Of a stretch of DNA of 64,000 nucleotides, positions 1 to 64,000 are shown in pieces (the stretch's first letter is position 1; each line of letters starts with the position of its first letter). The position numbers and the translations under genes were made by a program. The stretch is taken from NCBI RefSeq assembly GCF_034377145.1, contig NZ_CP139707.1, positions 2,864,501 to 2,928,500 of the forward strand. Direction: 5' to 3'. The notes under the pieces are model-generated. The model saw nothing but the letters and a program-made list of their open reading frames with translations. It was not told the origin of the DNA and searched no databases. Source of the stretch: Sulfitobacter sp. OXR-159 (GTDB lineage: Bacteria; Pseudomonadota; Alphaproteobacteria; Rhodobacterales; Rhodobacteraceae).

Positions 1-363
1 GACGCCCAAGGGCACGGCGATCACCAAGGCAACGATGAAGGAGACGAACCCCAACGTCAGGGTGACGCCGACACGGTTGCCGATGATCTCGGTCACCGGC
101 ACGTTGAAATAAATGCTCTGCCCCAGATTTCCGGTCAGCGCGCTGCCAATCCAATCGAGATATTGCACAATCAGCGGCCTATCGAAGCCATAGGCGATAC
201 GGACCGCCTCGGCGTCCTCAGCCCTGCCGCCGGAGCCCGCGATGGCAATCGCCGGGTCGCCCGACAGGAACATCAGCCCGAAGCTCAGCGCTGAAACGGT
301 CAAACAGACCAGCAGCGCCACGGCCAAGCGTTTGGAGATGAAAGAGAGCATCGGTCTTTCCAT
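1..363 (-). CDS. Peptide/opine-type ABC transporter permease (DppB-like), N-terminal part
   Basis: The leftward frame starts at an ATG at 363-361 and runs off the window edge, so only about 121 N-terminal residues are visible. They begin MERPMLSFISKRLAVALLV, giving a first membrane helix, then a periplasmic stretch with the family's usual 'GFDRPLIVQYLDWI' and 'GNLGQSI' type motifs, then a second helix. This is the pattern of the DppB/OppB inner-membrane permeases that pair with family 5 solute-binding proteins. It lies 60 bp downstream of such a binding protein, so the two probably form one transporter. Substrate unknown. A stop is not visible because the gene continues beyond position 1. Confidence 0.85.
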   Translation of the reverse strand, partial: MERPMLSFISKRLAVALLVCLTVSALSFGLMFLSGDPAIAIAGSGGRAEDAEAVRIAYGFDRPLIVQYLDWIGSALTGNLGQSIYFNVPVTEIIGNRVGVTLTLGFVSFIVALVIAVPLGV

Positions 364-368
364 TAATA

Positions 369-402
369 GGGGCCGGACAGTGGGGAGCGGTCCGCCCGGC
401 CC
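369..402 (-). promoter_or_regulatory. G+C-rich hairpin between binding-protein and permease genes
   Basis: Inverted repeat with arms GGGCCGG and CCGGCCC enclosing about 20 bases, placed in the 60-bp gap between the binding-protein stop and the permease start. Such intercistronic hairpins commonly protect the upstream, highly expressed binding-protein transcript. No T tract follows it, so full termination is unlikely. Confidence 0.4.
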
Positions 403-423
403 TGTTCCGCAGGAGGGGTCAGC

Positions 424-1956
424 CTATTTCCAGCTGGCCGCCCACCAACGGGCGAACTCGTCGGGGTGCGGGGTGAAGTTCAGATCGTTGGACAGCCCGT
501 AGTCGACGTTGAAGTTGTACATCGGCATCCAATAGGCCTCGTCCGCGACCTTCTTGACGGCCTTGGCGTAGTTCTCGGCGCGCACCTCGCGGTCGGATGC
601 GGTATCGGCCTCGGTCAGCCATTCAGCCAGTTCGGCGTCCTGCACAAGATCGTCCGCGCCGCCGCCAAAGAAGTTCGACAGGATAAACGCCGTGTCGCCA
701 ATGCCGTAGCTGCCCCAGTTCGAAAAGAACGCCGGAAGCTCTTTGGCGCGCCACTTGCCGATACCCGAGGAATATTGCTGTTCGTTCAACTCCAGCGTCA
801 CGCCGACATTCGCGAGGTCCGCAGCCACAGCCTCGGCCGTCGGGCGGGGCATGGCGGCAAACACCATTTCCATCTCGAAGCCGTCTTCATAGCCTGCTTC
901 GGCCAACAGAGCCTTGGCTTTCTCCGGGTCGTATTCATAGGCCGCAACGTCCTGCGCGCACCCGAATTGGGCCGGGTTGCAGGGGGTATTCAGCACCTCG
1001 GAGGCGCCGCCCGCGAAAGCTTCGACAATCGCGTCTCGGTTGGTGGCATGGATTAGCGCCTGACGTACCTTCTTGTCGGCAATCGGCGTGTCGCCTGCCA
1101 TCGCTTCTGGAGCAAAACCCACATATCCGATGCGCATGATCGGCGCGCTGATGATTTGAACCCGGCCTTCCAGACGCGACGCCTGATCCGGGGGAATGCG
1201 CCAGATCCAGTCAAGCGAGCCCGACATCAGCTCGGCATACTGGGTGTTCATTTCGGGGATGGTACGGACGGTGATCTTGTCGATGGTCGCGCCACCCTTG
1301 GGGCTGCCGGCGTAGTGATCTTCGAACCGCTCCATCTCGTATCGAATGCCCGGCTCTTGGCTCACCAGCTTGTACGGCCCGGTGCCGATCGGCGTGGCGG
1401 CTATCCCGGCAGACCCGTTTTCAGCAAAGAACTCATGCGGGTAGATCGGAAGCGCATCGGCCAGCATCTCGACCGCGCCGGCAAAGGGCTTGGACATATT
1501 GATGCGCACCTTGTAATCGCCCAGCATCTCGACGTTGTCGATCCAGTCGACCGAAATCGAATAGCGGGTGCCGTATTCCGGGGTGATCACGGTGTTGAGC
1601 GTTTCGACCACGTCGGCGGCGGTGAAATCGGCGCCATTGTGGAACTTCACACCCTGACGCAGAGTGAACTCCATCGTCAGCGGGCCGGTGAATTCCCAAG
1701 ATTCTGCCAAGGCGGGCACGATCTCTCCCGTGTCGAGGTTCTTGTAAAGCAACCCGTCATAGATGTGCCGCGCGAGGATCAGGCCCTGACGACCGGCGAT
1801 CTTATAGGTGTCAAGCGGCTCGGGTTCGGCGGCGAAGGCCACGTTGAGCGTATTGGATGCCTTGTCGGCCAATGCAGGCGTGCCCAGTATCAGCGCTGTG
1901 CTGGCGGCAAGCGCCGCCATCCCGGTGAAACGTTTTCTAGATACAGTTTGAATCAT
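424..1956 (-). CDS. ABC transporter substrate-binding protein, family 5 (peptide/nickel/opine type)
   Basis: A 510-aa periplasmic binding protein. The N-terminus has a basic stretch (SRKRF), a hydrophobic core and an ALA signal-peptidase site near residue 30, so it is exported. The mature part matches the SBP_bac_5 pattern: 'ALAESWEFTGPLTMEFTLRQ' then 'GVKFHNGADFTAADVV', the hallmark of DppA/OppA proteins. It would capture a ligand and deliver it to the permease encoded just downstream. The next upstream genes are RraA-like and RidA-like proteins on the same strand, which points to import and breakdown of a nitrogenous compound. The ligand cannot be named from sequence. Confidence 0.9.
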   Translation of the reverse strand: MIQTVSRKRFTGMAALAASTALILGTPALADKASNTLNVAFAAEPEPLDTYKIAGRQGLILARHIYDGLLYKNLDTGEIVPALAESWEFTGPLTMEFTLRQGVKFHNGADFTAADVVETLNTVITPEYGTRYSISVDWIDNVEMLGDYKVRINMSKPFAGAVEMLADALPIYPHEFFAENGSAGIAATPIGTGPYKLVSQEPGIRYEMERFEDHYAGSPKGGATIDKITVRTIPEMNTQYAELMSGSLDWIWRIPPDQASRLEGRVQIISAPIMRIGYVGFAPEAMAGDTPIADKKVRQALIHATNRDAIVEAFAGGASEVLNTPCNPAQFGCAQDVAAYEYDPEKAKALLAEAGYEDGFEMEMVFAAMPRPTAEAVAADLANVGVTLELNEQQYSSGIGKWRAKELPAFFSNWGSYGIGDTAFILSNFFGGGADDLVQDAELAEWLTEADTASDREVRAENYAKAVKKVADEAYWMPMYNFNVDYGLSNDLNFTPHPDEFARWWAASWK

Positions 1957-2010
1957 GGGTCTCTCTGTCGGTTGAGTGAAGTGAAGAAAGGTGGTGCCGG
2001 TTTTCCGGTT

Positions 2011-2625
2011 CTAGGAAGGCTGCTTTGCGCCCCGCGTGATGTCGGCCAGTGTCTCGCCCGCGCGCAGGCGTTCGAGAATCCCGACCTCGTCTTCCTGCAT
2101 CTTGCGGGCGCGCGCCGCGTGGTTTGCGGTCTGTTTCTTGTCCAACACGACAACGCCGTTTTCGTCGGCCAAGATCATGTCGCCAGGCCGGACGGAGACA
2201 CCGCCACAGCCCACGGTCACGTTGAAGTCGCCGCCAAGCCGGCGCGGCTTGGTGGTGATTGGCGAGCGGCCGCGGCACCAGACGGGGAAGTCTTCGTGCT
2301 CTATGGCGGACCGGTCGGTGACAAAGCCATCAATCACCGCGCCCACCACGCCGCGCGCCTTGGCGGCGGCGGTGGTAACCGCGCCCCAGCAGGCATGGCG
2401 CAGATCGCCGCAACGGTCGATGACAATGACCTGACCGGGTTTCGCGGCAGAGAGTGCATCGGTGAGCATCGCGCCATCGTCGCCTTGTATGCGCACGGTC
2501 AGCGCCGGGCCAAATACCCGACGGCCGGGCAACAGCCCCTGCAGCGACGGCGCCATGAAGCCGGTTTCAAGGAAATGGCCCAGCGTCGCCGTTTCGATGT
2601 CCGAGAGGTCGAGTTGGGGTGTCAT
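2011..2625 (-). CDS. RraA / HMG-CHA aldolase family protein
   Basis: A 204-aa protein of the RraA-like fold (formerly 'dimethylmenaquinone methyltransferase'). Visible family features are 'GRRVFGPALTVRIQGDDG', the 'VVIDGFVTDRS'-type segment and 'DMILADENGVVVLDKK', which contains the metal/oxaloacetate-binding region. Known members are either RNase E inhibitors or class II pyruvate aldolases acting on 4-hydroxy-4-methyl-2-oxoglutarate; the catabolic neighbourhood (ABC importer, RidA, cyclodeaminase remnant) favours the aldolase/decarboxylase reading. It sits 54 bp upstream of the binding-protein gene, probably cotranscribed. Specific substrate unknown. Confidence 0.8.
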   Translation of the reverse strand: MTPQLDLSDIETATLGHFLETGFMAPSLQGLLPGRRVFGPALTVRIQGDDGAMLTDALSAAKPGQVIVIDRCGDLRHACWGAVTTAAAKARGVVGAVIDGFVTDRSAIEHEDFPVWCRGRSPITTKPRRLGGDFNVTVGCGGVSVRPGDMILADENGVVVLDKKQTANHAARARKMQEDEVGILERLRAGETLADITRGAKQPS

Positions 2626-2689
2626 GCTCTGTCCTGTCGCCTGTTTTCTAGGAAAAGGATGGCGGCGAGAGAGCTAATGGGTCAAATAG

Positions 2690-2718
2690 CCGGGAGTTAT
2701 GACAGGCATAACCCCCGG
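2690..2718 (-). terminator. Hairpin between ridA-like and rraA-like genes (attenuator or weak terminator)
   Basis: Leftward RNA can form a long stem, CCGGG(GG)TTATG paired with CATAACTCCCGG around a CCTGT loop, in the 108-bp gap after the RidA-like gene. It is followed by CTATTTG rather than a clean T run, so partial termination is more likely than complete. Confidence 0.5.
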
Positions 2719-2733
2719 GCCGGGATGCGGTGC

Positions 2734-3078
2734 TCAGACCGCCGCGGTGACGATGAATTCCACCTTGTAGTCAGGCGTGGCCAGCTTGGCCTCGCCACAA
2801 GCGCGCGCGGCCGGATTGGCAGGATCAATCCATGCGTCGTAGACCGCGTTCATCTCTTGGAAATTTGCCATGTCGTCCAGCCAGATAATAACCTGCAACA
2901 GCTTGGATTTACTGCTGCCTGCCTGATCCAGCAGGCGGTCGATGGCGTTCAGGCAGTCCTGGGTTTGGGTGGCGACATCCGCACCGGCGGTGCCGACTTG
3001 GCCGGCGAGGTAGACGGTGTTGTTGTGAATGACGGCCTGGCTCATGCGCGGGCCTGGGTGCAGTCGTGTGATGCTCAT
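2734..3078 (-). CDS. RidA family (YjgF/YER057c/UK114) enamine/imine deaminase
   Basis: A 114-aa protein of the usual RidA length. It shows 'NNTVYLAGQVG' near the N-terminus, 'QTQDCLNAIDRLLDQAG' in the middle and 'ANPAARACGEAKLATPDYKVE' near the end (last part of the family signature with the Arg that contacts the carboxylate). RidA proteins hydrolyse reactive enamine/imine intermediates made by PLP enzymes and by amino-acid dehydratases and cyclodeaminases. That fits its position beside an ornithine cyclodeaminase remnant and an amino-acid/peptide importer. It is the first gene of the leftward operon and divergent from the LysR gene. Confidence 0.88.
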   Translation of the reverse strand: MSITRLHPGPRMSQAVIHNNTVYLAGQVGTAGADVATQTQDCLNAIDRLLDQAGSSKSKLLQVIIWLDDMANFQEMNAVYDAWIDPANPAARACGEAKLATPDYKVEFIVTAAV

Positions 3079-3142
3079 GCTTTTCGCTTTCCGATTAAAT
3101 GAGCGGCAAGCCTATCCGACGGCGGGCGAAGCGCACAGTTGC

Positions 3143-3189
3143 GCCACATAGGCGCTGTCAATCACAGGCATTCGCATTGACTATGTGGC
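3143..3189. promoter_or_regulatory. Nested inverted repeats in the ridA/lysR divergent region (candidate LysR operator)
   Basis: Between the divergent RidA-like and LysR genes lie two nested perfect inverted repeats: outer arms GCCACATAG (3143-3151) and CTATGTGGC (3181-3189), inner arms GTCAAT (3157-3162) and ATTGAC (3176-3181). Spaced dyads of this kind, between a LysR gene and its divergent target, are typical LysR-type binding regions. The assignment to this regulator is inference. Confidence 0.5.
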
Positions 3190-3245
3190 CAGTGACCAAA
3201 AATAGGGCATTCTCAGCCAACCCGAACAAAATCGAGTCGCCCTCC

Positions 3246-4178
3246 ATGATCACCCAATCGCAATCCGACCTGAACTGGAACCTGCTGCGCATGTTCTACA
3301 TGATTGCGAAAGAGCAGAGCATCACCAAGGCGGCCAGGCAACTGGGCCTAAGCCAGCCTTCGGTCAGCAATGCGCTGCAAAAGCTCGAAGCGCAACTCGA
3401 TTGCCAGTTGGTCTTCCGCGACAGCCGCCATTTCGAACTGACGACACGCGGCGACAAGATTTTTCAGGAATGCCGCGATATCTTTCACAGTGCCGAGCGG
3501 ATCAACCTTCTGGTGCGCAATGCTGAAGAAGAGGAACGGGGGCAGGTCCGGTATCAGATCATCAGCAATCTGGTGTCACCGATGTTGGACGAGTTGCTGC
3601 GGCTTTATCATCAGCGTTATCCTTCCGTGGCCTTTCAAAGCGAGGTCCAGAACAGCCAGTCCATCGTCCGCTCGATCCAACAGGGGCGCGGCACGATCGG
3701 ATTTTGCCTCTTGGCCAAACCGTTGGTCAATCTGCCGTCGATCCGCCTCTTTCGAGAAGAGTTCCTCGTCTTCTGCGGTGCCGAGCATCCGCTCTTCGGG
3801 CAGGAGACCGTGGCACTGCGGGATCTCAGGCACGAGCCCTTTATCAGCTTCGCCTGCGCCACCGAAGGCATGGGGCTCGAGCCGATGTCGGTTCTGCGCG
3901 AAGGCACCCGGCTGGGCAGCCGCATCAACGGGCTGAGCACCAACATCGAAGAGGTTCGCAGGATGATCGTGGCCGGCCTTGGCGTTGGCATCCTGCCGCT
4001 GATGACCGCGCAGGACGACATCCGGCGCGGCGATCTCTGGCCGCTCAAGATCACCGATGAGGCCATCGGCGCCGATGTCTATCTCGTGCATGCCCCGAGA
4101 GAGAAGCTGTCGCCCTCGGAACAGAAATTCGTCGATATCGCGCAGGAACTACTGGCGCTTTACCCCGATATGGCGTGA
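3246..4178 (+). CDS. LysR-type transcriptional regulator
   Basis: The chosen start is the ATG at 3246 (310 aa), because the helix-turn-helix begins a few residues later ('SITKAARQLGLSQPSVSNAL', about residues 27-46). Longer starts upstream would add 49 residues of low-quality sequence lying over the operator-like repeats. The remainder is a normal effector-binding domain with the two-lobe LysR substrate fold. It is divergent from the RidA-like/RraA-like/ABC operon and probably regulates it in response to the imported compound or a catabolite. Its 3' end overlaps the cyclodeaminase remnant on the other strand by 19 bp, tail to tail. Confidence 0.9.
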   Translation: MITQSQSDLNWNLLRMFYMIAKEQSITKAARQLGLSQPSVSNALQKLEAQLDCQLVFRDSRHFELTTRGDKIFQECRDIFHSAERINLLVRNAEEEERGQVRYQIISNLVSPMLDELLRLYHQRYPSVAFQSEVQNSQSIVRSIQQGRGTIGFCLLAKPLVNLPSIRLFREEFLVFCGAEHPLFGQETVALRDLRHEPFISFACATEGMGLEPMSVLREGTRLGSRINGLSTNIEEVRRMIVAGLGVGILPLMTAQDDIRRGDLWPLKITDEAIGADVYLVHAPREKLSPSEQKFVDIAQELLALYPDMA

Positions 4179-4540
4179 TCGCGCGCTAGGTTGGCCGCAG
4201 CCAAGTCCTGAAGCGCCATGCCTGCGGATTTGAACACAGTGCGCGCTGTGTCATCCCTCCGGCCCGGATGCGCCCTTTGGCACAATTCGGTCAGATCGGC
4301 ACGGATGTGGCCCGGCGTGATCTGCCCTGCGTCCAGCGGCTGAGCAAGGTCACCCGCCAGCGAAGCCCCGGCGCGCAGATCAACGAACAGCTCCGCCTGC
4401 GTGATCGCCTGATCGTCGCTTTCGCGCATATCACCCTTAAAGGCACCAATCAGGTCAAGGTGACTGCCGGGTTTAAGCCAGTGGCCTTGGATGATCGGCC
4501 CTGTCGAGGCAGTGACTGTGCTGATCACATCCGCGGCTCG
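4160..4540 (-). pseudogene. Ornithine cyclodeaminase / mu-crystallin family, 3' remnant
   Basis: The last roughly 127 residues of the leftward 547-aa reading frame are plainly the C-terminal third of an ornithine cyclodeaminase-family protein: 'AADVISTVTAS', 'HWLKPGSHLDLIGAF', then a 'RTVFKSAGMALQDLAAANL' terminus. The N-terminal two thirds, including the substrate-binding and most of the NAD-binding fold, are missing and are not elsewhere in the window. Upstream of about 4541 the frame switches abruptly to an A+T-richer ABC ATPase sequence. The intact gene would have fitted the neighbouring amino-acid-type catabolic genes. It is very unlikely to have cyclodeaminase activity now. Confidence 0.88.
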
Positions 4541-5803
4541 TAAGGAAATCTGATACTGGGCACCAGCATTCTTCCAAAGAGACTTGAGCTCCTCAACCGT
4601 GGCTTTTTCGGCACGGAGCTCCGCTCGGCGCTCCTCTTGAACATGCTCAGCTCTCTTCCGCTGCCTTGAGTATTCGTTAATAAGCTTCAGCACTCGCTTT
4701 CTTGTTTCTTCCGACGAGTGGGTCGATTTGCAAAGATTACAACCACCATCTACAGCGTGATCCTCAACCGGCGCGAAACATGAAGGGCAGAATTCGAACG
4801 CCAAGCCACCTATAGAGCTAACTACCAAATTTGCTTGGTCGAGCTGCTCAAGCTTATGCTCAATTGAAGCGATATACCGATCCGTATCAGCAATTTGAAG
4901 ATTTAGACGGGTTATTCTCTCCTCAGCGGCGCCTATCTTTTCCTGGAGCTCTACAACTCTACCGTATGCGGACTCTTGATCATTCAGGCTCAGTCGATCA
5001 GTAAATTCAGCGTCGAAAATTTCCTTCTCGATACCTTCAATCTTCGAGTTTACCTCGGCTATTTCCTCTTCTATTCGCGCACCTTCTTCGCCGATCCACT
5101 CTTTCGTAATGGGCCGACCGTTGCGTTTATGGCTCTTGATCAGAAACTGGATGCTCGACCTAACTTCCTGAAGTGATGCTATTTTGGCGCGCCGCCGAAG
5201 GAGCGACCTATAGTAAGTATCACTATACCCCCCACAAAGTAGGTCGCCCACAGCCTGCCGTGTGATTGCCAAGTCGAATGAAACCGGCCGGAAGATCCTC
5301 TCAACAGAACTCATTTGATCTGCATAGAGCAGCCTCAAAACCTGATTCATTGTGAGCCGTGCGTTTTCCTCACCGTATTCTATCTCGGGCAAATCGAGAA
5401 ATCTGAACAGGACTTGCGAAAAACTTTCCTTCTTCCCCCTCTTAAATGGGTAAGTTTCCCACGCGCCAAGAGAAGCCGAGTCCGCCTCATCGATGGTTCC
5501 GTAGAAAACACGCATAGGCTGGAAAGGCGTCTCCTCAATCTCGCGCATGAGAGTGACCAGTCGCCCGTTTACGGAGATTTCAGCAATAACAGAGTCGCAA
5601 CTTGCGGCCGCCTCTCGCCAGTGCCCTCTCTCTACATCTCCGCCGAGAGAGTAATATAGGAAGTCCATAATAGTAGACTTTCCTGAGCTATTTTCTCCCC
5701 TGATGATATTCAATCCAGTATGAAAGAATTCATCAAAAACTGGCTGACCTGACTTCATGACCTTCAGTCTACGCACAACGAGCCTGGGGCTAAACTGTGT
5801 CAT
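4541..5803 (-). pseudogene. ABC-three-component (ABC-3C) system ATPase, 3'-truncated and fused to the cyclodeaminase remnant
   Basis: Residues 1 to about 420 are an SMC/Rad50-like ABC ATPase N-lobe: Walker A 'RGENSSGKST' near residue 35, a long charged coiled-coil arm, and a CPSC...CNLC four-cysteine zinc site at its tip (near residue 340). Normal members return from the coiled coil to a C-lobe with ABC signature and Walker B; both are absent here and replaced by cyclodeaminase sequence. The ATG at 5803 overlaps the middle-component stop by 14 bp, as expected for a translationally coupled ABC-3C operon. Without its C-lobe it should not hydrolyse ATP. Base composition is more A+T-rich than the flanks. 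Confidence 0.82.
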
Positions 5804-6030
5804 ATTGATACTCCTCCAGGCCAGACCGGTCTTTTAGGCCTCCAGGACCCAATACTTCAATTTCAACGAAATCTTCTGCCAAAATCTCCAGGAGAGGTTG
5901 GTTTTTGGCAATAGCACTATCTACTTCGCTTAGGAGCGGCTCAGGAACCTCCTGAATCCCGTGCGCCACCATTCTCTGGTTCCCAGACAAACTGTATGAG
6001 ACCATATCTTTCTTACTGAGCGCACTCAGC

Positions 6031-7666
6031 CTGCATTCCCCAGGTGGCGTGTCGTTTGAGGTGAAGATCGCCTGTATCCGATCGCTAGACAAGGATTTTC
6101 TGCCGCAAGCGGCACCTGCGGTCGCGCAGACTGCTGGATCTGGACGGATCAGACCGCGAAGCCGCTGTTTCCTTGCCCAGGGGCGGCGTTTTTCAGCGCA
6201 GCGGACAGATCTGTCCAGCCGCTTTCGTTCAGTTTGAGCGTGGATCGCGATCATGCGCATAGCGGTGGCGCTCGCAATCGGCGGATAGCGGCGAGGATGG
6301 CGCGTACCATCGTGCCGGTGACAGCGACCTCGGCCAGCTGGAAGGTGATGGTGCGGGCGTGACGGACCACACGTGCCCCGATCTTGATCAGCTTCAGTTG
6401 CAGGCTGGTCAACGACCAGTCGGCCATGGCTTCGGGCAGCTCGATGCAGCGCAAGAAGGTGGCCAGGTTGTACGCCAGGGCGTGCAGTTGCAGCCGCACC
6501 TCATTGTCGCGGAACTTCCGGCACGACAGCCGCGTCCAGCGAAAGGCGTATTTGCCCTCTTTGATGTGCTGCTCGGCGGTGCCGCGCTGGTTGTAGAACC
6601 GCACCACCCAGTCCGGCTCCATCGGCAGGTTGGTGACGATGAAGCCGACACGCGGGAACAGTTCGCCCGGATGCCATTCGATCTTGGCGATCACCCGGCG
6701 TTCCTTGTCCCAGGACGCCGCCTGATACTCGAATTCCTCGAAGAACCGCTTGACCTTGGTCAGTGACGGCCGCCCGACAGGGCGCGTTAGCCGATGCGCG
6801 ATCTTGTCCTTGAGGACCGCGTTTGCGGGCAGCCGGATGGCGTAGAAGAACCGCGCTTCTTCCAATCGCTCATAGATCGCCGGGATCGCGTAGGCAGCAT
6901 CGGCCCGGAAGAACCTGCCACCAAGGTCGCGCTCCGCGTAGCGCGCAATGACGGGGTCGAGAACATCACGCCAGCCATCGGCGCTGTGGACGTTGCCATG
7001 GCGCAGGGCGCAGCGTTCCAGCATCCCGAACTGGTTGAACAGAAAGTTGGGGTGATAGCAGCTACAGTCGAAATGGCCATTCCAGGCGGACCCTTCCTGG
7101 TCGCCATGGGTCGGGCTGACCGAGCTGTCCATGTCCAGAACGATGTACTTCAGCCCGTTACGGTCATGGAACCGGTCGATCCATTGCCCGTTCAGGTCGG
7201 CCAGCGCGGCACGGTTCCCGGCCAGAGCCAGCGTCTCGGTCTCGAACCGTCCCATCTGCGATGCCGAGGCCGCTTGTGCATCGACCGCTCTGCCGCCGAC
7301 AACTTGGCGCATGACCGGATCGCAGGCGAGACGGTTGGCGTCGTTGACATCCTCGTATCCGGCCAGCCGCCCAAAGACTGATTGCCGGAACAGGCCGTCG
7401 AGCCGATGGACCGTGTTCTTGCCAGAGCGAGTATCGCGCAGCGCCGCTGACGCCAAATCGGACAACCCGAGCGCGTCATCAAGCTCGCGCATCACCAGAA
7501 GGCCGCCGTCGGAACTGAGCTGCGTGCCGCGAAATTCCAGCCGCACGCGAGGGTCGAAATCCACCCGATCTGCCCGTTGCAAGCCCGCACCCTCTGGGTG
7601 ATCCATGAAACGCGCCCCTCGCAGCCTTCAACACCATGTTTTATATAGGAAATATAATGGTCAGGA
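6031..7666 (-). mobile_element. IS1380-family insertion sequence in the ABC-3C middle-component gene
   Basis: About 1.64 kb, the usual size for IS1380 elements, carrying one complete transposase gene. Boundaries are set by a direct repeat CAGC at 6027-6030 and 7667-7670 (IS1380 elements make 4-5 bp duplications) and by exact restoration of the interrupted reading frame when the element is removed. Terminal similarity is short and imperfect: the left end begins CCTGCATT and the right end, read inward, TCCTGACCATT. An A+T-rich run (TTATATAGGAAATATAATGG) near the right end may carry the transposase promoter. The ends could be off by one base. Confidence 0.8.
6251..7606 (-). CDS. IS1380-family transposase
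   Basis: A 451-aa DDE transposase, full length for the family. It begins with 'RLEFRGTQLSSDGGLLVMRE', the characteristic IS1380 N-terminal motif. Other visible features are 'KYIVLDMDSSVSPTHGDQEG' (first catalytic Asp region), 'GGRFFRADAAYAIPAIYE' (second Asp) and 'RGTAEQHIKEGKYAF' (Glu region). The reading frame is uninterrupted, so the element may still be mobile. The start is the ATG about 60 bp inside the right end. It mediates cut-and-paste movement of the 6031-7666 element. Confidence 0.92.
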   Translation of the reverse strand: MDHPEGAGLQRADRVDFDPRVRLEFRGTQLSSDGGLLVMRELDDALGLSDLASAALRDTRSGKNTVHRLDGLFRQSVFGRLAGYEDVNDANRLACDPVMRQVVGGRAVDAQAASASQMGRFETETLALAGNRAALADLNGQWIDRFHDRNGLKYIVLDMDSSVSPTHGDQEGSAWNGHFDCSCYHPNFLFNQFGMLERCALRHGNVHSADGWRDVLDPVIARYAERDLGGRFFRADAAYAIPAIYERLEEARFFYAIRLPANAVLKDKIAHRLTRPVGRPSLTKVKRFFEEFEYQAASWDKERRVIAKIEWHPGELFPRVGFIVTNLPMEPDWVVRFYNQRGTAEQHIKEGKYAFRWTRLSCRKFRDNEVRLQLHALAYNLATFLRCIELPEAMADWSLTSLQLKLIKIGARVVRHARTITFQLAEVAVTGTMVRAILAAIRRLRAPPLCA

Positions 7667-7989
7667 CAGCGAAATCAGCGCCTTACTTGGGAAATGTGGG
7701 CTCAGTGCTGTATCTTGAATTATCGTCATTCGCTCAAATATAATTCTGGACTCCGGCAAGGAGGCGTAATGAACGTCGGGCAAAGACCTCACAAGCCGAC
7801 TGATCCTTCCTTTCAATCCAGGAACTTTCCTTGGCGCGGAGAACTCTGACAGCCTCTTCGGAAAGCACAGATAGAAATCTGATATCCGTAGCCAATCGTA
7901 GGTTTTTTGCTCTTTTGAGCTCGCACGCAGCAGCATCAAAAAGCGAAATGCCGTGTGATAAGGATCATAAGCTGCCGAATAAGAGATAT

Positions 7990-8496
7990 TTAACATGACT
8001 GCCACCTTATATGGCAACGCTCTGCCAACCAGTTGATCATTCCATGAATGTCACTTTCGTCCATGAATAGATCAGCCTTTCCGCCAATGCTATCTACATC
8101 GGATAAGGTTGGGGCGATGATCTCGCTATCTATTATATCTTCGACCTGGCGGCGTGAGAGGGTGTAATCAGAAGGCATTATCTTCCTCTCAAAAACGTTC
8201 ATAATTCTGAAAAGAAGCCGGGCAAATAGCATCTGCGCCGATTGATAGTGAGTGTATTTTTCGAGAATTTGTTCAAACGCAAGCAAATCTCGCTCTGCAC
8301 TTGGCCAGTCACTCGCTCGCCCTACTGCCTCAAGTTTCTCCTGGAGGCCTTTTAGCTCCGAGTCCTCACGGTTCGAGATGAGGTATTGCAACTTATCAAT
8401 ATAGCCATTGAACAATGTCTGATTACGCATCTCTTCTTCGATGCGTTGAGCAAGCGCTGTCATCTGCGTGCCTGCCGTCGTCGCGCCTTGCTTCAC
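7990..8496 (-). CDS. ABC-3C system C-terminal-domain component (stand-alone)
   Basis: A 168-aa protein with a GTG start at 8496 preceded by GGTGGCAGG; an internal ATG at 8463 is an alternative. Its 'QTLFNGYIDKLQYLISN' and 'GLQEKLEAVGRASDWPSAE' segments and the later 'HYQSAQMLFARLLFRI' stretch match the helical C-terminal domains that identify ABC-3C systems. In most such systems this domain is fused to a toxic effector; here no effector is attached and the frame upstream is open only to about 8580 without a recognisable domain. The stop overlaps the middle-component ATG. It is the only ABC-3C gene left intact. Family call is by pattern, without a profile search. Confidence 0.65.
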   Translation of the reverse strand: MKQGATTAGTQMTALAQRIEEEMRNQTLFNGYIDKLQYLISNREDSELKGLQEKLEAVGRASDWPSAERDLLAFEQILEKYTHYQSAQMLFARLLFRIMNVFERKIMPSDYTLSRRQVEDIIDSEIIAPTLSDVDSIGGKADLFMDESDIHGMINWLAERCHIRWQSC

Positions 8497-8911
8497 CCTG
8501 CCACCTACCGTTCTGTCATCAGCACTGCCCGCGGCTCCAGCGCGGGTCGCTGCATGCCAATGTGAAGTTCTGATAGCGACTTAGCGCGAATAAACCTACG
8601 AGTTCAACGCCAGAAGCTTAGACCACCCCTCGGTTGCATGGCCCTCGTATTCCATCGCTTCACCCGAGGCCCGAGTTTCTCATGACCGGCGTGCGTGGTT
8701 TGATCCGCAATGGCAGCAGCAAGTGCGTGGTCCGCTTTGATGTGGGCGAGTCTGAGTAGAACTCGCGAAGCCATTGGCGTTTCAGTCGGCATGGAACTTT
8801 ATCTCCTAACCCGGGAATAATCTCACCTCGAAGCCACGAATGTATTTCGTCCTTCTCTTAACCGGCCAATCTACTTCCTGAAGCGCCGAATAAGGCGCCG
8901 TGGGTCTTGAC
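8497..8911. other. Intergenic stretch with no convincing gene
   Basis: About 415 bp between the ABC-3C gene and the next rightward gene. A 62-codon leftward frame (8604-8792, MPTETPMASRVLLRLAHIKA...) is present, but I do not recognise it and it has no clear ribosome-binding site. The frame upstream of the ABC-3C component's GTG stays open to about 8580 and could hide a longer N-terminus. This may be where an effector gene was lost, but nothing in the sequence shows that. Confidence 0.4.
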
Positions 8912-8931
8912 GCTGGCCGCTTTGGGCCAGC
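8912..8931 (+). promoter_or_regulatory. Hairpin leader just before the 8951 gene
   Basis: Inverted repeat GCTGGCC/GGCCAGC with a six-base loop, ending six bases before a strong AAAAGGAG ribosome-binding site. The position suggests control of translation or mRNA stability. A related GCCAGC/GCTGGC pair recurs before the next gene at 9303-9331. Confidence 0.4.
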
Positions 8932-8950
8932 ACCTAAAAGGAGATGGCCA

Positions 8951-9280
8951 ATGCCTCGTGACTTCCTTTCAACTCCCTCTCCCGCCGCCTTCGTTCTGTC
9001 CAATGCCGCTGCCCTTTGCTCGGCTGCACTGCTTTTAGGCGGCCGCGACGCAGAAGCACGCGTGCAACGCCTTATCGACGACATGTGCGTTTCATCGTCC
9101 ACGACCTCGCGTGTGCGTCGCGAACTGGACGCCATGGAGAGCCTTCTCGGGCTCGAGCATGTTCATGACCTCGATAGGATCGAGGCCGAACGGTTCGCTG
9201 CGATCGATCCCATGAGCTCCGTCATCGAAGAAATCTGCCTCTTGCTCGAAGGCCTCCGGGCCGCGCGCGCCTGGCAGTAG
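8951..9280 (+). CDS. Hypothetical protein, 109 aa
   Basis: The start is the ATG at 8951, which follows AAAAGGAGATGGCCA; a longer frame to 8900 would run through the hairpin leader. The protein starts MPRDFLSTPSPAAFVLSNAA, has an Ala/Leu-rich segment that is only weakly hydrophobic, then a charged helical C-terminal half ('DAEARVQRLIDDM', 'VRRELDAMESLLGLEHVHD'). I recognise no domain. It forms a rightward pair with the 9353 gene, separated by an attenuator-like region. High G+C and a good ribosome-binding site argue that it is a real gene, unlike the decayed island to its left. Confidence 0.65.
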   Translation: MPRDFLSTPSPAAFVLSNAAALCSAALLLGGRDAEARVQRLIDDMCVSSSTTSRVRRELDAMESLLGLEHVHDLDRIEAERFAAIDPMSSVIEEICLLLEGLRAARAWQ

Positions 9281-9286
9281 GAGCGT

Positions 9287-9339
9287 CTGGCGCATTCTGT
9301 GCGCCAGCTTGACGTGCCGAAACAGGCTGGCACTTTTTT
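9287..9339 (+). promoter_or_regulatory. Attenuator-like overlapping hairpins with T tract
   Basis: Two mutually exclusive stems can form. The first is CTGGCGCA/TGCGCCAG (9287-9307). The second is GCCAGC/GCTGGC (9303-9308 with 9326-9331), extended or replaced by GTGCC/GGCAC (9314-9318 with 9329-9333), directly followed by six T residues at 9334-9339. The T run lies just upstream of the ribosome-binding site of the 9353 gene. This is the geometry of an intrinsic terminator with a competing upstream hairpin. Confidence 0.5.
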
Positions 9340-9352
9340 CAGGAGAACACTC

Positions 9353-9748
9353 GTGAACTCGAAGACCATTCACGTCGACGTCGAACTATCCGCCGCCCGG
9401 GCAATCGCATGCCAGCGGAAATCGCGCAACGCGATCCATCCCGTGCGCGACGCTCTGCCTCTGTCGCTCCGTTTTGCGATCGATGCCACTTGCAAGTTGT
9501 CTGTCGAAGACCTCTTCATACCGCATAAACTCGACACTGCGCAGGAAGTGTTGCTGCGCCTCAAAACCCTCATTGAGGATGTAGGTGGCGTGCCTGTTAT
9601 CCACCACACGGAGGAAGGCGACCCCTACGAAACTGGCGGCTCTGAATTGGGACGCAACATTGGAATCCTGTTCAACCACCTCGACGAGATGCAGCGCAAC
9701 GCGTGGCTCGTAAGTGATCATCTTGCGGCCCGAGCCGTTATCGGATGA
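9353..9748 (+). CDS. Hypothetical protein, 131 aa
   Basis: Start chosen at the GTG at 9353, preceded by AGGAG at a normal distance; the alternative ATG at 9299 would lie inside the upstream hairpin. The protein begins MNSKTIHVDVELSAARAIAC, has a soluble mixed alpha/beta look with 'SLRFAIDATCKLSVEDLFIP' and 'EVLLRLKTLIEDVGGVPVIH', and ends near 'LFNHLDEMQRNAWLVSDHL'. No membrane segment and no domain I can name. It follows the 8951 gene in the same direction and is closed by a strong terminator at 9876-9905, so the two make a small self-contained unit. Confidence 0.65.
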   Translation: MNSKTIHVDVELSAARAIACQRKSRNAIHPVRDALPLSLRFAIDATCKLSVEDLFIPHKLDTAQEVLLRLKTLIEDVGGVPVIHHTEEGDPYETGGSELGRNIGILFNHLDEMQRNAWLVSDHLAARAVIG

Positions 9749-9875
9749 CGTAGGGTCCATCCCTCGGTAGGTCGGCCCGGGCACCTGTTCGCGGTGCCGC
9801 CGGTATAGCTCTGGCTGCCTCTCTTTGGGTTTTGCGGAGACCCGAAGACAGCACAGTTGACTGAGCAGGCAGAAT

Positions 9876-9905
9876 AAGGGGCCATGGCATCGCCATGGCC
9901 CCTTT
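9876..9905 (+). terminator. Strong intrinsic terminator after the 9353 gene
   Basis: A near-perfect 13-bp stem, AAGGGGCCATGGC paired with GCCATGGCCCCTTT around a 3-base loop, continuing into CAATTT. It closes the rightward two-gene unit. Confidence 0.8.
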
Positions 9906-10117
9906 CAATTTGGCTGAGGCACCGCTTCGACGCTCGCTGCTCGCAGCGAGGTGAGCCTGAAAGGTCACGGCAACGCGGTCCAACTACTCCAAGCTCGTTT
10001 AGTTGACCATAGGCCGCTGAAAGTCAGCCGACCTCTGCGACGATACTCTCTGCAAACCCGATTTCTTGAGTTTCGGTTTTGGGAGCTGGCTCGCCGAGCC
10101 CATATTCCTTTTGCGAC
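9906..10117. other. Intergenic stretch, nothing recognised
   Basis: About 210 bp between two terminators. I see no coding frame of typical codon use, no RNA gene and no convincing repeat, only a short GCTCGCTGCTCGCAGCGAG-like palindrome near 9937-9952. The strand use on either side is convergent. Confidence 0.5.
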
Positions 10118-10149
10118 CAAAAAGACCACCGGGAAACATCCCGGTGGTC
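10118..10149 (-). terminator. Intrinsic terminator of nrdJ
   Basis: Read leftward, an 11-bp stem GACCACCGGGA/TCCCGGTGGTC with a short TGTT-type loop is followed immediately by TTTTT. It lies about 80 bp beyond the nrdJ stop codon and in the right orientation. Confidence 0.85.
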
Positions 10150-10231
10150 AATAAGTGCTTTCATAATGGTCAACAATTCACGCGGAATGGACTTTAATTG
10201 CTTTCAGTCTCAACTACTAGGCAGTCCAAAA

Positions 10232-12511
10232 TCACCCACACTTACTATGCCCACAGCTCCCACAAGTCATGCACCCCTCGACCATTCGCATGTCGAACTG
10301 GCCGCAAGACGGGCATGACTTGCCACGCGGCGCATCGAGGCCGACGACCTTCGCCTGCGGGTCAGTTTTCAGGCCCATGCCCTCGCCCGCGATGAAGCCG
10401 GTGGCGATCATATGGCGCTCGATCACGCCGCCGATGGCCGCGAGGATGGAGGGGATGTATTTGCCCTGCATCCATGCCCCACCGCGCGGGTCGAAGACAG
10501 CCTTGAGTTCCTCAACCACAAAGGACACGTCACCACCACGGCGGAACACGGCAGAGACCATCCGCGTCAGCGCCACGGTCCAGGCGAAATGCTCCATGTT
10601 CTTGGAGTTGATGAAGACCTCAAAGGGGCGACGGTGGCCGTTCAGCACGATATCGTTGATGGTGATGTAGAGCGCGTGCTCACTGTCGGGCCATTTGACC
10701 TTGTAGGTGTTGCCCTCCAACTCGGCCGGACGGTCCAGCGGGTCGGACATATAGACGATCTCGCCGCCCTCGCTGACCTGATCGGGGCTGTCGGCGGGGG
10801 CCTTGTCGGTCTTCTCCGACGAGACGCTCAGGACCGAACCGGTCACGTCGTTGGGGCGGTAGGTGGTGCAGCCTTTGCAGCCCGTATCCCACGCCTGCAT
10901 ATAGACGTCCTTGAAGGCATCGAAGGAGATATCTTCGGGGCAGTTGATGGTCTTGGAGATCGAACTGTCGATCCATTTCTGCGCCGCGGCCTGCATCTTG
11001 ACGTGGTCGGCGGGTGGCAGAGTCTGGGCGTTGACGAAATAGTCGGGCAGTGGCGTGTCGCCCTTCAACTCGCGCCACATTTGCACGGCGTAGTCGACAA
11101 CCTCTTCCTCGGTCCGGCTGCCGTCTTTCTGCAGCACCTTACGGGTGTAGGCATAGGCAAAGACCGGCTCGATCCCAGAGCTTACGTTGCCCGCATAAAG
11201 GCTGATCGTGCCGGTGGGCGCGATCGAGGTCAGCAGCGCGTTGCGGATGCCGTGTTCGCGGATCGCATCGCGCACATCGTCGTCCATCTGCATCATGGTG
11301 CCGGAGGCGAGGAACTTTTCGGCATCGAAGAGCGGGAAGGCCCCCTTCTCTTTCGCCAGTTCCACGCTCGCCAGATAGGAGGCGCGGGCGATGGCTTTGA
11401 GCCATGCCTCGGTCTGCGCCGCCGCCTCGTCGGAGCCATAGCGCAGGCCGACCATCAAGAGCGCATCGGCAAGGCCGGTGACACCCAGACCGATGCGGCG
11501 CTTGTTCTGCGCCTCAGCGGCCTGTTCGGGCAGCGGGAAGTTCGACACGTCGACGACGTTGTCCATCATGCGGACGGCGGTGGCGACAAGCTCGCTCATC
11601 GCATCTTGGTCAAGATGGGCGTCGTCTTCGAAAGGCTGCGCGACCAGACGCGCGAGGTTGATCGAACCTAGCAGACAGGCGCCATAGGGCGGCAGCGGCT
11701 GCTCGCCACAGGGGTTGGTGGCGGCAATGGTCTCGCAATAGTTCAGGTTGTTGGCGGCGTTGATGCGGTCGATGAAGATCACGCCCGGCTCGGCATAATC
11801 ATAGGTCGCCTGCATGATCTTGTTCCACAGGTCGCGCGCTTGCACGGTCTTATAGACCTTGCCGCCGAAAACGAGGTCCCACGAGCCGTCGGCCTTCACA
11901 GCCTCCATGAAGGGGTCGGTGACCAGCACGGACATGTTGAACATGCGCAAACGCGCGGGGTCGGACTTGGCGGCGATGAAATCCTCTACATCCGGGTGGT
12001 CGCAGCGCATGGTCGCCATCATCGCGCCGCGACGCGAGCCTGCGGACATGATGGTGCGGCACATCGCGTCCCAGACATCCATAAAGGACAGCGGGCCCGA
12101 GGCATCTGCCGATACGCCCAGCACATCCGCGCCGCGTGGACGAATGGTGGAGAAATCATAGCCGATTCCCCCGCCCTGCTGCATGGTCAATGCAGCCTCT
12201 TTCAGCATGTCAAAGATACCCGACATGCTGTCGGGCACGGTGCCCATGACGAAGCAGTTGAACAGGGTCACGCGGCGCGCGGTGCCCGCGCCTGCGGTGA
12301 TGCGGCCAGCGGGGAGGTATTTGAAATCCTCCAGCGCGTTGAAAAACTTGTCTTCCCAAACATCCGCCTTCGATTCGACCTGCGCGAGGTCGCGGGCGAT
12401 ACGGCGCCATGTGTCCTCTACCGTGACGTCCTTGGCGGTGCCATCGGCCCCTTTAAAACGGTATTTCATATCCCAGATTTGTTCGGCGATCGGGGCGGTA
12501 AAGCGGGACAT
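10232..12511 (-). CDS. nrdJ: Adenosylcobalamin-dependent (class II) ribonucleoside-diphosphate reductase
   Basis: A 759-aa protein starting at the ATG at 12511 (MSRFTAPIAEQIWDMKYRF). It reduces ribonucleotides to deoxyribonucleotides using adenosylcobalamin to make the radical, so needs no oxygen and no R2 subunit. Visible are the substrate loop 'MQQGGGIGYDFSTIRPRG', the active-site 'TNPCGEQPL' with the radical Cys and Glu, 'SIAPTGTISL', and the C-terminal redox tail 'CPSCG...CMTCGSCGHSKCG' that re-reduces the active site and binds zinc. Length is normal for the alphaproteobacterial NrdJ type. It is monocistronic, with a strong terminator downstream and NrdR-box-like sites upstream. It ties the cell's DNA synthesis to vitamin B12. 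Confidence 0.96.
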   Translation of the reverse strand: MSRFTAPIAEQIWDMKYRFKGADGTAKDVTVEDTWRRIARDLAQVESKADVWEDKFFNALEDFKYLPAGRITAGAGTARRVTLFNCFVMGTVPDSMSGIFDMLKEAALTMQQGGGIGYDFSTIRPRGADVLGVSADASGPLSFMDVWDAMCRTIMSAGSRRGAMMATMRCDHPDVEDFIAAKSDPARLRMFNMSVLVTDPFMEAVKADGSWDLVFGGKVYKTVQARDLWNKIMQATYDYAEPGVIFIDRINAANNLNYCETIAATNPCGEQPLPPYGACLLGSINLARLVAQPFEDDAHLDQDAMSELVATAVRMMDNVVDVSNFPLPEQAAEAQNKRRIGLGVTGLADALLMVGLRYGSDEAAAQTEAWLKAIARASYLASVELAKEKGAFPLFDAEKFLASGTMMQMDDDVRDAIREHGIRNALLTSIAPTGTISLYAGNVSSGIEPVFAYAYTRKVLQKDGSRTEEEVVDYAVQMWRELKGDTPLPDYFVNAQTLPPADHVKMQAAAQKWIDSSISKTINCPEDISFDAFKDVYMQAWDTGCKGCTTYRPNDVTGSVLSVSSEKTDKAPADSPDQVSEGGEIVYMSDPLDRPAELEGNTYKVKWPDSEHALYITINDIVLNGHRRPFEVFINSKNMEHFAWTVALTRMVSAVFRRGGDVSFVVEELKAVFDPRGGAWMQGKYIPSILAAIGGVIERHMIATGFIAGEGMGLKTDPQAKVVGLDAPRGKSCPSCGQFDMRMVEGCMTCGSCGHSKCG

Positions 12512-12635
12512 ACAACGGTTCCTTTGAGTCGTGAGGGCAGCACGAATGCGACTTAAGAGTTGGCATCGATACAACATGAAGGGCCGATTTCTCAACGCCC
12601 AAAATGCACATCTACGGGAATTTATTCTTCAGTCT

Positions 12636-12682
12636 ACCACAATACCTTGCTAGCTCCGAAGGGGAAACTACTATATAGAGGT
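12636..12682. promoter_or_regulatory. Tandem NrdR-box-like sites upstream of nrdJ
   Basis: Two imperfect 16-bp palindromic motifs, ACCACAATACCTTGCT (12636-12651) and ACTACTATATAGAGGT (12667-12682), resemble the NrdR consensus ACAC-A/T-rich-GTGT. They are separated by 15 bp, 31 bp start to start, the three-helical-turn spacing usual for paired NrdR boxes. They lie in the divergent region before nrdJ, 125-170 bp from its start codon. NrdR represses ribonucleotide reductase genes when dATP/ATP levels signal sufficiency. Match quality of the first box is modest. Confidence 0.55.
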
Positions 12683-12712
12683 GTATTCTCGGGCAGCACT
12701 GCGGGGGAACTT

Positions 12713-13144
12713 TTGGATAACTACATCAATCTAATCAAACTTTCGGTCGGCACCGAAGGCGTCGAGAGCCTCGCCAAATGGCAGGCGCGTAAGGACGTGC
12801 GGACCAAGGACGGTCTGCCGCGCCATGTGACCCGCATGTGGCCCAAGCGCGAGGCCGAGATTCTCAACGGCGGCTCGATCTATTGGGTCATCAAAGGCGT
12901 CATCCAAGCCCGCCAGCGCATTATCCGCCTAGAGGAGATCACCCGCGCCGACGGCATCCGCCGCTGCGCCATCGTGCTCGACCCTGAGATCATCCGCACC
13001 CAAAACAGCCTGCGCCGCGCGTTCCAAGGCTGGCGCTACCTCAAACCCGAGGACGCGCCCCCCGACCTGCCCGAGGGCCGCGAGGCCGAGGCGGAACTGC
13101 CTGTGGAGCTGAACCGCGCTCTGGCCGAGATCGGCGTGCTCTGA
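12713..13144 (+). CDS. DUF1489 family protein
   Basis: A 143-aa protein beginning at a TTG at 12713 (MDNYINLIKLSVGTEGVESL). This start is chosen because DUF1489 proteins begin at 'INLIKLSVG' and because a GGGGGAAC ribosome-binding sequence sits in front of it. The longer frame to 12560 would run through the NrdR-like boxes. Family features include 'RTKDGLPRHVTRMWPKR', 'GGSIYWVIKGVIQARQRI', 'RCAIVLDPEIIRT' and 'AFQGWRYLKPEDAPPDL'. The family is confined largely to alphaproteobacteria and its function is unknown. It is divergent from nrdJ and convergent with the acyl-CoA synthetase gene three bases away. Confidence 0.88.
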   Translation: MDNYINLIKLSVGTEGVESLAKWQARKDVRTKDGLPRHVTRMWPKREAEILNGGSIYWVIKGVIQARQRIIRLEEITRADGIRRCAIVLDPEIIRTQNSLRRAFQGWRYLKPEDAPPDLPEGREAEAELPVELNRALAEIGVL

Positions 13145-13147
13145 GCC

Positions 13148-14968
13148 TCACGCAGCGTAGAGCGCTTCGATCTGGTCGCCGTAGAGTTCGTAGATTTTGG
13201 CCCGGCGCACCTTCATCGTCGCAGTCACCTCTCCGTCGTCGTGATCAAGCTCCTTGCGCATCAGCCAGACCTTCTTGACCTGCTCGACCCGAGCCAGATC
13301 GCGGTTCTGCTTGGCCACCTCAGCGTCGATCAATTCTTGCACCTTGGGATGCTCAGCGAGCGAGCGGAAGGTGGTATAGGCAATCCCCTGCCCCTCGGCC
13401 CAGAGCCGCACGGTGTCCATGTCGATCTGCACCAGCGCCGTCACATAGGGCCGCTTGTCGGCCACGGCCACGACCTCTTTGATGAAGGGGCTGGCCTTGA
13501 TGACATTCTCAATATGCGCGGGCGCAAGGTTCTTGCCCGCCGCGTTGATCATGATGTCCTTTTTGCGGTCGATCAGGGTGATCGAGCCATCGGCCTCCTC
13601 GCGCCCCACATCGCCTGTGTGCAGCCAGCCGTCCTGAATGGTCTCGGCGGTGGCTTTGGGGTTCTTGTAATAGCCCTTGAAAATGGTCCCGCCCGAGAAC
13701 AGCACCTCGCCATCCTCGGCGATGCGGGTGCGCACGCCGCTGACCGGAAAGCCGATGCGCCCGTCGCATTGGCCCCATGATTTCTGGATCGTGCCCACGC
13801 CCGAGGTTTCGGACATGCCCCATGCCTCACGGATATTGACCCCGATGCCGCGCATAAAGCCCAGAAGCTCGGCGCTGATCGGCGCGGCGGCAGAGATCGC
13901 GAAACTCGTGCGCCCCAGTCCCAGATAGCTGCGGATGTGCCGGTAGACGAGCGTATCCCAAAAGGCATGCGCCATGCGGTCCCCCGCGCTCCACTTGTCG
14001 CGCCGGATCATGCCGCGCCGCTGTGCGCCTTTCAGCGCCATCAACGTCATCGGCCCCTTGATCCGCCCGGCGGTCTGCGCCTGCACCAGCACCCCCGCTT
14101 GCATCTTCTCCCAAATTCGCGGCACGCCAAAGAAGACCTGCGGCGCGACCTCGCGCAGATCAAGGGTGATGGTCCGAAGGCTCTCGCCAAAATTCATCAC
14201 GAATTGCTGCGCCAGCCCGTTGATCACCGTCACCGCCTGTTCGGCGATGTGGCACAGCGGCAGATAGCTCAGCACATCCGTCCCGGGCGGGTAGTCCCCG
14301 AAGACATCGCGCGCCACACCCACGCCCGCGTGGATATTGCCGTAAGAAATCTCCGCCGCCTTGGGCAGCCCGGTGGAGCCGGAGGTGAAAACCATCATCG
14401 CCGTATCATCCGGCTCTATCCCTGCCTGCCGCGCGCGCAGATCGTCGGCGAGACCCGAACGCCGCGCCCGGCCCCGCTCAAGCAGGTCGTCGAAACTGAT
14501 CAGCCCCAGCAGATCCTCGCCCCGCGTGCCCTTGGGGTTGAAAATCACCAACTGCCGCAACTGCGGCACCCGGTCGCCCAGTTCCTTGATCTTGTCCAGC
14601 TGCTCCTGATCTTCGATGAACAGCACCGTGGTATCGGAGGCATTCACCAGATGCTCCAGTTCCGCCGCCGGGCTGGTGGGATACATGCCCACGACCACCC
14701 CCGCCGCCGCATTGATGCCGAACTGCGCTTGCACCCATTCGCTGCGGTTCTCGCTAAGGATGCCGACATGATCGCCCGTGTTCAGCCCCAGATCGACCAG
14801 CCCTGCGGCGGTGGCCTGCATGATCTCTTGCAGCCCCTCCCAGGTGATCTCGTTCCAGATGCCGAACTCCTTTTGCCGCATCGCCACCCCGTTGGGGCGG
14901 TTCTTGGCATGGTTGTGCACCATGCGGACCAGCGGCGCGAAGTCACCCTTGAACTCGTCGAATGCCAT
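13148..14968 (-). CDS. AMP-forming acyl-CoA synthetase (long-chain fatty acid-CoA ligase type)
   Basis: A 606-aa adenylate-forming ligase that activates a carboxylic acid to its CoA thioester. It has the AMP-binding P-loop 'MVFTSGSTGLPKAAEISYG' near residue 190, 'EAWGMSETSGVGT' (adenine-binding motif) and 'GWLHTGDVGREE', followed by 'DRKKDIMINAAGKNLAP' at the hinge to the C-terminal domain. The length and the 'NIREAWGMSE' motif fit the FadD15-like/FACL group. It belongs to the end of the liv-type ABC operon but is now separated from livF by an IS630 element; its own ribosome-binding site (GGGAGGTC) survives directly beside the insertion. Substrate uncertain: a branched or aromatic acid imported by the transporter is plausible. 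Confidence 0.88.
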   Translation of the reverse strand: MAFDEFKGDFAPLVRMVHNHAKNRPNGVAMRQKEFGIWNEITWEGLQEIMQATAAGLVDLGLNTGDHVGILSENRSEWVQAQFGINAAAGVVVGMYPTSPAAELEHLVNASDTTVLFIEDQEQLDKIKELGDRVPQLRQLVIFNPKGTRGEDLLGLISFDDLLERGRARRSGLADDLRARQAGIEPDDTAMMVFTSGSTGLPKAAEISYGNIHAGVGVARDVFGDYPPGTDVLSYLPLCHIAEQAVTVINGLAQQFVMNFGESLRTITLDLREVAPQVFFGVPRIWEKMQAGVLVQAQTAGRIKGPMTLMALKGAQRRGMIRRDKWSAGDRMAHAFWDTLVYRHIRSYLGLGRTSFAISAAAPISAELLGFMRGIGVNIREAWGMSETSGVGTIQKSWGQCDGRIGFPVSGVRTRIAEDGEVLFSGGTIFKGYYKNPKATAETIQDGWLHTGDVGREEADGSITLIDRKKDIMINAAGKNLAPAHIENVIKASPFIKEVVAVADKRPYVTALVQIDMDTVRLWAEGQGIAYTTFRSLAEHPKVQELIDAEVAKQNRDLARVEQVKKVWLMRKELDHDDGEVTATMKVRRAKIYELYGDQIEALYAA

Positions 14969-14982
14969 GGCGGACCTCCCTA

Positions 14983-16152
14983 GTGTTCTCCACCTGACAG
15001 GAGATTCCCATCGGCAACGTGATGTGCCATATTTGAGGCATGAGACGCCATGACATCTGCCTTTACCTTGGCCCCGCCGACCGTACTGAGCTTCAAGCCC
15101 TGATCAGCAACCGCAACACTGCGCGCAAGCTTGTCTGGCGGGCCGAGATCGTCCTGGCCACAGCGGACGGTCATGGCACGTTCGAGATTATGCGACGCGC
15201 GGGCACGTCGAAACCCACGGTCTGGCGCTGGCAGCAGCGGTATCTCGATGAGGGCGTGGCCGGTCTCAAGCGTGACAAGACGCGACCCTCGCGGGTGCCG
15301 CCTTTGCCCGTGGAAACAAGGCTGAAGGTGATCGCCAAGACGGTGCAGGAAACCCCGCCCAATGCAACGCACTGGAGCCGCGCGCTAATGGCCGAAGCCA
15401 TGGGCATCTCGCCGTCGAGCGTCGGCCGCATCTGGGCAGAAGCTGGCTTGAAGCCGCATCTCACGAAGGGGTTCAAGGTCTCGAACGACCCAAAGTTCGA
15501 GGAGAAGGTCACCGATATCGTCGGGCTCTACCTCGACCCGCCAGACCGTGCCGTGGTGCTCTGCGTCGATGAGAAATCCCAGATCCAGGCGCTGGATCGC
15601 ACCCAGCCCGGACTGCCGCTCAAGAAGGGCCGTGCCGCGACCGTAACGCACGATTACAAACGCCATGGCACGACCACGCTGTTTGCTGCGCTGGATGTGA
15701 AATCAGGCACCGTCATTGGCGATTGCATGCCACGCCATCGTGCGCAGGAGTTCCTGAAATTCCTCCGACAGATCGACAAGGCTGTGCCCACGCGGCGCGA
15801 TGTGCATCTGGTGCTCGACAACTACGCCACCCACAAGACGCCTGAGGTAAAGGCCTGGCTCGAAAAGCATCCGCGCTTCAAGCTGCACTTCACGCCCACC
15901 AGCGCGTCATGGCTGAACCTGGTGGAGCGCTTCTTTGCCGAGATCACATCAAGGCGCATCCGGCGCGGCAGCTATTCCAGCGTCGATGATCTTGAGGCCG
16001 CGATCTACGACTATCTGGCCCACCACAACGAGAAGCCAAGGCCCTTCAAATGGACCAAAACCGCAGAGGATATCCTCACCCGGGAACGTCGCGCGCTGGA
16101 CAAGCTCGATGAAACTCGCGGAAACAGGTAGGAAGTGTCAGACTCAGAGCAC
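14983..16152 (+). mobile_element. IS630-family insertion sequence inserted in the livF stop codon
   Basis: A 1170-bp element flanked by TA at 14981-14982 and 16153-16154, the IS630/mariner target duplication. Including the TA, the ends read inward TAGTGTTCTCCACCTGACA and TAGTGCTCTGAGTCTGACA, identical at 14 of 19 positions. It carries one intact transposase. The insertion lies between livF and the acyl-CoA synthetase gene of the same leftward operon; the element's first base restores the TAG stop of livF. Confidence 0.9.
15040..16131 (+). CDS. IS630-family transposase
   Basis: A 363-aa DDE transposase. The N-terminal helix-turn-helix region contains 'RRAGTSKPTVWRWQQRYLDE', followed by a second HTH 'MAEAMGISPSSVGRIWAEAG'. 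Catalytic motifs are visible: 'VVLCVDEKSQIQALDRTQ' (first Asp), 'VHLVLDNYATHKTPEV' (second Asp) and 'SASWLNLVERFFAEIT' (Glu). The frame is complete within the element and opposite in direction to the surrounding operon, so its transcription would run against the liv genes. Probably still active. Confidence 0.94.
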   Translation: MRRHDICLYLGPADRTELQALISNRNTARKLVWRAEIVLATADGHGTFEIMRRAGTSKPTVWRWQQRYLDEGVAGLKRDKTRPSRVPPLPVETRLKVIAKTVQETPPNATHWSRALMAEAMGISPSSVGRIWAEAGLKPHLTKGFKVSNDPKFEEKVTDIVGLYLDPPDRAVVLCVDEKSQIQALDRTQPGLPLKKGRAATVTHDYKRHGTTTLFAALDVKSGTVIGDCMPRHRAQEFLKFLRQIDKAVPTRRDVHLVLDNYATHKTPEVKAWLEKHPRFKLHFTPTSASWLNLVERFFAEITSRRIRRGSYSSVDDLEAAIYDYLAHHNEKPRPFKWTKTAEDILTRERRALDKLDETRGNR

Positions 16153-16946
16153 TAGCTGAGCCAGCGTTTGCGGCGCTTGTAATGTTTCACATCGCGGAAG
16201 GATTGCCGCGCGCCGCCCTCCTCGCCCATGCCGAGGTAGAAGGACTGGATGTCCTTGTCGCCGCGCAGCTTGGCGACATCCCCTTCCATGACGATCTGGC
16301 CGCTCTCCATGATGTAGCCGTAGTCGGCCACCGAAAAGGCCACCCCGGCGTTCTGCTCCACCAGCAGGATCGCGGTGCCGTCCTCTTGGTTGAGGCGCTT
16401 AATCGTGTCGAAGATCTCCGCCACCACCTTGGGCGCGAGGCCGAGCGAGGGCTCATCCATCAGGATCAACTCAGGCCGCGCAATCATTGCCCGGCCAAAG
16501 GCCAGCATCTGCTGCTCCCCGCCTGAAAGATAGCCCGCGATCTGGCGGCGCCGCTCCTTCAACCGCGGGAAAAACGCATAGACCTTGTCATAGTCCGGCT
16601 TCGCCTGCCGCCGGTCCAGCGCGTAGGAGGCGGCGATCAGGTTGTCCTCCACCGTCATTTCACTGAAGATCCGCCGCCCCTCGCGCACGTGGAACAGCCC
16701 CTGCTGCACCAGACGGTCGGGCTGGATCGTCATGATCGACTGACCTTTGAAGCTGATCCGCCCCTCGCCGACCTCACCGTTCTCCAGCGCCAGCAGGTTG
16801 CTCGCCGCTTTCAACGTGGTGGTCTTGCCCGCACCATTGGTGCCCAGAAGCGTGACGATCTTGCCGTCGGGCACTTCCAGCGACAGCCCGCGCAGCGCCT
16901 GCACCGTATGGTGGTAGGTCACTTCGATGTTCTCGATGGTCAGCAC
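16152..16946 (-). CDS. livF: Branched-chain amino acid-type ABC transporter ATP-binding protein
   Basis: A 264-aa cytoplasmic ATPase of the LivF group. Walker A is 'GTNGAGKTTTLKAA', the signature is 'LSGGEQQMLAFGRAMIARPE', Walker B is 'LILMDEPSLGLAP'; 'VREGRRIFSEMTVEDNL' is the LivF-type Q-loop region. It has a C-terminal extension ('FRDVKHYKRRKRWLS') of about 20 residues beyond the core, often seen when such genes sit next to acyl-CoA synthetases. Its TAG stop is formed jointly by the TA target and the first base of the IS630 element, so the protein is intact. It works with the LivG-like ATPase encoded at the front of the operon. Confidence 0.92.
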   Translation of the reverse strand: MLTIENIEVTYHHTVQALRGLSLEVPDGKIVTLLGTNGAGKTTTLKAASNLLALENGEVGEGRISFKGQSIMTIQPDRLVQQGLFHVREGRRIFSEMTVEDNLIAASYALDRRQAKPDYDKVYAFFPRLKERRRQIAGYLSGGEQQMLAFGRAMIARPELILMDEPSLGLAPKVVAEIFDTIKRLNQEDGTAILLVEQNAGVAFSVADYGYIMESGQIVMEGDVAKLRGDKDIQSFYLGMGEEGGARQSFRDVKHYKRRKRWLS

Positions 16947-16998
16947 GGGCGCGTCCTCTTTCTAGGGTGTGGGGCGCCCGCCGGACGCCCCGCGTTTA

Positions 16999-18207
16999 TC
17001 AAACGGTGAACCAATCGGATTTCGGCGTGAACAACCCGTCCTCGGGGTTGTAGCCATAGACCCGGCCCGTCCCGATGGCGTTGTTTTCCATGCTCACCGG
17101 CCCACCAAAGAAGCCGCCCGAATCCCAGTCCGAGATCCCCGCCAGCTTCTCGGCGATGTTGTCGGGTGTCAGCTCCAGCCCGGCCTCGGCGGTGTCGCGG
17201 AAGGCCTTCATGGCGATCTCCAGCCCGCACATGGTCTGGATCGCCCATGTCGACATGTAGTTCTCCAGCGGCGTGCCCGCGAACATTTTCTTGCTGAGTT
17301 CGGCGTACTGCTGATAGCGCGGCGCCTCTTCGCGGTCATAGAAATAGCGGTAAGGCATGACGCCCTCATAGCCCGCAAGGAACGGCCCCGCCTCGGCGGT
17401 GATGCGGTCGGCAATCAGCTTCTCCATGCCCCAGAAGGTGCCCTTGAATTTGACCGGCAGACCAAACTGCCGCGCGCCGCCAATAAGCTGCGGCCAGACG
17501 CCAGTGACATAGCCCTGAAGGATACAGTGATCCGCGCCGGACTGCGCCAGTTTGGTGACGTGCGTGGGGATATCCGCGCCTTCGGCCTTGGTGCTTTCCT
17601 CCAGCACGACCTCGAGGCCCAGCTCCTCGGCGGTCTTGCGCCCGTGTTCGATCGGATCGCGGCCAAACTCAGTGTTGGAAAAGATGAAGGCGACCTTCTG
17701 CCCGCCCTCGTTCTTGATGTTCTGCAACAGGATGTCGAACTGGCTTTGATAGGTCGGACCCGAGAGATACTGGTAGGGATGCGTCGCAGGGTCGGCCAGT
17801 TCCGAGGCGAAAGAGGTCGAGCCCATAATCCGGGCGTTCTCGCCCTTCAACTCGGGCGCGATCAGCTTCATCGCCCCCGTACTGTCAGCGAAATAGCCGA
17901 TCATGTTCTTGCCTTCAGAGGCCAGCGCCCGCTGGTAGTTGTTGAGCGCATTCTGCGGCACATAGCCCGAATCCTCGGTGACGAAGCGAATGGGCACCCC
18001 AGCCACCCCGCCCTCGTCGTTGAAAAGCTTCGCGGCCATGGCAAAGGCAGGCGCGACCAACTGACCGGCGGTGGCAAAGGGCCCGGTGAGCGGCAGCGAG
18101 GCGCCGAGCACATACTCCTTGGGCTGGGCGCGCAGGATCATCGGCGTGCCCATGGCCGCCGTCGCGGCGGCGGTGGTGGCGAGGAAGGATCGGCGGTTCA
18201 TGGTCAT
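16999..18207 (-). CDS. ABC transporter substrate-binding protein (LivK/Leu-Ile-Val family)
   Basis: A 402-aa periplasmic binding protein with a twin-arginine-like leader (MNRRSFLATTAAATAAMG) ending near an 'LRAQP' site; either ATG at 18207 or 18201 may start it. The mature part has the type I binding fold: 'LGASLPLTGPFATAGQ', 'VIRFVTEDSGYVP'-like and 'FIFSNTEFGRDPIEHGR' segments. It captures a hydrophobic amino acid or carboxylate and hands it to the LivH/LivM channel. It lies between the permease and livF genes in one leftward operon. Ligand not predictable, but the acyl-CoA synthetase in the operon suggests a carboxylic acid rather than leucine. Confidence 0.9.
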   Translation of the reverse strand: MTMNRRSFLATTAAATAAMGTPMILRAQPKEYVLGASLPLTGPFATAGQLVAPAFAMAAKLFNDEGGVAGVPIRFVTEDSGYVPQNALNNYQRALASEGKNMIGYFADSTGAMKLIAPELKGENARIMGSTSFASELADPATHPYQYLSGPTYQSQFDILLQNIKNEGGQKVAFIFSNTEFGRDPIEHGRKTAEELGLEVVLEESTKAEGADIPTHVTKLAQSGADHCILQGYVTGVWPQLIGGARQFGLPVKFKGTFWGMEKLIADRITAEAGPFLAGYEGVMPYRYFYDREEAPRYQQYAELSKKMFAGTPLENYMSTWAIQTMCGLEIAMKAFRDTAEAGLELTPDNIAEKLAGISDWDSGGFFGGPVSMENNAIGTGRVYGYNPEDGLFTPKSDWFTV

Positions 18208-18240
18208 CTGGTCTTCTCCCTGATGTGGCCTTGTGAATTC

Positions 18241-19311
18241 TTACCCGCGCGCAAACGGCCAACGGTTTGCGGCGCGCAGGATACGGTCGACGATCTGGTT
18301 GATGCCCAAGGGTTCCTTGAGCAGGAACAACACCAGCAGCACGCCGAAGGCGATCTGCTGCAAGGGCGCGCGCAATTGCCCCGCGCCGGCGCTGTCACCC
18401 GCAAGCGCGCCAAAGAGAACTTTGATAAGTTCGGGCACCATCACCACGATGATGACCCCGAAAACCGGCCCCATCGTGCGCCCCATGCCACCGATGATCA
18501 GCGCCGCCACAAGGTTCAGCGACAGCGCCAGTTCGAACTGCTCGGGCAGGATGCGGGCGTAGAAATAGGCGAAAAGCGCCCCCGCCAGACCACAGTACGC
18601 GGCCGAGAGGGCAAAGCTCATCAACTTGTAGCGCAAGAGCGAGATGCCGAGGATCTCGGCAGAATAGTCGCGGTCGCGAATGGCGATGAAGGCACGACCC
18701 ACGCGGGTGCGGATCAAGTTCTGCGCCGCCAGCAGCGACACCAACCCCACCGCCGCAATCAGACCGAACATCTCACGTTTGGTATCCAACTCCCAGCCCA
18801 GCAGATTAGGCACATTGGTATTGATCCCCACCATGCCACCGGTCCAAGGGGCAAAGAGGTCTTCTTCGATCAAAAAGATCACGATGAAATTCGCCGCCAG
18901 CGTCGCCACGGCAAGGTAGAGCCCCTTGACCCGCAGGCTCGGCAGGCCGACCAACACGCCGACCGCCGCCGCCAGCGCCACCGCCAAAGGCACCGAGACG
19001 AAGGGCATTAACCCTGCCGGGATCACCCCGGCGCCGAGGTTACCGAAGATGGTCACCGCATAGGCACCGATGGCGACGAAGGCGCCATGGCCCAGCGAGA
19101 CCAGCCCGGTATAGCCGGTCAGGATGTTGATCCCCACCACGGCGATCAGCAGGATGCCCATCTGGCTGGCAATCAGGATCAGGTAGTCATTGCCGAAGAG
19201 GGTGAAAAGCGCCAGCGCAAGGATCGACCCGTAAACGAAGGCCTGTTTGTAGCGGTTGTTCAGCACCCGCTCATCGGCGGCATAGCTGGATTTGAGATTT
19301 GCGTTGATCAT
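18241..19311 (-). CDS. livM: Branched-chain amino acid-type ABC transporter permease
   Basis: A 356-aa inner-membrane permease. The start is the ATG at 19311 (MINANLKSSYAADERVL), which overlaps the livH stop as ATGA; an upstream extension has no membrane character. About eight to ten hydrophobic helices are visible, with the family motif 'GINILTGYTGLVSLGHGAFVAIGAYA' near residue 60 and 'LRVKGLYLAVATLA' and 'RDRDYSAEILGISLLRYK' in the coupling loop that contacts the ATPases. Heterodimerises with LivH. Central gene of the operon, translationally coupled to livH. Confidence 0.92.
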   Translation of the reverse strand: MINANLKSSYAADERVLNNRYKQAFVYGSILALALFTLFGNDYLILIASQMGILLIAVVGINILTGYTGLVSLGHGAFVAIGAYAVTIFGNLGAGVIPAGLMPFVSVPLAVALAAAVGVLVGLPSLRVKGLYLAVATLAANFIVIFLIEEDLFAPWTGGMVGINTNVPNLLGWELDTKREMFGLIAAVGLVSLLAAQNLIRTRVGRAFIAIRDRDYSAEILGISLLRYKLMSFALSAAYCGLAGALFAYFYARILPEQFELALSLNLVAALIIGGMGRTMGPVFGVIIVVMVPELIKVLFGALAGDSAGAGQLRAPLQQIAFGVLLVLFLLKEPLGINQIVDRILRAANRWPFARG

Positions 19312-20312
19312 ATCCGCTCGACCTCTTTCTGGCCCATCAGCCCGTGCGGGCGCCAGATCAGCACCACCAGCACGGTGACGTAAGGCACGATCTCGGCCCA
19401 GCCGCCGCCCATCTGCCACTGTGTCATCGCCTCAAGCACGCCGACGACCATCGCCGCGATCAGCACGCCGATATAGCTGTCGAGCCCGCCCATCAGCACG
19501 ATCGCCAGCACCGAAAAACCAAAGAGACCAAGGCTCGGTGAAATGCCGTTGCGGGTGGCGAGGATTGCCCCCGCGATGGCCCCTGTGGTGCTGGCCAGCA
19601 CCCAAGCGCGGGAGAAGACCTTGGGCACTGAAATACCCATCGAATAGGCGGTCGACTGGTCCTCGGCGGTGGCGCGGATGGCAATGCCGCCCTTGGTGAA
19701 CTTCACGAAGGCGACGATGCCACCGAAAAGCAGCAGGGCCACGACCATGTTCACCAGATCAGTGCCAAAGAGGAAGATCATCGTGCCGAACAACTCGAAC
19801 CGGATCGGCATGTTGGGCGCGATATAGGGCACGCTTGCCGCATCCGCCGTCCAGATCAACTGCGCCGCGCCCGACAGGATCGAGATCAGGCCAACCGTGA
19901 CCATGATCATCGCAAAAATAGATTGCCCCATCAGCGGGCGCATCAATACCCGCTCGATGATCCGGCCCAGAATGGCGTTGCAGACCAGCGCCCCCGCCAG
20001 CCCCAACAGGATGCGCGGCAGGTTCGCCACCCAATCAAGCACCGCCGCCACGGGCGAAAACATCGGCAGTTCGCCCCGCATTTCGACCATCCAGCCCGGC
20101 TGCCAAGAGGCGAGCCAAGCAGGCGCCCAAGGCTGGCCCGGGACGATCACGGCGAAGGTGAAGTAGAAATAGGCCCCGAACATGATCAGATAACCATGGG
20201 CGAAGTTCACCACCTTGGTCGCCTTGTAAACGCTGACGATCCCCACGGCGATCAGCGCGTAGATCGCTCCGGCCATCAGCCCGTTGATCGCGAATTGCAC
20301 GAACTGCCCCAT
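19308..20312 (-). CDS. livH: Branched-chain amino acid-type ABC transporter permease
   Basis: A permease of about 334 aa. The ATG at 20312 (MGQFVQFAINGLMAGAIYAL) is preferred; a TTG three bases earlier is possible. It has the LivH hallmark 'YALIAVGIVSVYKATKVVNFAHG' in the first helices, a periplasmic insertion around residues 60-90 that is longer than in E. coli LivH, and 'RATAEDQSTAYSMGISVPKV' as the ATPase-coupling loop. Ends overlapping livM (ATGA). The gap before it holds two small hairpins. Works with LivM as the channel of the importer. Confidence 0.92.
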   Translation of the reverse strand: MGQFVQFAINGLMAGAIYALIAVGIVSVYKATKVVNFAHGYLIMFGAYFYFTFAVIVPGQPWAPAWLASWQPGWMVEMRGELPMFSPVAAVLDWVANLPRILLGLAGALVCNAILGRIIERVLMRPLMGQSIFAMIMVTVGLISILSGAAQLIWTADAASVPYIAPNMPIRFELFGTMIFLFGTDLVNMVVALLLFGGIVAFVKFTKGGIAIRATAEDQSTAYSMGISVPKVFSRAWVLASTTGAIAGAILATRNGISPSLGLFGFSVLAIVLMGGLDSYIGVLIAAMVVGVLEAMTQWQMGGGWAEIVPYVTVLVVLIWRPHGLMGQKEVERI

Positions 20313-20336
20313 CAAAGCGCCCCCCTGTCCTGAAAC

Positions 20337-20382
20337 CCGGAATCTTTGAAAGATTCCGGACCGATTTCTTTTAAAGAAATCG
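20337..20382 (-). repeat. Two tandem A+T-looped hairpins between livG and livH
   Basis: Perfect palindromes CCGGAATCTTTGAAAGATTCCGG (written here in two halves: arms CCGGAATCTTT and AAAGATTCCGG, 20337-20359) and arms CGATTTCTT/AAGAAATCG (20362-20382) sit back to back, beginning right at the livG stop codon. Both share a TCTTT/AAAGA core. They fit mRNA-processing or attenuation structures that let livG be expressed at a different level from the permeases. Confidence 0.55.
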
Positions 20383-21198
20383 TCATGCCGCGGCCCCCAG
20401 ATAGGCTTCGATCACCGCCGGGTTGTTCGAGACCTCCTCGGGCGTGCCGCTGGCGATCTGCTGGCCGAAGTTCAGCACGACGATGCGGCTGCAGATGTCC
20501 ATCACCATGTGCATGTCATGTTCCACCAGCAGGATCGTGGTGCCGAACTGCTCCTGCACGTCGAGGATGAACCGCGCCATGTCGGCGGTCTCTTCCCGGT
20601 TCATGCCCGCCACCGGCTCATCCAGCAGCAGCACGCGCGGGCGCATCGCCAGCGCGCGGCCCAGTTCGACCCGCTTTTGCAGACCATAAGGCAGCATGGT
20701 AATCGGGTATTTGCGGATGTGGTCGATCTCAAGGAAATCGATCACCTGCTCTTCGATCTCGCGGCGCAGCTCCAACTCGGCCTTCTGCGCCGCGCCGAAA
20801 TAGCGCAGCGCTTGCCAGACGTTGGTATTGAGCCGCGTGTGACCGCCGAGCTTGATGTTGTCGAGCACGGTCATGCCGCGAAACAGCGCGATGTTCTGGA
20901 AGGTCCGCGCCAGCCCCAGCCCTGCGCGCCTGTCGGGGCTGAGCGTCGTGATATCCTGCCCGTCAAAGGACACACGCCCCCGGTCGGGCTTGTAAAACCC
21001 TGATATCGCATTGAAAAGCGAGGTCTTGCCCGCGCCGTTGGGGCCAATGACACCGGTGATCTCTCCGGCCCCGGCTTCGAAATTCACCCCCTGCAGCGCC
21101 TTGATGCCGCCAAAGGACAGATGCAAATCCTCAATCTTCAGCAATCGCCCACTCCCATGCGGCGACGGCTGCGGCCCCTCGCGAGGGGCGCGTGACAT
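20383..21198 (-). CDS. livG: Branched-chain amino acid-type ABC transporter ATP-binding protein
   Basis: A 271-aa ATPase of the LivG group and first gene of the six-gene operon. Walker A 'GPNGAGKTSLFNAISGFY', the Q-loop 'LGLARTFQNIALFRGMTV', signature 'LPYGLQKRVELGRALAMRP' (a Tyr-Gly variant usual for LivG) and Walker B 'VLLLDEPVAGMN' are all present, as is the switch His in 'TILLVEHDMHMVM'. An N-terminal stretch of about 18 residues precedes the core, so a later start is possible. It energises import with LivF. Confidence 0.93.
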   Translation of the reverse strand: MSRAPREGPQPSPHGSGRLLKIEDLHLSFGGIKALQGVNFEAGAGEITGVIGPNGAGKTSLFNAISGFYKPDRGRVSFDGQDITTLSPDRRAGLGLARTFQNIALFRGMTVLDNIKLGGHTRLNTNVWQALRYFGAAQKAELELRREIEEQVIDFLEIDHIRKYPITMLPYGLQKRVELGRALAMRPRVLLLDEPVAGMNREETADMARFILDVQEQFGTTILLVEHDMHMVMDICSRIVVLNFGQQIASGTPEEVSNNPAVIEAYLGAAA

Positions 21199-21337
21199 CC
21201 GATCATCGACGGATCCTCCCTATGTCCCGATCCCTGCCCCTTTTGGCGGAGCTTGTGGTATCGGCCTGTTGACCCTTTCACCCTATCCGAAGCGCGCTAT
21301 CCCGCAAGTCTCTTGATAGGTCGCAGGGCGACAGGCG

Positions 21338-21358
21338 CCCGAGCCAGAGAGGCTCGGG
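21338..21358 (-). terminator. Hairpin downstream of hisG
   Basis: A perfect 8-bp stem CCCGAGCC/GGCTCGGG with an AGAGA loop, about 50 bp beyond the hisG stop in the leftward direction. No T run follows, so it may be a Rho-assisted terminator or mRNA-end stabiliser separating the his operon from the liv operon, whose promoter must lie between here and 21199. Confidence 0.45.
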
Positions 21359-21409
21359 AGGTGCAATCATATGGAAGGGAAGGGAAAAACCCCTGGCTAT
21401 GACGCTACG

Positions 21410-22099
21410 TCAGGTCAGTTGCGCGATGAGGGTTTTCAGCGCTTTGCGGCTGTGATCCTCTAGGGGTGCCATGCGCGACCGCCAGAGTGTGGCCTGCGAT
21501 TGCAGGATCAAACCGTCGCTGAGGATCTTGAGGTGATTGGCGCGCAGCGTCTCTCCGCTGGAGGTGATATCGGCAATCGCCTCGGCGGTTTCATTCAGCA
21601 CCGTGCCCTCGGTCGCGCCCTGGCTGTCGACCAGCGCGTAATCGGCCACACCGTGGGTGCGCAGGAATTCCCGCACCAACCGGTGGTATTTCGTGGCGAT
21701 GCGCAGGCGGAAGCCATGTTCCGCACGGAAGGCCGCCGCGGCGGCATCCAGATCATCCAGCGTATCGACATCGACCCAAGCCTGCGGCACCGCGATGATC
21801 AGGTCGGCATGGCCAAAGTTCAGTTCCTCCAGCGGCTCGACCAGTTGATCCCAAAGCGCCAGCTTCTCTTGCACCAGATCGGTGCCGGTCACGCCAAGGT
21901 GGATCCGCCCCGCCGACAGTTCGCGCGGGATTTCTCCGGCTGAGAGCAGCACCAGAGAGACATCTTCGATGCCCTCGACCTTGCCCGCATATTCGCGGTC
22001 GGACCCGGTGCGCTGCAAGCTCACGCCGCGCGCGCCGAACCATTCAAAGGTCTTTTCCATCAGCCGCCCCTTGGACGGCACACCAAGTTTCAGCGTCAT
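21410..22099 (-). CDS. hisG: ATP phosphoribosyltransferase, short form (catalytic subunit)
   Basis: A 229-aa enzyme of the short HisG type, which condenses ATP with PRPP in the first step of histidine synthesis. It begins MTLKLGVPSKGRLMEKT, contains 'GRIHLGVTGTDLVQEK' and the PRPP-binding 'VDSQGATEGTVLNETAEAIADITSSGETLRANHLK' region (shown here in full only as position about 155-190; key part is EAIADITSSGETLR). The C-terminal regulatory domain of long HisG is absent, so it needs HisZ, encoded immediately upstream with an ATGA overlap. Confidence 0.95.
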   Translation of the reverse strand: MTLKLGVPSKGRLMEKTFEWFGARGVSLQRTGSDREYAGKVEGIEDVSLVLLSAGEIPRELSAGRIHLGVTGTDLVQEKLALWDQLVEPLEELNFGHADLIIAVPQAWVDVDTLDDLDAAAAAFRAEHGFRLRIATKYHRLVREFLRTHGVADYALVDSQGATEGTVLNETAEAIADITSSGETLRANHLKILSDGLILQSQATLWRSRMAPLEDHSRKALKTLIAQLT

Positions 22100-23178
22100 T
22101 GCCCGGCCTCCAGTTCTAGCATCAGGCCGGGGCGCATCACGCCGCCCACCGCCGGGATTTCATCGCCCTGCCCCAACCGCCGGGTCAGCGCGTCATAGCG
22201 CCCGCCGCTGGCGATGCTGGGCAGATCGGGCCGCGAGGCCGCGCGGAAGGCAAAAACGAAACCGTCGTAATATTCCATCGAAGACCGCCCATGGCTGGCC
22301 TCGAAGAGCAGTGCATCGGTGTCGATCCCGCGGGCGCGCATCGCATCGGCGCGGGCCGCAACGCGGGCCACGGCATCGCCGATGGCGGGCATGTCGACGG
22401 CCAGATCGCGCAGACGGCTCAGCGCGTTCGGCAGGGTTTCTTTGACCTCCAACAGCGCCTCAAAAAGATCAACTTGCTGCGCGGAAATTGGCGCGGTCTT
22501 GGCGTCTTCGCGCAGCGCTGCCACGCGGGCTTCGATCTCTGCCTGTGAGCGCAGTCCGACCATGGGTGCCGAAATCTCAGCCTCTGCCTTGGCCAACAAC
22601 GCTTTGCGTCCGGCAGGCACAGGGGTGCGCCCCGCATAGCGGTCCAGCAACGCGCGAAAGCGGCGCGGGCGCCAGATGTGACGCATCAATGCCTGTTTGC
22701 GCGCGGGCGAGGTATCAAGCCCCTGCACCGCCGCCATCAGCACACCGATATCCCCCGTCACCGGGCGCACCGGCAACCCCTGCATCGCCTCGGCGATCAG
22801 GGCGAAAACCTCGGCATCTGCCGCCGCCGGGTCGGCGCGGTCGAAAACCTCGAAACCCACCTGAATGTATTCATTGGCGCGGTTCGGATCATGCTCCTGC
22901 CGCCGAAAGACCTCTCCCGAATAGGTATAGCGCGCGGGCTCGGCCCCATGGGCCATATGCATCTGCACCACGGGCACGGTGAAATCGGGGCGCAGCATCT
23001 GCTCGCCACACAGCGCGTCCGAGGTGACGTAGGCGCGCGCGCGGATGTCCTCGCCGTAGAGGTCCAGCAGCGTGTCGGCCGGTTGCAGGATCGGCGGCTC
23101 GACGAGCACAGCGCCCTGCGCGTCGAAAATCGCGCGTAGCGACGCCGCCCGCGCCAGCGTTTCGGAACGTGTCGGCAT
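22096..23178 (-). CDS. hisZ: ATP phosphoribosyltransferase regulatory subunit
   Basis: A 360-aa histidyl-tRNA-synthetase paralogue that forms the hetero-octamer with short HisG and senses histidine. It keeps the class II synthetase core ('MLRPDFTVPVVQMHMAHG', 'RYTYSGEVFRRQEHDP', 'ASGGRYDALTRRLG') but lacks the C-terminal anticodon-binding domain. The start is at 23178, sharing a base with the hisS stop (TGATG), and the stop overlaps hisG. This hisS-hisZ-hisG order is common in alphaproteobacteria. Confidence 0.93.
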   Translation of the reverse strand: MPTRSETLARAASLRAIFDAQGAVLVEPPILQPADTLLDLYGEDIRARAYVTSDALCGEQMLRPDFTVPVVQMHMAHGAEPARYTYSGEVFRRQEHDPNRANEYIQVGFEVFDRADPAAADAEVFALIAEAMQGLPVRPVTGDIGVLMAAVQGLDTSPARKQALMRHIWRPRRFRALLDRYAGRTPVPAGRKALLAKAEAEISAPMVGLRSQAEIEARVAALREDAKTAPISAQQVDLFEALLEVKETLPNALSRLRDLAVDMPAIGDAVARVAARADAMRARGIDTDALLFEASHGRSSMEYYDGFVFAFRAASRPDLPSIASGGRYDALTRRLGQGDEIPAVGGVMRPGLMLELEAGQ

Positions 23179-24674
23179 CAGCTTGTCCGATCCAGAATAT
23201 CGCGGACCGCCTTGATCAGATCGGCGCGGGGCACTTCATATTGGTTGGGGCGCTCTTTCCACTCATCATGGCTCGCCTCTTGCGCCAGTTGCGCGCCCAG
23301 CACCATGTCCTTGATCTGCACCACGCCGCGGTCTTTCTCGTCACCGCCTTCGATGACCACAACCGGGCTCTGACGCTTGTCGGCGTATTTCATCTGGTTG
23401 CCGAAGTTCTTGGGGTTGCCCAGATATACCTCTGCCCGGATGCCCGCCTGCCGCAACTCCGCGACCATCGCCTGATAATCGGCCATGCGGTCGCGGTCCA
23501 TCACGGTGACGACGACGGGGCCTGTGGCTTCGCCCTCAAGCCGCCCCTTCGCGGCCAGCGCGGCCAACAGCCGGTCAACGCCGATGGAGACGCCCGTCGC
23601 AGGCACTTCCTGCCCGGTAAACCGCTTGACCAGATCATCATAGCGCCCACCGCCCGCGACCGAGCCGAAGTTCCGCGCGCGGCCCTTTTCGTCTTTGACC
23701 TCAAAGGTCAGTTCGGCCTCGAACACCGGCCCTGTGTAATAGCCAAGGCCGCGCACGACCGACGGATCAATCTCAACCCGGTCAGGACCATAGCCACCCG
23801 CGGCCAGAAGGTCAGAGATCAGCTCAAGCTCATCCACACCCTGCACGCCGACATCGGAGCCCGCGACCAACTCGCGCAGCCGCGACACTGTCTCGGCCCC
23901 ACTGTCCCGCTTGGCCTGCATGAAACCCATGACCACATCGGCCTGCGCGTCTTCCAATCCGGCACCCTTGGTGAAATCGCCGCTGTCGTCCTTGCGGCCC
24001 TCCCCCAACAGCGCGCGCACGCCCTCCGGCCCCAGCCGGTCCAACTTGTCGATGGCGCGCAGCACGATGCCGCGCTCGGTGTCCTTGTCGTCTCCGGCAA
24101 GGCCCGCGACTTCCAGCACCCCATTCAGCACCTTGCGGTTGTTCACCCGCACGACATAGTCGCCGCGCGCGATCCCGACCTCTTCCAGACAATCGGCCAG
24201 CATCGCGCAAATCTCGGCATCCGCCGCCACCGATGGCGCGCCTACGGTATCCGCATCGCACTGATAAAACTGACGAAACCGCCCCGGTCCCGGCTTTTCA
24301 TTGCGCCAAACCGGCCCCATCGCATAGCGGCGGTAGGGCATCGGCAGATCGTTGCGGTGCTGGGCATAGACCCGCGCCAAGGGCGCTGTCAGATCATAGC
24401 GCAGCGCCAGCCAATCACCGGGTTTGTCGCCTTCTGAATCTTCCTGCCACGCAAAGACACCCTCGTTGGGGCGGTCTACATCGGGGAGGAATTTGCCAAG
24501 CGCCTCAACCGTCTCAACGCCCGAGCTTTCCAGTGCGTCGAACCCATAACGGTGGTAAACTGCGGCGATCTTGCTGAGCATCTCGGCCCGATGGGTCACC
24601 TCGGTCCCGAAATAATCGCGGAACCCCTTCGGGGTCTGCGCCTTGGGACGGGGGGTTTTCTTGGGCTTTGCCAT
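23178..24674 (-). CDS. hisS: Histidine-tRNA ligase
   Basis: A 498-aa class II synthetase that charges tRNA-His. Start is the ATG at 24674 ([18 protein letters not shown]), since '[10 protein letters not shown]' is the usual beginning of the catalytic core and earlier codons lack the pattern. Motif 2 is '[20 protein letters not shown]', the histidine A motif region includes '[16 protein letters not shown]', motif 3 is '[11 protein letters not shown]...GVSIGVDRL', and the C-terminal anticodon-binding domain follows. A basic N-terminal tail is typical of the rhodobacterial form. First gene of the his operon. Confidence 0.95.
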
Positions 24675-24805
24675 GGCAAGGATCCTCGGTGCATCAATTG
24701 GCCTCGCGTCTAGCCCAAGCCCCCCGCAAGAGCAAGCAACGCTGCGTATTGCCTCTGTCTTGTGCCGCCCGCCCATGCTAAATCGCGCAAAAAGGACGCG
24801 CCCCT

Positions 24806-25036
24806 ATGTCAGAACAAACCCCAGATCAAACCGCAGAACGAATTAACCAACTCGAAGAGCAGATCGCCCACCTGACCCGCGCGGTCGACGATATGTCAGA
24901 GATCGTCACCCGTCAGGAGGATGAGATCGTCACCCTGAACCGCCGCGTGCATATGTTGATGCAGCGCGAGGGAGAACGGGATGCTTCGGGCGGTGGCGCG
25001 GTCGTCATGGGCGATGAACGGCCCCCGCATTACTAA
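24806..25036 (+). CDS. slyX: SlyX family protein
   Basis: A 76-aa, almost entirely coiled-coil protein: 'ERINQLEEQIAHLTRAVDDM' then 'IVTRQEDEIVTLNRRVHML', ending in the family's 'RPPHY' tail. SlyX proteins are widespread in proteobacteria and of unknown function. It is divergent from hisS with 131 bp between them, and convergent with the lipoprotein gene 13 bp downstream. Confidence 0.88.
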   Translation: MSEQTPDQTAERINQLEEQIAHLTRAVDDMSEIVTRQEDEIVTLNRRVHMLMQREGERDASGGGAVVMGDERPPHY

Positions 25037-25049
25037 GCGACGGTCCCGC

Positions 25050-25616
25050 TCAATTCGCTGATTTCATTGCCACGGCGGCCACGGCCCCGTCATGCACCAG
25101 CACCTCAGACCAACGTGCGGTTTGGCCCAACCGCTCATAAGCATTGACGAAAAACGCCGTTTTATCGAGCGTGCCAATCCGCTTGCCGCAGGGTTTGCCC
25201 TTGCCCACGCCACAGACACTGGCCTTGATCGCCTCATAGGCCGCGTCGGTCTCGGCGATGGGCAGGTTTTCCCCGCCCGGGCCATAGTGCAACTGTTCGT
25301 AGACCGAGGGCGTGCCGAACAAGACATTGGCCGCCGTCAACTGGCGCGCGCAATCATCCGCAAAACCGGTGATATAGAAACTGCGCGCCCCCGCGCTGCC
25401 GGGTTGCGAATCGAACAGCCGATAGCCCCGCGCCGCAGGTTCTTCGACCATCTTGCCCAAATCTTGCTCTCGCACATCACAGACGCGGGCGACCTCCCCA
25501 AAAGGCAGGGCGGTGCCAAAGCCGATCTCGTCAACCTGAGGCGCCGGCGCGGAGGGCGCCATGCCGCAGGCCGAGGGAAGCGCTGCCATGATCAAAAGGC
25601 CGATGCGTCGTTTCAT
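25050..25616 (-). CDS. Predicted lipoprotein of unknown function
   Basis: A 188-aa protein with a short basic N-terminus (MKRRIG), hydrophobic core and the lipobox-like 'LPSACG', so it is probably lipid-anchored after Cys17. The mature part contains four further cysteines (in 'ARVCDVREQ', 'DDCARQL', 'ASVCGVGKGKPCG'), which could form two disulphides. I recognise no enzyme motif. It resembles conserved small lipoproteins found in roseobacters. It stands alone, about 95 bp downstream of dnaE's 3' end is on the same strand, so it lies between dnaE (which ends at 25712) and slyX; read-in from its own promoter near 25620-25700 is likely. Confidence 0.7.
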   Translation of the reverse strand: MKRRIGLLIMAALPSACGMAPSAPAPQVDEIGFGTALPFGEVARVCDVREQDLGKMVEEPAARGYRLFDSQPGSAGARSFYITGFADDCARQLTAANVLFGTPSVYEQLHYGPGGENLPIAETDAAYEAIKASVCGVGKGKPCGKRIGTLDKTAFFVNAYERLGQTARWSEVLVHDGAVAAVAMKSAN

Positions 25617-25711
25617 GCTTTGCTCCCCGTTGCTTATCAGGCAGTTAGCGCAGCCACCGCTTGCCGTCCACTGACGGGCGGAAAAAGGGCGGATCTGCGC
25701 GAGGGGCGAGG

Positions 25712-28700
25712 TCAGATTTCCTCGACCTCCATCACCCCGTCGAGCGAGCGGATCGCGCCCTTGATCTGCGGTGTCACCGGGAACTCGCGCCCCAGATCAA
25801 CCTCGACCTCGCCGGGCAGGCTTGGGTCCATCAGGCAGAACTGCACCGGCCCCTTCCCCGCCGCCTTGACCGCTTGGCGCGCCCCGTCGAGCACATCGGC
25901 CACCGATTGAATGGCCCCCGGCCCGTCGATGAAAACGCGCAGCCCCATGCTGCCCGCATCCGCCACCGCCGCGTCGATCGGGCCGATGCCGCGTGCCAAA
26001 AGCTTCAACTGGTCGCTTTCCATCGTGGCTTCGACCGTAACGACGACCTTGGACCCGACCTCCAGATGATCGCGCGACGCCTCCAGCACGTCGGAGAAGA
26101 TCGTCACCTCGTAGCCACCCGTGGGGTCCGACAGCTGCGCAAAGGCAAAGCGGTTGCCCCGCGCCGACTTGCGCTCTTGCCGTCCGGCGACCACGCCCGC
26201 CAACCGCGCGTTCATCGCGCCGCGGGTGCTGACCTTTTCGTTCAATTCGTCCAGCGTGAGGAAGGGCAAGCCCGCCTCGCGCGCCCATTTGCGTTTCAGC
26301 GGCGGCATGTAGTCGTCAAGCGGATGGCCCGAAAGATAAAAGCCCACAGCCTTGAATTCCTCGGCCAGCCGCTCCGCCGATTGCCAGTCATCGCAGGGCA
26401 GCATCCGCGGTTCGGGCAGATCATCGCCTGCCTCACCAAAGAGCGACACCTGACTGCTGGCTTTCTGCTCATGGATCGCCGCGGAGTAGCTGACCAGCCC
26501 GTCGAGCGATTGGAACACCCGCCGCCGGTTGCTGTCGAGCTGATCGAAGGCGCCCGAGCGCACCAGCATCTCCAGCGGCCGCTTGCCCACGCGCTTGAGG
26601 TCCACCCGGCGGGCGAGGTCAAAGAGCGTGGCAAAGGGCTTGTCGACACCGTCGACCTTGCGCCCCTCGGTCACCAGCCGCATCGCCTCCAACCCGACGT
26701 TCTTCAACGCACCGAGCGCATAGACCAGCGCGCCATCGACCACTTTGAAGGTCGCATCCGAGCGGTTCACGCAGGGCGGCACCCAAGGCAGTTCCAGCCG
26801 CTTGCGCACTTCCTCGAAGTAAACCGCCAGCTTGTCAGTCAGGTGGATATCGCAATTCATCACCCCGGCCATGAACTCGACCGGGTGGTTCGCTTTCAGC
26901 CAAGCCGTCTGGTAGGAGACCACCGCATAGGCCGCCGCGTGGGATTTGTTGAAACCGTAGTTGGCGAATTTTTCCAGAAGGTCGAAGACCTCTGCCGCCT
27001 TCTTTTTATCGACCCCATTGGCCATCGCGCCCTTTTCGAACTTGGGGCGTTCCTTGGCCATCTCCTCGGCAATTTTCTTACCCATCGCACGGCGCAACAG
27101 GTCCGCGCCGCCAAGCGAGTAGCCCGCCATGACCTGCGCGATCTGCATCACCTGTTCTTGGTAAACGATAATGCCTTGGGTCTCTTCAAGGATGTAGTCG
27201 ATCGACGGGTGCACGGATTCCAGCTCGCGCTGGCCATTCTTGACCTCGCAATAGACCGGAATGTTCTCCATCGGGCCGGGACGGTAAAGCGCCACGAGGG
27301 CCACGATGTCTTCGATACAGGTCGGTTTCATGCGCTTGAGCGCATCCATCATGCCGCTGGATTCCACCTGAAAGACCGCGACCGTCTTGGCGCTGGAGTA
27401 AAGCTTGTAGGTCGCTTTATCGTCGAGCGGGATCGTGGCCACGTCATCCACGTGCCCCTCTGGCGGCTCATAAATTTGGCGACCATCTGCGGCGAGGTGC
27501 AGATGCCGCCCGCCCGCTTTGATCTGATCAAGCGCGTTTTGGATGACGGTGAGAGTCTTCAGACCCAGAAAGTCGAATTTCACCAGCCCGGCCTGTTCGA
27601 CCCATTTCATGTTGAACTGCGTCGCTGGCATGTCCGAGCGCGGGTCTTGATAGAGCGGCACCAGATGGTCCAGCGGCCGGTCGCCGATGACCACACCCGC
27701 CGCGTGGGTCGAGGCGTTGCGCAAGAGCCCCTCGACCTGCTGGCCATAGGTCAGCAAGCGGTCCACGACCTCTTCGTTCTTGGCCTCTTCGCGCAGGCGC
27801 GGCTCATCCGCCAGCGCCTTTTCGATGGAGACGGGTTTCACCCCTTCCACCGGGATCATCTTCGACAGACGGTCGACCTGCCCGTAGGGCATCTGCAACA
27901 CGCGACCAATATCGCGCACCGCCGCCTTGGACAAAAGCGCACCGAAGGTGATGATCTGCCCCACCTTGTCGCGACCGTATTTCTCCTGCACGTAGCGGAT
28001 CACCTCTTCGCGGCGGTCCATGCAAAAGTCGATGTCGAAGTCGGGCATCGAGACCCGCTCGGGGTTGAGGAAACGCTCGAACAGCAGCGAATAGCGCAGG
28101 GGGTCGAGGTCGGTGATGGTCAGCGCATAGGCCACGAGTGACCCCGCACCCGAGCCCCGCCCCGGCCCCACGGGAATGTCATTGTCTTTGGCCCATTGGA
28201 TGAAGTCGGCAACGATCAGGAAGTAGCCGGGGAACCCCATGCCTTCGATGATGCCCAGCTCGAAATCGAGGCGCTTTTGGTAGTCCTCCACGCTGACCGC
28301 ATGGGGGATCACCGCCAGACGCGCCTGTAGCCCCTCGTTGGCCATGCGGCGCAGTTCGGCCACCTCATCGTCGGCGAACTTCGGCAAGATCGGGTCGCGG
28401 CGGTAGGCCATAAAGGCGCAGCGTTTGGCGATCTCGACAGTGTTGCTCAGCGCTTCGGGTAGATCGGCGAAAAGCGTCGCCATCTCGGCCTGCGACTTGA
28501 AGTAATGCTGCGCGGTCAAGCGGCGGCGGGGCTGGCTTTGGTCAACATAGGCACCCTCGGCGATGCAGATCAGCGCGTCATGGGCCTCGTACATATCTGG
28601 TTTCGGGAAATAGACATCGTTGGTCGCAACCAGCGGGATATCCATCGCATAGGCCATCTCGATAAAGCCGCGCTCGGTCAGACGCTCGGGCTCGGGTTGG

Positions 28701-29248
28701 CCACCGTCTTCGGGGTGGCGCTGCAACTCGACATAAAGCCGGTCGCCAAAGGCACCCTGCAGCCGCGCCATCAACGCCTCTGCCGCCGGGCGCTGGCCGC
28801 CTTGCAAAAGCATCCCCACCGGCCCCAACGCGCCACCCGTCAGGCAGATGAGATCGGCGCTCAGCGCCTCAAGCTCCGCCAGCGTCACCTCGGCCACCGC
28901 CCCGCCCTTGTCGAGGTAGAGGCAGGAGTTCAGCTTCATCAGGTTCTCATAGCCCAATTCGCTTTGCGCCAGCAGGACCACCGGCGCAGGCGGGCGCGGT
29001 TTCTCACCCGGCTGCACCTCGACATAGGCCACGTCGACCTGACAGCCGATGATCGGCTGCACGCCCGCGCCCGCCATGGCGACAGAGAATTCCAGCGCGG
29101 CGAACATGTTGTTGGTGTCGGTCAGCGCCAGCGCGGGCATGCCCGCATCGCGGCACATGCTGGGCAGCTTTTTCAGCCGCAGCGCGCCTTCCAGCAAGGA
29201 ATACTCGGAATGGCTACGCAGGTGAATGAATCGGGGATCATTGGACAT
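25712..29248 (-). CDS. dnaE: DNA polymerase III alpha subunit
   Basis: A 1178-aa replicative polymerase, normal length for DnaE1. The N-terminal PHP domain starts at 'FIHLRSHSEYSLLEGALRL'. The polymerase catalytic acidic motif 'MPDFDIDFCMDRREEVI' lies near residue 400, followed by 'YVQEKYGRDKVGQIITFG' and 'STHAAGVVIGDRPL'. The helix-hairpin-helix and OB-fold regions ('YEVTIFSDVLEASRDHLEVG') are at the C-terminus. Lone gene, divergent from xdhA with a 199-bp gap. Housekeeping gene with no visible anomaly. Confidence 0.97.
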   Translation of the reverse strand: MSNDPRFIHLRSHSEYSLLEGALRLKKLPSMCRDAGMPALALTDTNNMFAALEFSVAMAGAGVQPIIGCQVDVAYVEVQPGEKPRPPAPVVLLAQSELGYENLMKLNSCLYLDKGGAVAEVTLAELEALSADLICLTGGALGPVGMLLQGGQRPAAEALMARLQGAFGDRLYVELQRHPEDGGQPEPERLTERGFIEMAYAMDIPLVATNDVYFPKPDMYEAHDALICIAEGAYVDQSQPRRRLTAQHYFKSQAEMATLFADLPEALSNTVEIAKRCAFMAYRRDPILPKFADDEVAELRRMANEGLQARLAVIPHAVSVEDYQKRLDFELGIIEGMGFPGYFLIVADFIQWAKDNDIPVGPGRGSGAGSLVAYALTITDLDPLRYSLLFERFLNPERVSMPDFDIDFCMDRREEVIRYVQEKYGRDKVGQIITFGALLSKAAVRDIGRVLQMPYGQVDRLSKMIPVEGVKPVSIEKALADEPRLREEAKNEEVVDRLLTYGQQVEGLLRNASTHAAGVVIGDRPLDHLVPLYQDPRSDMPATQFNMKWVEQAGLVKFDFLGLKTLTVIQNALDQIKAGGRHLHLAADGRQIYEPPEGHVDDVATIPLDDKATYKLYSSAKTVAVFQVESSGMMDALKRMKPTCIEDIVALVALYRPGPMENIPVYCEVKNGQRELESVHPSIDYILEETQGIIVYQEQVMQIAQVMAGYSLGGADLLRRAMGKKIAEEMAKERPKFEKGAMANGVDKKKAAEVFDLLEKFANYGFNKSHAAAYAVVSYQTAWLKANHPVEFMAGVMNCDIHLTDKLAVYFEEVRKRLELPWVPPCVNRSDATFKVVDGALVYALGALKNVGLEAMRLVTEGRKVDGVDKPFATLFDLARRVDLKRVGKRPLEMLVRSGAFDQLDSNRRRVFQSLDGLVSYSAAIHEQKASSQVSLFGEAGDDLPEPRMLPCDDWQSAERLAEEFKAVGFYLSGHPLDDYMPPLKRKWAREAGLPFLTLDELNEKVSTRGAMNARLAGVVAGRQERKSARGNRFAFAQLSDPTGGYEVTIFSDVLEASRDHLEVGSKVVVTVEATMESDQLKLLARGIGPIDAAVADAGSMGLRVFIDGPGAIQSVADVLDGARQAVKAAGKGPVQFCLMDPSLPGEVEVDLGREFPVTPQIKGAIRSLDGVMEVEEI

Positions 29249-29447
29249 GCCCGCAATTTACGCGACCCGCCCCGCAGGCACCAGCATCGGATCACACCCA
29301 GCGCATTTTTCGCCCAAGGTGTTTTTTCTTGCCAAAACGCCCCCCACCCCGCTAGCCTGACCTCTACCTCGCCCGCGCCCGGTTCTACGCCGCATCGAAC
29401 CCCGCGCACCGTTATGGGCCACTTTGTACTGCGGCGGATGAGAACCA

Positions 29448-30839
29448 ATGGACATCACTTTTCTTCTCAACGGAGAAGTCGTGTCACTCTCCGACGTGTC
29501 TCCGACCACCACCCTGCTTGATTGGCTGCGCGAAGAACGCGGGCTGACCGGGACAAAAGAGGGCTGCAACGAGGGCGACTGCGGAGCCTGTTCGGTGATG
29601 ATCACCGATGAAAACGGCAGCCGCGCGCTCAATGGCTGTATCCTGTTTCTGCCGCAGGTGAATGGTAAAGCCGTCACCACGGTTGAGGGCATGGCAAGCG
29701 CCGATGGCACGCTGCATCCCGTGCAGGAGACGATGATAGAGCATCACGGCAGCCAATGCGGTTTCTGTACGCCGGGCTTCGTGGTCTCCATGGCCACGGC
29801 GCATCTCAATGGTGCGACGGATCATGACGTGCAACTGGCTGGCAACCTTTGCCGCTGCACCGGCTACGCGCCGATCATCCGCGCGGCCAAAGCCGCCGAA
29901 GGCGCACCGGTGCCAGAACATCTGTGCAGCCTCAAGGACAAGTTGGCGCAGGACATCCCCGCGCCCGCCAAAGCCGATGGCGCGCCGCATGTACAGCCCG
30001 AGAACAGCGATGCGTTGGCCGCTTGGTATCTCGACAATCCGGACGCCACGCTGATCGCCGGAGCAACGGACGTGGGTCTTTGGGTCACCAAAGGCTTCCG
30101 CGATCTCGGCGCCGTCGCCTTCCTCAACCGCTGCGCCGATCTGCGCGGCATCACCGAGGACGAAACCGGCCTGCGCATCGGTGCAATGACCACGCTGACC
30201 GAGGTAGAGGCAAAGCTTGCCCCCCTGCATCCCAGCTTGGGTACCATGCTGCGCCGCTATGGCTCGACGCAGGTGCGCAACGCGGCGACGCTGGGCGGCA
30301 ATATCGCCAATGGCTCGCCCATCGGGGATGGCCCGCCCGCGCTGATTGCGCTTGGGGCGACCCTGCAGTTGCGGCGCGGTAATGCGCGACGCGAGATAGC
30401 GCTTGAGGATTTCTTTCTCGACTACGGCAAACAAGACCGCGCGGCGGGAGAATTTGTCGAAGCCATCCTCATCCCCCGCCAACATGACACCCTGCGCTGC
30501 TACAAACTGTCGAAACGCTTCGAGCAAGATATTTCGGCGGTCTGCGGCTGTATTTCGATCACCGGCAATGGCACCGAAATCCTCACCGCGCGCATCGCCT
30601 TTGGCGGCATGGCGGCAACACCGAAACGCGCCGCTGCGGCTGAGGCGGCGCTCGTCGGCCAACCGTGGAGCGAAGACACCATCCGCAAGGCGATGGCAGC
30701 GATGACCGACGATTTCACCCCCCTCTCGGACATGCGCGCCTCTGCCAGCTACCGGATGGAGGCGGCGCAAAACATGCTGCTGCGCTATTTCCATGACGCC
30801 AACGGTCAAGCCACCCACCTGCAGGAGGTCTCGGCATGA
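29448..30839 (+). CDS. xdhA: Xanthine dehydrogenase small subunit (2Fe-2S and FAD)
   Basis: A 463-aa subunit carrying two [2Fe-2S] clusters and FAD. The N-terminal plant-type cluster is '[13 protein letters not shown]' with a later Cys in 'NGCILFLPQ'; the second cluster is 'CGFCTPGF' and '[11 protein letters not shown]'. The FAD domain has '[14 protein letters not shown]' and '[22 protein letters not shown]'. It passes electrons from the Mo site of XdhB to NAD+. Its start ATG follows GATGAGAACCA; its stop overlaps xdhB. First gene of a rightward run that ends with a purine-type importer. Confidence 0.95.
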
Positions 30840-33250
30840 GCGTTGCAAAGCCCCTTCCCCATGACGCCGCGAAGCTCCATGTCACCGGTGCCGCGCGCTA
30901 TGTCGACGACATCCCCACGCCGCGCGGCACGCTGCATCTGGCCTTTGGCCTCAGCCCCGTCGCGGCGGGCGAATTGACGGCGCTTGACCTCGACGCCGTG
31001 CGGTCTGCGCCCGGCGTGGTCAAAGTGCTGACTGCCGATGATCTCCTCCATGACTGCGACACCTCACCCTCGAACCATGACGAGCCGCTTTTGGCGACGG
31101 GCGAAATTCATTTCGCGGGCCAACCGCTCTATCTGGTCGTGGCCACCAGCCACCTCGCTGCCCGTCGCGCCGCGCAACTGGGCAAGCCACAGATCACCCC
31201 GCGTGATCCGATCCTGACCGTCGAGCAGGCGCTCGCCGCCGACAGCCGGTTCGAAGACGGCCCCCGCATCTACCAGAAGGGCGATGCCGAGGCCGCGCTC
31301 TCCAAGGCCAGCCGCCGCCTCTCGGGCCAGATCGAGATGGGCGGGCAGGAGCATTTCTATCTCGAAGGTCAGGCCGCCATGGCGCTGCCGCAGGACAACG
31401 GCGACATGCTGGTGCATTCCTCGACCCAGCACCCGACCGAAATTCAGCACAAAGTGGCCCATGCCATTGGCCGCCCGATGCATGCCGTGCGGGTCGAGAC
31501 GCGGCGTATGGGCGGCGGTTTCGGTGGCAAGGAAAGCCAAGGCAACGCGCTGGCGATTGCCTGTTCTGTCGCCGCGTCTCTGACCGGCAAACCCTGCAAG
31601 ATGCGCTATGACCGCGATGACGATATGATCATCACCGGCAAGCGGCATGATTTCCGCATCGCTTACGACGCAGGCTTTGACGAGACGGGGCGCATCACCG
31701 CGCTGGACGTGACCCATTACACCCGCTGCGGCTGGTCGATGGACCTCAGCCTGCCCGTGGCCGACCGCGCCATGCTGCACGCCGACAACGCTTACCATCT
31801 GCACGACATCCGCATCACCTCGCACCGCTTGCGCACCAATACCGCCAGCGCCACGGCGTTTCGCGGTTTTGGCGGGCCGCAAGGGGTGGTCGGAATTGAG
31901 CGGGTCATGGACCATATCGCTCATGAACTGGGCCTCGACCCGCTCGCCGTGCGCCGGGCGAATTACTACACCGACAACGCCCACCGCCCGACCGAGGTGG
32001 AGGCCACCGGCACCGCGATCGACAACCGCACCCCACCGGATGCAGAGGCCGATCTATCCTCTCGCGGCGCGCCCCCTGCGGCGGCAGGCAAGGCTGCGAT
32101 CCCTGAAACCCCGTCGGACGTGCAGACCACGCCCTATCAGCAGCCGGTCAACGACTGTATCATCAATGCACTGACCGACCGACTGGTTGAGAGTGCCGAC
32201 TACAACGCCCGCCGCGCCGCCATCGCCGAATGGAACGCCGCAAACCCGCTACTGAAACGCGGCATCGCCATCACCCCGGTTAAATTCGGCATCTCCTTCA
32301 CGCTCACCCACCTCAATCAAGCGGGCGCGCTGGTGCATGTCTATCAGGATGGCTCGATCCACCTGAACCATGGCGGGACCGAGATGGGGCAAGGGCTGTT
32401 CCAGAAGGTTGCGCAAGTCGCCGCGTCGCGCTTTGGCGTCTCGCCCGAGGCGGTCAAGATTACAGCCACCGATACCGCCAAAGTGCCCAACACCTCGGCC
32501 ACGGCGGCGTCTTCTGGGTCAGACCTCAACGGGATGGCCGCGCAAAACGCCTGTGACACGATCCGCGACCGCATGGCGGCGCATCTGGCCGAACGCTACC
32601 AGACCACGCCGGATCAGGTGCGGTTCACCGACGGCATGGTGCAGATCGGGGGCGAAGAGATCACCTTTGCCGCTGCCGCCGCTTCGGCCTATGAAAACCG
32701 CGTCAGCCTTTCGGCCACGGGATTTTACAAAACGCCCGACATCGAATGGGACCGCATCGCCGGACGCGGGCGGCCGTTCTACTACTTCGCCTATGGTGCC
32801 GCCTGCACCGAAGTGGTGATCGACACGCTGACCGGCGAAAACCGCATTCTGCGCACTGACATCCTGCATGACGCGGGCGCCTCGCTGAACCCGGCGCTGG
32901 ACATCGGCCAGATTGAGGGCGGATACGTGCAAGGCGCGGGCTGGCTCACGACCGAGGAACTGGTCTGGGACGAAACCGGCACCCTGCGCACCCACGCGCC
33001 TTCGACCTATAAAATCCCTGCCTGCTCCGACCGGCCGCCCGTGTTCAACGTGAAACTCTGGGACCAGCCAAACACGGCGCAGACGGTCTACCGCTCTAAG
33101 GCCGTGGGCGAGCCGCCCTTCATGCTGGGCATCTCGGCCTTCATGGCGCTGTCGGATGCGGTATCGGCCTGCGGAGATCGCTACGCCGATCTGCAAGCGC
33201 CCGCCACCGCCGAGGCCGTCCTTGCCGCCGTCGGACGGGCGCGGGAATGA
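30836..33250 (+). CDS. xdhB: Xanthine dehydrogenase large subunit (molybdopterin)
   Basis: An 804-aa Mo-cofactor subunit that hydroxylates hypoxanthine/xanthine to urate. Motifs: '[14 protein letters not shown]', '[14 protein letters not shown]', '[18 protein letters not shown]' (the Arg/Phe substrate pocket), '[14 protein letters not shown]', and the catalytic Glu in '[13 protein letters not shown]'. Between 'NYYTDNAH' and '[13 protein letters not shown]' there is an extra, Pro/Ala-rich stretch of about 45 residues (near 383-430) that most homologues lack. ATGA-type overlaps with xdhA and xdhC indicate strict coupling. Confidence 0.95.
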
Positions 33251-34005
33251 GCGCGATTTTCGTCGAGGTCACCGCCACGCGCGGATCGGCCCCGCGGGAT
33301 GCGGGCACGGCGATGAAGATCACGCCGGACAGCATCGACGGCACCATCGGCGGCGGCGCGTTGGAGCATCAGGCGATTGCCCATGCCCGCCGCCTGCTGG
33401 CCGAAGGGCGTTTTGAGGACAGCCAAACCCTGCCCCTCGGCCCCGGCCTTGGACAGTGCTGCGGCGGCGCGGTAAGCCTGCGCTACACTGCCGCGCCCCG
33501 CCCGCTCGACAACCCCACGCCGCTGCCGCTGGACGCCACATTCGAGAGCGACACGCCCCTCTGGCTTTGGGGGGCGGGGCACGTGGGCCGCGCGGTGGTG
33601 GCCGCCTGCCCAGCCAACGCTTTTGCCATCACATGGATCGACAGCGCGGCGGACCGTTTCCCCAAAGACGTGCTGCCCCATGTCACCGCCACCCCCACCG
33701 CCGACATGCCGCGCCTTGCCGCCCACGCGCCGCAAAACGCGCACCACCTGATCTTTACCTATTCCCATGACATCGATCTCGCCCTCTGCGCTGCCCTGCT
33801 TAAACGCGGGGCAGAGAGTGTCGGCTTGATCGGCTCTGACACAAAAAAGTCACGGTTTTCCCGCCGCTTGCGCGACATGGGGCTGGATCCCTCTGGCATC
33901 ATCTGCCCTATTGGCGATAAGTCGCTGGGCAAGCTGCCCGCCCAGATTGCACATGGTGCGTTGATCTCTCTCATCGCCCGGACCCAGACAAAGGTTTCCG
34001 CATGA
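33247..34005 (+). CDS. xdhC: Xanthine dehydrogenase accessory protein (Mo-cofactor sulfuration/insertion)
   Basis: A 252-aa XdhC protein, which binds molybdenum cofactor and prepares it for insertion into XdhB. The N-terminal XdhC_CoxI domain shows 'VEVTATRGSAPRDAGTAMKI', 'GTIGGGALEHQAI' and 'LPLGPGLGQCCGGAV' with the CC pair; the C-terminal Rossmann part has 'LWLWGAGHVGRAVVAA' and 'SVGLIGSDTKKSRFSRRL'. It overlaps both xdhB and the downstream ABC ATPase gene by 4 bp. Confidence 0.93.
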   Translation: MSAIFVEVTATRGSAPRDAGTAMKITPDSIDGTIGGGALEHQAIAHARRLLAEGRFEDSQTLPLGPGLGQCCGGAVSLRYTAAPRPLDNPTPLPLDATFESDTPLWLWGAGHVGRAVVAACPANAFAITWIDSAADRFPKDVLPHVTATPTADMPRLAAHAPQNAHHLIFTYSHDIDLALCAALLKRGAESVGLIGSDTKKSRFSRRLRDMGLDPSGIICPIGDKSLGKLPAQIAHGALISLIARTQTKVSA

Positions 34006-35519
34006 CAGACAAACTTCTCGACCTCTCTGGGTTGACCAAGGCCTACCCCGGCGTCGTCGCGAACGATGACGTGTCCTTGCGGATCGCTCCGGGTGAGGTT
34101 CACGCCCTGCTGGGCGAGAATGGCGCGGGCAAATCCACACTAGTCAAAATGATCTACGGGCTGGTCAAACCTGACGCGGGCCAGATGCAGATGCGGGGCG
34201 AGAACTTTGCCCCCAGCGATCCCCATGCCGCACGACAGGCGGGCGTCGGCATGGTGTTTCAACATTTCTCGCTTTTCGATGCGCTCAGCGTGGCCGAGAA
34301 CATCGCCCTCGGCATGGAAAACCCGCCGCGCATGCGCGAGCTGAGCCAGCAAATCCGCGACGTGTCGGATACCTATGGCCTGCCGCTTGCGCCGGATCGC
34401 ACCGTCGGCGATCTATCGGCGGGGGAACGTCAGCGGGTCGAGATCATCCGCTGCCTGCTGCAAGAGCCCAAACTGCTGATCATGGACGAGCCGACATCGG
34501 TTCTTACCCCGCAAGAGGTTGAAATCCTATTCAAAACCCTGCGCAAACTCAGCGCTGAGGGCACCGCGATCCTTTATATCTCGCACAAGCTCGAAGAAAT
34601 CCGCAGCCTGTGCGACAGCGCCACGATCCTGCGGTTGGGCAAGGTCGTCGGCCATTGCACCCCGCGCGAGACCTCGGCGCGCGACATGGCAGAGATGATG
34701 GTCGGCAGCGCGCTGAAAACACCCACGCGCGACAGCAAGGCGCCGGGCGAAGTGACGCTGACGCTCAACAAACTCTCGGCGCGGTCGGCCCATGCTTTCG
34801 GCATGCCGCTGCGCGAGATTTCGGTCGAGGTGCGACGCGGTGAGGTGCTGGGCATTGGCGGCGTCGCGGGCAATGGGCAGGACGAATTGCTCAACGCGCT
34901 CTCGGGTGAAACGCTGGTCGGGGCGGGCATGATCACCTTTGACGGGCGCGATATTGGCCTTCTTGGCCCCACCGCGCGCCGGGCTCTCGGCGTGTTGACC
35001 GCGCCCGAAGAACGGCTGGGCCATGCCGCCGTGCCGGACATGTCGCTGACGGAAAACGCCATGCTGACCGGGGCCGCCCGTGAGGGGCTGGAACGCGGCG
35101 GCATGCTCGACTGGGGCAAGGCGCGCAGCTTTGCCGAGAAGATCATCAAGACATTCGACGTGCGCACCCCCGGCCCCGGCAATGCGGCGCGCTCGCTCTC
35201 GGGGGGGAACCTGCAAAAGTTCGTCATTGGCCGCGAGGTGCTGCAACGGCCCGAGCTGCTGGTGGTGAACCAGCCGACATGGGGTGTGGACGCTTCTGCT
35301 GCTGCCGCGATCCGGCAGGCGCTTTTGGACCTCGCCTCCGGCGGCACCGCCGTCATCGTCATCAGCCAAGACCTTGATGAGTTGATGGAGATTTCCGACA
35401 ATTTCGCCGCGCTAAACGAAGGCCGCCTGTCGCCGACGCGCCCCGCTCAGGGGCTGACGGTCGACGAGATTGGCCTGATGATGGGCGGCGCGCATGGCAT
35501 GGAGGTGGCGCATGTCTAA
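34002..35519 (+). CDS. Double-ABC ATPase of a BMP-dependent purine/nucleoside-type importer
   Basis: A 505-aa protein with two fused ABC cassettes, as in the YufO/NupA/RbsA-like class. The first has Walker A 'GENGAGKSTLVKMIYG', signature 'LSAGERQRVEIIRC' and Walker B 'LLIMDEPTSVLTP'. The second has a degenerate Walker A ('GVAGNGQDELLNAL'), signature 'LSGGNLQKFVIGRE' and 'LLVVNQPTWGVD' in place of Walker B, normal for this class. It overlaps xdhC, followed by two permeases and a BMP binding protein. The coupling to xanthine dehydrogenase argues that purines or purine nucleosides are the cargo. Confidence 0.92.
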   Translation: MTDKLLDLSGLTKAYPGVVANDDVSLRIAPGEVHALLGENGAGKSTLVKMIYGLVKPDAGQMQMRGENFAPSDPHAARQAGVGMVFQHFSLFDALSVAENIALGMENPPRMRELSQQIRDVSDTYGLPLAPDRTVGDLSAGERQRVEIIRCLLQEPKLLIMDEPTSVLTPQEVEILFKTLRKLSAEGTAILYISHKLEEIRSLCDSATILRLGKVVGHCTPRETSARDMAEMMVGSALKTPTRDSKAPGEVTLTLNKLSARSAHAFGMPLREISVEVRRGEVLGIGGVAGNGQDELLNALSGETLVGAGMITFDGRDIGLLGPTARRALGVLTAPEERLGHAAVPDMSLTENAMLTGAAREGLERGGMLDWGKARSFAEKIIKTFDVRTPGPGNAARSLSGGNLQKFVIGREVLQRPELLVVNQPTWGVDASAAAAIRQALLDLASGGTAVIVISQDLDELMEISDNFAALNEGRLSPTRPAQGLTVDEIGLMMGGAHGMEVAHV

Positions 35520-35561
35520 GCCAAACCTCGCATCTTTCACTCTGACCATTGGGGGTGATCT

Positions 35562-36644
35562 GTGATCCGCCTTGAAAAGCGCCCGCAGCCCAGCCGGGCC
35601 CTTTCCCTGTCGACGCCGATCATGGCGGTGCTGGCCACTTTCATCTTCGGCGGGCTCTTGTTCGCCGTGCTGGGCAAAGACCCAGTCGAGGCGCTGCAAA
35701 CGATTTTCTGGCAGCCGCTGTTTGGCGAATATGCCTTTTATTACCGCCCGCAACTGCTGATCAAAGGCGCGCCCTTGGTGCTGATCGCCATCGGTCTGAG
35801 CCTTGGGTTCAAAGCGGGCATCTGGAACATCGGGGCCGAGGGGCAGTACATCATGGGCGCCATCTTTGGCGCGGCGACGGGGCTGGCGTTCTACCCTGCC
35901 GAAGGGTGGTATATCTTCCCGCTGATGGTGCTCGCGGGGGCCTTGGGCGGTTGGCTTTGGGCGATGATCCCGGCCCTTTTGAAGGTGCGTTTTGGCACGA
36001 ATGAAATCCTCGTCTCGCTGATGCTGGTCTATGTGGCCGAGCAATTCCTTGCCTCTATGTCACTGGGTTTGCTGAAGAACCCCGAAGGCTATGGTTTCCC
36101 CGGCTCGCGCAACCTGCAACAATACGCTTCTGCCCATAACGCCGAGTTGTTCGCCGGGTCTGGCATGCATTGGGGCGTGGTCGCAGCCCTCATCGCGGTG
36201 ATATTCGCCTACGTCCTACTCGCCAAACACCGGTTGGGCTTTGCCATCCGCGTGACAGGCGAAGCCCCCCGCGCCGCGCGGTTCTCGGGTGTGAACCCGG
36301 CGCGGCTGGTGCTGTTTTGCCTCGGCACCTCTGGCCTGCTCGCCGGGCTTGCGGGGATGTTCGAAGTCTCCGGCCCCTCGGGACAAATCACCATCGACTT
36401 CAACGTGGGCTATGGCTTTACCGCTATCATCGTGGCCTTCCTTGGCCGTTTGCATCCCATTGGCATCCTGCTCGCAGGCGGATTGATGGCGCTGACCTAC
36501 ATCGGCGGCGACATCGCGCAGTCGAACCTTGGGCTGCCCGCCGCTGCGATCCAAGTGTTCCAAGGGATGCTCCTGTTCTTCCTGCTCGCGCTGGACGTTT
36601 TCACACATTACCGGCTGCGTCTTGGCGCGGCGGAGGCTGCCTGA
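35562..36644 (+). CDS. ABC transporter permease (BMP/nucleoside importer, YufP-like)
   Basis: A 360-aa permease starting with a GTG at 35562 after GGGGGTGATCT. Eight to ten hydrophobic helices; the motif 'GLSLGFKAGIWNIGAEGQYIMGAIFG' near residue 80 and 'TNEILVSLMLVYVAEQF' are typical of the YufP/NupP permeases. Its TGA stop overlaps the next permease's ATG by one base. Forms a heterodimeric channel with that protein. Confidence 0.92.
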   Translation: MIRLEKRPQPSRALSLSTPIMAVLATFIFGGLLFAVLGKDPVEALQTIFWQPLFGEYAFYYRPQLLIKGAPLVLIAIGLSLGFKAGIWNIGAEGQYIMGAIFGAATGLAFYPAEGWYIFPLMVLAGALGGWLWAMIPALLKVRFGTNEILVSLMLVYVAEQFLASMSLGLLKNPEGYGFPGSRNLQQYASAHNAELFAGSGMHWGVVAALIAVIFAYVLLAKHRLGFAIRVTGEAPRAARFSGVNPARLVLFCLGTSGLLAGLAGMFEVSGPSGQITIDFNVGYGFTAIIVAFLGRLHPIGILLAGGLMALTYIGGDIAQSNLGLPAAAIQVFQGMLLFFLLALDVFTHYRLRLGAAEAA

Positions 36645-37564
36645 TGGACCTTTCCGCAATCAACCCGCTTTTGTTCGTCGCAGGCTTCCTCGTTGCCGCG
36701 ACACCGCTGATCTTCGCCGCCATCGGCGAATTGGTGGTCGAGAAATCCGGCGTGCTGAACCTCGGGGTCGAGGGCATGATGATCACCGGCGCGATCTGCG
36801 GCTTTGCCACGGCGGTCGAGACCGGCTCGCCGCTTTTGGGCTTTGCCGCCGCTGCTGTCGGGGGCGCGGCACTGAGCCTGCTCTTTGCCTTTCTTACCCA
36901 AGTCACTTTAGCGAACCAAGTCGCCTCTGGCCTGTCGCTGACGCTTTTCGGCCTCGGCCTTTCGGCGCTGATCGGGCAAAGCTACGTCGGGATCAAACCG
37001 CCCCGGCTGGGCGATATCGATTTCGGCCCGCTGGCCGACATCCCGGTAATCGGGCCGATCCTGTTCACCCATGACATCATCCTCTATCTCGGTATCGCGC
37101 TGGTCGCCGCCGTCTGGGCCGTGCTGAAATTTACCCGCGCCGGGCTGATCCTGCGCGCCGTGGGCGAAAGCCACGATGCGGCCCATGCGCTCGGCTATAA
37201 GGTCAAGCGCATCCGCACGGCGGCAATTCTCTTCGGTGGCGCCTGTGCGGGCCTCGGCGGCGCCTACATCAGCCTGATCCGTGTGCCGCAATGGACCGAA
37301 GGCATGACCGCCGGGATCGGCTGGATCGCCCTTGCCCTCGTCGTCTTTGCCTCGTGGAAACCATGGCGCGCACTCTTGGGTGCCTATCTTTTCGGCGGCA
37401 TCACCCAGTTGCAATTGAACTTGCAAGGCGCGGGCGTTGCCATTCCAGTAGAGTATCTGGCAATGTCGCCGTATATCATCACCATCATCGTTCTGGTGGT
37501 GCTGTCGGCGGACAAAAGTGCCGCGCCGGCCTCACTGGGCCGAACCTTCCACGCCTCGAACTAG
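36644..37564 (+). CDS. ABC transporter permease (BMP/nucleoside importer, YufQ-like)
   Basis: A 306-aa permease. The start at 36644 (MDLSAINPLLFVAGFLVAAT) is chosen because it overlaps the preceding stop and begins the first helix; the frame is open further upstream but antiparallel to no domain. Motifs 'GVLNLGVEGMMITGAICGF' and 'HALGYKVKRIRTAAILFGG' identify the YufQ group. Partner of the 35562 permease. Confidence 0.92.
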   Translation: MDLSAINPLLFVAGFLVAATPLIFAAIGELVVEKSGVLNLGVEGMMITGAICGFATAVETGSPLLGFAAAAVGGAALSLLFAFLTQVTLANQVASGLSLTLFGLGLSALIGQSYVGIKPPRLGDIDFGPLADIPVIGPILFTHDIILYLGIALVAAVWAVLKFTRAGLILRAVGESHDAAHALGYKVKRIRTAAILFGGACAGLGGAYISLIRVPQWTEGMTAGIGWIALALVVFASWKPWRALLGAYLFGGITQLQLNLQGAGVAIPVEYLAMSPYIITIIVLVVLSADKSAAPASLGRTFHASN

Positions 37565-37635
37565 GGGCATCACGTCACGCGGCCCTGCGCCGCACATCAA
37601 GCCCCGGCAAGGGGCACGTAAACAGGGGAAACCTC

Positions 37636-38709
37636 ATGAAACTATCAACCCTTATGACCAGCGCGGCCCTTGCGCTCGGCCTTGCTTCGGGCGCTGTTGC
37701 CCAAGACAAGACCAAGGTCGGCTTTGTCTTTGTCGGCCCCGTGGGCGACGGCGGCTGGACCTATGAGCACAACCAAGGCCGCTTGGCCGTCGAAGAAGAG
37801 TTCGGCGATAAGGTCGAAACCGTCTTCGTCGAAAGCGTTGCCGAAGGCCCCGACAGTGAGCGTGTGATGACGCAGATGGCGCTCGACGGTGCCGACCTGA
37901 TCTTCACCACCTCCTTTGGCTACATGGACCCCACCATCAACGTCGCTAAGAAATTCCCCGACGTGAAGTTCGAGCACGCCACCGGCTACAAACGTGCCGA
38001 CAACGTCTCGACGTACTCCGCGCGTTTCTACGAAGGCCGCGCCATTCAGGGCCACATCGCGGGCTCGATGACCGAAAGCAACATCATCGGCTACATCGGC
38101 TCCTTCCCGATCCCCGAAGTGATCCGCGGCATCAACTCCGCCTATATCCACGCCAAGAAAGTAAACCCCGACGTTCAGTTCAAAATCGTCTGGGCCTACA
38201 CATGGTTTGACCCGGCCAAAGAAGCCGACGCCGCCAAGGTTCTGATCGAACAAGGCGCTGACGTGGTCCTGCAACACACCGATTCCACAGCACCCCAAGC
38301 GGCGGCACAGGAAGCGGGCAACGTGATCACCTTCGGTCAGGCGTCCGACATGGCGCAATACGGTCCCAAGCCGCGCGTTTCCTCCATCATTGACGACTGG
38401 GCCCCCTACTACATCGACCGCGTCAAAGCGGTTATGGATGGCACATGGGAATCCACCGACACATGGGACGGCATCGGGCCGGGCATGGTCGGCATTGGCG
38501 AGATCTCTGACGCCGTTCCCGCCGACGTGAAAGCCGAAGCGCTGGAAATGAAAGACAAGATCGCATCGGGCGAATACCACCCCTTCACCGGGCCGATCAA
38601 CAAACAGGACGGCTCCGCGTGGCTGGCCGAGGGCGAGACCGCCGATGATGGCACGCTCGCGGGCATGAACTTCTATGTCGAAGGCATCGAAGGCACCATC
38701 CCGCAGTAA
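37636..38709 (+). CDS. BMP-family ABC transporter substrate-binding protein
   Basis: A 357-aa periplasmic binding protein with a cleavable signal (MKLSTLMTSAALALGLASGAVAQ) and start at 37636 behind an AGGGGAA site. Unlike many BMP proteins it has no lipobox. The mature protein starts 'KTKVGFVFVGPVGDGGWTYEH', the family's opening, and has 'IFTTSFGYMDPTINVAKKFP' and 'GAMVGIGEISD'-like segments. Members bind purine nucleosides or xanthine-like bases; its position behind xdhABC supports a purine ligand. Last gene of the transport operon, closed by the 38732 terminator. Confidence 0.92.
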   Translation: MKLSTLMTSAALALGLASGAVAQDKTKVGFVFVGPVGDGGWTYEHNQGRLAVEEEFGDKVETVFVESVAEGPDSERVMTQMALDGADLIFTTSFGYMDPTINVAKKFPDVKFEHATGYKRADNVSTYSARFYEGRAIQGHIAGSMTESNIIGYIGSFPIPEVIRGINSAYIHAKKVNPDVQFKIVWAYTWFDPAKEADAAKVLIEQGADVVLQHTDSTAPQAAAQEAGNVITFGQASDMAQYGPKPRVSSIIDDWAPYYIDRVKAVMDGTWESTDTWDGIGPGMVGIGEISDAVPADVKAEALEMKDKIASGEYHPFTGPINKQDGSAWLAEGETADDGTLAGMNFYVEGIEGTIPQ

Positions 38710-38731
38710 GCCGAACCGGCTCACAGATGAC

Positions 38732-38763
38732 AGGGGCGTGCGGGCAACCGCGCGCCCCTTTTC
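38732..38763 (+). terminator. Intrinsic terminator after the purine-transport operon
   Basis: Stem AGGGGCG-GCGG/CCGC-CGCCCCT with single-base bulges around a GCAA loop, running directly into TTTT. It closes the xdh/ABC unit, about 23 bp beyond the binding-protein stop. Confidence 0.85.
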
Positions 38764-38824
38764 CATTGCGGCCCGCGCCGGGGTTGCTAGGCTCGCCCTT
38801 CCCTCTTTGTGAAAGGCGCTTGCC

Positions 38825-39442
38825 ATGATCACCGTGCACCACCTCAACCGCTCCCGCTCGCAGCGCATCCTTTGGCTGCTGGAGGAGTTGGATCAGCCCT
38901 ATGACGTCATCCGCTACCAGCGCGATGCCAAAACCAACCTCGCCCCGCCCGAGTTGAAACTGGTGCACCCTCTGGGCAAGTCCCCGATGATAGAGATTGA
39001 TGGCCAGTTGGTTGTCGAAAGCGCTGCCATCGTCGATCTGCTCTGCACCCGCTTCGCCCCCGAAATGATCCCTGAACGCAACACGCCCGCCTTCCTGCGC
39101 CATATGGAGCTGATGCATTTCGCCGAAGGCTCTGCCATGACGCCGATCCTGCTCAACCTCTATGTCTCGCGCTTGGGCGATGCCGCAGCCCCTCTGCACC
39201 CGCGCATCAGTTCGGAATTGGACAACCACTACAGCTATATGAACAGCCTCGTGCGGGCCTCGGGCCACTTCGTGCAAGATACGCTGTCGGCAGCCGACAT
39301 CATGCTGAGCTTCCCCGCCGAGGTTGCCATGCGCCAAGGCCGCGCCGCGGATTATCCGGCACTCAAGGGCTTTGTAGAGATGATCCACAACCGCCCCGCC
39401 TATCAACGCGCGCTAGAAAAGGGCGAGCCGCAGGACGCCTAG
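38825..39442 (+). CDS. Glutathione S-transferase
   Basis: A 205-aa cytosolic GST. The thioredoxin-like N-terminal domain shows 'HLNRSRSQRILWLLEELDQP' and the glutathione-binding 'GKSPMIEIDGQLVVESAAIVD' with the cis-Pro and the E-S pair. The all-helical C-terminal domain ends with 'NRPAYQRALEKGEPQ'. The 'SRSQRILWLLEEL' start is that of the beta/proteobacterial GST group. Monocistronic. Substrate unknown; probably detoxification. Confidence 0.9.
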   Translation: MITVHHLNRSRSQRILWLLEELDQPYDVIRYQRDAKTNLAPPELKLVHPLGKSPMIEIDGQLVVESAAIVDLLCTRFAPEMIPERNTPAFLRHMELMHFAEGSAMTPILLNLYVSRLGDAAAPLHPRISSELDNHYSYMNSLVRASGHFVQDTLSAADIMLSFPAEVAMRQGRAADYPALKGFVEMIHNRPAYQRALEKGEPQDA

Positions 39443-39507
39443 CGCCCCACCGCCTGCCCCGCGCCAAGCCCATTGCGCGCGGGCAGCGCCCATGCCACCA
39501 ATCGTGC

Positions 39508-40446
39508 ATGAACCAGATGCTTACCAGCCTTGACGGCACCCCCGCCAGCCGCCTCGCCTTCGGCACCATGCAATTTGGCGGCCGTGCCGATGCGGCGGCC
39601 TCGCGCGCGATGTTCGACGCCTGTATCGAGGCGGGGATCACGCATTTCGACACGGCGCATGTCTATACCGACGGGGCGTCCGAGACCCTGCTGGGCCAGT
39701 TCGTGCAAGATCGCCGCGACAGCCTGATCGTGGCCACCAAAGCCGCCTATATCGGCGGCGCAGGGCGTGCCAATATTCTCGCTTCTGCCGAGACATCACG
39801 CCAGCGGATGCAGCTTGATACGCTCGACGTGCTCTACCTGCACCGTTTCGACCCAGACACACCGTTGACCGAAAGCTTCGCCGCGCTGGCCGAATTGAAA
39901 GATCTGGGCCACATCCGCCAAGTTGGCCTGTCCAACTTCGCCGCATGGCAGGTCGTCAAAGCGGCCCATATCGCCGCCGACTTCGGCCTAGAAATCACGG
40001 TGATCCAACCGATGTACAACCTCGTTAAACGCCAAGCCGAGGTCGAGATCCTCCCCATGGCCCTTGACCTCGACATTCTCGTCGCGCCCTACTCTCCCTT
40101 GGGCGGCGGGCTGCTCACCGGGAAATATGCCACCGGAGGCACCGGTCGCCTCAGCGAAGATGACCGTTATGCTGCCCGCTACGGACAAGAGGTGATGCAC
40201 GGCGCCGCTGCCGGGCTGGCCGCCCTCGCCCGCGATCTTGGCACCCATCCGGCGACCCTCGCTGTGGCATGGGCGGCGGCACACCCCACGCGGCCAACCC
40301 CGATCATTTCCGCCCGCTCTTTGGCACAGCTTGAACCGTCACTGGCCGCGCTGAACTACCAAATGACGCCACAAACCTACGCCGCCATCGCCGCGCTCTC
40401 GCCCACACCGCCCCCGGCCACCGACCGGCTAGAAGAGCAATCATGA
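39508..40446 (+). CDS. Aldo/keto reductase
   Basis: A 312-aa NADPH-dependent TIM-barrel oxidoreductase. Features: 'RLAFGTMQFGGRADAAASR', the catalytic Asp/Tyr region 'ITHFDTAHVYTDGASE', Lys in 'DSLIVATKAAY', and 'DVLYLHRFDPDTPLTESF' with the His. The strand-4 'HIRQVGLSNFAAWQV' is also present. Reduces an aldehyde or ketone; substrate unknown. Its stop overlaps the DUF938 gene (ATGA), starting a three-gene operon with a methyltransferase-like protein and a lysozyme. Confidence 0.9.
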   Translation: MNQMLTSLDGTPASRLAFGTMQFGGRADAAASRAMFDACIEAGITHFDTAHVYTDGASETLLGQFVQDRRDSLIVATKAAYIGGAGRANILASAETSRQRMQLDTLDVLYLHRFDPDTPLTESFAALAELKDLGHIRQVGLSNFAAWQVVKAAHIAADFGLEITVIQPMYNLVKRQAEVEILPMALDLDILVAPYSPLGGGLLTGKYATGGTGRLSEDDRYAARYGQEVMHGAAAGLAALARDLGTHPATLAVAWAAAHPTRPTPIISARSLAQLEPSLAALNYQMTPQTYAAIAALSPTPPPATDRLEEQS

Positions 40447-41096
40447 GCCGACTGCCCCCGAGTGCCAGCGTCGCCGAAAACGCAGGCGGCGACCGTCTTT
40501 TCGCCCCCGCCGCCGCACGCAATCTCGACGCGCTTTGCGATCTGCTGGCAACCCACGCTCCACAAAAAGGCCGCGCGCTGGAAATCGCCAGCGGCACCGG
40601 CCAGCATGTGGTCGGCTTTGCCAAACGCCTGCCGGGCCTCACATGGCTGCCCAGCGACATCGACACCGCCCGCCGCGCCAGCATCAACGCCCACGCGGCC
40701 GAGGCCGCCCTGCCCAATATCGCCCCGGCCCTACCGCTCGACGCCACCAGCCCCGGCTGGGCAGCCGAGCATGGCCCCTTCGACCTGATCATGTTGGCCA
40801 ACCTGCTGCACCTCATCCCAACCCCCGCCACCCAGAGCCTGATCACCGAAGCCGCCACAGCCCTCGCCCCCGGCGGCACACTGATCCTCTACGGCCCCTT
40901 CAAACGCGCTGGCCAAACCATCTCCCCCGGCGACACCCGCTTTGACGCCGAACTGCGCGCCGCCGACCCCACGATCGGCTACAAAGACAACATCGACATG
41001 GCCCGCTGGCTCAGCGATGCGGGCCTTAGCCCGATCGACGAAGTGGACATGCCCGCCAACAACCTCGCATTCATCGCCAGAAAGCCCAGCCCATGA
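40443..41096 (+). CDS. DUF938 family SAM-dependent methyltransferase-like protein
   Basis: A 217-aa Rossmann-fold protein of the DUF938 family. The SAM motif I is 'GRALEIASGTGQHVVGFAK', motif II region 'LTWLPSDIDTARRASI', and 'FDLIMLANLLHLIPTPATQ' is the typical post-II segment; 'LAPGGTLILYGPFKRAGQ' and 'WLSDAGLSPIDEVDMPANN' are family-specific. Target of methylation unknown. Joined by 4-bp overlaps to the aldo/keto reductase upstream and the lysozyme downstream. Confidence 0.88.
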   Translation: MSRLPPSASVAENAGGDRLFAPAAARNLDALCDLLATHAPQKGRALEIASGTGQHVVGFAKRLPGLTWLPSDIDTARRASINAHAAEAALPNIAPALPLDATSPGWAAEHGPFDLIMLANLLHLIPTPATQSLITEAATALAPGGTLILYGPFKRAGQTISPGDTRFDAELRAADPTIGYKDNIDMARWLSDAGLSPIDEVDMPANNLAFIARKPSP

Positions 41097-41881
41097 TCCT
41101 CCGCCGCGCCCTGATCCTGTCGCTCCTTGCCCTCGCCGCCTGTGGGAGCCCAAGCACCCCGCCCCCCGCCGATCCCGACACGCTCTTTCCGGCCCGTTTC
41201 GGCGACAGCGACCCGGTGGATTTCAACGGCCGCACACCGCAATCCTTCCCCGTCCACGGGATTGACGTGGCCCGCTTTCAAAACAACATCGACTGGAACA
41301 CCGCCCGCAGAAACGGCGTGAACTTCGCCTTCATCAAAGCCACTGAAGGCGGCGACCTTAAAGACATCAACTTCGACACGCATTGGCAAGGCGCAGGACA
41401 AGCCGCCGTCAAACGCGGCGCCTACCACTTCTACTACTTCTGCACCTCACCCGAGGATCAGGCCCGCTGGTTCATCCGCAACGTGCCGCGCACCCCCGGC
41501 ATGCTGCCCCCGGTGCTCGACATGGAATGGAACCCGTTTTCCCCCACCTGCGCCCACATCCGGCCCCCAGCATCAGAGGTCCGCGATCAAATGCGCCGCT
41601 GGCTCGCGGTGGTCGAGGGTCACTACGGCCAACGCCCGATCATCTACACCACGCCAGAATTCTACCGCAAAAACGATCTTGGCAGCTTCAACGGCTATGA
41701 CTTCTGGCTGCGCACCACCGCCAAGACCCCCGCCGAGGCCTACCCCGGCCAAACTTGGCGCTTCTGGCAATACAGCGCCACCGGCATCGTCCCCGGCATC
41801 GGCGGTGACGTAGATCTCAACGCCTTCTCCGGCAGCAGCGCCCAATGGCAAAACTGGGTCGCCACCCGCGCCGCACGCTAA
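41093..41881 (+). CDS. Glycoside hydrolase family 25 lysozyme-like lipoprotein
   Basis: A 262-aa peptidoglycan hydrolase. The N-terminus MILRRALILSLLALAACGS carries a lipobox, so it should be anchored to a membrane by Cys17. The GH25 barrel begins 'HGIDVARFQNNIDWNTARR' (first catalytic-site Asp), followed by 'FAFIKATEGGDLKD', 'GAYHFYYFCTSPEDQA' and the catalytic DxE in 'PVLDMEWNP'. Ends with 'WRFWQYSATGIVPGIGGDVDLN'. All expected active-site acids are present. Probably acts on the cell's own murein. Start overlaps the preceding stop (ATGA). Confidence 0.92.
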   Translation: MILRRALILSLLALAACGSPSTPPPADPDTLFPARFGDSDPVDFNGRTPQSFPVHGIDVARFQNNIDWNTARRNGVNFAFIKATEGGDLKDINFDTHWQGAGQAAVKRGAYHFYYFCTSPEDQARWFIRNVPRTPGMLPPVLDMEWNPFSPTCAHIRPPASEVRDQMRRWLAVVEGHYGQRPIIYTTPEFYRKNDLGSFNGYDFWLRTTAKTPAEAYPGQTWRFWQYSATGIVPGIGGDVDLNAFSGSSAQWQNWVATRAAR

Positions 41882-41885
41882 ACGC

Positions 41886-41919
41886 AAAAAGGGGGGGGGG
41901 CGCACCTCCTCCCCCTTTC
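41886..41919 (+). terminator. Terminator with a ten-G run
   Basis: AAAAGGGGG...CCCCCTTT stem right after the lysozyme stop. Its 5' arm is a run of ten G residues, so several pairing registers are possible. It also lies between convergent genes and can serve the leftward one. Confidence 0.6.
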
Positions 41920-41978
41920 ATCCTTTCTTAAATACCGCTGCGCCTCAGCAGCCCCGCGCGCAACGCCGCTGTTGCGCG

Positions 41979-42725
41979 TCAGTCCCGCGCATAATGACGC
42001 GCCACGACAAACAGCCCGCCCACCAACAAAAGCGGCAGCAAGAATATCCGAAACACATGCACGCCCAGCACCGCCAACAGCGCGCCAATCAACTCATCCG
42101 CCCGGCTCCAGAGGTTGCTGGCAAGCTGCCGATACTCCGTCAGCCCCGGCTCTTCCTCACCCAAAGCCTCGCTGCCACCGACACGGGCGGTGATTTCCTC
42201 GATCACCTTCATATTGCGGTCATAGACTCCCTCGGTCAGCGTCCCGGCCAGCGGCTCCGACACCACCAAGGCCAGCGGCAGCGCAAACCCCAGAAACCCA
42301 CCATACCAAGCCAAACGCCGGGGCAGCCCCCCATGTCCGCGCTTGCTCAAGGCCCATATCCCAAGCGCGAGGCTCAGCAAGCCCAAGCCAATAGCACTCA
42401 CCGGGCCAAGCGCCACCGCGATCACCCCGGTTGCCACCATCACGCCGAAAACCAACCCCGCGATCCGCTCAACCGTGTCGTCAATCGGCTCCAACACCTT
42501 CAGGGGTCGCGCCGACCCCGAAGCGATGAAGGACAGCCCCACCTCGATCTCTTGCGCAGTGGACAAAAAGGCATTCAACGTGCGCAGCGTGACATAGGAA
42601 GCCGCCGCCGTGGTCGCCACATCCGCGGCATAGCCCTGCGCCGCGCTGACAACCGGATTGTCCCGCAACAGCGCCGCCGTCAGCGCCAGCACGCAGAAAA
42701 AAGCAAGCAACCCCCGCCGGATCAA
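41979..42725 (-). CDS. Hypothetical integral membrane protein, 248 aa
   Basis: Begins with an uncleaved or cleaved hydrophobic leader (MIRRGLLAFFCVLALTAALL), followed by a conserved-looking 'NAFLSTAQEIEVGLSFIASG' segment and about four more hydrophobic helices, two in the middle ('IGLGLLSLALGIWAL', 'YGGFLGFALPLALVV') and one near the end ('VFRIFLLPLLLVGGLFVVAR'). A polar domain around residues 175-215 lies outside the membrane. No family recognised. Its ATG overlaps the stop of the FAD/GcvT-type dehydrogenase by 4 bp, so the two are cotranscribed; a functional link is unproven. Confidence 0.75.
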   Translation of the reverse strand: MIRRGLLAFFCVLALTAALLRDNPVVSAAQGYAADVATTAAASYVTLRTLNAFLSTAQEIEVGLSFIASGSARPLKVLEPIDDTVERIAGLVFGVMVATGVIAVALGPVSAIGLGLLSLALGIWALSKRGHGGLPRRLAWYGGFLGFALPLALVVSEPLAGTLTEGVYDRNMKVIEEITARVGGSEALGEEEPGLTEYRQLASNLWSRADELIGALLAVLGVHVFRIFLLPLLLVGGLFVVARHYARD

Positions 42726-45214
42726 CCGTCCGCCCGGATGCGCTGGTTCTTCGGATCATAGGGACTGTCTTCGACCACCTCGGCCTCCCACAATTGATCA
42801 AGCATCTTTACCTTCAGCTTCGTGCCTACCACCGCGTCTTGCAGTTGCACATAGCCCATGCCGATGCTCTTGCCGAATGCGACCGAATAGCCACCCGAGG
42901 TCAGCCGCCCGGTGCGCCGTTCGCCATTGTAAAGCACCTCACGCCCCCAAGGGTCCGCATCCTCTGGCCCGTCAATCAGAACCGTCACGCATTTCACGCG
43001 AATGCCGTGATCGAGCATCGCCTGCTTCCCGTGAAACTCTTTACTCAGATCCACGAAACGCGGCAGATCGGCCTCTAGCGGCGTTGCATCGCGGCCCAAC
43101 TCATTGCCAAAAGCACGGTAGCTCTTTTCCTGCCTGAGCCAGTTCTGCGCCCGCGCGCCCACCAGCTTCATGCCATGCGGCGCGCCCGCCTTTTCCAACT
43201 GATCAAACAAATGGTTCTGCATCTCAATCGGATGATGCAATTCCCAACCGAGCTCCCCGGTATAGGCCACCCGGATCGCCCGCACCGGCACCATCCCCAA
43301 CTCGATGTTGCGCATGGTCAGCCAGGGGAACCGCTTGTTGCTCAGCACCGTGTCGGGCTCCGCATCGCGCACCAAATCCCGCAACACATCACGCGACTTC
43401 GGCCCAGCAATCGCAAAAACTCCCCACTGCGTGGTCACGTCATGACATTCGACATAACCCACCTCGGGCATCTTATCGGCAATCGCCTTGCGCAGGTAAT
43501 CGCTGTCATAGGCGCTCCACGCCCCCGCAGAGACCAGATAATACTCATCCTGCGCCAGCCGCACGATGGTATATTCCGTCCGCGTCGTCCCTGCCCCGGT
43601 CAGCGCATAGGTCAGGTTAATCCGCCCCACCGAGGGCAGCTTGTTGCAGGTGAACCAATCCAAGAAAGCCGTTGCCCCCGGCCCGCGCACCAGATGCTTA
43701 GTAAAGGCCGTGGCATCAATCAGCCCCACCCCTTCGCGAATGGCTTTCGCCTCGTCCACCGCGTGTTGCCACCAGCCCCCGCGCCGGAAAGAGCGGCTGT
43801 CATGGTCGCTAAACCCCTCCGGCGCAAAATAATTCGGCCGCTCCCAGCCGTTCACCTGCCCGAACTGCGCCCCCCGCGCCGCCTGCCGATCATATGCCGG
43901 AGAGGTCCGCAGCGGCCGACAGGCCGGACGTTCCTCATCCGGATGGTGCAAGATATAAACGTGATCGTAGGCTTCCTCGTTCTTCCTCGCGGCATATTCC
44001 GTGGTCATCCAATCGCCGTAGCGCTTGGGATCGAGGCTTGCCATATCGATCTCGGCTTCGCCCTCAACCATCATCTGCGCCAGATAATAGCCGGTGCCCC
44101 CCGCAGCGGTGATCCCAAAAGAAAACCCTTCCGCCAGCCACATATTCCGCAGCCCCGGCGCTGGTCCCACCAGCGGATTACCATCAGGCGTGTAACAAAT
44201 CGGCCCGTTGAAATCGTCCTTCAACCCGCAGTTCTCAGCCGAGGGGATGCGGTGGTTCATCGCCATATACTGATCTTCGATCCGCTCCAAATCCAACTGA
44301 AACAGATCCGCCCGGAAACTATCCGGCACCCCATATTCAAACCGCGCCGGCGCGTTCTTCTCATAGACCCCTAGAATCCAGCCGCCGCGCTCCTCGCGCA
44401 CATAGCTTTGCGCATCAGCATCGCGGATCACCGGATGCTCGACATTCCCCGCCGCCCGATAATCGACAAGCGCCGGATCGCGGTCCATGATAATGAACTG
44501 ATGTTCCACGGGAATCGCAGGCATCTTGATCCCCAGCATTCGCGCGGTGCGCTGCGCATGGTTGCCGCTCGCGGTAACCACATGCTCGGCGGTAATGACG
44601 ATCTGCTCATCACTGTCGACAAGGTTCCCGCCCTTCTCCACCATCTTGGTGCAGGTCACTTCCCAATGGGTACCATTCCAGTCAAACGCATCCGCCTGCC
44701 ACTTGCGCTCAATCGAAACGCCACGCTGCCGCGCGCCCTTGGCCATCGCCATCGTCACATCGGCGGGGTTAATATATCCGTCCGTCTGGTGATAAAGCGC
44801 ACCCTTCAAATCCGATGTCTCGATCAGCGGCCACTTCGCCTTGATCTCATCCGGGGTCAGGAACTCATACGGCACACCGCAGGTCTCAGCGGTCGAGGCA
44901 TAGAGCATATACTCATCCATCCGCGCATTGGTTTGCGCCATCCGCAGATTGCCCACCACGGCAAATCCAGCGTTCAGCCCGGTCTCAGCCTCCAAGGTCT
45001 TATAGAACTCGACCGAATACTGATGAATATGCGTCGTCGCAAAAGACATGTTGAACAACGGCAAAAGCCCCGCCGCATGCCAAGTCGAGCCCGAGGTCAA
45101 CTCGTCCCGCTCCAACAGCATTACATCATCCCAACCCGCCTTCGCCAGATGATAGGCAATCGACGTGCCAACCGCGCCGCCCCCGACAACCAATGCTTTG
45201 ACTTGCGTTTTCAT
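42722..45214 (-). CDS. Dimethylglycine/sarcosine dehydrogenase-like FAD and folate protein
   Basis: An 830-aa two-domain enzyme. Start at the ATG at 45214 (MKTQVKALVVGGGAVGTSIA), directly at the FAD Rossmann motif GGGAVG. The N-terminal FAD oxidase half has 'ELTSGSTWHAAGLLPLF', with the His-containing W-H-A-A-G typical of covalent or tight flavin binding. The C-terminal half (from about residue 430) is GcvT/aminomethyltransferase-like ('GAQFGQVNGWERPNYFAPEG', 'FAIAGPKSRDVL', 'GELGWELHHPIEMQ'). Such enzymes demethylate N-methylglycines and transfer the methyl as 5,10-methylene-THF. It fits glycine-betaine or choline catabolism common in marine bacteria. Confidence 0.9.
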   Translation of the reverse strand: MKTQVKALVVGGGAVGTSIAYHLAKAGWDDVMLLERDELTSGSTWHAAGLLPLFNMSFATTHIHQYSVEFYKTLEAETGLNAGFAVVGNLRMAQTNARMDEYMLYASTAETCGVPYEFLTPDEIKAKWPLIETSDLKGALYHQTDGYINPADVTMAMAKGARQRGVSIERKWQADAFDWNGTHWEVTCTKMVEKGGNLVDSDEQIVITAEHVVTASGNHAQRTARMLGIKMPAIPVEHQFIIMDRDPALVDYRAAGNVEHPVIRDADAQSYVREERGGWILGVYEKNAPARFEYGVPDSFRADLFQLDLERIEDQYMAMNHRIPSAENCGLKDDFNGPICYTPDGNPLVGPAPGLRNMWLAEGFSFGITAAGGTGYYLAQMMVEGEAEIDMASLDPKRYGDWMTTEYAARKNEEAYDHVYILHHPDEERPACRPLRTSPAYDRQAARGAQFGQVNGWERPNYFAPEGFSDHDSRSFRRGGWWQHAVDEAKAIREGVGLIDATAFTKHLVRGPGATAFLDWFTCNKLPSVGRINLTYALTGAGTTRTEYTIVRLAQDEYYLVSAGAWSAYDSDYLRKAIADKMPEVGYVECHDVTTQWGVFAIAGPKSRDVLRDLVRDAEPDTVLSNKRFPWLTMRNIELGMVPVRAIRVAYTGELGWELHHPIEMQNHLFDQLEKAGAPHGMKLVGARAQNWLRQEKSYRAFGNELGRDATPLEADLPRFVDLSKEFHGKQAMLDHGIRVKCVTVLIDGPEDADPWGREVLYNGERRTGRLTSGGYSVAFGKSIGMGYVQLQDAVVGTKLKVKMLDQLWEAEVVEDSPYDPKNQRIRADG

Positions 45215-45426
45215 CTGCCAATCCCTCTGCCCTAGGCTCACCCCGTTGTACGCAGCAGGGCAAGAGACCGCAGGCACCAGCCGACCCAACATGGCCAAAA
45301 ACCGACCTTACCCCCTCACCAAACGCGCCAATCCCGCGTCAGAGCACCGCCACCCCAACTTCATCCTTTTACAAATACCGTGCACCACATTTCCCGCCGC
45401 ACGACATCAGGGCAGACCACCCCATC

Positions 45427-46830
45427 TCACCCCGGCAAGATCTTCCCCGGGTTCAGAATATTATCCGGATCCAGCGCCGCCTTGAGCGTCGCCATCACAT
45501 CCACCGCAGCGCCCAATTCCTTGCCCAGATAGGCCCGCTTGCCCTGCCCGATCCCATGTTCGCCGGTGCATGTCCCATCCATAGAGATCGCCAATTCCGC
45601 CAACCAACTGACGAACACCTCGCCCCGCGCCACCTCATCGGCGTCGTCCATGTCGATCAACAGCGAGGCATGGAAGTTCCCGTCGCCTGCGTGGCCCACG
45701 ATGGGCGCGATGAGCTTCAACTCCTCCGCCCGCGCCTGTGCCGCGACCACGGCATCGGCCAACCGGGAGATCGGCACGCAGACATCCGTCGCCACGGCCT
45801 TGCACCCCGGTCGCAGCGCCAGAACGGCCCAATAGCCGTCATGCCGCGCCTGCCAGAGTTTGTTGCGCTCTTCTGGGGTTGTAGTCGCCGCATAGCCGGT
45901 GCCGCCAAATTCTTCGGCCAACATGCCAAAGGTCTCGGCCTGTTCGACAACCCCGGCGTCAGAGCCGTGGAATTCCAACAACAAAAGCGGCGTTTCGGGC
46001 AGGGTCAGCTTGGAATAGGCGTTCACGGCCTTCACCACATCGGCGTCCAAAAGCTCAATCCGGGCCACGGGCAGGCCGTATTGGATCACTGCCATAACGG
46101 TCTCACAGGCCGCCTGCACCGTCGGGAAAGAACAGCGCGCCGAGGAGATCGCCTCAGGGATACCCTGCAAGCGCAGCGTGATCTCAGTGATGATCCCCAG
46201 TGTCCCTTCCGAACCCACCATCAACCGCGTCAAATCATAGCCCGCCGAAGATTTTCGCGCCCGGCCGCCGGTGCGGATCACCCGGCCATCGGCCATCACC
46301 GCCTCAAGGCTCAGCACATTGTCTTTCATGGTGCCATAGCGCACCGCATTGGTGCCACTGGCCCGTGTCGCCGTCATCCCACCCAGTGAGGCATTGGCAC
46401 CGGGATCGATCGGAAAGAAGAGCCCCTGGTCGCGCAGATGGGTGTTCAGCGCTTCGCGGGTCACGCCGGGCTGCACCCGGCAATCCAGATCGCCTGCGTT
46501 CACCTCAAGCACCCGGTCCATCTGCATGACATCAATGCAAATCCCGCCCGCCGGCGCGTTCACATGTCCTTCGAGCGAGGTGCCCGTGCCGAAGGCAATC
46601 ACCGGCACCCGATGCGCGGCACAGATACGCACTGCCTGTGCCACGTCGTCGGTCGAACGTGCCATGACCACCCCGTCGGGGGCCTGCGTGGCGATCCATG
46701 TGGTGGTGTGGCCGTGCTGCTCGCGAATGGCTTGGCCGGTCAGCAGATTGGGCCCAAAGGCTTGTGCCAATTCATCTAACGCTGCGGCAATGCCCGCCTC
46801 ATTGCGCTGCAGTTCTGCGATCTTCGTCAT
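45427..46830 (-). CDS. FAD-linked D-lactate/glycolate-type dehydrogenase (GlcD/VAO family)
   Basis: A 466-aa flavoprotein. Start at the ATG at 46830 (MTKIAELQRNEAGIAAALDEL); an upstream extension lacks the family pattern. FAD-binding PCMH domain: 'VVMARSTDDVAQAVRICAAH', 'PVIAFGTGTSLEGHVNAPAG', 'ANASLGGMTATRASGTNAVRY'. C-terminal: 'IVGHAGDGNFHASLLIDMDD' with the active-site His and 'CTGEHGIGQGKRAYL'. It oxidises a D-2-hydroxyacid and passes electrons to quinone or cytochrome. Upstream on the same strand is an NAD-linked 2-hydroxyacid dehydrogenase. Confidence 0.92.
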   Translation of the reverse strand: MTKIAELQRNEAGIAAALDELAQAFGPNLLTGQAIREQHGHTTTWIATQAPDGVVMARSTDDVAQAVRICAAHRVPVIAFGTGTSLEGHVNAPAGGICIDVMQMDRVLEVNAGDLDCRVQPGVTREALNTHLRDQGLFFPIDPGANASLGGMTATRASGTNAVRYGTMKDNVLSLEAVMADGRVIRTGGRARKSSAGYDLTRLMVGSEGTLGIITEITLRLQGIPEAISSARCSFPTVQAACETVMAVIQYGLPVARIELLDADVVKAVNAYSKLTLPETPLLLLEFHGSDAGVVEQAETFGMLAEEFGGTGYAATTTPEERNKLWQARHDGYWAVLALRPGCKAVATDVCVPISRLADAVVAAQARAEELKLIAPIVGHAGDGNFHASLLIDMDDADEVARGEVFVSWLAELAISMDGTCTGEHGIGQGKRAYLGKELGAAVDVMATLKAALDPDNILNPGKILPG

Positions 46831-46933
46831 TTTCCAACTCCAAACAGCGCCTGTGCGCCGCAGGAAGCCCTGCGGGCGCAACTTGCGAAAATACTTTTAC
46901 CCAATAGCCGCCATACCGCCGCCGCCCGCGGGC

Positions 46934-47920
46934 TTACAGCATGGAGGGCACAACTTGATCAGGCGGACGGTGACCATCATCAAAGGTCTTAATATTGATC
47001 AAGACTTTCTCGCCCATCTCGATCCGGCCCTCCAGCGTGGCCGACCCCATATGCGGCAGCAGCACGACGTTTTTCAGCTCTCGTAGGCGCGGATTGATCT
47101 CGCGGCCATGCTCGTAGACGTCCAGCCCCGCGCCTTTGATGTCACCCGCACGGAGCATCCGCGTCAGGGCGTTCTCGTCGATCACCTCCCCGCGGGAGGT
47201 GTTCACGATCACCGCGTCGGGCTTCATCAGCCCCAAACGGCGGGCGTTCATCAGATGAAAGGTACTGGGCGTATGGGGGCAGTTGATGCTGATCACGTCC
47301 ATCCGGCTGACCATCTGATCAAGGCTGTCCCAATAGGTCGCCTCCAAGGCGCTTTCGACCTCTTCACGCAGGCGTTTGCGGTTGTGGTAATGCACCTGCA
47401 TGCCAAAGGCCCGCGCGCGGCGCGCCACGGCCTGACCGATCCGGCCCATGCCCAGAATGCCCAAACGACGCCCGCCGACCCGACCGCCCATCAGCGCGGT
47501 CGGTGCCCAGCCATCCCAATTGCCGGACTGCATCACCGCCATACCCTCGGGCATGCGGCGGGTCACGGCCAAGATCAGCGCCATGGTCATATCGGCGGTA
47601 TCATCGGTCAGCACACCGGGGGTGTTCGACACCAGTACGCCGCGCTGGCGCGCGGTCGCCACGTCGATATGGTCAACCCCCGCACCGTAATTCGCGATCA
47701 ATTTCAACCGCTCGCCCGCCTGGGTGATCAGCGGCGCGTCGATCTCATCCGTGATCGTCGGCACCAGCACATCCGCTTGGCGCATCGCCGCGCCCAATTC
47801 CTCGCGGGTCATGGGCTTGTCATCTTCGCGTAGGGTCACGTCAAACAGCTCTGACAGCCGTGTTTCCACCGCCTCTGGCAACCGTCGCGTCACTACAACA
47901 CTCAACCGCTTCTTTGACAT
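46934..47920 (-). CDS. D-2-hydroxyacid dehydrogenase (glyoxylate/hydroxypyruvate reductase type)
   Basis: A 328-aa NAD(P)-dependent enzyme. Start at the ATG at 47920 (MSKKRLSVVVTRRLPEAVE). Motifs: 'LKLIANYGAGVDHIDVATAR', the dinucleotide-binding 'LGILGMGRIGQAVARRARAF', the catalytic Arg in 'VIVNTSRGEVIDENAL' and the Glu/His pair ending in 'VVLLPHMGSATLEGRIEMG'. It interconverts a 2-ketoacid and a D-2-hydroxyacid, probably glyoxylate/glycolate or hydroxypyruvate/glycerate. It precedes the flavin-linked hydroxyacid dehydrogenase by 103 bp. Confidence 0.93.
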   Translation of the reverse strand: MSKKRLSVVVTRRLPEAVETRLSELFDVTLREDDKPMTREELGAAMRQADVLVPTITDEIDAPLITQAGERLKLIANYGAGVDHIDVATARQRGVLVSNTPGVLTDDTADMTMALILAVTRRMPEGMAVMQSGNWDGWAPTALMGGRVGGRRLGILGMGRIGQAVARRARAFGMQVHYHNRKRLREEVESALEATYWDSLDQMVSRMDVISINCPHTPSTFHLMNARRLGLMKPDAVIVNTSRGEVIDENALTRMLRAGDIKGAGLDVYEHGREINPRLRELKNVVLLPHMGSATLEGRIEMGEKVLINIKTFDDGHRPPDQVVPSML

Positions 47921-48075
47921 GCCTGCTCTCCCGGTCTTGGCGTCGCCTCGTTTCACAGGCATGGTGTCTCATGCAGCGACGAGGCACAAGAACTCGCGCC
48001 GGAAAAAGAGCAACAATAACCCGCAGATTTGCACAGCACCGACCCACAGCAGTGAACCGCATAGCAGGCAATTCC

Positions 48076-48585
48076 ATGATAACCGCTTTCCTTCGCAGTG
48101 CCCTGATGGTGGGCGCGCTGCTTTTGGCGCAGGCGACCTCCGGCGTCGCACAAGAGGCGCGCGGACAGGTCACCAACCTGCCCCTCCCCCGTTTCGTTTC
48201 GATGAAAGCCTCAGAGGGCAACGTCCGCCGCGGCCCGTCGCTGTCGCACCGGATCGACTGGGTCTACAAACGCCGCGACCTGCCGCTTAGGATCACCGCC
48301 GAACACGGCCATTGGCGCCGGGTAGAGGACCGCGACGGCATGGGCGGCTGGGTGCATTACTCGCTTTTGTCAGGCACCCGCACCGTGCTGGTTGAGCAAG
48401 ACATGCTGCAGCTTCACGTCAATCCAGACCCAAAGGCCGCCGTGGTGGCGCGGTTGGAACTGGGCGTGGTGGCGCGCTTGGGCGAATGCACGCTTGAATG
48501 GTGCGAGTTGCGTTCGGGCGGCTTTACCGGCTGGGCCCCCAAAGTGCGGCTTTGGGGTGTTGGCCCCAAGGAACTGCGCGAATAA
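48076..48585 (+). CDS. Exported bacterial SH3-domain protein
   Basis: A 169-aa protein with a cleavable signal (MITAFLRSALMVGALLLAQATSGVAQ) starting at the ATG at 48076. Two SH3-like repeats follow: 'ASEGNVRRGPSLSHRIDWVY' to 'GMGGWVHYSLLSGTRT', then 'LQLHVNPDPKAAVVARLELG' to 'GFTGWAPKVRLWGVGPKELR'. Such proteins bind cell-wall peptides in the periplasm. It is divergent from the 2-hydroxyacid dehydrogenase, an arrangement I know from other roseobacters. Confidence 0.9.
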   Translation: MITAFLRSALMVGALLLAQATSGVAQEARGQVTNLPLPRFVSMKASEGNVRRGPSLSHRIDWVYKRRDLPLRITAEHGHWRRVEDRDGMGGWVHYSLLSGTRTVLVEQDMLQLHVNPDPKAAVVARLELGVVARLGECTLEWCELRSGGFTGWAPKVRLWGVGPKELRE

Positions 48586-48662
48586 CACCGCCTTTCAGGC
48601 CAATTGCATGATCCCGGCGCTTGCGCCACTCTGCCGGCAAAATTCAAGCCGGAGAGAGCGCC

Positions 48663-49655
48663 ATGCAAGCCATCACCTATGACCAATTCGGAGCCGCCGC
48701 AGATGTGCTGCGTCTGTCAGAAATCGATAGCCCCGCCCCGCAACCCGGCGAGGTCTGCGTGGCGCTGAGCCACTCGGGCGTGAACCCATCGGATGTAAAG
48801 GCCCGCGCAGGCACCCGCCCCGGCGTGACCAAACCACCCTTCCCGCAGGTCATCCCCCACAGCGACGGCGCGGGAGAGATCATCGCCGTGGGTGCGGGCG
48901 TCGATCCTGCCCGTGTGGGTCAAAAGGTCTGGGTCTGGAACGGCCAATGGCAGCGCGCCTTTGGCACGGCGGCACAGCAGATCACCCTGCCCGCGCATCA
49001 GGCCGTGCCGCTGCCCAAAGGCGTCTCTTTTGAGACCGGCGCGCAGCTTGGCATTCCGGGGCTGACGGCCTGCCACGCCGTTTTCGGCGGCGGCGGCGTG
49101 GCCGGGGAGACGGTGCTCATTCAAGGCGGTGCCGGAACCGTGGGATATCTCGCCGTGCAATTGGCGAAATGGGGCGGGGCCAAGGTGATCGCCACCTGCA
49201 GCCCGCGCGACAATGATCTGGTCCGCGAGGCTGGCGCCGATGCAGTGTTGAACTACGCTGACCCAAACCTCGCCGCCGCCGTTTTGGATGCCAACGGCGG
49301 CAAGCCTGTCGAGACCATCGTCGATACAGAGTTCGGCCTGAACCTCACGACCGACACCGAGGTCATCGCCCCCAATGGCCGCATCGCCGCCTATGGCTCG
49401 GCGGCGGAAATGTCGCCCACACTGCCCTTCTACCCGCTGCTGTTCAAAGCCGTGACCATCGACATCATCCTGATCTACCTGCTGCCCACCGGCCCGCGCG
49501 AACAGGCGATCACACGACTGCATCACGCGCTGGAAGACGGGGCTCTGCGCTGTCCCGTCGATACGGTCCTGCCGCTAGCCGAGACCGCTCGTGCGCATCA
49601 ATTGGTCGAGGCAGGACATCGCAACGGCGCGGTGCTGCTCGATTGTCAGGGGTAG
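48663..49655 (+). CDS. NADPH:quinone reductase, zinc-independent MDR family
   Basis: A 330-aa medium-chain dehydrogenase/reductase of the quinone oxidoreductase type. Start at the ATG at 48663, preceded by GGAGAGAGCGCC. N-terminal 'LSHSGVNPSDVKARAGT' and cofactor-binding 'VLIQGGAGTVGYLAVQLAKW' are typical; zinc ligands of true alcohol dehydrogenases are absent. It reduces quinones or alkenals with NADPH. Followed 67 bp later by the MscS gene; joint transcription is possible. Confidence 0.9.
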   Translation: MQAITYDQFGAAADVLRLSEIDSPAPQPGEVCVALSHSGVNPSDVKARAGTRPGVTKPPFPQVIPHSDGAGEIIAVGAGVDPARVGQKVWVWNGQWQRAFGTAAQQITLPAHQAVPLPKGVSFETGAQLGIPGLTACHAVFGGGGVAGETVLIQGGAGTVGYLAVQLAKWGGAKVIATCSPRDNDLVREAGADAVLNYADPNLAAAVLDANGGKPVETIVDTEFGLNLTTDTEVIAPNGRIAAYGSAAEMSPTLPFYPLLFKAVTIDIILIYLLPTGPREQAITRLHHALEDGALRCPVDTVLPLAETARAHQLVEAGHRNGAVLLDCQG

Positions 49656-49722
49656 CGCACTAATTGACCAAGCCACCGCCCTCATGAAGGGGCGGCGGCC
49701 TTGTCCGTCGACGGAGACCCCC

Positions 49723-51066
49723 ATGCGCCTGATTGCTGCCCTGCCCCGCCTGATCCTGTGCCTGCTTTTGCTTTTTGCCCTGCCGGCGCCCCCTGCGTCG
49801 GCGCAGGACAACGACCAGCCCGAAGGCACCATCGCCGTCGAAGGGGACGCCACGGCAGACGCCGCCATCGCCAACCGCATCCGCGCCATCCTGCGCGAGC
49901 TTGAAGGATTTGAGAAGGTCAGCGTCTCGGTTTCTTCCGGCATCGTCACCCTGCGCGGCACCACGCTCGACACCGCCAGCGCCGCACGTCTGAGCGAGCT
50001 CGCAGGCCGTGTCGAAGGGGTGGTCGCAATCCGCAACGAGGTCCGCGAGAGCACCGATGTTTCCGAACGGCTCAACCCTGCCGTGGACCGCTTCACGGCG
50101 CGGATGGAGCAGGCCGTGGCCCTCCTTCCGTTGGCCCTAGTGGCGCTTGGGGTCTTTGCCCTGATCGTCGTTGCCGGGCTGGCACTAGCGCGGCTGCGCA
50201 ACCCGTGGAAGCGGCTCGCCCCCAACGCCTTCATCGCTGACATTTACCGCCAGATCATCCGACTGGCCTTTATCATCGCGGCGCTGGTCGTGGCGCTTGA
50301 TATTCTTGGGGCGACGGCGCTGCTGTCGGGCATCCTTGGAGCGGCGGGGATCGTCGGCCTTGCCATCGGTTTCGCGGTGCGCGACACGGTCGAGAACTTC
50401 ATTGCCTCCATCATGCTGTCGATCCGCCAGCCGTTCCGCCCCAATGACACGGTCGAGATTGACGGCGACACCGGCAAGGTGATCCGCCTGACCAGCCGCG
50501 CCACGATCTTGCTCAGCTACGATGGCAATCATGTGCGCATTCCCAATGCCACGGTCTTTAAAAGCCGCATCATCAACTACTCACGCAACGCCGAGCGGCG
50601 GTTCACCTTTACCCTTTCGGTGGCCAGCGATGCCGATCTGGCCCGCGCCCGGGAACTGGCGCTGGAGGTGTTGAATGCCCTTCCCTTTGTCCTGCCCAGC
50701 CCCGAAGCCGCCGCTTGGGTGGAGGAGGTCGCTGATCACTGGATCAACATGCAATTCGCCGGTTGGATCAATCAAGAGACCACCGATCTGGTCGCGGCGC
50801 GCGGCGAAGCGATTCGCCTGACGCTGGCCGCCTTTGACGCGGCGGGCCTCACCGCAGAGCCTCCCGCCTATCGGCTTATCACCCAAAGCGAATCGTCCTC
50901 CGCCGCGCCGCACGATTCGCCCCAAACGCCGGATGCGCCCGCGAATCCCGCCGCTGCACTGCCCGTCGCACCCCAAACCGAGCGTGAGCTGACCCGCATC
51001 GTCGCGCAGGAACGTGCCGAATTGCCCAGCAAAGACCTGCTCTCCGTTGATGCCGCCGAAGAATAG
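49723..51066 (+). CDS. BON-domain mechanosensitive channel (MscS family)
   Basis: A 447-aa protein. Signal peptide (MRLIAALPRLILCLLLLFALP), start at 49723. A BON domain occupies about residues 40-110 ('RIRAILRELEGFEKVSVSVS', 'GVVAIRNEVRESTDV'). Three membrane helices follow at about 128-150, 172-190 and 195-225; the last, rich in Ala/Gly ('GILGAAGIVGLAIGFAVRDT'), is the MscS pore helix, then the beta domain 'PFRPNDTVEIDGDTGKV' and 'NHVRIPNATVFKSRIINYS'. The BON domain is an addition to the basic MscS plan and probably lies in the periplasm. Protects against hypo-osmotic shock. Confidence 0.92.
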   Translation: MRLIAALPRLILCLLLLFALPAPPASAQDNDQPEGTIAVEGDATADAAIANRIRAILRELEGFEKVSVSVSSGIVTLRGTTLDTASAARLSELAGRVEGVVAIRNEVRESTDVSERLNPAVDRFTARMEQAVALLPLALVALGVFALIVVAGLALARLRNPWKRLAPNAFIADIYRQIIRLAFIIAALVVALDILGATALLSGILGAAGIVGLAIGFAVRDTVENFIASIMLSIRQPFRPNDTVEIDGDTGKVIRLTSRATILLSYDGNHVRIPNATVFKSRIINYSRNAERRFTFTLSVASDADLARARELALEVLNALPFVLPSPEAAAWVEEVADHWINMQFAGWINQETTDLVAARGEAIRLTLAAFDAAGLTAEPPAYRLITQSESSSAAPHDSPQTPDAPANPAAALPVAPQTERELTRIVAQERAELPSKDLLSVDAAEE

Positions 51067-51128
51067 GCTAATTTATCAAAAACGGGTCTTGCACCCCGGG
51101 CCAGAGAACTCTAATTAGCGCCCTGTGT

Positions 51129-51203
51129 TGGGATGTAGCCAAGTGGTAAGGCAACTGTTTTTGGTACAGTGTACCGTAGGTTCGAATCCTACCATCCCAG
51201 CCA
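51129..51203 (+). tRNA. tRNA-Gln (anticodon UUG)
   Basis: A complete 75-nt cloverleaf: acceptor TGGGATG/CATCCCA, D arm with AGCCAAGTGGTAAGGC, anticodon stem ACTGT/ACAGT around TTTTGGT (anticodon TTG), T arm with GGTTCGAATCC, discriminator G and an encoded CCA at 51201-51203. The U-G mix in the acceptor start is normal for tRNA-Gln. Confidence 0.97.
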
Positions 51204-51316
51204 ACACAATCCCCCGATAGCCAACACCGACTACCGCACGGAGCCTGCCCTACGACATCACGTCGCAGACCAAAGCGCCCTATAGCGTTGCGGCGTCAGC
51301 CGCGGTATCAGCGCGC

Positions 51317-51688
51317 ATGTCCGCCGTTTCGCGCATATCCTCGCTCCGGGTCTACCTGACCGTCTTGCTGGTGCTGGCCCTTGCTAGCTTGCCCTTCGCA
51401 CATCGTGCGACCGCGCAGGTACAGCAAGACCCGGCCTTTATCGCCTTTATCCAAGCGGGCGGCACGCTGAGCGATCTTTGCGACGGCCCGCTCGAAGGGC
51501 AGAACCATGCAGCCTTGGATTGCGAAGCCTGCCGGATCGTCAATGCGTTGATCTTGCCGACCCCGGCAGATGTCTTGCTCCCGGGCGGGAGGCTGCGTTT
51601 TGCCACGCCGCGCGTGGCCCGTGCCCTCGGCGCACCGCGCAGCCCTGCAGGGGCGCCCCCGCCTGTCCGGGGGCCGCCATTCGTCTGA
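51317..51688 (+). CDS. Small exported protein resembling DUF2946
   Basis: A 123-aa protein with an N-terminal signal or anchor helix (residues 10-33, 'VYLTVLLVLALASLPFAHRA'). The mature part has 'TLSDLCDGPLEGQNH', then 'DCEACRIVNALILPTPADV', the cysteine arrangement of DUF2946-like proteins that accompany copper genes, and a Pro-rich tail. It precedes the copper chaperone by 42 bp. The family call is tentative; function unknown. Likely part of a three-gene copper-handling cluster. Confidence 0.7.
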   Translation: MSAVSRISSLRVYLTVLLVLALASLPFAHRATAQVQQDPAFIAFIQAGGTLSDLCDGPLEGQNHAALDCEACRIVNALILPTPADVLLPGGRLRFATPRVARALGAPRSPAGAPPPVRGPPFV

Positions 51689-51730
51689 GCCATCGCTTCT
51701 TTCGCAATACTCAGACAATGGACCACGACA

Positions 51731-52222
51731 ATGAAATCTTTCTATACCGCAGCCTTGGCTGCCCTACTTGCCCTGCCCGCCGCCGCGCATGAGTACACCG
51801 CCGGTGCTTTGACCGTCGATCATCCGATGGCCTTTGAAACACCGAAAACCGCCCGCGTCGGCGGCGGCTATCTGACAATCACCAATGGCGGAGACAGCGC
51901 AGACCGCCTCGTCAGCATCAGCGCCGAGGGCTTCGACGAAGTCTCCCTCCATCAGACGACCACCGATGATATGGGCGTCGCGCGCATGTCGCATATCGAC
52001 GGCCTCGATCTGCCCGCAGGTGAGACGGTGACGCTTAAGCCCGGAGGGCTGCATATCATGTTCATGGGCCTCGACGGTGACCCTTTCGAGGAAGGCGAGA
52101 AAATCCCCGCCACCCTGACCTTTGAAAAGGCCGGAACCTTGGAGGTGATATTCAACGTCGAAAGCCGCCGTGGGCATGATGCGGGCGCCACGGATCACGG
52201 CGCGCACGCGCAAAAACACTAA
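51731..52222 (+). CDS. PCu(A)C-type periplasmic copper chaperone
   Basis: A 163-aa exported protein with a signal ending 'LPAAAHE'. The PCuAC fold shows its copper ligands: His in 'VSLHQTTTDDMG', Met in 'GVARMSHIDG' and the His-x-Met 'GGLHIMFMGLDGDPF'. After the domain there is a His-rich tail ('RGHDAGATDHGAHAQKH'), which may bind extra copper. These chaperones deliver Cu(I) to the CuA site of cytochrome c oxidase. Lies between the DUF2946-like gene and a tiny cysteine-tailed gene in the same direction. Confidence 0.93.
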   Translation: MKSFYTAALAALLALPAAAHEYTAGALTVDHPMAFETPKTARVGGGYLTITNGGDSADRLVSISAEGFDEVSLHQTTTDDMGVARMSHIDGLDLPAGETVTLKPGGLHIMFMGLDGDPFEEGEKIPATLTFEKAGTLEVIFNVESRRGHDAGATDHGAHAQKH

Positions 52223-52240
52223 CCCCAAAACAGCAGCAGG

Positions 52241-52411
52241 ATGCGCCGCAAGGCGTTGACCGGCCCGCTTCGGCACCTCTGCCTCTGGGCGGTGGTGGTG
52301 TTGTTTGGGGCGTTCTCGGCGCTTGCGCCCGGAACCATGCCAGAGCGCAAACAGGGCGCGCTGACCATGGTGCTGCTGGATTGCGGCTGCTGCGACGTGT
52401 GCCGTTGCTGA
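52241..52411 (+). CDS. Small protein, 56 aa, with cysteine-rich C-terminal tail
   Basis: A small frame from ATG at 52241 to TGA at 52411, 18 bp after the chaperone stop and in the same frame. It reads MRRKALTGPLRHLCLWAVVV, a basic start and a hydrophobic helix (about residues 12-30), then a short polar stretch and the end 'MVLLDCGCCDVCRC', with five cysteines in the last nine residues. That tail could bind copper. The ribosome-binding site is poor (AGCAGG touching the ATG), but readthrough or reinitiation after the chaperone stop is possible. A strong bidirectional terminator follows at 52435, so the frame lies inside the transcript. I cannot name a family. Confidence 0.5.
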   Translation: MRRKALTGPLRHLCLWAVVVLFGAFSALAPGTMPERKQGALTMVLLDCGCCDVCRC

Positions 52412-52434
52412 AACGCATGGTTTCGCAAAATGCC

Positions 52435-52457
52435 GCCCGCCCCTTCGCGGGGGCGGG
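52435..52457. terminator. Bidirectional terminator between convergent genes
   Basis: Perfect 9-bp G+C stem GCCCGCCCC/GGGGCGGGC with a TTCGC loop, between the rightward copper cluster and the leftward aminotransferase gene. Confidence 0.75.
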
Positions 52458-52470
52458 CACCGCTTGGCCC

Positions 52471-53385
52471 TCAGGCCGTGTGCTGTTTGATCAGCTCTTT
52501 ATAAAGCGCCTGAATGCGTTTGGTGACGGGCCGTTCTCCGCTGCCGATGGTCTTGCCGTCAATCTCTGCCACCGGCGTCTGCGCACCAAAGGTGCCAGTG
52601 AGAAAGGCCTCATCCGCGCCATAAGCCTCGTAGAGCGAGAAGTTCTTCTCCCGCATCGGGATGCCGTTTTCATGGCACAGGTCGATCACCTTCTGCCGCG
52701 TCACCCCGTTCATGCAGTAATCCCCGGTCGAAGTCCAAACCTCGCCCCGGCGCACGATGAAGAAGTTGCAGGCGTTGGTGGTGTTCACAAAACCATGCGG
52801 GTCAAGCATCAGCGCCTCATCCGCGCCCGCTTCCTCGGCCTGAAGGCAGGCGATGATGCAGTTCAGCTTTGAGTGGCTGTTGAGCTTGGGGTCTTGGCTA
52901 TGTGGCAGCCCGCGCACCTGCGGGACGCTCGCCAGACGAATGCCCGCCGATTGCAGGCGATCCACGGGTTTGGAATGCTCCATGATGATCACCAGCGTCG
53001 GCCCGGTGGTGCTGAGCGAGGGGTGCTGGAAGGGTTTATCCTTAATCCCGCGGGTCAGCATTAGGCGGCAGTGCACGTCACTGTGCATATCGTTCGCCTC
53101 TGCCGTGCGGCGCAGCGCCTCGGCGATGCCGTCTTTGTCCAGGCCCACGTCGAGCGAGATCGCTTTGCAGGAGTTGAAGAAGCGGTCCATATGCTCATCG
53201 AAGAAGGCCCATGTCCCGTTGTACAGGCGCATGCCTTCCCAGATGCCGTCGCCCAGCATGAAGCCCGCGTCGTAGACCGAGACCTTGGCTTCGTCGCGGT
53301 GCACGATGTCGCCGTTGACGTAGATCTTGATGTCGCGGTTGCGAACGTCTTCGTCGGCGGCGTGGGTGGTGGTGTGTTCGGTCAT
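52471..53385 (-). CDS. Class IV PLP aminotransferase (BCAT/D-amino-acid transaminase fold)
   Basis: A 304-aa fold-type IV aminotransferase. Start at the ATG at 53385 (MTEHTTTHAADEDVRNRDI). Hallmarks: 'VYDAGFMLGDGIWEGMRLYN', 'LMLTRGIKDKP', the PLP-lysine region 'DPKLNSHSKLNCIIACLQAE', and 'GVTRQKVIDLCHENGIPMRE'. In the cofactor-ring motif, usually x-T/S-E-G-x-x-x-N, this protein reads 'GFVNTTNACNFF', so the Glu that contacts the pyridine nitrogen is a Thr. That is unusual, and substrate specificity (branched-chain L-, D-amino acid, or amine) cannot be assigned. Monocistronic. Confidence 0.85.
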   Translation of the reverse strand: MTEHTTTHAADEDVRNRDIKIYVNGDIVHRDEAKVSVYDAGFMLGDGIWEGMRLYNGTWAFFDEHMDRFFNSCKAISLDVGLDKDGIAEALRRTAEANDMHSDVHCRLMLTRGIKDKPFQHPSLSTTGPTLVIIMEHSKPVDRLQSAGIRLASVPQVRGLPHSQDPKLNSHSKLNCIIACLQAEEAGADEALMLDPHGFVNTTNACNFFIVRRGEVWTSTGDYCMNGVTRQKVIDLCHENGIPMREKNFSLYEAYGADEAFLTGTFGAQTPVAEIDGKTIGSGERPVTKRIQALYKELIKQHTA

Positions 53386-53480
53386 GGTGGGGATCCGTTG
53401 GTGAGGGCGGTTGCAGCATTGATAGCAAAGCCGTTCAGGACTACCACCCCAGCCCGGAATCAAGCCGCAGGCGCCGGGCC

Positions 53481-53568
53481 ATCGCCTGCCCGCCCGTCAC
53501 GCCGGAGGCGTGCCAGCCTATATTGGCGCACCTTTGGTGCGACCGGGTAGGCGATTTGGTGAGGCTGG
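53481..53568. repeat. Highly structured palindromic intergenic element
   Basis: Four inverted repeats are packed in 88 bp: ATCGCCTGCCCG/CGGGTAGGCGAT (53481-53492 with 53544-53555), CACGCC/GGCGTG with a GGA loop (53498-53512), CCAGCCT/AGGCTGG (53513-53519 with 53562-53568), and CGCACC/GGTGCG with a TTT loop (53527-53541). Some pairings are mutually exclusive. It looks like a REP/BIME-type element or a structured RNA. It lies upstream of the aminotransferase gene and beyond the 3' end of the TauABC-like operon. Confidence 0.6.
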
Positions 53569-53657
53569 GCGTGCCCTCGCGGACCGCACATTAAAACCGA
53601 GAAATAAAGTGGGACCAATTTACGTCAGATCGCCGACCCGCGGGCAGGCGCTGGCCC

Positions 53658-54464
53658 TCAGACCCGCCAGCTCAGCACGCGCCGTTCCACGAAGGCCACC
53701 ACCGCAGACACCGCCACGCCCAGCAGCGACAGGATCACCACACCCGCAAACAGACGCTCCAAATCATACAGGCTCCCCGCCTGCAAAATATACGCCCCGA
53801 TCCCATATTCCGCGCCCAGCATCTCAGCCGCCACCAACAGAATAATCGCAATCGTCAGCGAAATCCGCAGCCCCGAGAGGATCCCCGGCATCGCGCCGGG
53901 CACCACGATTTTCGAAACAATCGACCACCAACCGAGGCCGAAACTCTGCCCCATCCGGATCAACACCCGGTCCACATTGTCGACCGCCGCATAGGTGGCG
54001 ACCACCGTGGGCGTGAAGGTGCCAAAGGCGATGAGCGCGTATTTACTCGCCTCATCAATGCCAAACCAGATCACAAACAGCGGCAGCAGCGCAATCTTGG
54101 GGATGGGGAAAATCGCTGCCACCAGCGGCACCAGACCCGCGCGGGCCAGAGAAAACAGCCCGATCAGCACCCCAATCCCGATCCCCAGCGAGGCACCGAT
54201 CAGCGCGCCTACGGCCAGTCGGGTCAGCGAGGGGCCGAGGTGTTTGAACAACAACCCCGACTGGTAAAGCTCTTGAAACGTTAGCAACACATCGCTGGGC
54301 CGAGGCAACGTCAGGGCCGAGATAAAGCCGCTGCGCGTGCCCCATTCCGCCAGCAGGATCAGCACAACGAAGACTGCAAGCCCCACGCCGCGCCGCGTGC
54401 CGGGCTGGAAGCCACCGCCGCGAAAGGTTACTTCGCGGGCATTCACATCCGTCGTTTCAGCCAT
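53658..54464 (-). CDS. ABC transporter permease (TauC/SsuC type)
   Basis: A 268-aa inner-membrane permease of the nitrate/taurine/sulfonate class. About six hydrophobic helices; the coupling motif is 'AIFPIPKIALLPLFVIWFGI' followed by 'EASKYALIAFGTFTPTVVAT', typical of SsuC/TauC. The end 'ILSLLGVAVSAVVAFVERRVL' is also family-like. Its start overlaps the ATPase stop by 8 bp. Works with the ATPase at 54457 and the binding protein at 56743. Confidence 0.92.
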   Translation of the reverse strand: MAETTDVNAREVTFRGGGFQPGTRRGVGLAVFVVLILLAEWGTRSGFISALTLPRPSDVLLTFQELYQSGLLFKHLGPSLTRLAVGALIGASLGIGIGVLIGLFSLARAGLVPLVAAIFPIPKIALLPLFVIWFGIDEASKYALIAFGTFTPTVVATYAAVDNVDRVLIRMGQSFGLGWWSIVSKIVVPGAMPGILSGLRISLTIAIILLVAAEMLGAEYGIGAYILQAGSLYDLERLFAGVVILSLLGVAVSAVVAFVERRVLSWRV

Positions 54465-55224
54465 CGATCAACTCCGCATCCGCCGCCGCGGCCTCATCGC
54501 GCATCAGCCCCCATAGGTGCTGTTGCTGCGCCTCCAACGCCGGGTCGCCATGGCGACGCTCGGCCAGCGGCATGTCTAGGTTCACCACCTCGCGCAATTC
54601 ACCCGGACGGCGCGAGAGCACGACGATCTTATGCCCCAACCGCACCGCTTCAGCGAGGTTGTGGGTCACATAGACCGCCGTGAACGGCTGCCGCGTCCAG
54701 AGCGCCACAAGGTCGTCCATCAAAAGCTCGCGGGTCTGGCTGTCGAGCGCGCTCAGCGGCTCGTCCATCAGCATCACCGCCGGATTCACCGCCAGCGCAC
54801 GGGCAATCGCCACGCGCTGTTTCATGCCGCCCGAAAGCTGTTTGGGCAGCGCATCGGCGAAATCGGTCAATTTGGTCCGCGCCAGCACATCGGCGATGAT
54901 CGCCTCACGCTGCGCCTTACCCAGCCCGTGATCCTCAAGCACCAGCGCCACATTGCCGCGCACCGTGCGCCACGGCAGCAGCGCGAAATCCTGAAAGATA
55001 TAGGTCAGTGGGTTCAAACAGCCCTCAGGCGCATCGCCCATTTGCAGCACGCGGCCTTCGCTGGGCCGCTCCAACCCACCGAGCATGCGCAGCAGGGTGG
55101 ATTTGCCACAGCCGGAGGGGCCAACGATGCAAACGATCTGGCCAGAGGGAATATCGAGCGTGATGTCACGCAGCACTTGGGTATCGCCATAATAATGGCA
55201 GACGGAGGAAAGCTTGAGGTCCAT
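54457..55224 (-). CDS. ABC transporter ATP-binding protein (TauB/SsuB type)
   Basis: A 255-aa ATPase; start at the ATG at 55224 (MDLKLSSVCHYYGDTQVLRD), just ahead of the first ABC strand. Walker A 'GPSGCGKSTLLRMLGG', signature 'LSGGMKQRVAIARALAVNP', Walker B 'VMLMDEPLSALD' and the switch His 'AVYVTHNLAEAVRLGHK' are intact. A 'YIFQDFALLPWRTV' Q-loop marks the nitrate/sulfonate importer group. It follows the antiporter gene by 81 bp. Confidence 0.93.
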   Translation of the reverse strand: MDLKLSSVCHYYGDTQVLRDITLDIPSGQIVCIVGPSGCGKSTLLRMLGGLERPSEGRVLQMGDAPEGCLNPLTYIFQDFALLPWRTVRGNVALVLEDHGLGKAQREAIIADVLARTKLTDFADALPKQLSGGMKQRVAIARALAVNPAVMLMDEPLSALDSQTRELLMDDLVALWTRQPFTAVYVTHNLAEAVRLGHKIVVLSRRPGELREVVNLDMPLAERRHGDPALEAQQQHLWGLMRDEAAAADAELIDG

Positions 55225-55305
55225 GCCGCCCTTTTCCGGCAAAAACGCCCCGCGCGCAATGTGCGATCCGCGTCCCGGCGCAACCGCCCTGCGCCGGTGG
55301 CGCGC

Positions 55306-56565
55306 TTAGGGCTGCTCACCCTCTTTACGGCTCAGGCCGTCCACCGCGATCCCGGCGGTAAAACCATGCACCAAGGTCGACACGAGGATCGCAAAACCCA
55401 CCATCGCCCAAAGCGGCTCTTCGTCCAGAAACTCCACCTTCCCCGCCGCATAGGCAAGGTAGTAGATCGACCCGATCCCCCGGATCCCATAAAGCGCCAC
55501 AACCCAGCGGGGGCGCGTCTCTAGCGAGGTTCCCAAAAGCGACAGCCACCCGGCCAAGGGGCGCACGACAAAGATCAGCGCCAGCACGATCACCGCACCG
55601 GCGAGGGTCAGATCAGCCAGCAAGGCAGGCAGCACCGCGCCAATCGCCACCAGCAGCAGCGCCGTTAGGGCGTGTTCAACAGCAGCGGTGAAATCATGCA
55701 AGCGGCGGTGGAATTCGTGGTCCGCCTCAACCCGCCGGATCACCAGACCGGCCACCGCCACGGCGATGAAACCATAGCCTTCGACTAATTCCGTGGTGCC
55801 ATAGCACAAGAGCACCCCGGCCAAAGCCACCACGCCCGAAGATGTCTCGGCCAGAACCGCCTTGCGCGGCACGGCGAACAACACCTGCCCCAAGGCCCAA
55901 CCGCCCGCAGCACCCATCGCGGTGCCGACAGCGATGCGCCAAAAGACATCGCGCGCCAGCCATTCCACGCCCCAAGTCGCCGGGGCCAAGCCTTCGGCCG
56001 CGACCAGAAGACCAAGGTAGACGAAGGGGAAGGCCAAACCATCGTTCAGCGCCGCCTCTGTGGTCAGGGCGAAACGCACCGGATGTTCGCCCCCTTCCTG
56101 CGGCGGGCCGACTTGCACATCGGCGGCCAGAACCGGATCGGTCGGGGCCATCACCGCGCCCAGCAAGATCGCCCCCGCTGCTGTCATCCCGGCAAAGGCC
56201 CAGCCCATCACGGCGACCGACAGGATCGTCAGTGGCATGGTCAGCGCCAACAACCGCGCCGTTGGGCCCCAGCGGGACCAATCAGAAAGCCTGTCGATCC
56301 GCAGCCCCGTCGCGAAGAGCGCGACGATCACGCAAAGCTCCGACACGATTTCCCATGGAAAGGGGGTGGCGCGCGGGTCGGGGAAACTCGGCATGCCGGG
56401 AACAAGGGCGAAAACGCCCATCCCCAAAAGGATCAGCAGCCCCGAGGCCGCAGGCTCTCGCCGACTGAAAAAGCGGGGCAGCCAATGGGCAAGGATCACC
56501 ACGGCCCCAACGGCCCCCAAGGCGAAATGATAGCCGTTCAGGGCGAAAAAACTGCCGTCGCTCAC
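55306..56565 (-). CDS. Cation:proton antiporter (CPA1/NhaP type)
   Basis: A 419-aa protein with about twelve hydrophobic helices. The exchanger motif 'GAVMAPTDPVLAADVQVG' carries the paired D-P region of CPA1 antiporters, and 'TTEAALNDGLAFPFVYLG' has the ND motif of the ion site. Later segments 'WVVALYGIRGIGSIYYLAYA' fit the C-terminal core. It exchanges Na+ or K+ for H+ at the inner membrane. It is embedded between the binding protein and the ATPase of one ABC importer, beside the dehalogenase; a role in removing protons made during dehalogenation is an inference. Confidence 0.9.
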   Translation of the reverse strand: MSDGSFFALNGYHFALGAVGAVVILAHWLPRFFSRREPAASGLLILLGMGVFALVPGMPSFPDPRATPFPWEIVSELCVIVALFATGLRIDRLSDWSRWGPTARLLALTMPLTILSVAVMGWAFAGMTAAGAILLGAVMAPTDPVLAADVQVGPPQEGGEHPVRFALTTEAALNDGLAFPFVYLGLLVAAEGLAPATWGVEWLARDVFWRIAVGTAMGAAGGWALGQVLFAVPRKAVLAETSSGVVALAGVLLCYGTTELVEGYGFIAVAVAGLVIRRVEADHEFHRRLHDFTAAVEHALTALLLVAIGAVLPALLADLTLAGAVIVLALIFVVRPLAGWLSLLGTSLETRPRWVVALYGIRGIGSIYYLAYAAGKVEFLDEEPLWAMVGFAILVSTLVHGFTAGIAVDGLSRKEGEQP

Positions 56566-56681
56566 TGCATATTCCCGTTTTATGGTCAGGGGCTTGGCCC
56601 CGCATCAGCACCAAAGGTATCTTGGCGCCGCTGTATTGCCAGTGATGCCTGCCGGAAATCCCAACCTGCGGGAGCAAAAGG

Positions 56682-56712
56682 TAAAGGCGCGCCGGAGGGG
56701 AACGCGCCTTTA
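56682..56712 (-). terminator. Hairpin after the binding-protein gene
   Basis: Arms TAAAGGCGCG and CGCGCCTTTA around an 11-base loop, about 30 bp beyond the binding-protein stop in the leftward direction, followed by CCTTTTG. It would reduce read-through into the antiporter, ATPase and permease genes, keeping the binding protein in excess. Confidence 0.6.
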
Positions 56713-56742
56713 CAAAGCAATCATATCACACAATCGACACGC

Positions 56743-57762
56743 TTAGCTGCCCATCGTCTCGACATAAGAGGTGTCGATCAGCGTCTCCAGCGTGATGTCA
56801 GCATCGACCAGCCCTTCGGACTGGAACCACTCCAACTGGTCGCGCACAGAGGCGACATTGAGCATCGCACCTTCGTTCAAGCGCATGGTGCCGTTGATGA
56901 TCGACGGAGCAGCCTTGTCGCGCGGGCGGTCGGTGTAGACATATTTATGGATCAGATCGACCATCTCATCCACGCCCGCATCGCCGCCATCCTTGGCGAT
57001 CATCGCGGCGTTGTAATCGGCAACACCCTTGGAATAGCCCGCAAGGAAATTCTTGGTCATCTCCTGCTCCTCGCTGGCGTTCTTGGTCGAGGTAAAGACC
57101 GTGGTCACCTGATAGTCCGGCAGATAGGTCGCCACATCGCCGATGATATGCACGGCACCCGACCCGGCCAACGGCTTGGCAATATGCGGCACGATCGACC
57201 ACGCATCGATCTGGCCCGACTTCAGCGCACCGATCACCGCGCCGACCTTTTGCAGCGGCTTGAACTTGAGGCTGATCCCCTCAGCCTCGGCCATTTTGGC
57301 GCCCATATAGTGGAAGGACGACCCGGCCTGCGTCATGCCAAAGCTTTTGCCATCCAGCATGCTGGGTTCGGTGATGCCCGCCTGATAGGCCGCATCAGAA
57401 ACGAGGAACTTCTGCCCGTCGATGCCCTGCTCTTCTTGCAACGCGCCACCGATAACCTTGACCGCGCCCTTTTGCGCCAGCGACACCAAGCCGCCCGAGA
57501 TCGCGGTGATCGCATAGTCCACATCGCCGCTGGCAATCGCCACGGCCATCGGCTGCGCGGCCTCGAAAAAGCGCAGTTCAACGTCCAGCCCGGCCTCTTT
57601 GAAATAGTCCCGCTCAAAGCCGACAAAGCTGCCCGCGTGGCTGGTGAAACGCAGCGCGCCCACGGTGATCTTGCGGTTCTGCGCCAGCGCCGGGGCCGCC
57701 AGCCCCACGGCCGTGGCGGCGCCCAAGGTTGCGATGGCCTGACGGCGGTTGAACAGGGTCAT
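56743..57762 (-). CDS. ABC transporter substrate-binding protein (NMT1/TauA-like)
   Basis: A 339-aa periplasmic binding protein starting at the ATG at 57762 (MTLFNRRQAIATLGAATAVG), with a twin-arginine-like leader ending 'PALAQ'. The mature domain has 'VGALRFTSHAGSFVGFERDY', 'FKEAGLDVELRFFEAAQPMA' and 'YAITAISGGLVSLAQKG', which place it in the NMT1/THI5/TauA group. It should feed the TauBC-like importer on the same strand. It is divergent from the reductive dehalogenase gene with 122 bp between starts. Halogenated aromatic or sulfonate ligands are plausible but unproven. Confidence 0.9.
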   Translation of the reverse strand: MTLFNRRQAIATLGAATAVGLAAPALAQNRKITVGALRFTSHAGSFVGFERDYFKEAGLDVELRFFEAAQPMAVAIASGDVDYAITAISGGLVSLAQKGAVKVIGGALQEEQGIDGQKFLVSDAAYQAGITEPSMLDGKSFGMTQAGSSFHYMGAKMAEAEGISLKFKPLQKVGAVIGALKSGQIDAWSIVPHIAKPLAGSGAVHIIGDVATYLPDYQVTTVFTSTKNASEEQEMTKNFLAGYSKGVADYNAAMIAKDGGDAGVDEMVDLIHKYVYTDRPRDKAAPSIINGTMRLNEGAMLNVASVRDQLEWFQSEGLVDADITLETLIDTSYVETMGS

Positions 57763-57869
57763 GATCTCACTCCTCCAATTTTGCCGCAGCATGGTCGGCG
57801 GCCACGCCGAAAGTCAAGCGAGAGCGCCCTCAGCGGCCACAACCAGGACTGGCATCTCATTTCAAAGCG

Positions 57870-57885
57870 TGGCATCGATTTGCCA
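57870..57885. promoter_or_regulatory. Palindrome over the dehalogenase start codon
   Basis: TGGCA-N6-TGCCA (57870-57885) reaches the A of the dehalogenase ATG, and a second TGGCATC lies 20 bp upstream at 57850. The pair looks like an operator in the divergent promoter region of the importer and dehalogenase. No regulator gene lies next to it, so the assignment is tentative. Confidence 0.35.
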
Positions 57886-60800
57886 TGAAGCTCTTTTCAT
57901 CCAAGTCCCGCCCTATGCACCTCGGCCCCTTCCCGTTGGAGCGGCTGCGCCGGTTGCATGCCCCGCATGACCAACTGCCGGACACGCCCATCCCGGTGTT
58001 GCGGTTTGAGCGGCCCGAGACGCCGCAGAGCATCTGCAACGCCATGGCGCCCTTTCAGGCGATGATGGACGTGCTTCGGGATGGGCCGATCAACACCGCA
58101 GGCGCGGTGATCCCCGACAGCCCGGTGGAACGCGCCAACCACCTCAAATCCTTCGGTTATTACAACGATGCCTCGATGATGGGCGTCTGCGCCCTTCCGC
58201 AAGAGGCTCGGCTGCCCACCCCGCGCCGAAGCGAGGGCACCGCGCAGCTGGCCGATGACCTGCGCAGCCGCCAGACCAAGTCGCTCGCTGCCGGGGTCGA
58301 TGTCATCATGGCGAACCTGCGCGATGCGGTGGACGCCCCCGAAACCGCGATTGACAGTCACAGCCACGCGCTGGTGATCCTCACCGCCTACCCCCGTGAC
58401 CCGCGCGCGGGTGAGCCGGGTAGCGATTGGATCATCGACGCCCAAGCCGAGCGCGCCTGCCTACGCGGGACCGAGAACGCCACCGTGCTGGCCGAATACA
58501 TCCGTCAATTGGGCTTCGCCGCCAAGGTGCATTCCGCCACCACCGCCGATGTGAACCTCGGCCAACTGGCCGTGGCGGCGGGGCTGGCGGTTTGGGAAGA
58601 CGGTAGGCTGCAAGCGCCGTGGATCGGTCCACGCTTCGGATTGGCCGTGGTGACGACTGACATGGAGCTTGCGCCCGATATGCCGCTCGCTCCGCTCTCC
58701 GAACAACCGTGGTCGGTGCTCAAAGGCCCGCATTGGCAGCTGGGCACCCATGGCGGGGTCAGCGCCCGCGATGTCGATCCTTATGCCCGGCGCGACTATG
58801 CCGCAGGGCCGCATCCGTTTGAGACGCTGAAACGGGTGGACGAGCCGACCACCTATATCGACGCGCCCAACGTGCCGCGCGTGCCGAAACGCGGCGATCT
58901 TTTCGCACGCGGGCAGTTCGGCGACATGGGGCCAAAGGTGCAGAACGCCATGAAAGGCGGGCACCATGTGGTGAAATCCGCCCCCTCCGCCGCGCAGCGC
59001 CGCCTGCTGGGCGCGCTGATCTTGCTGCAAGACGGGCCGGTGAACGATGCCGCCCCTGCGATGACAGACAGCGCCCGCAATGCCGCCAACCTCAAGGCGG
59101 CAAGCTATTTTCTGGGGTCCGATGCTGCGGGTCTCTCGGCCTGCCCCGATTGGACGTGGTACAGCCATGACGCCACCGGCACCCCGATCACCCCGCCGCA
59201 TAACCAAGCGCTGAGCCTTATCATCGACCAAGGCTTTGACACGATGGAGGGGTCTTCGGGCGATGATTGGATCGCCGTGTCGCAATCCATGCGGGCCTAT
59301 CTGCGGTTTTCAATGTTGGGCGGCGTGATGGCGCAGCACCTGCGCAACCTTGGCCATTCCGCCAAAGCGCATACGGTGATGGATGGCGACGTACTGCAAC
59401 CGCCGCTCTTGCTGCTCGCGGGCTTGGGCGAAGTCTCTCGCATCGGCGAAGTGATCCTCAATCCCTTCCTCGGCCCGCGCCTGAAATCCGGCGTGGTCAC
59501 CACCACCCTGCCCGTTACCCATGAAAAGCCCATCGACTTTGGCCTGCAAAAGTTCTGCGAAGCCTGCAACAAATGCGCCCGCGAATGCCCCTCGGGGGCG
59601 ATCACCGCCGGGCCGAAGAAGATGTTCAACGGCTATGAAATCTGGAAATCCGACAGCCAGAAATGCGCCACCTACCGGATCACCAACCAAGGCGGCGCGA
59701 TGTGCGGACGCTGCATGAAGACCTGCCCGTGGAACCTTGAAGGGCTGTTCGCCGAGGCCCCCTTCCGCTGGGCCGCCTCCAACATCCCCGCCGCCGCACC
59801 GCTGCTGGCCAAGCTGGATGACAAGGTCGGCAAGGGCCGTCTGAACCCGGTCAAAAAGTGGTGGTGGGACATCGAGCGCAAACCCTCGGGCCAGTTCGAC
59901 ACGCCTGCCCAGCCGGTGAACGCCCGTGATCTGCAACCCGATCTGGATCTCAAGTTCGAGGACCAAACCCTCTCCGTCTACCCCGCCCCGCTGGCCCCGC
60001 ACCCATGGCCTTACCCCGATCCGATGAACCGCGAGGCCGGGATTGCCGCCCATGCGGCCCTGCTGAGCGCCGTTGAGCACCGCCGCAAGACTGCAGCGGG
60101 CGAGACGGATCATTTGCATCTTTATAAAGTCGGCAGCGGCACCCCCGTGCTTGACCTGCGCATCACCGAAGTTACTCGTCTGAACGCGACCACGGCGCTT
60201 TATGACATCGCCCACCCCGAAGGCCACGACCTGCCCGCATGGACCGCGGGCGCGCATCTTGATCTGGTCGTCGCCCCCGAATTCCTGCGCCCCTATTCCC
60301 TGCTGGGTGATCCGAGTGACCGCAAACGCTACCGCATCGCCGTGCTCCGCGAGGACGCGGGCCGGGGCGGCTCGGCGCTGCTGCACCGGGTCTTCACCAA
60401 AGGGCGGCGCATCTTTGTCGGCAAGCCGGTGAACCATTTTGAACTGGTAGAGGACGCGCCGCATAGCCTGCTCATGGGCGGCGGCATTGGTATCACGCCG
60501 ATGATCGCCTTTGCCCATCGCCTGCACGCCCTTGGGCGGCCCTTTGACCTGCACTACTCGGCCTCTGACCGCGAAGCCGCCGCCTTTGCCGAAGAACTGG
60601 CGCAGGCTCCTTGGGCCGACCGGGTGCACCTGCATATCTCGTCTGAGAGCACCCGCGCCGACCTGCCCGCCATCATGGAACGCAGCGCACCGGGCACCCA
60701 TGTCTACACCTGCGGAGCCGATGCCTATATGCAATCTGTCATGGCCGCAGCCGAAGCCGCGGGCATCCCCGAAGACGCGCGGCATCTGGAATATTTCTTA

Positions 60801-61091
60801 ACCCCCGAGGTGCCGGACTACGTCAATCACCCCTTCACGCTGAAACTCACCTCAGGCCGCGAGATCGCCGTCTCTGCCGAGGAAACAGCCGCCGACGCGC
60901 TGATCGCGGCGGGGGTGCCAGTGGATCTGAAATGCAGCGATGGCATCTGCGGCGTCTGCAAATGCGGCCTGCGCGGCGGCGAAGTCGAACACCGCGACTT
61001 CGTGCTCTCCGCTAAACAGCGCGAAGGCGCGATCATCCTCTGCCAATCCCGCGCAGCCCAGCCGGGTGGTGTGCTGGAACTCGACCTCTAA
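57885..61091 (+). CDS. Self-sufficient catabolic reductive dehalogenase (RdhA-reductase-ferredoxin fusion)
   Basis: A 1068-aa three-part enzyme. Residues 1 to about 700 are the cobalamin RdhA module; it has two [4Fe-4S] clusters, C558-x2-C561-x2-C564-x3-C568-P and C594-x12-C607-x2-C610-x3-C614-P. About 750-960 is a phthalate-dioxygenase-reductase-like module with flavin motif RPYSL (802) and nucleotide motif GGGIGITPM (865). The end is a plant-type [2Fe-2S] ferredoxin, C1017-x4-C1022-x2-C1025-x27-C1053. There is no Tat signal and no RdhB anchor, so it is cytosolic, unlike respiratory dehalogenases. It would remove halogen from a small aromatic using NAD(P)H. ATG at 57885; a second at 57915 is possible. 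Homologues are known in marine rhodobacteria and Comamonas. Confidence 0.93.
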   Translation: MKLFSSKSRPMHLGPFPLERLRRLHAPHDQLPDTPIPVLRFERPETPQSICNAMAPFQAMMDVLRDGPINTAGAVIPDSPVERANHLKSFGYYNDASMMGVCALPQEARLPTPRRSEGTAQLADDLRSRQTKSLAAGVDVIMANLRDAVDAPETAIDSHSHALVILTAYPRDPRAGEPGSDWIIDAQAERACLRGTENATVLAEYIRQLGFAAKVHSATTADVNLGQLAVAAGLAVWEDGRLQAPWIGPRFGLAVVTTDMELAPDMPLAPLSEQPWSVLKGPHWQLGTHGGVSARDVDPYARRDYAAGPHPFETLKRVDEPTTYIDAPNVPRVPKRGDLFARGQFGDMGPKVQNAMKGGHHVVKSAPSAAQRRLLGALILLQDGPVNDAAPAMTDSARNAANLKAASYFLGSDAAGLSACPDWTWYSHDATGTPITPPHNQALSLIIDQGFDTMEGSSGDDWIAVSQSMRAYLRFSMLGGVMAQHLRNLGHSAKAHTVMDGDVLQPPLLLLAGLGEVSRIGEVILNPFLGPRLKSGVVTTTLPVTHEKPIDFGLQKFCEACNKCARECPSGAITAGPKKMFNGYEIWKSDSQKCATYRITNQGGAMCGRCMKTCPWNLEGLFAEAPFRWAASNIPAAAPLLAKLDDKVGKGRLNPVKKWWWDIERKPSGQFDTPAQPVNARDLQPDLDLKFEDQTLSVYPAPLAPHPWPYPDPMNREAGIAAHAALLSAVEHRRKTAAGETDHLHLYKVGSGTPVLDLRITEVTRLNATTALYDIAHPEGHDLPAWTAGAHLDLVVAPEFLRPYSLLGDPSDRKRYRIAVLREDAGRGGSALLHRVFTKGRRIFVGKPVNHFELVEDAPHSLLMGGGIGITPMIAFAHRLHALGRPFDLHYSASDREAAAFAEELAQAPWADRVHLHISSESTRADLPAIMERSAPGTHVYTCGADAYMQSVMAAAEAAGIPEDARHLEYFLTPEVPDYVNHPFTLKLTSGREIAVSAEETAADALIAAGVPVDLKCSDGICGVCKCGLRGGEVEHRDFVLSAKQREGAIILCQSRAAQPGGVLELDL

Positions 61092-61155
61092 CCCCTTTCG
61101 CAAAAAGCGCGCAGCCGTTAAGAGGAGCCAACCTGTGCAACAAAGGGCTGCCCCC

Positions 61156-61845
61156 ATGACATTCGACCGTTCGATCAAGATCGCCCCCTCCATCCTCGCC
61201 GCCGATTTCGCCAACTTCGGTGCCGAATGCGAAGCCATTGAGGCCCAAGGCGCGGACTGGGTGCATGTGGATGTGATGGACGGGCATTTCGTGCCCAACA
61301 TCACCTTCGGCCCCGCCATGTGCGCGGCGATCCGGCCCCATATCAAGGGCGTGATGGATGTGCATCTGATGATCGCCCCGGTCGATCCCTATATCGAAGC
61401 CTTCGCCAAGGCGGGCGCCGATGTGATCACCGCCCATGTCGAGGCCACGCCCCATATCCACCGCACGCTTCAGGCGATCCGCGGCGCGGGCGCGAAAGCG
61501 GGTGTGGCACTCAACCCCGGCACGCCAGCCAGCGCGGTGGCCGAACTGCTCGACATGGTCGACCTCATCTGTGTGATGACCGTGAACCCCGGCTTCGGTG
61601 GCCAGAAGTTCATCGACATGACAGCCAAAATCCGCGACCTGCGCGCGATGATCGGTGACCGGCCCGTGCATATCGAGATCGACGGCGGCATCGACCCCAA
61701 GACCGCGCCGCTGGTGGCGCAGGCCGGAGCAGATGTGCTGGTGGCGGGCTCCGCCGTCTTCAAGGGCGGCTCGGTCAGCGACCCCGCGCCCTACGGCGAG
61801 AACATCCGCGCGATCCGCGCCGCCGCCGAAGGCACCTACGTCTGA
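61156..61845 (+). CDS. rpe: Ribulose-phosphate 3-epimerase
   Basis: A 229-aa TIM-barrel enzyme that interconverts ribulose-5-phosphate and xylulose-5-phosphate. Motifs: 'KIAPSILAADFANFGAE', 'DWVHVDVMDGHFVPNITFG' (metal-binding His/Asp), 'DVHLMIAPVDPYI', 'CVMTVNPGFGGQKFI' and 'IEIDGGIDPKTAPL' (catalytic Asp). The ATG at 61156 is the standard start, but a GTG at 61135 has the better-spaced ribosome-binding site (AGAGGAG) and would add seven residues. It lies 64 bp after the dehalogenase and may share its transcript, without an obvious metabolic link. Confidence 0.95.
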   Translation: MTFDRSIKIAPSILAADFANFGAECEAIEAQGADWVHVDVMDGHFVPNITFGPAMCAAIRPHIKGVMDVHLMIAPVDPYIEAFAKAGADVITAHVEATPHIHRTLQAIRGAGAKAGVALNPGTPASAVAELLDMVDLICVMTVNPGFGGQKFIDMTAKIRDLRAMIGDRPVHIEIDGGIDPKTAPLVAQAGADVLVAGSAVFKGGSVSDPAPYGENIRAIRAAAEGTYV

Positions 61846-61853
61846 TCTGGCCG

Positions 61854-61873
61854 GGCGCGGTTCAAGCCGCGCC
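61854..61873. terminator. Hairpin between convergent rpe and ligase genes
   Basis: Stem GGCGCGG/CCGCGCC with a TTCAAG loop, filling the 27-bp gap between the stops of rpe and the CoA ligase. Confidence 0.65.
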
Positions 61874-63375
61874 TAGCCCTCCAGCCGGTCGGCAAAGGCC
61901 GTGAGCAGCCGGTGTTTCAGGATCTTGCCCGTGGGTGCGGCGGGCAGGTCCGTGGCCACGATGATCTGCGCGGGCCGCTTGTAGCCGGTCAGCCGCTCTT
62001 TGACGAAACTGCGCAACTCCTCTGCCGTCACCTCGTCGCCGGGGGCGACCTGCACGAAGGCCAGCACCTCTTCGTCGCCTTCGCGCCGCCGTCCGACCAC
62101 GGCCGATTGCACCACGCGCGGGTGATCGTTCAACGCGGCTTCGACCTCGGGCGGATAAACGTTGAAACCGCCGTGAATGATCAATTCCTTGCTGCGCCCG
62201 AGGATGTGCAGCCGCCCATTCTCATCCAACTTGCCCAGATCGCCGGTGTGCAACCAGCCCTCGGCGTCGATGGCTTTGTCGGTCTCGGTCGGGTTGCGGT
62301 AGTAGCCTTTCATCACATGCGGTCCGCGCACCAGCACCTCGCCTTCGCCCGCGCCATTGCCGCCGGGGGCTTGGTCGTCGATCTTGCATTCGGTGCCCGG
62401 CGTGACCGGTCCGACCGACGTATCGGGCGAGCCAAGCGCGTTGGTGGTGGCCGAGGCGCCCGAGCATGTCTCGGTCATGCCAAAGCCGTTTTGCAGCGGC
62501 AGTTCATAAAACGCCTCGGCTTTGCGTTTCCACGCCGGATCAAGCGGTGCACCGCCCGATGAAACATAGCGCAGCTTGGGGCTTTCGAGTTTGGGCATCC
62601 CGCGTTCGCGCGAGTACTGCATCACCAGCGCGTGCATCTGCGGCACAGCGGGAAGGATCGTGACATCCTCGTGGGTTGCGGCATGCAGCTTCGCCGCCGA
62701 GAAACGGCTCTCCTGCCGGACCTTCGCGCCAGAACTCACCGCGGCCATCAAGACAGACACCAAACCGAAAACATGAGTCATCGGCAGCACGCCGTAAACC
62801 ACATCACCCGGCACCATCTGTCGCAGGTCCGCCGAGGCACGCGCGCCAAAGCGCAGGTTAGAATGGGTCAGCATCACCCCCTTGGGATCGCCCGTGGTGC
62901 CGGTGGTATAGAGCAGCACCGCCACGTCATGCAGATCAGCATCGGGACTGCTGGGGAGCGGTGTGGCAAGGTGCAGGCTGCCGAATGCGCCCGAGACCTC
63001 ACGTGCGTTCAGCCGCGCCGCATGGGCCGCCGCTTCGGGCGAGACATCGCAGGTCAGCAGCACCGCCGCCGGGGTCGCGTGATCGATGATGCGGGTGACT
63101 TCGGCTTCGGTCTGGCGGGCATTGACGGGGATCGCCACCGCGTCCAACTCCCACGCGGCATAGAGCGAGGCCACCGCCGCAACACAGTTTTCCACCATCA
63201 AAAGCACGCGGTCGCCCGCCTGCACCCCCGCGCTGCGCAACTCAGCGGCCAAGGCCACACGCGCACGGTCCAGATCGGCATAGCTCCACGCGGCGCCGCT
63301 GGCGTCACTCAGCGCCGGCGCCTCTGGTCGGGTCGCCAATTGCTCAGCTAGAAAATCCTGTACCCTGGCATTCAT
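61873..63375 (-). CDS. AMP-forming acid-CoA ligase (4-coumarate/benzoate-CoA-ligase-like)
   Basis: A 500-aa adenylate-forming enzyme, shorter than the 606-aa ligase at 13148. P-loop 'VLLYTTGTTGDPKGVMLTHS' near residue 155, adenine motif 'LQNGFGMTETCSGASATT', 'GWLHTGDLGKLDENGRL' and hinge 'GRSKELIIHGGFNVYPPEVE', with the catalytic Lys in 'LPAAPTGKILKHRLL'. The 'NVYPPEVE' hinge is usual for aryl- and medium-chain acid ligases. It lies 53 bp downstream of a crotonase on the same strand, so the two may act on one CoA-activated acid. Substrate unknown; an aromatic acid is possible. Confidence 0.9.
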   Translation of the reverse strand: MNARVQDFLAEQLATRPEAPALSDASGAAWSYADLDRARVALAAELRSAGVQAGDRVLLMVENCVAAVASLYAAWELDAVAIPVNARQTEAEVTRIIDHATPAAVLLTCDVSPEAAAHAARLNAREVSGAFGSLHLATPLPSSPDADLHDVAVLLYTTGTTGDPKGVMLTHSNLRFGARASADLRQMVPGDVVYGVLPMTHVFGLVSVLMAAVSSGAKVRQESRFSAAKLHAATHEDVTILPAVPQMHALVMQYSRERGMPKLESPKLRYVSSGGAPLDPAWKRKAEAFYELPLQNGFGMTETCSGASATTNALGSPDTSVGPVTPGTECKIDDQAPGGNGAGEGEVLVRGPHVMKGYYRNPTETDKAIDAEGWLHTGDLGKLDENGRLHILGRSKELIIHGGFNVYPPEVEAALNDHPRVVQSAVVGRRREGDEEVLAFVQVAPGDEVTAEELRSFVKERLTGYKRPAQIIVATDLPAAPTGKILKHRLLTAFADRLEG

Positions 63376-63428
63376 GGGTGTCTCCTCCTGCCTATTCGCG
63401 ACCCCCTCCTCCGGCGGCCGCTGCCCGG

Positions 63429-64000
63429 CTAAAACCGGGCCTTTCGTTTTTCCAAAAAGGCCGCGATCCCTTCGGCGGCCTCATCCCCGCCAGCCGCGTG
63501 GGCCATGGCGTTGCGTTCGGCATCAAGCTGATCGGCCTCTTCGGCCTCATAGGCCTGCGCCACCAACTGCCGGATCGCGCCTTGGGCGGCACGCGGCCCG
63601 GCGGCGAGCGTATCGGCCAGCATCAGCGCCTCGTCCAAGGCTTTGCCATTGGCGCAGATGCGGTTGACCGCGCCGAGTTCAGCAAAGCGCATCGCCATGA
63701 CGGGACGGCCCAGAAGGCACATCTCCATCGACAAGGGCCGCGGCAAAAGCCGCGCCAAAGAAGCCGTCAGACCGGCATCCGGCACCAACCCGGCCTTCAC
63801 ATAGGCGGCAGTGAACTGCGCCTCTTCGCAGGCCACGATCATGTCGCAGGCCAGCGCCAGCGACAGCCCCGCCCCGGCAGCGCCACCTTCGATGGCGGCG
63901 ATAACAGGCACCGGGCAAGCACGCATGGCGCGGACCAGATCGTGCAGCCCATCCACCCGCTCGCGGCGCTCAGCCTCAGTCAGTTTGCGCCGTTCGATCA
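63429..64000 (-). CDS. Enoyl-CoA hydratase/isomerase family protein, N-terminus beyond window
   Basis: A crotonase-fold enzyme whose 5' end lies beyond 64000; the frame stays open to the edge (…IERRKLTEAERRERVDGLHD…). About 190 residues are visible. Oxyanion-hole segment 'PVIAAIEGGAAGAGLSLALACDMIVA' is present (second strand-turn AGAG), and 'AYVKAGLVPDAGLTASLARL' carries Asp where hydratases usually have Gly or Glu, as in PaaG-type isomerases and oxepin-CoA hydrolase-like proteins. Precedes the acid-CoA ligase by 53 bp. Confidence 0.88.
   Translation of the reverse strand, partial: IERRKLTEAERRERVDGLHDLVRAMRACPVPVIAAIEGGAAGAGLSLALACDMIVACEEAQFTAAYVKAGLVPDAGLTASLARLLPRPLSMEMCLLGRPVMAMRFAELGAVNRICANGKALDEALMLADTLAAGPRAAQGAIRQLVAQAYEAEEADQLDAERNAMAHAAGGDEAAEGIAAFLEKRKARF

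Follow-up and report, generated by a model that had tools for sequence, protein, structure and literature searches.

PceA-type reductive dehalogenases are respiratory, exported enzymes without a fused reductase. NpRdhA from Nitratireductor pacificus (4RAS, 6ZXU) has neither a fused reductase nor a fused ferredoxin, and its catalytic residues are described in PMC7565698. In BhbA of Comamonas sp. 7D-2 both modules are joined to the dehalogenase core; its gene (locus L090) is carried by pBHB, an IncP plasmid typed as conjugative, and has IS elements, protocatechuate 4,5-dioxygenase genes and the gene for a TTT-type binding protein in its vicinity. JtRdhA of Jhaorihella thermophila has the same design. 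According to PMC10463259, JtRdhA contains an insert, takes bromo- and iodophenols as substrates, is only inhibited by the chloro-compounds tried, and performs best, among the substrates tried, on 3,5-dibromo-4-hydroxybenzoate; E. coli W with JtRdhA grew on 3-bromo-4-hydroxyphenylacetate. The protein has been expressed as an MBP fusion in E. coli with btuCEDFB. Ros_A3X954 from Roseobacter sp. MED193 is described in PMC13101508 as a Tat-less reductive dehalogenase that debrominates 2,6-dibromophenol and is reported to be highly oxygen-sensitive.

Domain organisation and closest relatives

The window, a 64,000-nt stretch of the Sulfitobacter sp. OXR-159 genome, contains a gene with the following features.

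57885..61091, + strand: ORF of 1068 aa, ATG to TAA
57885..58874, + strand: N-terminal half (aa ~1-330), a degenerate second copy of the RdhA domain that lacks the cluster cysteines (TIGR02486 matches at two places)
58212..58352, + strand: insert of ~45 aa (aa ~110-156), by alignment common to the Jhaorihella protein and BhbA and missing in NpRdhA
58875..59990, + strand: catalytic RdhA half (aa ~331-702), from alignment with NpRdhA
59556..59726, + strand: two [4Fe-4S] motifs, Cys 558/561/564/568 and 594/607/610/614, read from the sequence
60150..60809, + strand: predicted FMN/NAD(P)H reductase module of the phthalate dioxygenase reductase type (aa ~756-975), from profile, PDB and AF2 fold matches
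60834..61088, + strand: predicted [2Fe-2S] plant-type ferredoxin domain (aa ~984-1068), with fitting Cys 1017/1022/1025/1053

The first-pass annotation had called the protein an RdhA. This was borne out by a protein profile search, in which NCBIfam TIGR02486 (RDH) scored 197.6 bits over two stretches (cut-off 160.35), and by the best PDB match, NpRdhA 4ras (E 5e-160, residues 1-109 and 157-745). A six-frame genome search scored the two TIGR02486 matches separately, at 152.1 and 44.4 bits, both below that cut-off. The catalytic half also aligned with the N-terminal half of NpRdhA, and a duplicated cobalamin-domain fold was present by profile, alignment and AF2 fold comparison. The top fold matches of the AF2 model were to NpRdhA (TM by target 0.80-0.81), followed by PDR-type reductases; the model was weak in the Fe-S region, with pLDDT < 50 at residues 553-570 and 574-619. 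The eight cluster cysteines lie exactly where they had first been placed. Residues F340, S468, M469, Y472, K534 and R598 align with F291, S422, M423, Y426, K488 and R552 of NpRdhA. All six were invariant in 109 of 109 rows (100 distinct sequences, query counted) of an alignment of the query with 102 extracted copies and six reference proteins, from which broken copies and copies failing the start pattern were excluded.

Phthalate dioxygenase reductase 2pia matched residues 758-1065 (E 9e-49), and RPYSL at 802 and GGGIGITP at 865 are presumably the FMN and pyridine-nucleotide motifs. Domains, PDB matches and [2Fe-2S] cysteines in a single chain confirmed the predicted self-sufficient fusion of RdhA core, FMN/NAD(P)H reductase and [2Fe-2S] ferredoxin. 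The ORF and its domain assignment were likewise confirmed as far above chance. Five of the seven planned pairs gave dN/dS values, which were 0.058-0.070 for the three distinct close relatives and 0.129 for one farther relative; L132 and L004 are an identical sequence, and L006 and L128 were left out. These low ratios show the reading frame to be real and under purifying selection.

By sequence, the protein clearly belongs to a type of enzyme that has been characterised experimentally. It matches JtRdhA in length, domain order, insert and catalytic residues (66% identity over the whole protein, 68% in the core), and BhbA in fusion, insert and catalytic residues (~50%, 51% in the core), so that the comparison drawn at the outset with these two enzymes was apt and the protein is a new representative of a known kind. 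The Jhaorihella thermophila protein compared, P0076, was equated with JtRdhA from species and design, not by accession. JtRdhA has A357 and Y362 where the query has M356 and H361, positions aligned to the pocket mouth. NpRdhA shares the duplicated fold and catalytic residues, with 43% core identity. Ros_A3X954, also from a marine roseobacter and likened to the query by description only, is laid out differently, since its description puts the cluster motifs at residues 283-345.

The same core occurs in enzymes with other functions. PceA (4UQU, 8Q4H) has it together with two [4Fe-4S] motifs, at 32-37% identity over ~180 residues. This shared core, for which a PceA match gave E 4e-30, is what would favour a respiratory, energy-conserving dehalogenase. 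Against this, we found no membrane segment across the 1068 aa (19-residue windows, maximum KD 1.42) and no Tat-like hydrophobic N-terminus in the first 60 aa (maximum KD -0.17), in keeping with the soluble protein first proposed. There is no room for an rdhB directly on either flank of the locus, where the gaps are 92 bp to the divergent upstream ORF (as listed) and 67 bp to the ATG of the downstream rpe, and the NAD(P)H reductase is built in. A respiratory role is thus practically negligible. An epoxyqueuosine-reductase-like protein, or another reductase without dehalogenase activity, would belong to the same class III B12/2x[4Fe-4S] superfamily, and TIGR00276 did match weakly, but at 19.4 bits (cut-off 200) versus 197.6 for RDH. 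The genome carries a distinct QueG-type gene besides, and the catalytic Y/K/R of NpRdhA are retained. A core tree placed the query with JtRdhA, BhbA and NpRdhA, away from PceA and QueG. The first-pass annotation had named a QueG grouping beforehand as evidence against its reading; profile scores, alignment and tree all put the query with RdhA instead, making a QueG-like function very improbable. We consider it highly likely that the protein works in the cytosol as a self-sufficient catabolic reductive dehalogenase of the BhbA/JtRdhA type and is driven by NAD(P)H, the observed basis being homology, domain order, conserved catalytic residues and purifying selection.

Distribution and genomic neighbourhood

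Matches were found in 424 stretches of genome contigs; the best 80 were retained, and some of the others may match the reductase part only. Among these 80, the nearest named relative was Sulfitobacter dubius (96%), consistent with the marine alphaproteobacterial host originally suggested. Enzymes of this design had been thought few, an underestimate given that 151 of 394 family genomes carry a relative. Within Sulfitobacter the count was 53 of 62 genomes, three of the 53 having split copies. The other nine gave no match; three of them are at most 88% complete, one of those three being labelled as the same species. Given the split copies and missing matches, the gene seems dispensable in the genus. 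In an rpe tree with mostly weak bootstraps, genomes without the gene branched at two points among those that have it. The 100 distinct sequences comprised 21 of type A (from 29 rows, some genomes entered twice), 12 of type B and 67 others. M356 and H361 occurred in every type A sequence, with A and Y instead in all 12 of type B, and these clade-fixed residues near the pocket mouth could shift substrate range.

In contrast to the plasmid setting of BhbA, the query gene sits on a large contig, with rpe and an unlinked ABC importer as its neighbours. We rejected this divergent importer as a dedicated halophenol transporter because it was as frequent without the gene as with it: its substrate-binding protein was present at 12 of the 18 gene-bearing type A loci (L116-L133) and at 4 of 6 gene-lacking loci (L134-L139, those with rpe found among nine gene-lacking genomes), where short flanks (1.5 kb) make absence weaker than presence. 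At type B loci (L094-L115, within ~6 kb) it was found in 0 of 22. Its single PDB match at E <= 0.001 was the putative exported protein 3qsl (E 8e-7). A CPA1 antiporter, considered as an acid or halide handler, was present in the nearest relatives only and was kept out of the system. With simple ORF calling, no operon partner conserved across genera was seen; L025, L069 and L076, loci with no RDH in the cluster, were left out. The query locus contains no catabolic cluster. The window has no cobalamin riboswitch at the gathering threshold; CobN was found in the genome.

Probable reaction and fate of the product

By analogy, the enzyme very probably uses the cell's NAD(P)H to remove bromine or iodine from compounds resembling phenol; this chemistry, electron source and halogen preference are carried over from characterised relatives. 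Dechlorination, also proposed at first, is at odds with the chloro-compound inhibition reported for JtRdhA, the nearest characterised enzyme, in PMC10463259. Electrons would pass from NAD(P)H through FMN, the [2Fe-2S] cluster and the two [4Fe-4S] clusters to cobalamin. An ortho-bromo- or ortho-iodophenol would place its halogen on cobalt and be held by its hydroxyl at S468, K534 and R598, Y472 (with K534) would supply the proton, and halide and dehalogenated phenol would be released. In Sulfitobacter, natural halophenols may thereby be rendered harmless or edible, and the product would enter central metabolism more likely through homogentisate than through protocatechuate.

HmgA and FahA were found in the query's own genome. 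Across the 394 family genomes, with phylogeny and genome size uncorrected, hmgA co-occurred with the gene (OR 5.91, p 3e-12), as did the control paaA (OR 4.02, p 2e-10); for pcaH the OR was 1.49 (p 0.07). Joint ORs, equally uncorrected, were 3.8 for hmgA, 2.5 for paaA and 0.99 for pcaH. The hmgA effect was not significant in paaA-positive genomes (p 0.13) and had an OR of 4.7 (p 2e-5) in paaA-negative ones. Since the control tracks the gene as well, the homogentisate link is confounded by lifestyle.

Growth on bromophenols or halo-hydroxybenzoates by the route through 4-hydroxybenzoate and protocatechuate that Comamonas 7D-2 and Nitratireductor OM-1 exemplify is suggested by plasmids of both, which carry the gene in the vicinity of annotated protocatechuate dioxygenase genes (OM-1 also having pobA), and by the top JtRdhA substrate among those tried in PMC10463259. 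We regard it as improbable here: PobA, sought in this genome only, was not found (best 30.4 bits, cut-off 538.7), PcaH had zero matches in the same genome (protocatechuate 4,5-dioxygenase being outside the search), the locus has no catabolic cluster, and pcaH does not follow the gene across the family. The case for halo-hydroxybenzoates serving as carbon source, one half of the original substrate proposal, is weakened accordingly, and bromophenols, the other half, are possible. The gene might instead serve detoxification, stripping halogens off harmful algal or microbial bromophenols whose products are not necessarily used. Near genus-wide presence, the lack of a partner common to several genera and a sea rich in bromophenols (PMC13101508) favour this, but no consistently linked regulator or efflux gene was seen, and the growth of E. 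coli W with JtRdhA (PMC10463259) makes carbon gain feasible; we hold detoxification to be possible, though doubtful.

More tentatively still, and in our estimate rather unlikely, the main natural substrates of type A (M356/H361) enzymes may be halogenated tyrosine-derived phenols, not pollutants or halo-hydroxybenzoates, with the enzyme a standing step upstream of the homogentisate route and aerobic debromination and deiodination near genus-wide. Candidates of this kind are breakdown products of 3-bromo- or 3-iodo-tyrosine, e.g., 3-halo-4-hydroxyphenylacetate or -pyruvate. If true, dehalogenation would be a near genus-wide trait and no rare xenobiotic trick.

After JtRdhA, the single gene is by itself no surprise. 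Its distribution suggests that NAD(P)H-driven use of the RdhA fold is near-standard in a common marine genus and widespread in the family. Provided that these copies are active, ordinary heterotrophs would directly share in marine bromine and iodine cycling, a role open to testing in culturable Sulfitobacter strains.

Domain architecture and placement among dehalogenases

The open reading frame at 57885-61091 (+) runs from ATG to TAA, encodes 1068 amino acids and is a genuine gene; the earlier reading of it was correct. It lies in a window at C1:2864501-2928500 of a 4.42 Mb genome. Pairwise dN/dS was 0.061, 0.070, 0.058 and 0.129 against the dehalogenases of loci L003, L004, L133 and L005, respectively, and the L132 sequence is identical to that of L004. 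Among the matches listed, the closest named relative of the protein came from Sulfitobacter dubius (96%).

The first-pass annotation described a fusion of a reductive dehalogenase (RdhA) core, a reductase and a ferredoxin. This architecture was borne out by a match to the reductive dehalogenase family TIGR02486 in NCBIfam (197.6 bits, exceeding the cut-off), by the Pfam domains listed below and by a PDB search. In the latter, residues 1-109 and 157-745 matched NpRdhA, the Nitratireductor pacificus enzyme lacking a fused reductase (E 5e-160), and residues 758-1065 matched phthalate dioxygenase reductase 2pia (E 9e-49). All eight [4Fe-4S] cysteines assigned by that annotation (C558, C561, C564, C568, C594, C607, C610 and C614) were found in place.

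Pfam domains of the query protein
Residues 558-617: 4Fe-4S double-cluster domain
Residues 851-964: DmmA-like_N, reductase-type (33.1 bits against a cut-off of 33)
Residues 990-1057: Fer2

The RdhA domain is duplicated, with a degenerate copy forming the N-terminal half: TIGR02486 matches at two places, and the catalytic half aligns with both halves of NpRdhA. An AlphaFold2 model built from 45 sequences had a mean pLDDT of 72.5 and was poor near the Fe-S clusters. With this model, Foldseek ranked NpRdhA chains 1-14 (TM by target 0.80-0.81, rmsd 5.5-6.3), followed by two self-sufficient P450 fusions and 2pia.

Whether the protein belongs with RdhA or with epoxyqueuosine reductase (QueG) had been set as a check on its identity. 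We built a core tree from a short alignment that also took in two segments of the respiratory enzyme PceA and the host's own QueG-type protein, which is encoded at L089, away from the dehalogenase locus. The query grouped with GAI101, JtRdhA (the Jhaorihella thermophila fusion), the R. pomeroyi protein, BhbA (the Comamonas sp. 7D-2 fusion), OM-1 and NpRdhA at 100% ultrafast bootstrap, with PceA and QueG falling outside; the placement of NpRdhA inside this group was without support (43%). The query is thus placed with RdhA proteins and apart from QueG.

Distribution and active site of two Sulfitobacter lineages

Genome searches with query residues 1-702 at E <= 1e-50 found the dehalogenase in 53 of the 62 Sulfitobacter genomes examined (50 of 56 high-quality ones), with split copies in three of the 53 (G008, G015 and G018). 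At five loci (L116, L117 and L118, also L014 and L019) the gene is split or interrupted at the same site, which may reflect either a pseudogene or a sequencing error. Three of the nine genomes without a match are <=88% complete, including G026, labelled as the same species. Family-wide, matches came from 151 of the 394 genomes searched, which span 393 genera. In a protein search, 7998 candidates were scored and 3059 of them proved to be relatives, although many of these relatives may match the reductase part alone.

Sulfitobacter dehalogenases fall into two lineages. Type A, which includes the query (73-97% over the core), is monophyletic with support of 1.0 (29 rows, 21 distinct sequences) and, at loci long enough to show it, adjoins rpe or lies one gene away. 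Type B sequences, at 63-65% over the core, are sited elsewhere, and their group also includes L093 from Jannaschia.

NpRdhA residues for substrate binding and proton donation are identified in PMC7565698. Our alignment places them in the query as S468, M469, Y472, K534, R598 and F340, which are invariant in 109 of 109 rows (100 distinct sequences, query included). Other pocket positions differ from NpRdhA: F290 is replaced by L339, K307 by M356, F310 by H361, P311 by V362, A419 by V465 and N452 by V498. JtRdhA has an insert relative to NpRdhA (PMC10463259), and this stretch of ~45 amino acids is also in the query. M356 and H361 are shared by every distinct type A sequence (21/21), whereas A and Y stand at these positions in type B (12/12) and in most other relatives (61/67 and 63/67). 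In NpRdhA the corresponding columns hold K307 and F310, which lie at the substrate entrance or close to it; the alignment passes a two-residue gap there, which makes the structural equivalence tentative.

Genomic neighbourhood

Directly downstream of the dehalogenase is rpe. On the upstream side, a divergent gene encodes an NMT1/SsuA-like binding protein and is followed farther out by genes for a CPA1 antiporter, an ABC ATPase and a permease.

Other features of the window
10232-12595 (-): ribonucleotide reductase requiring adenosylcobalamin (TIGR02504, 587 bits), another B12 user besides the dehalogenase
16969-19011 (+): 680-aa ORF with no Pfam match at E <= 1e-10, which may not be a gene
18001-20000 and 54001-56000: 2-kb blocks with the strongest AT skew (0.21 and 0.23)
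55306-56565 (-): CPA1-type Na+/H+ antiporter, inside the ABC importer cluster

Among the loci examined, the antiporter is limited to the query and its nearest relatives (L003, L004, L014, L116, L117, L132 and L133), and the ABC cluster of other Sulfitobacter loci is without it. We rejected the ABC genes as a dedicated partner of the dehalogenase because the binding protein is present at the site with the dehalogenase (12 of 18 loci) or without it (4 of 6). At L135, a gene-lacking Sulfitobacter locus, the interval between rpe and the start of the binding protein is ~145 bp and contains no dehalogenase.

Neighbours of the dehalogenase differ in other genera. More distant relatives (~50%) are plasmid-borne in Comamonas 7D-2 and Nitratireductor OM-1 and lie near protocatechuate dioxygenase genes; the Comamonas relative adjoins a protocatechuate 4,5-dioxygenase, and the OM-1 relative also has pobA nearby. 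Many Ruegeria loci (L022, L030 and others) have the dehalogenase followed by genes that, judged by eye, resemble molybdenum hydroxylases of the CO-dehydrogenase/xanthine-dehydrogenase type. In Aliiroseovarius, a sulfatase gene (L035:6273-8000, PF00884) sits beside the dehalogenase, and members of this sulfatase cluster are near it in L013 and L015. Bromophenols in the sea can take the form of sulfate esters, so this pairing may deserve attention.

Pathway context and proposed mechanism

In the host genome, the best PobA score was 30.4 bits against a cut-off of 538.7 and PcaH had zero matches. HmgA scored 659 bits, and its gene lies alongside those for fumarylacetoacetase and an FAD-dependent hydroxylase-like protein; CobN was also found. 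We then considered co-occurrence among the 394 family genomes, using statistics that ignore shared ancestry. There was no sign of a link to protocatechuate 3,4-cleavage, as pcaH occurred in 100/151 dehalogenase-positive versus 138/243 negative genomes (OR 1.5, p 0.07) and had an OR of 0.99 in a joint logistic model. For hmgA, the counts were 133/151 versus 135/243 (OR 5.9; joint 3.8). A homogentisate link is suggested, but its signal is common to the control and lifestyle marker paaA, which also co-occurs with the dehalogenase (105/151 versus 88/243, OR 4.0; joint 2.5).

The self-sufficient design was already published with JtRdhA, and PMC10463259 reports that JtRdhA is active in air with 1:1 NADPH coupling, is inhibited by chloro-analogues and enables E. 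coli W to grow on 3-bromo-4-hydroxyphenylacetate. By analogy, NADPH would reduce FMN in the query, electrons would pass via the [2Fe-2S] and then the two [4Fe-4S] clusters to cobalamin, and halide would be lost from ortho-bromo or -iodo phenols. Oxygen tolerance of the query is not certain, because Ros_A3X954, a related marine enzyme of other layout, loses activity in air (PMC13101508). The same paper, citing Chen et al., describes BhbA homologues as widely distributed in the Roseobacter clade. We found no report of the genus-wide distribution or the homogentisate link in open-licence literature. The dehalogenase carries moderate ecological interest.
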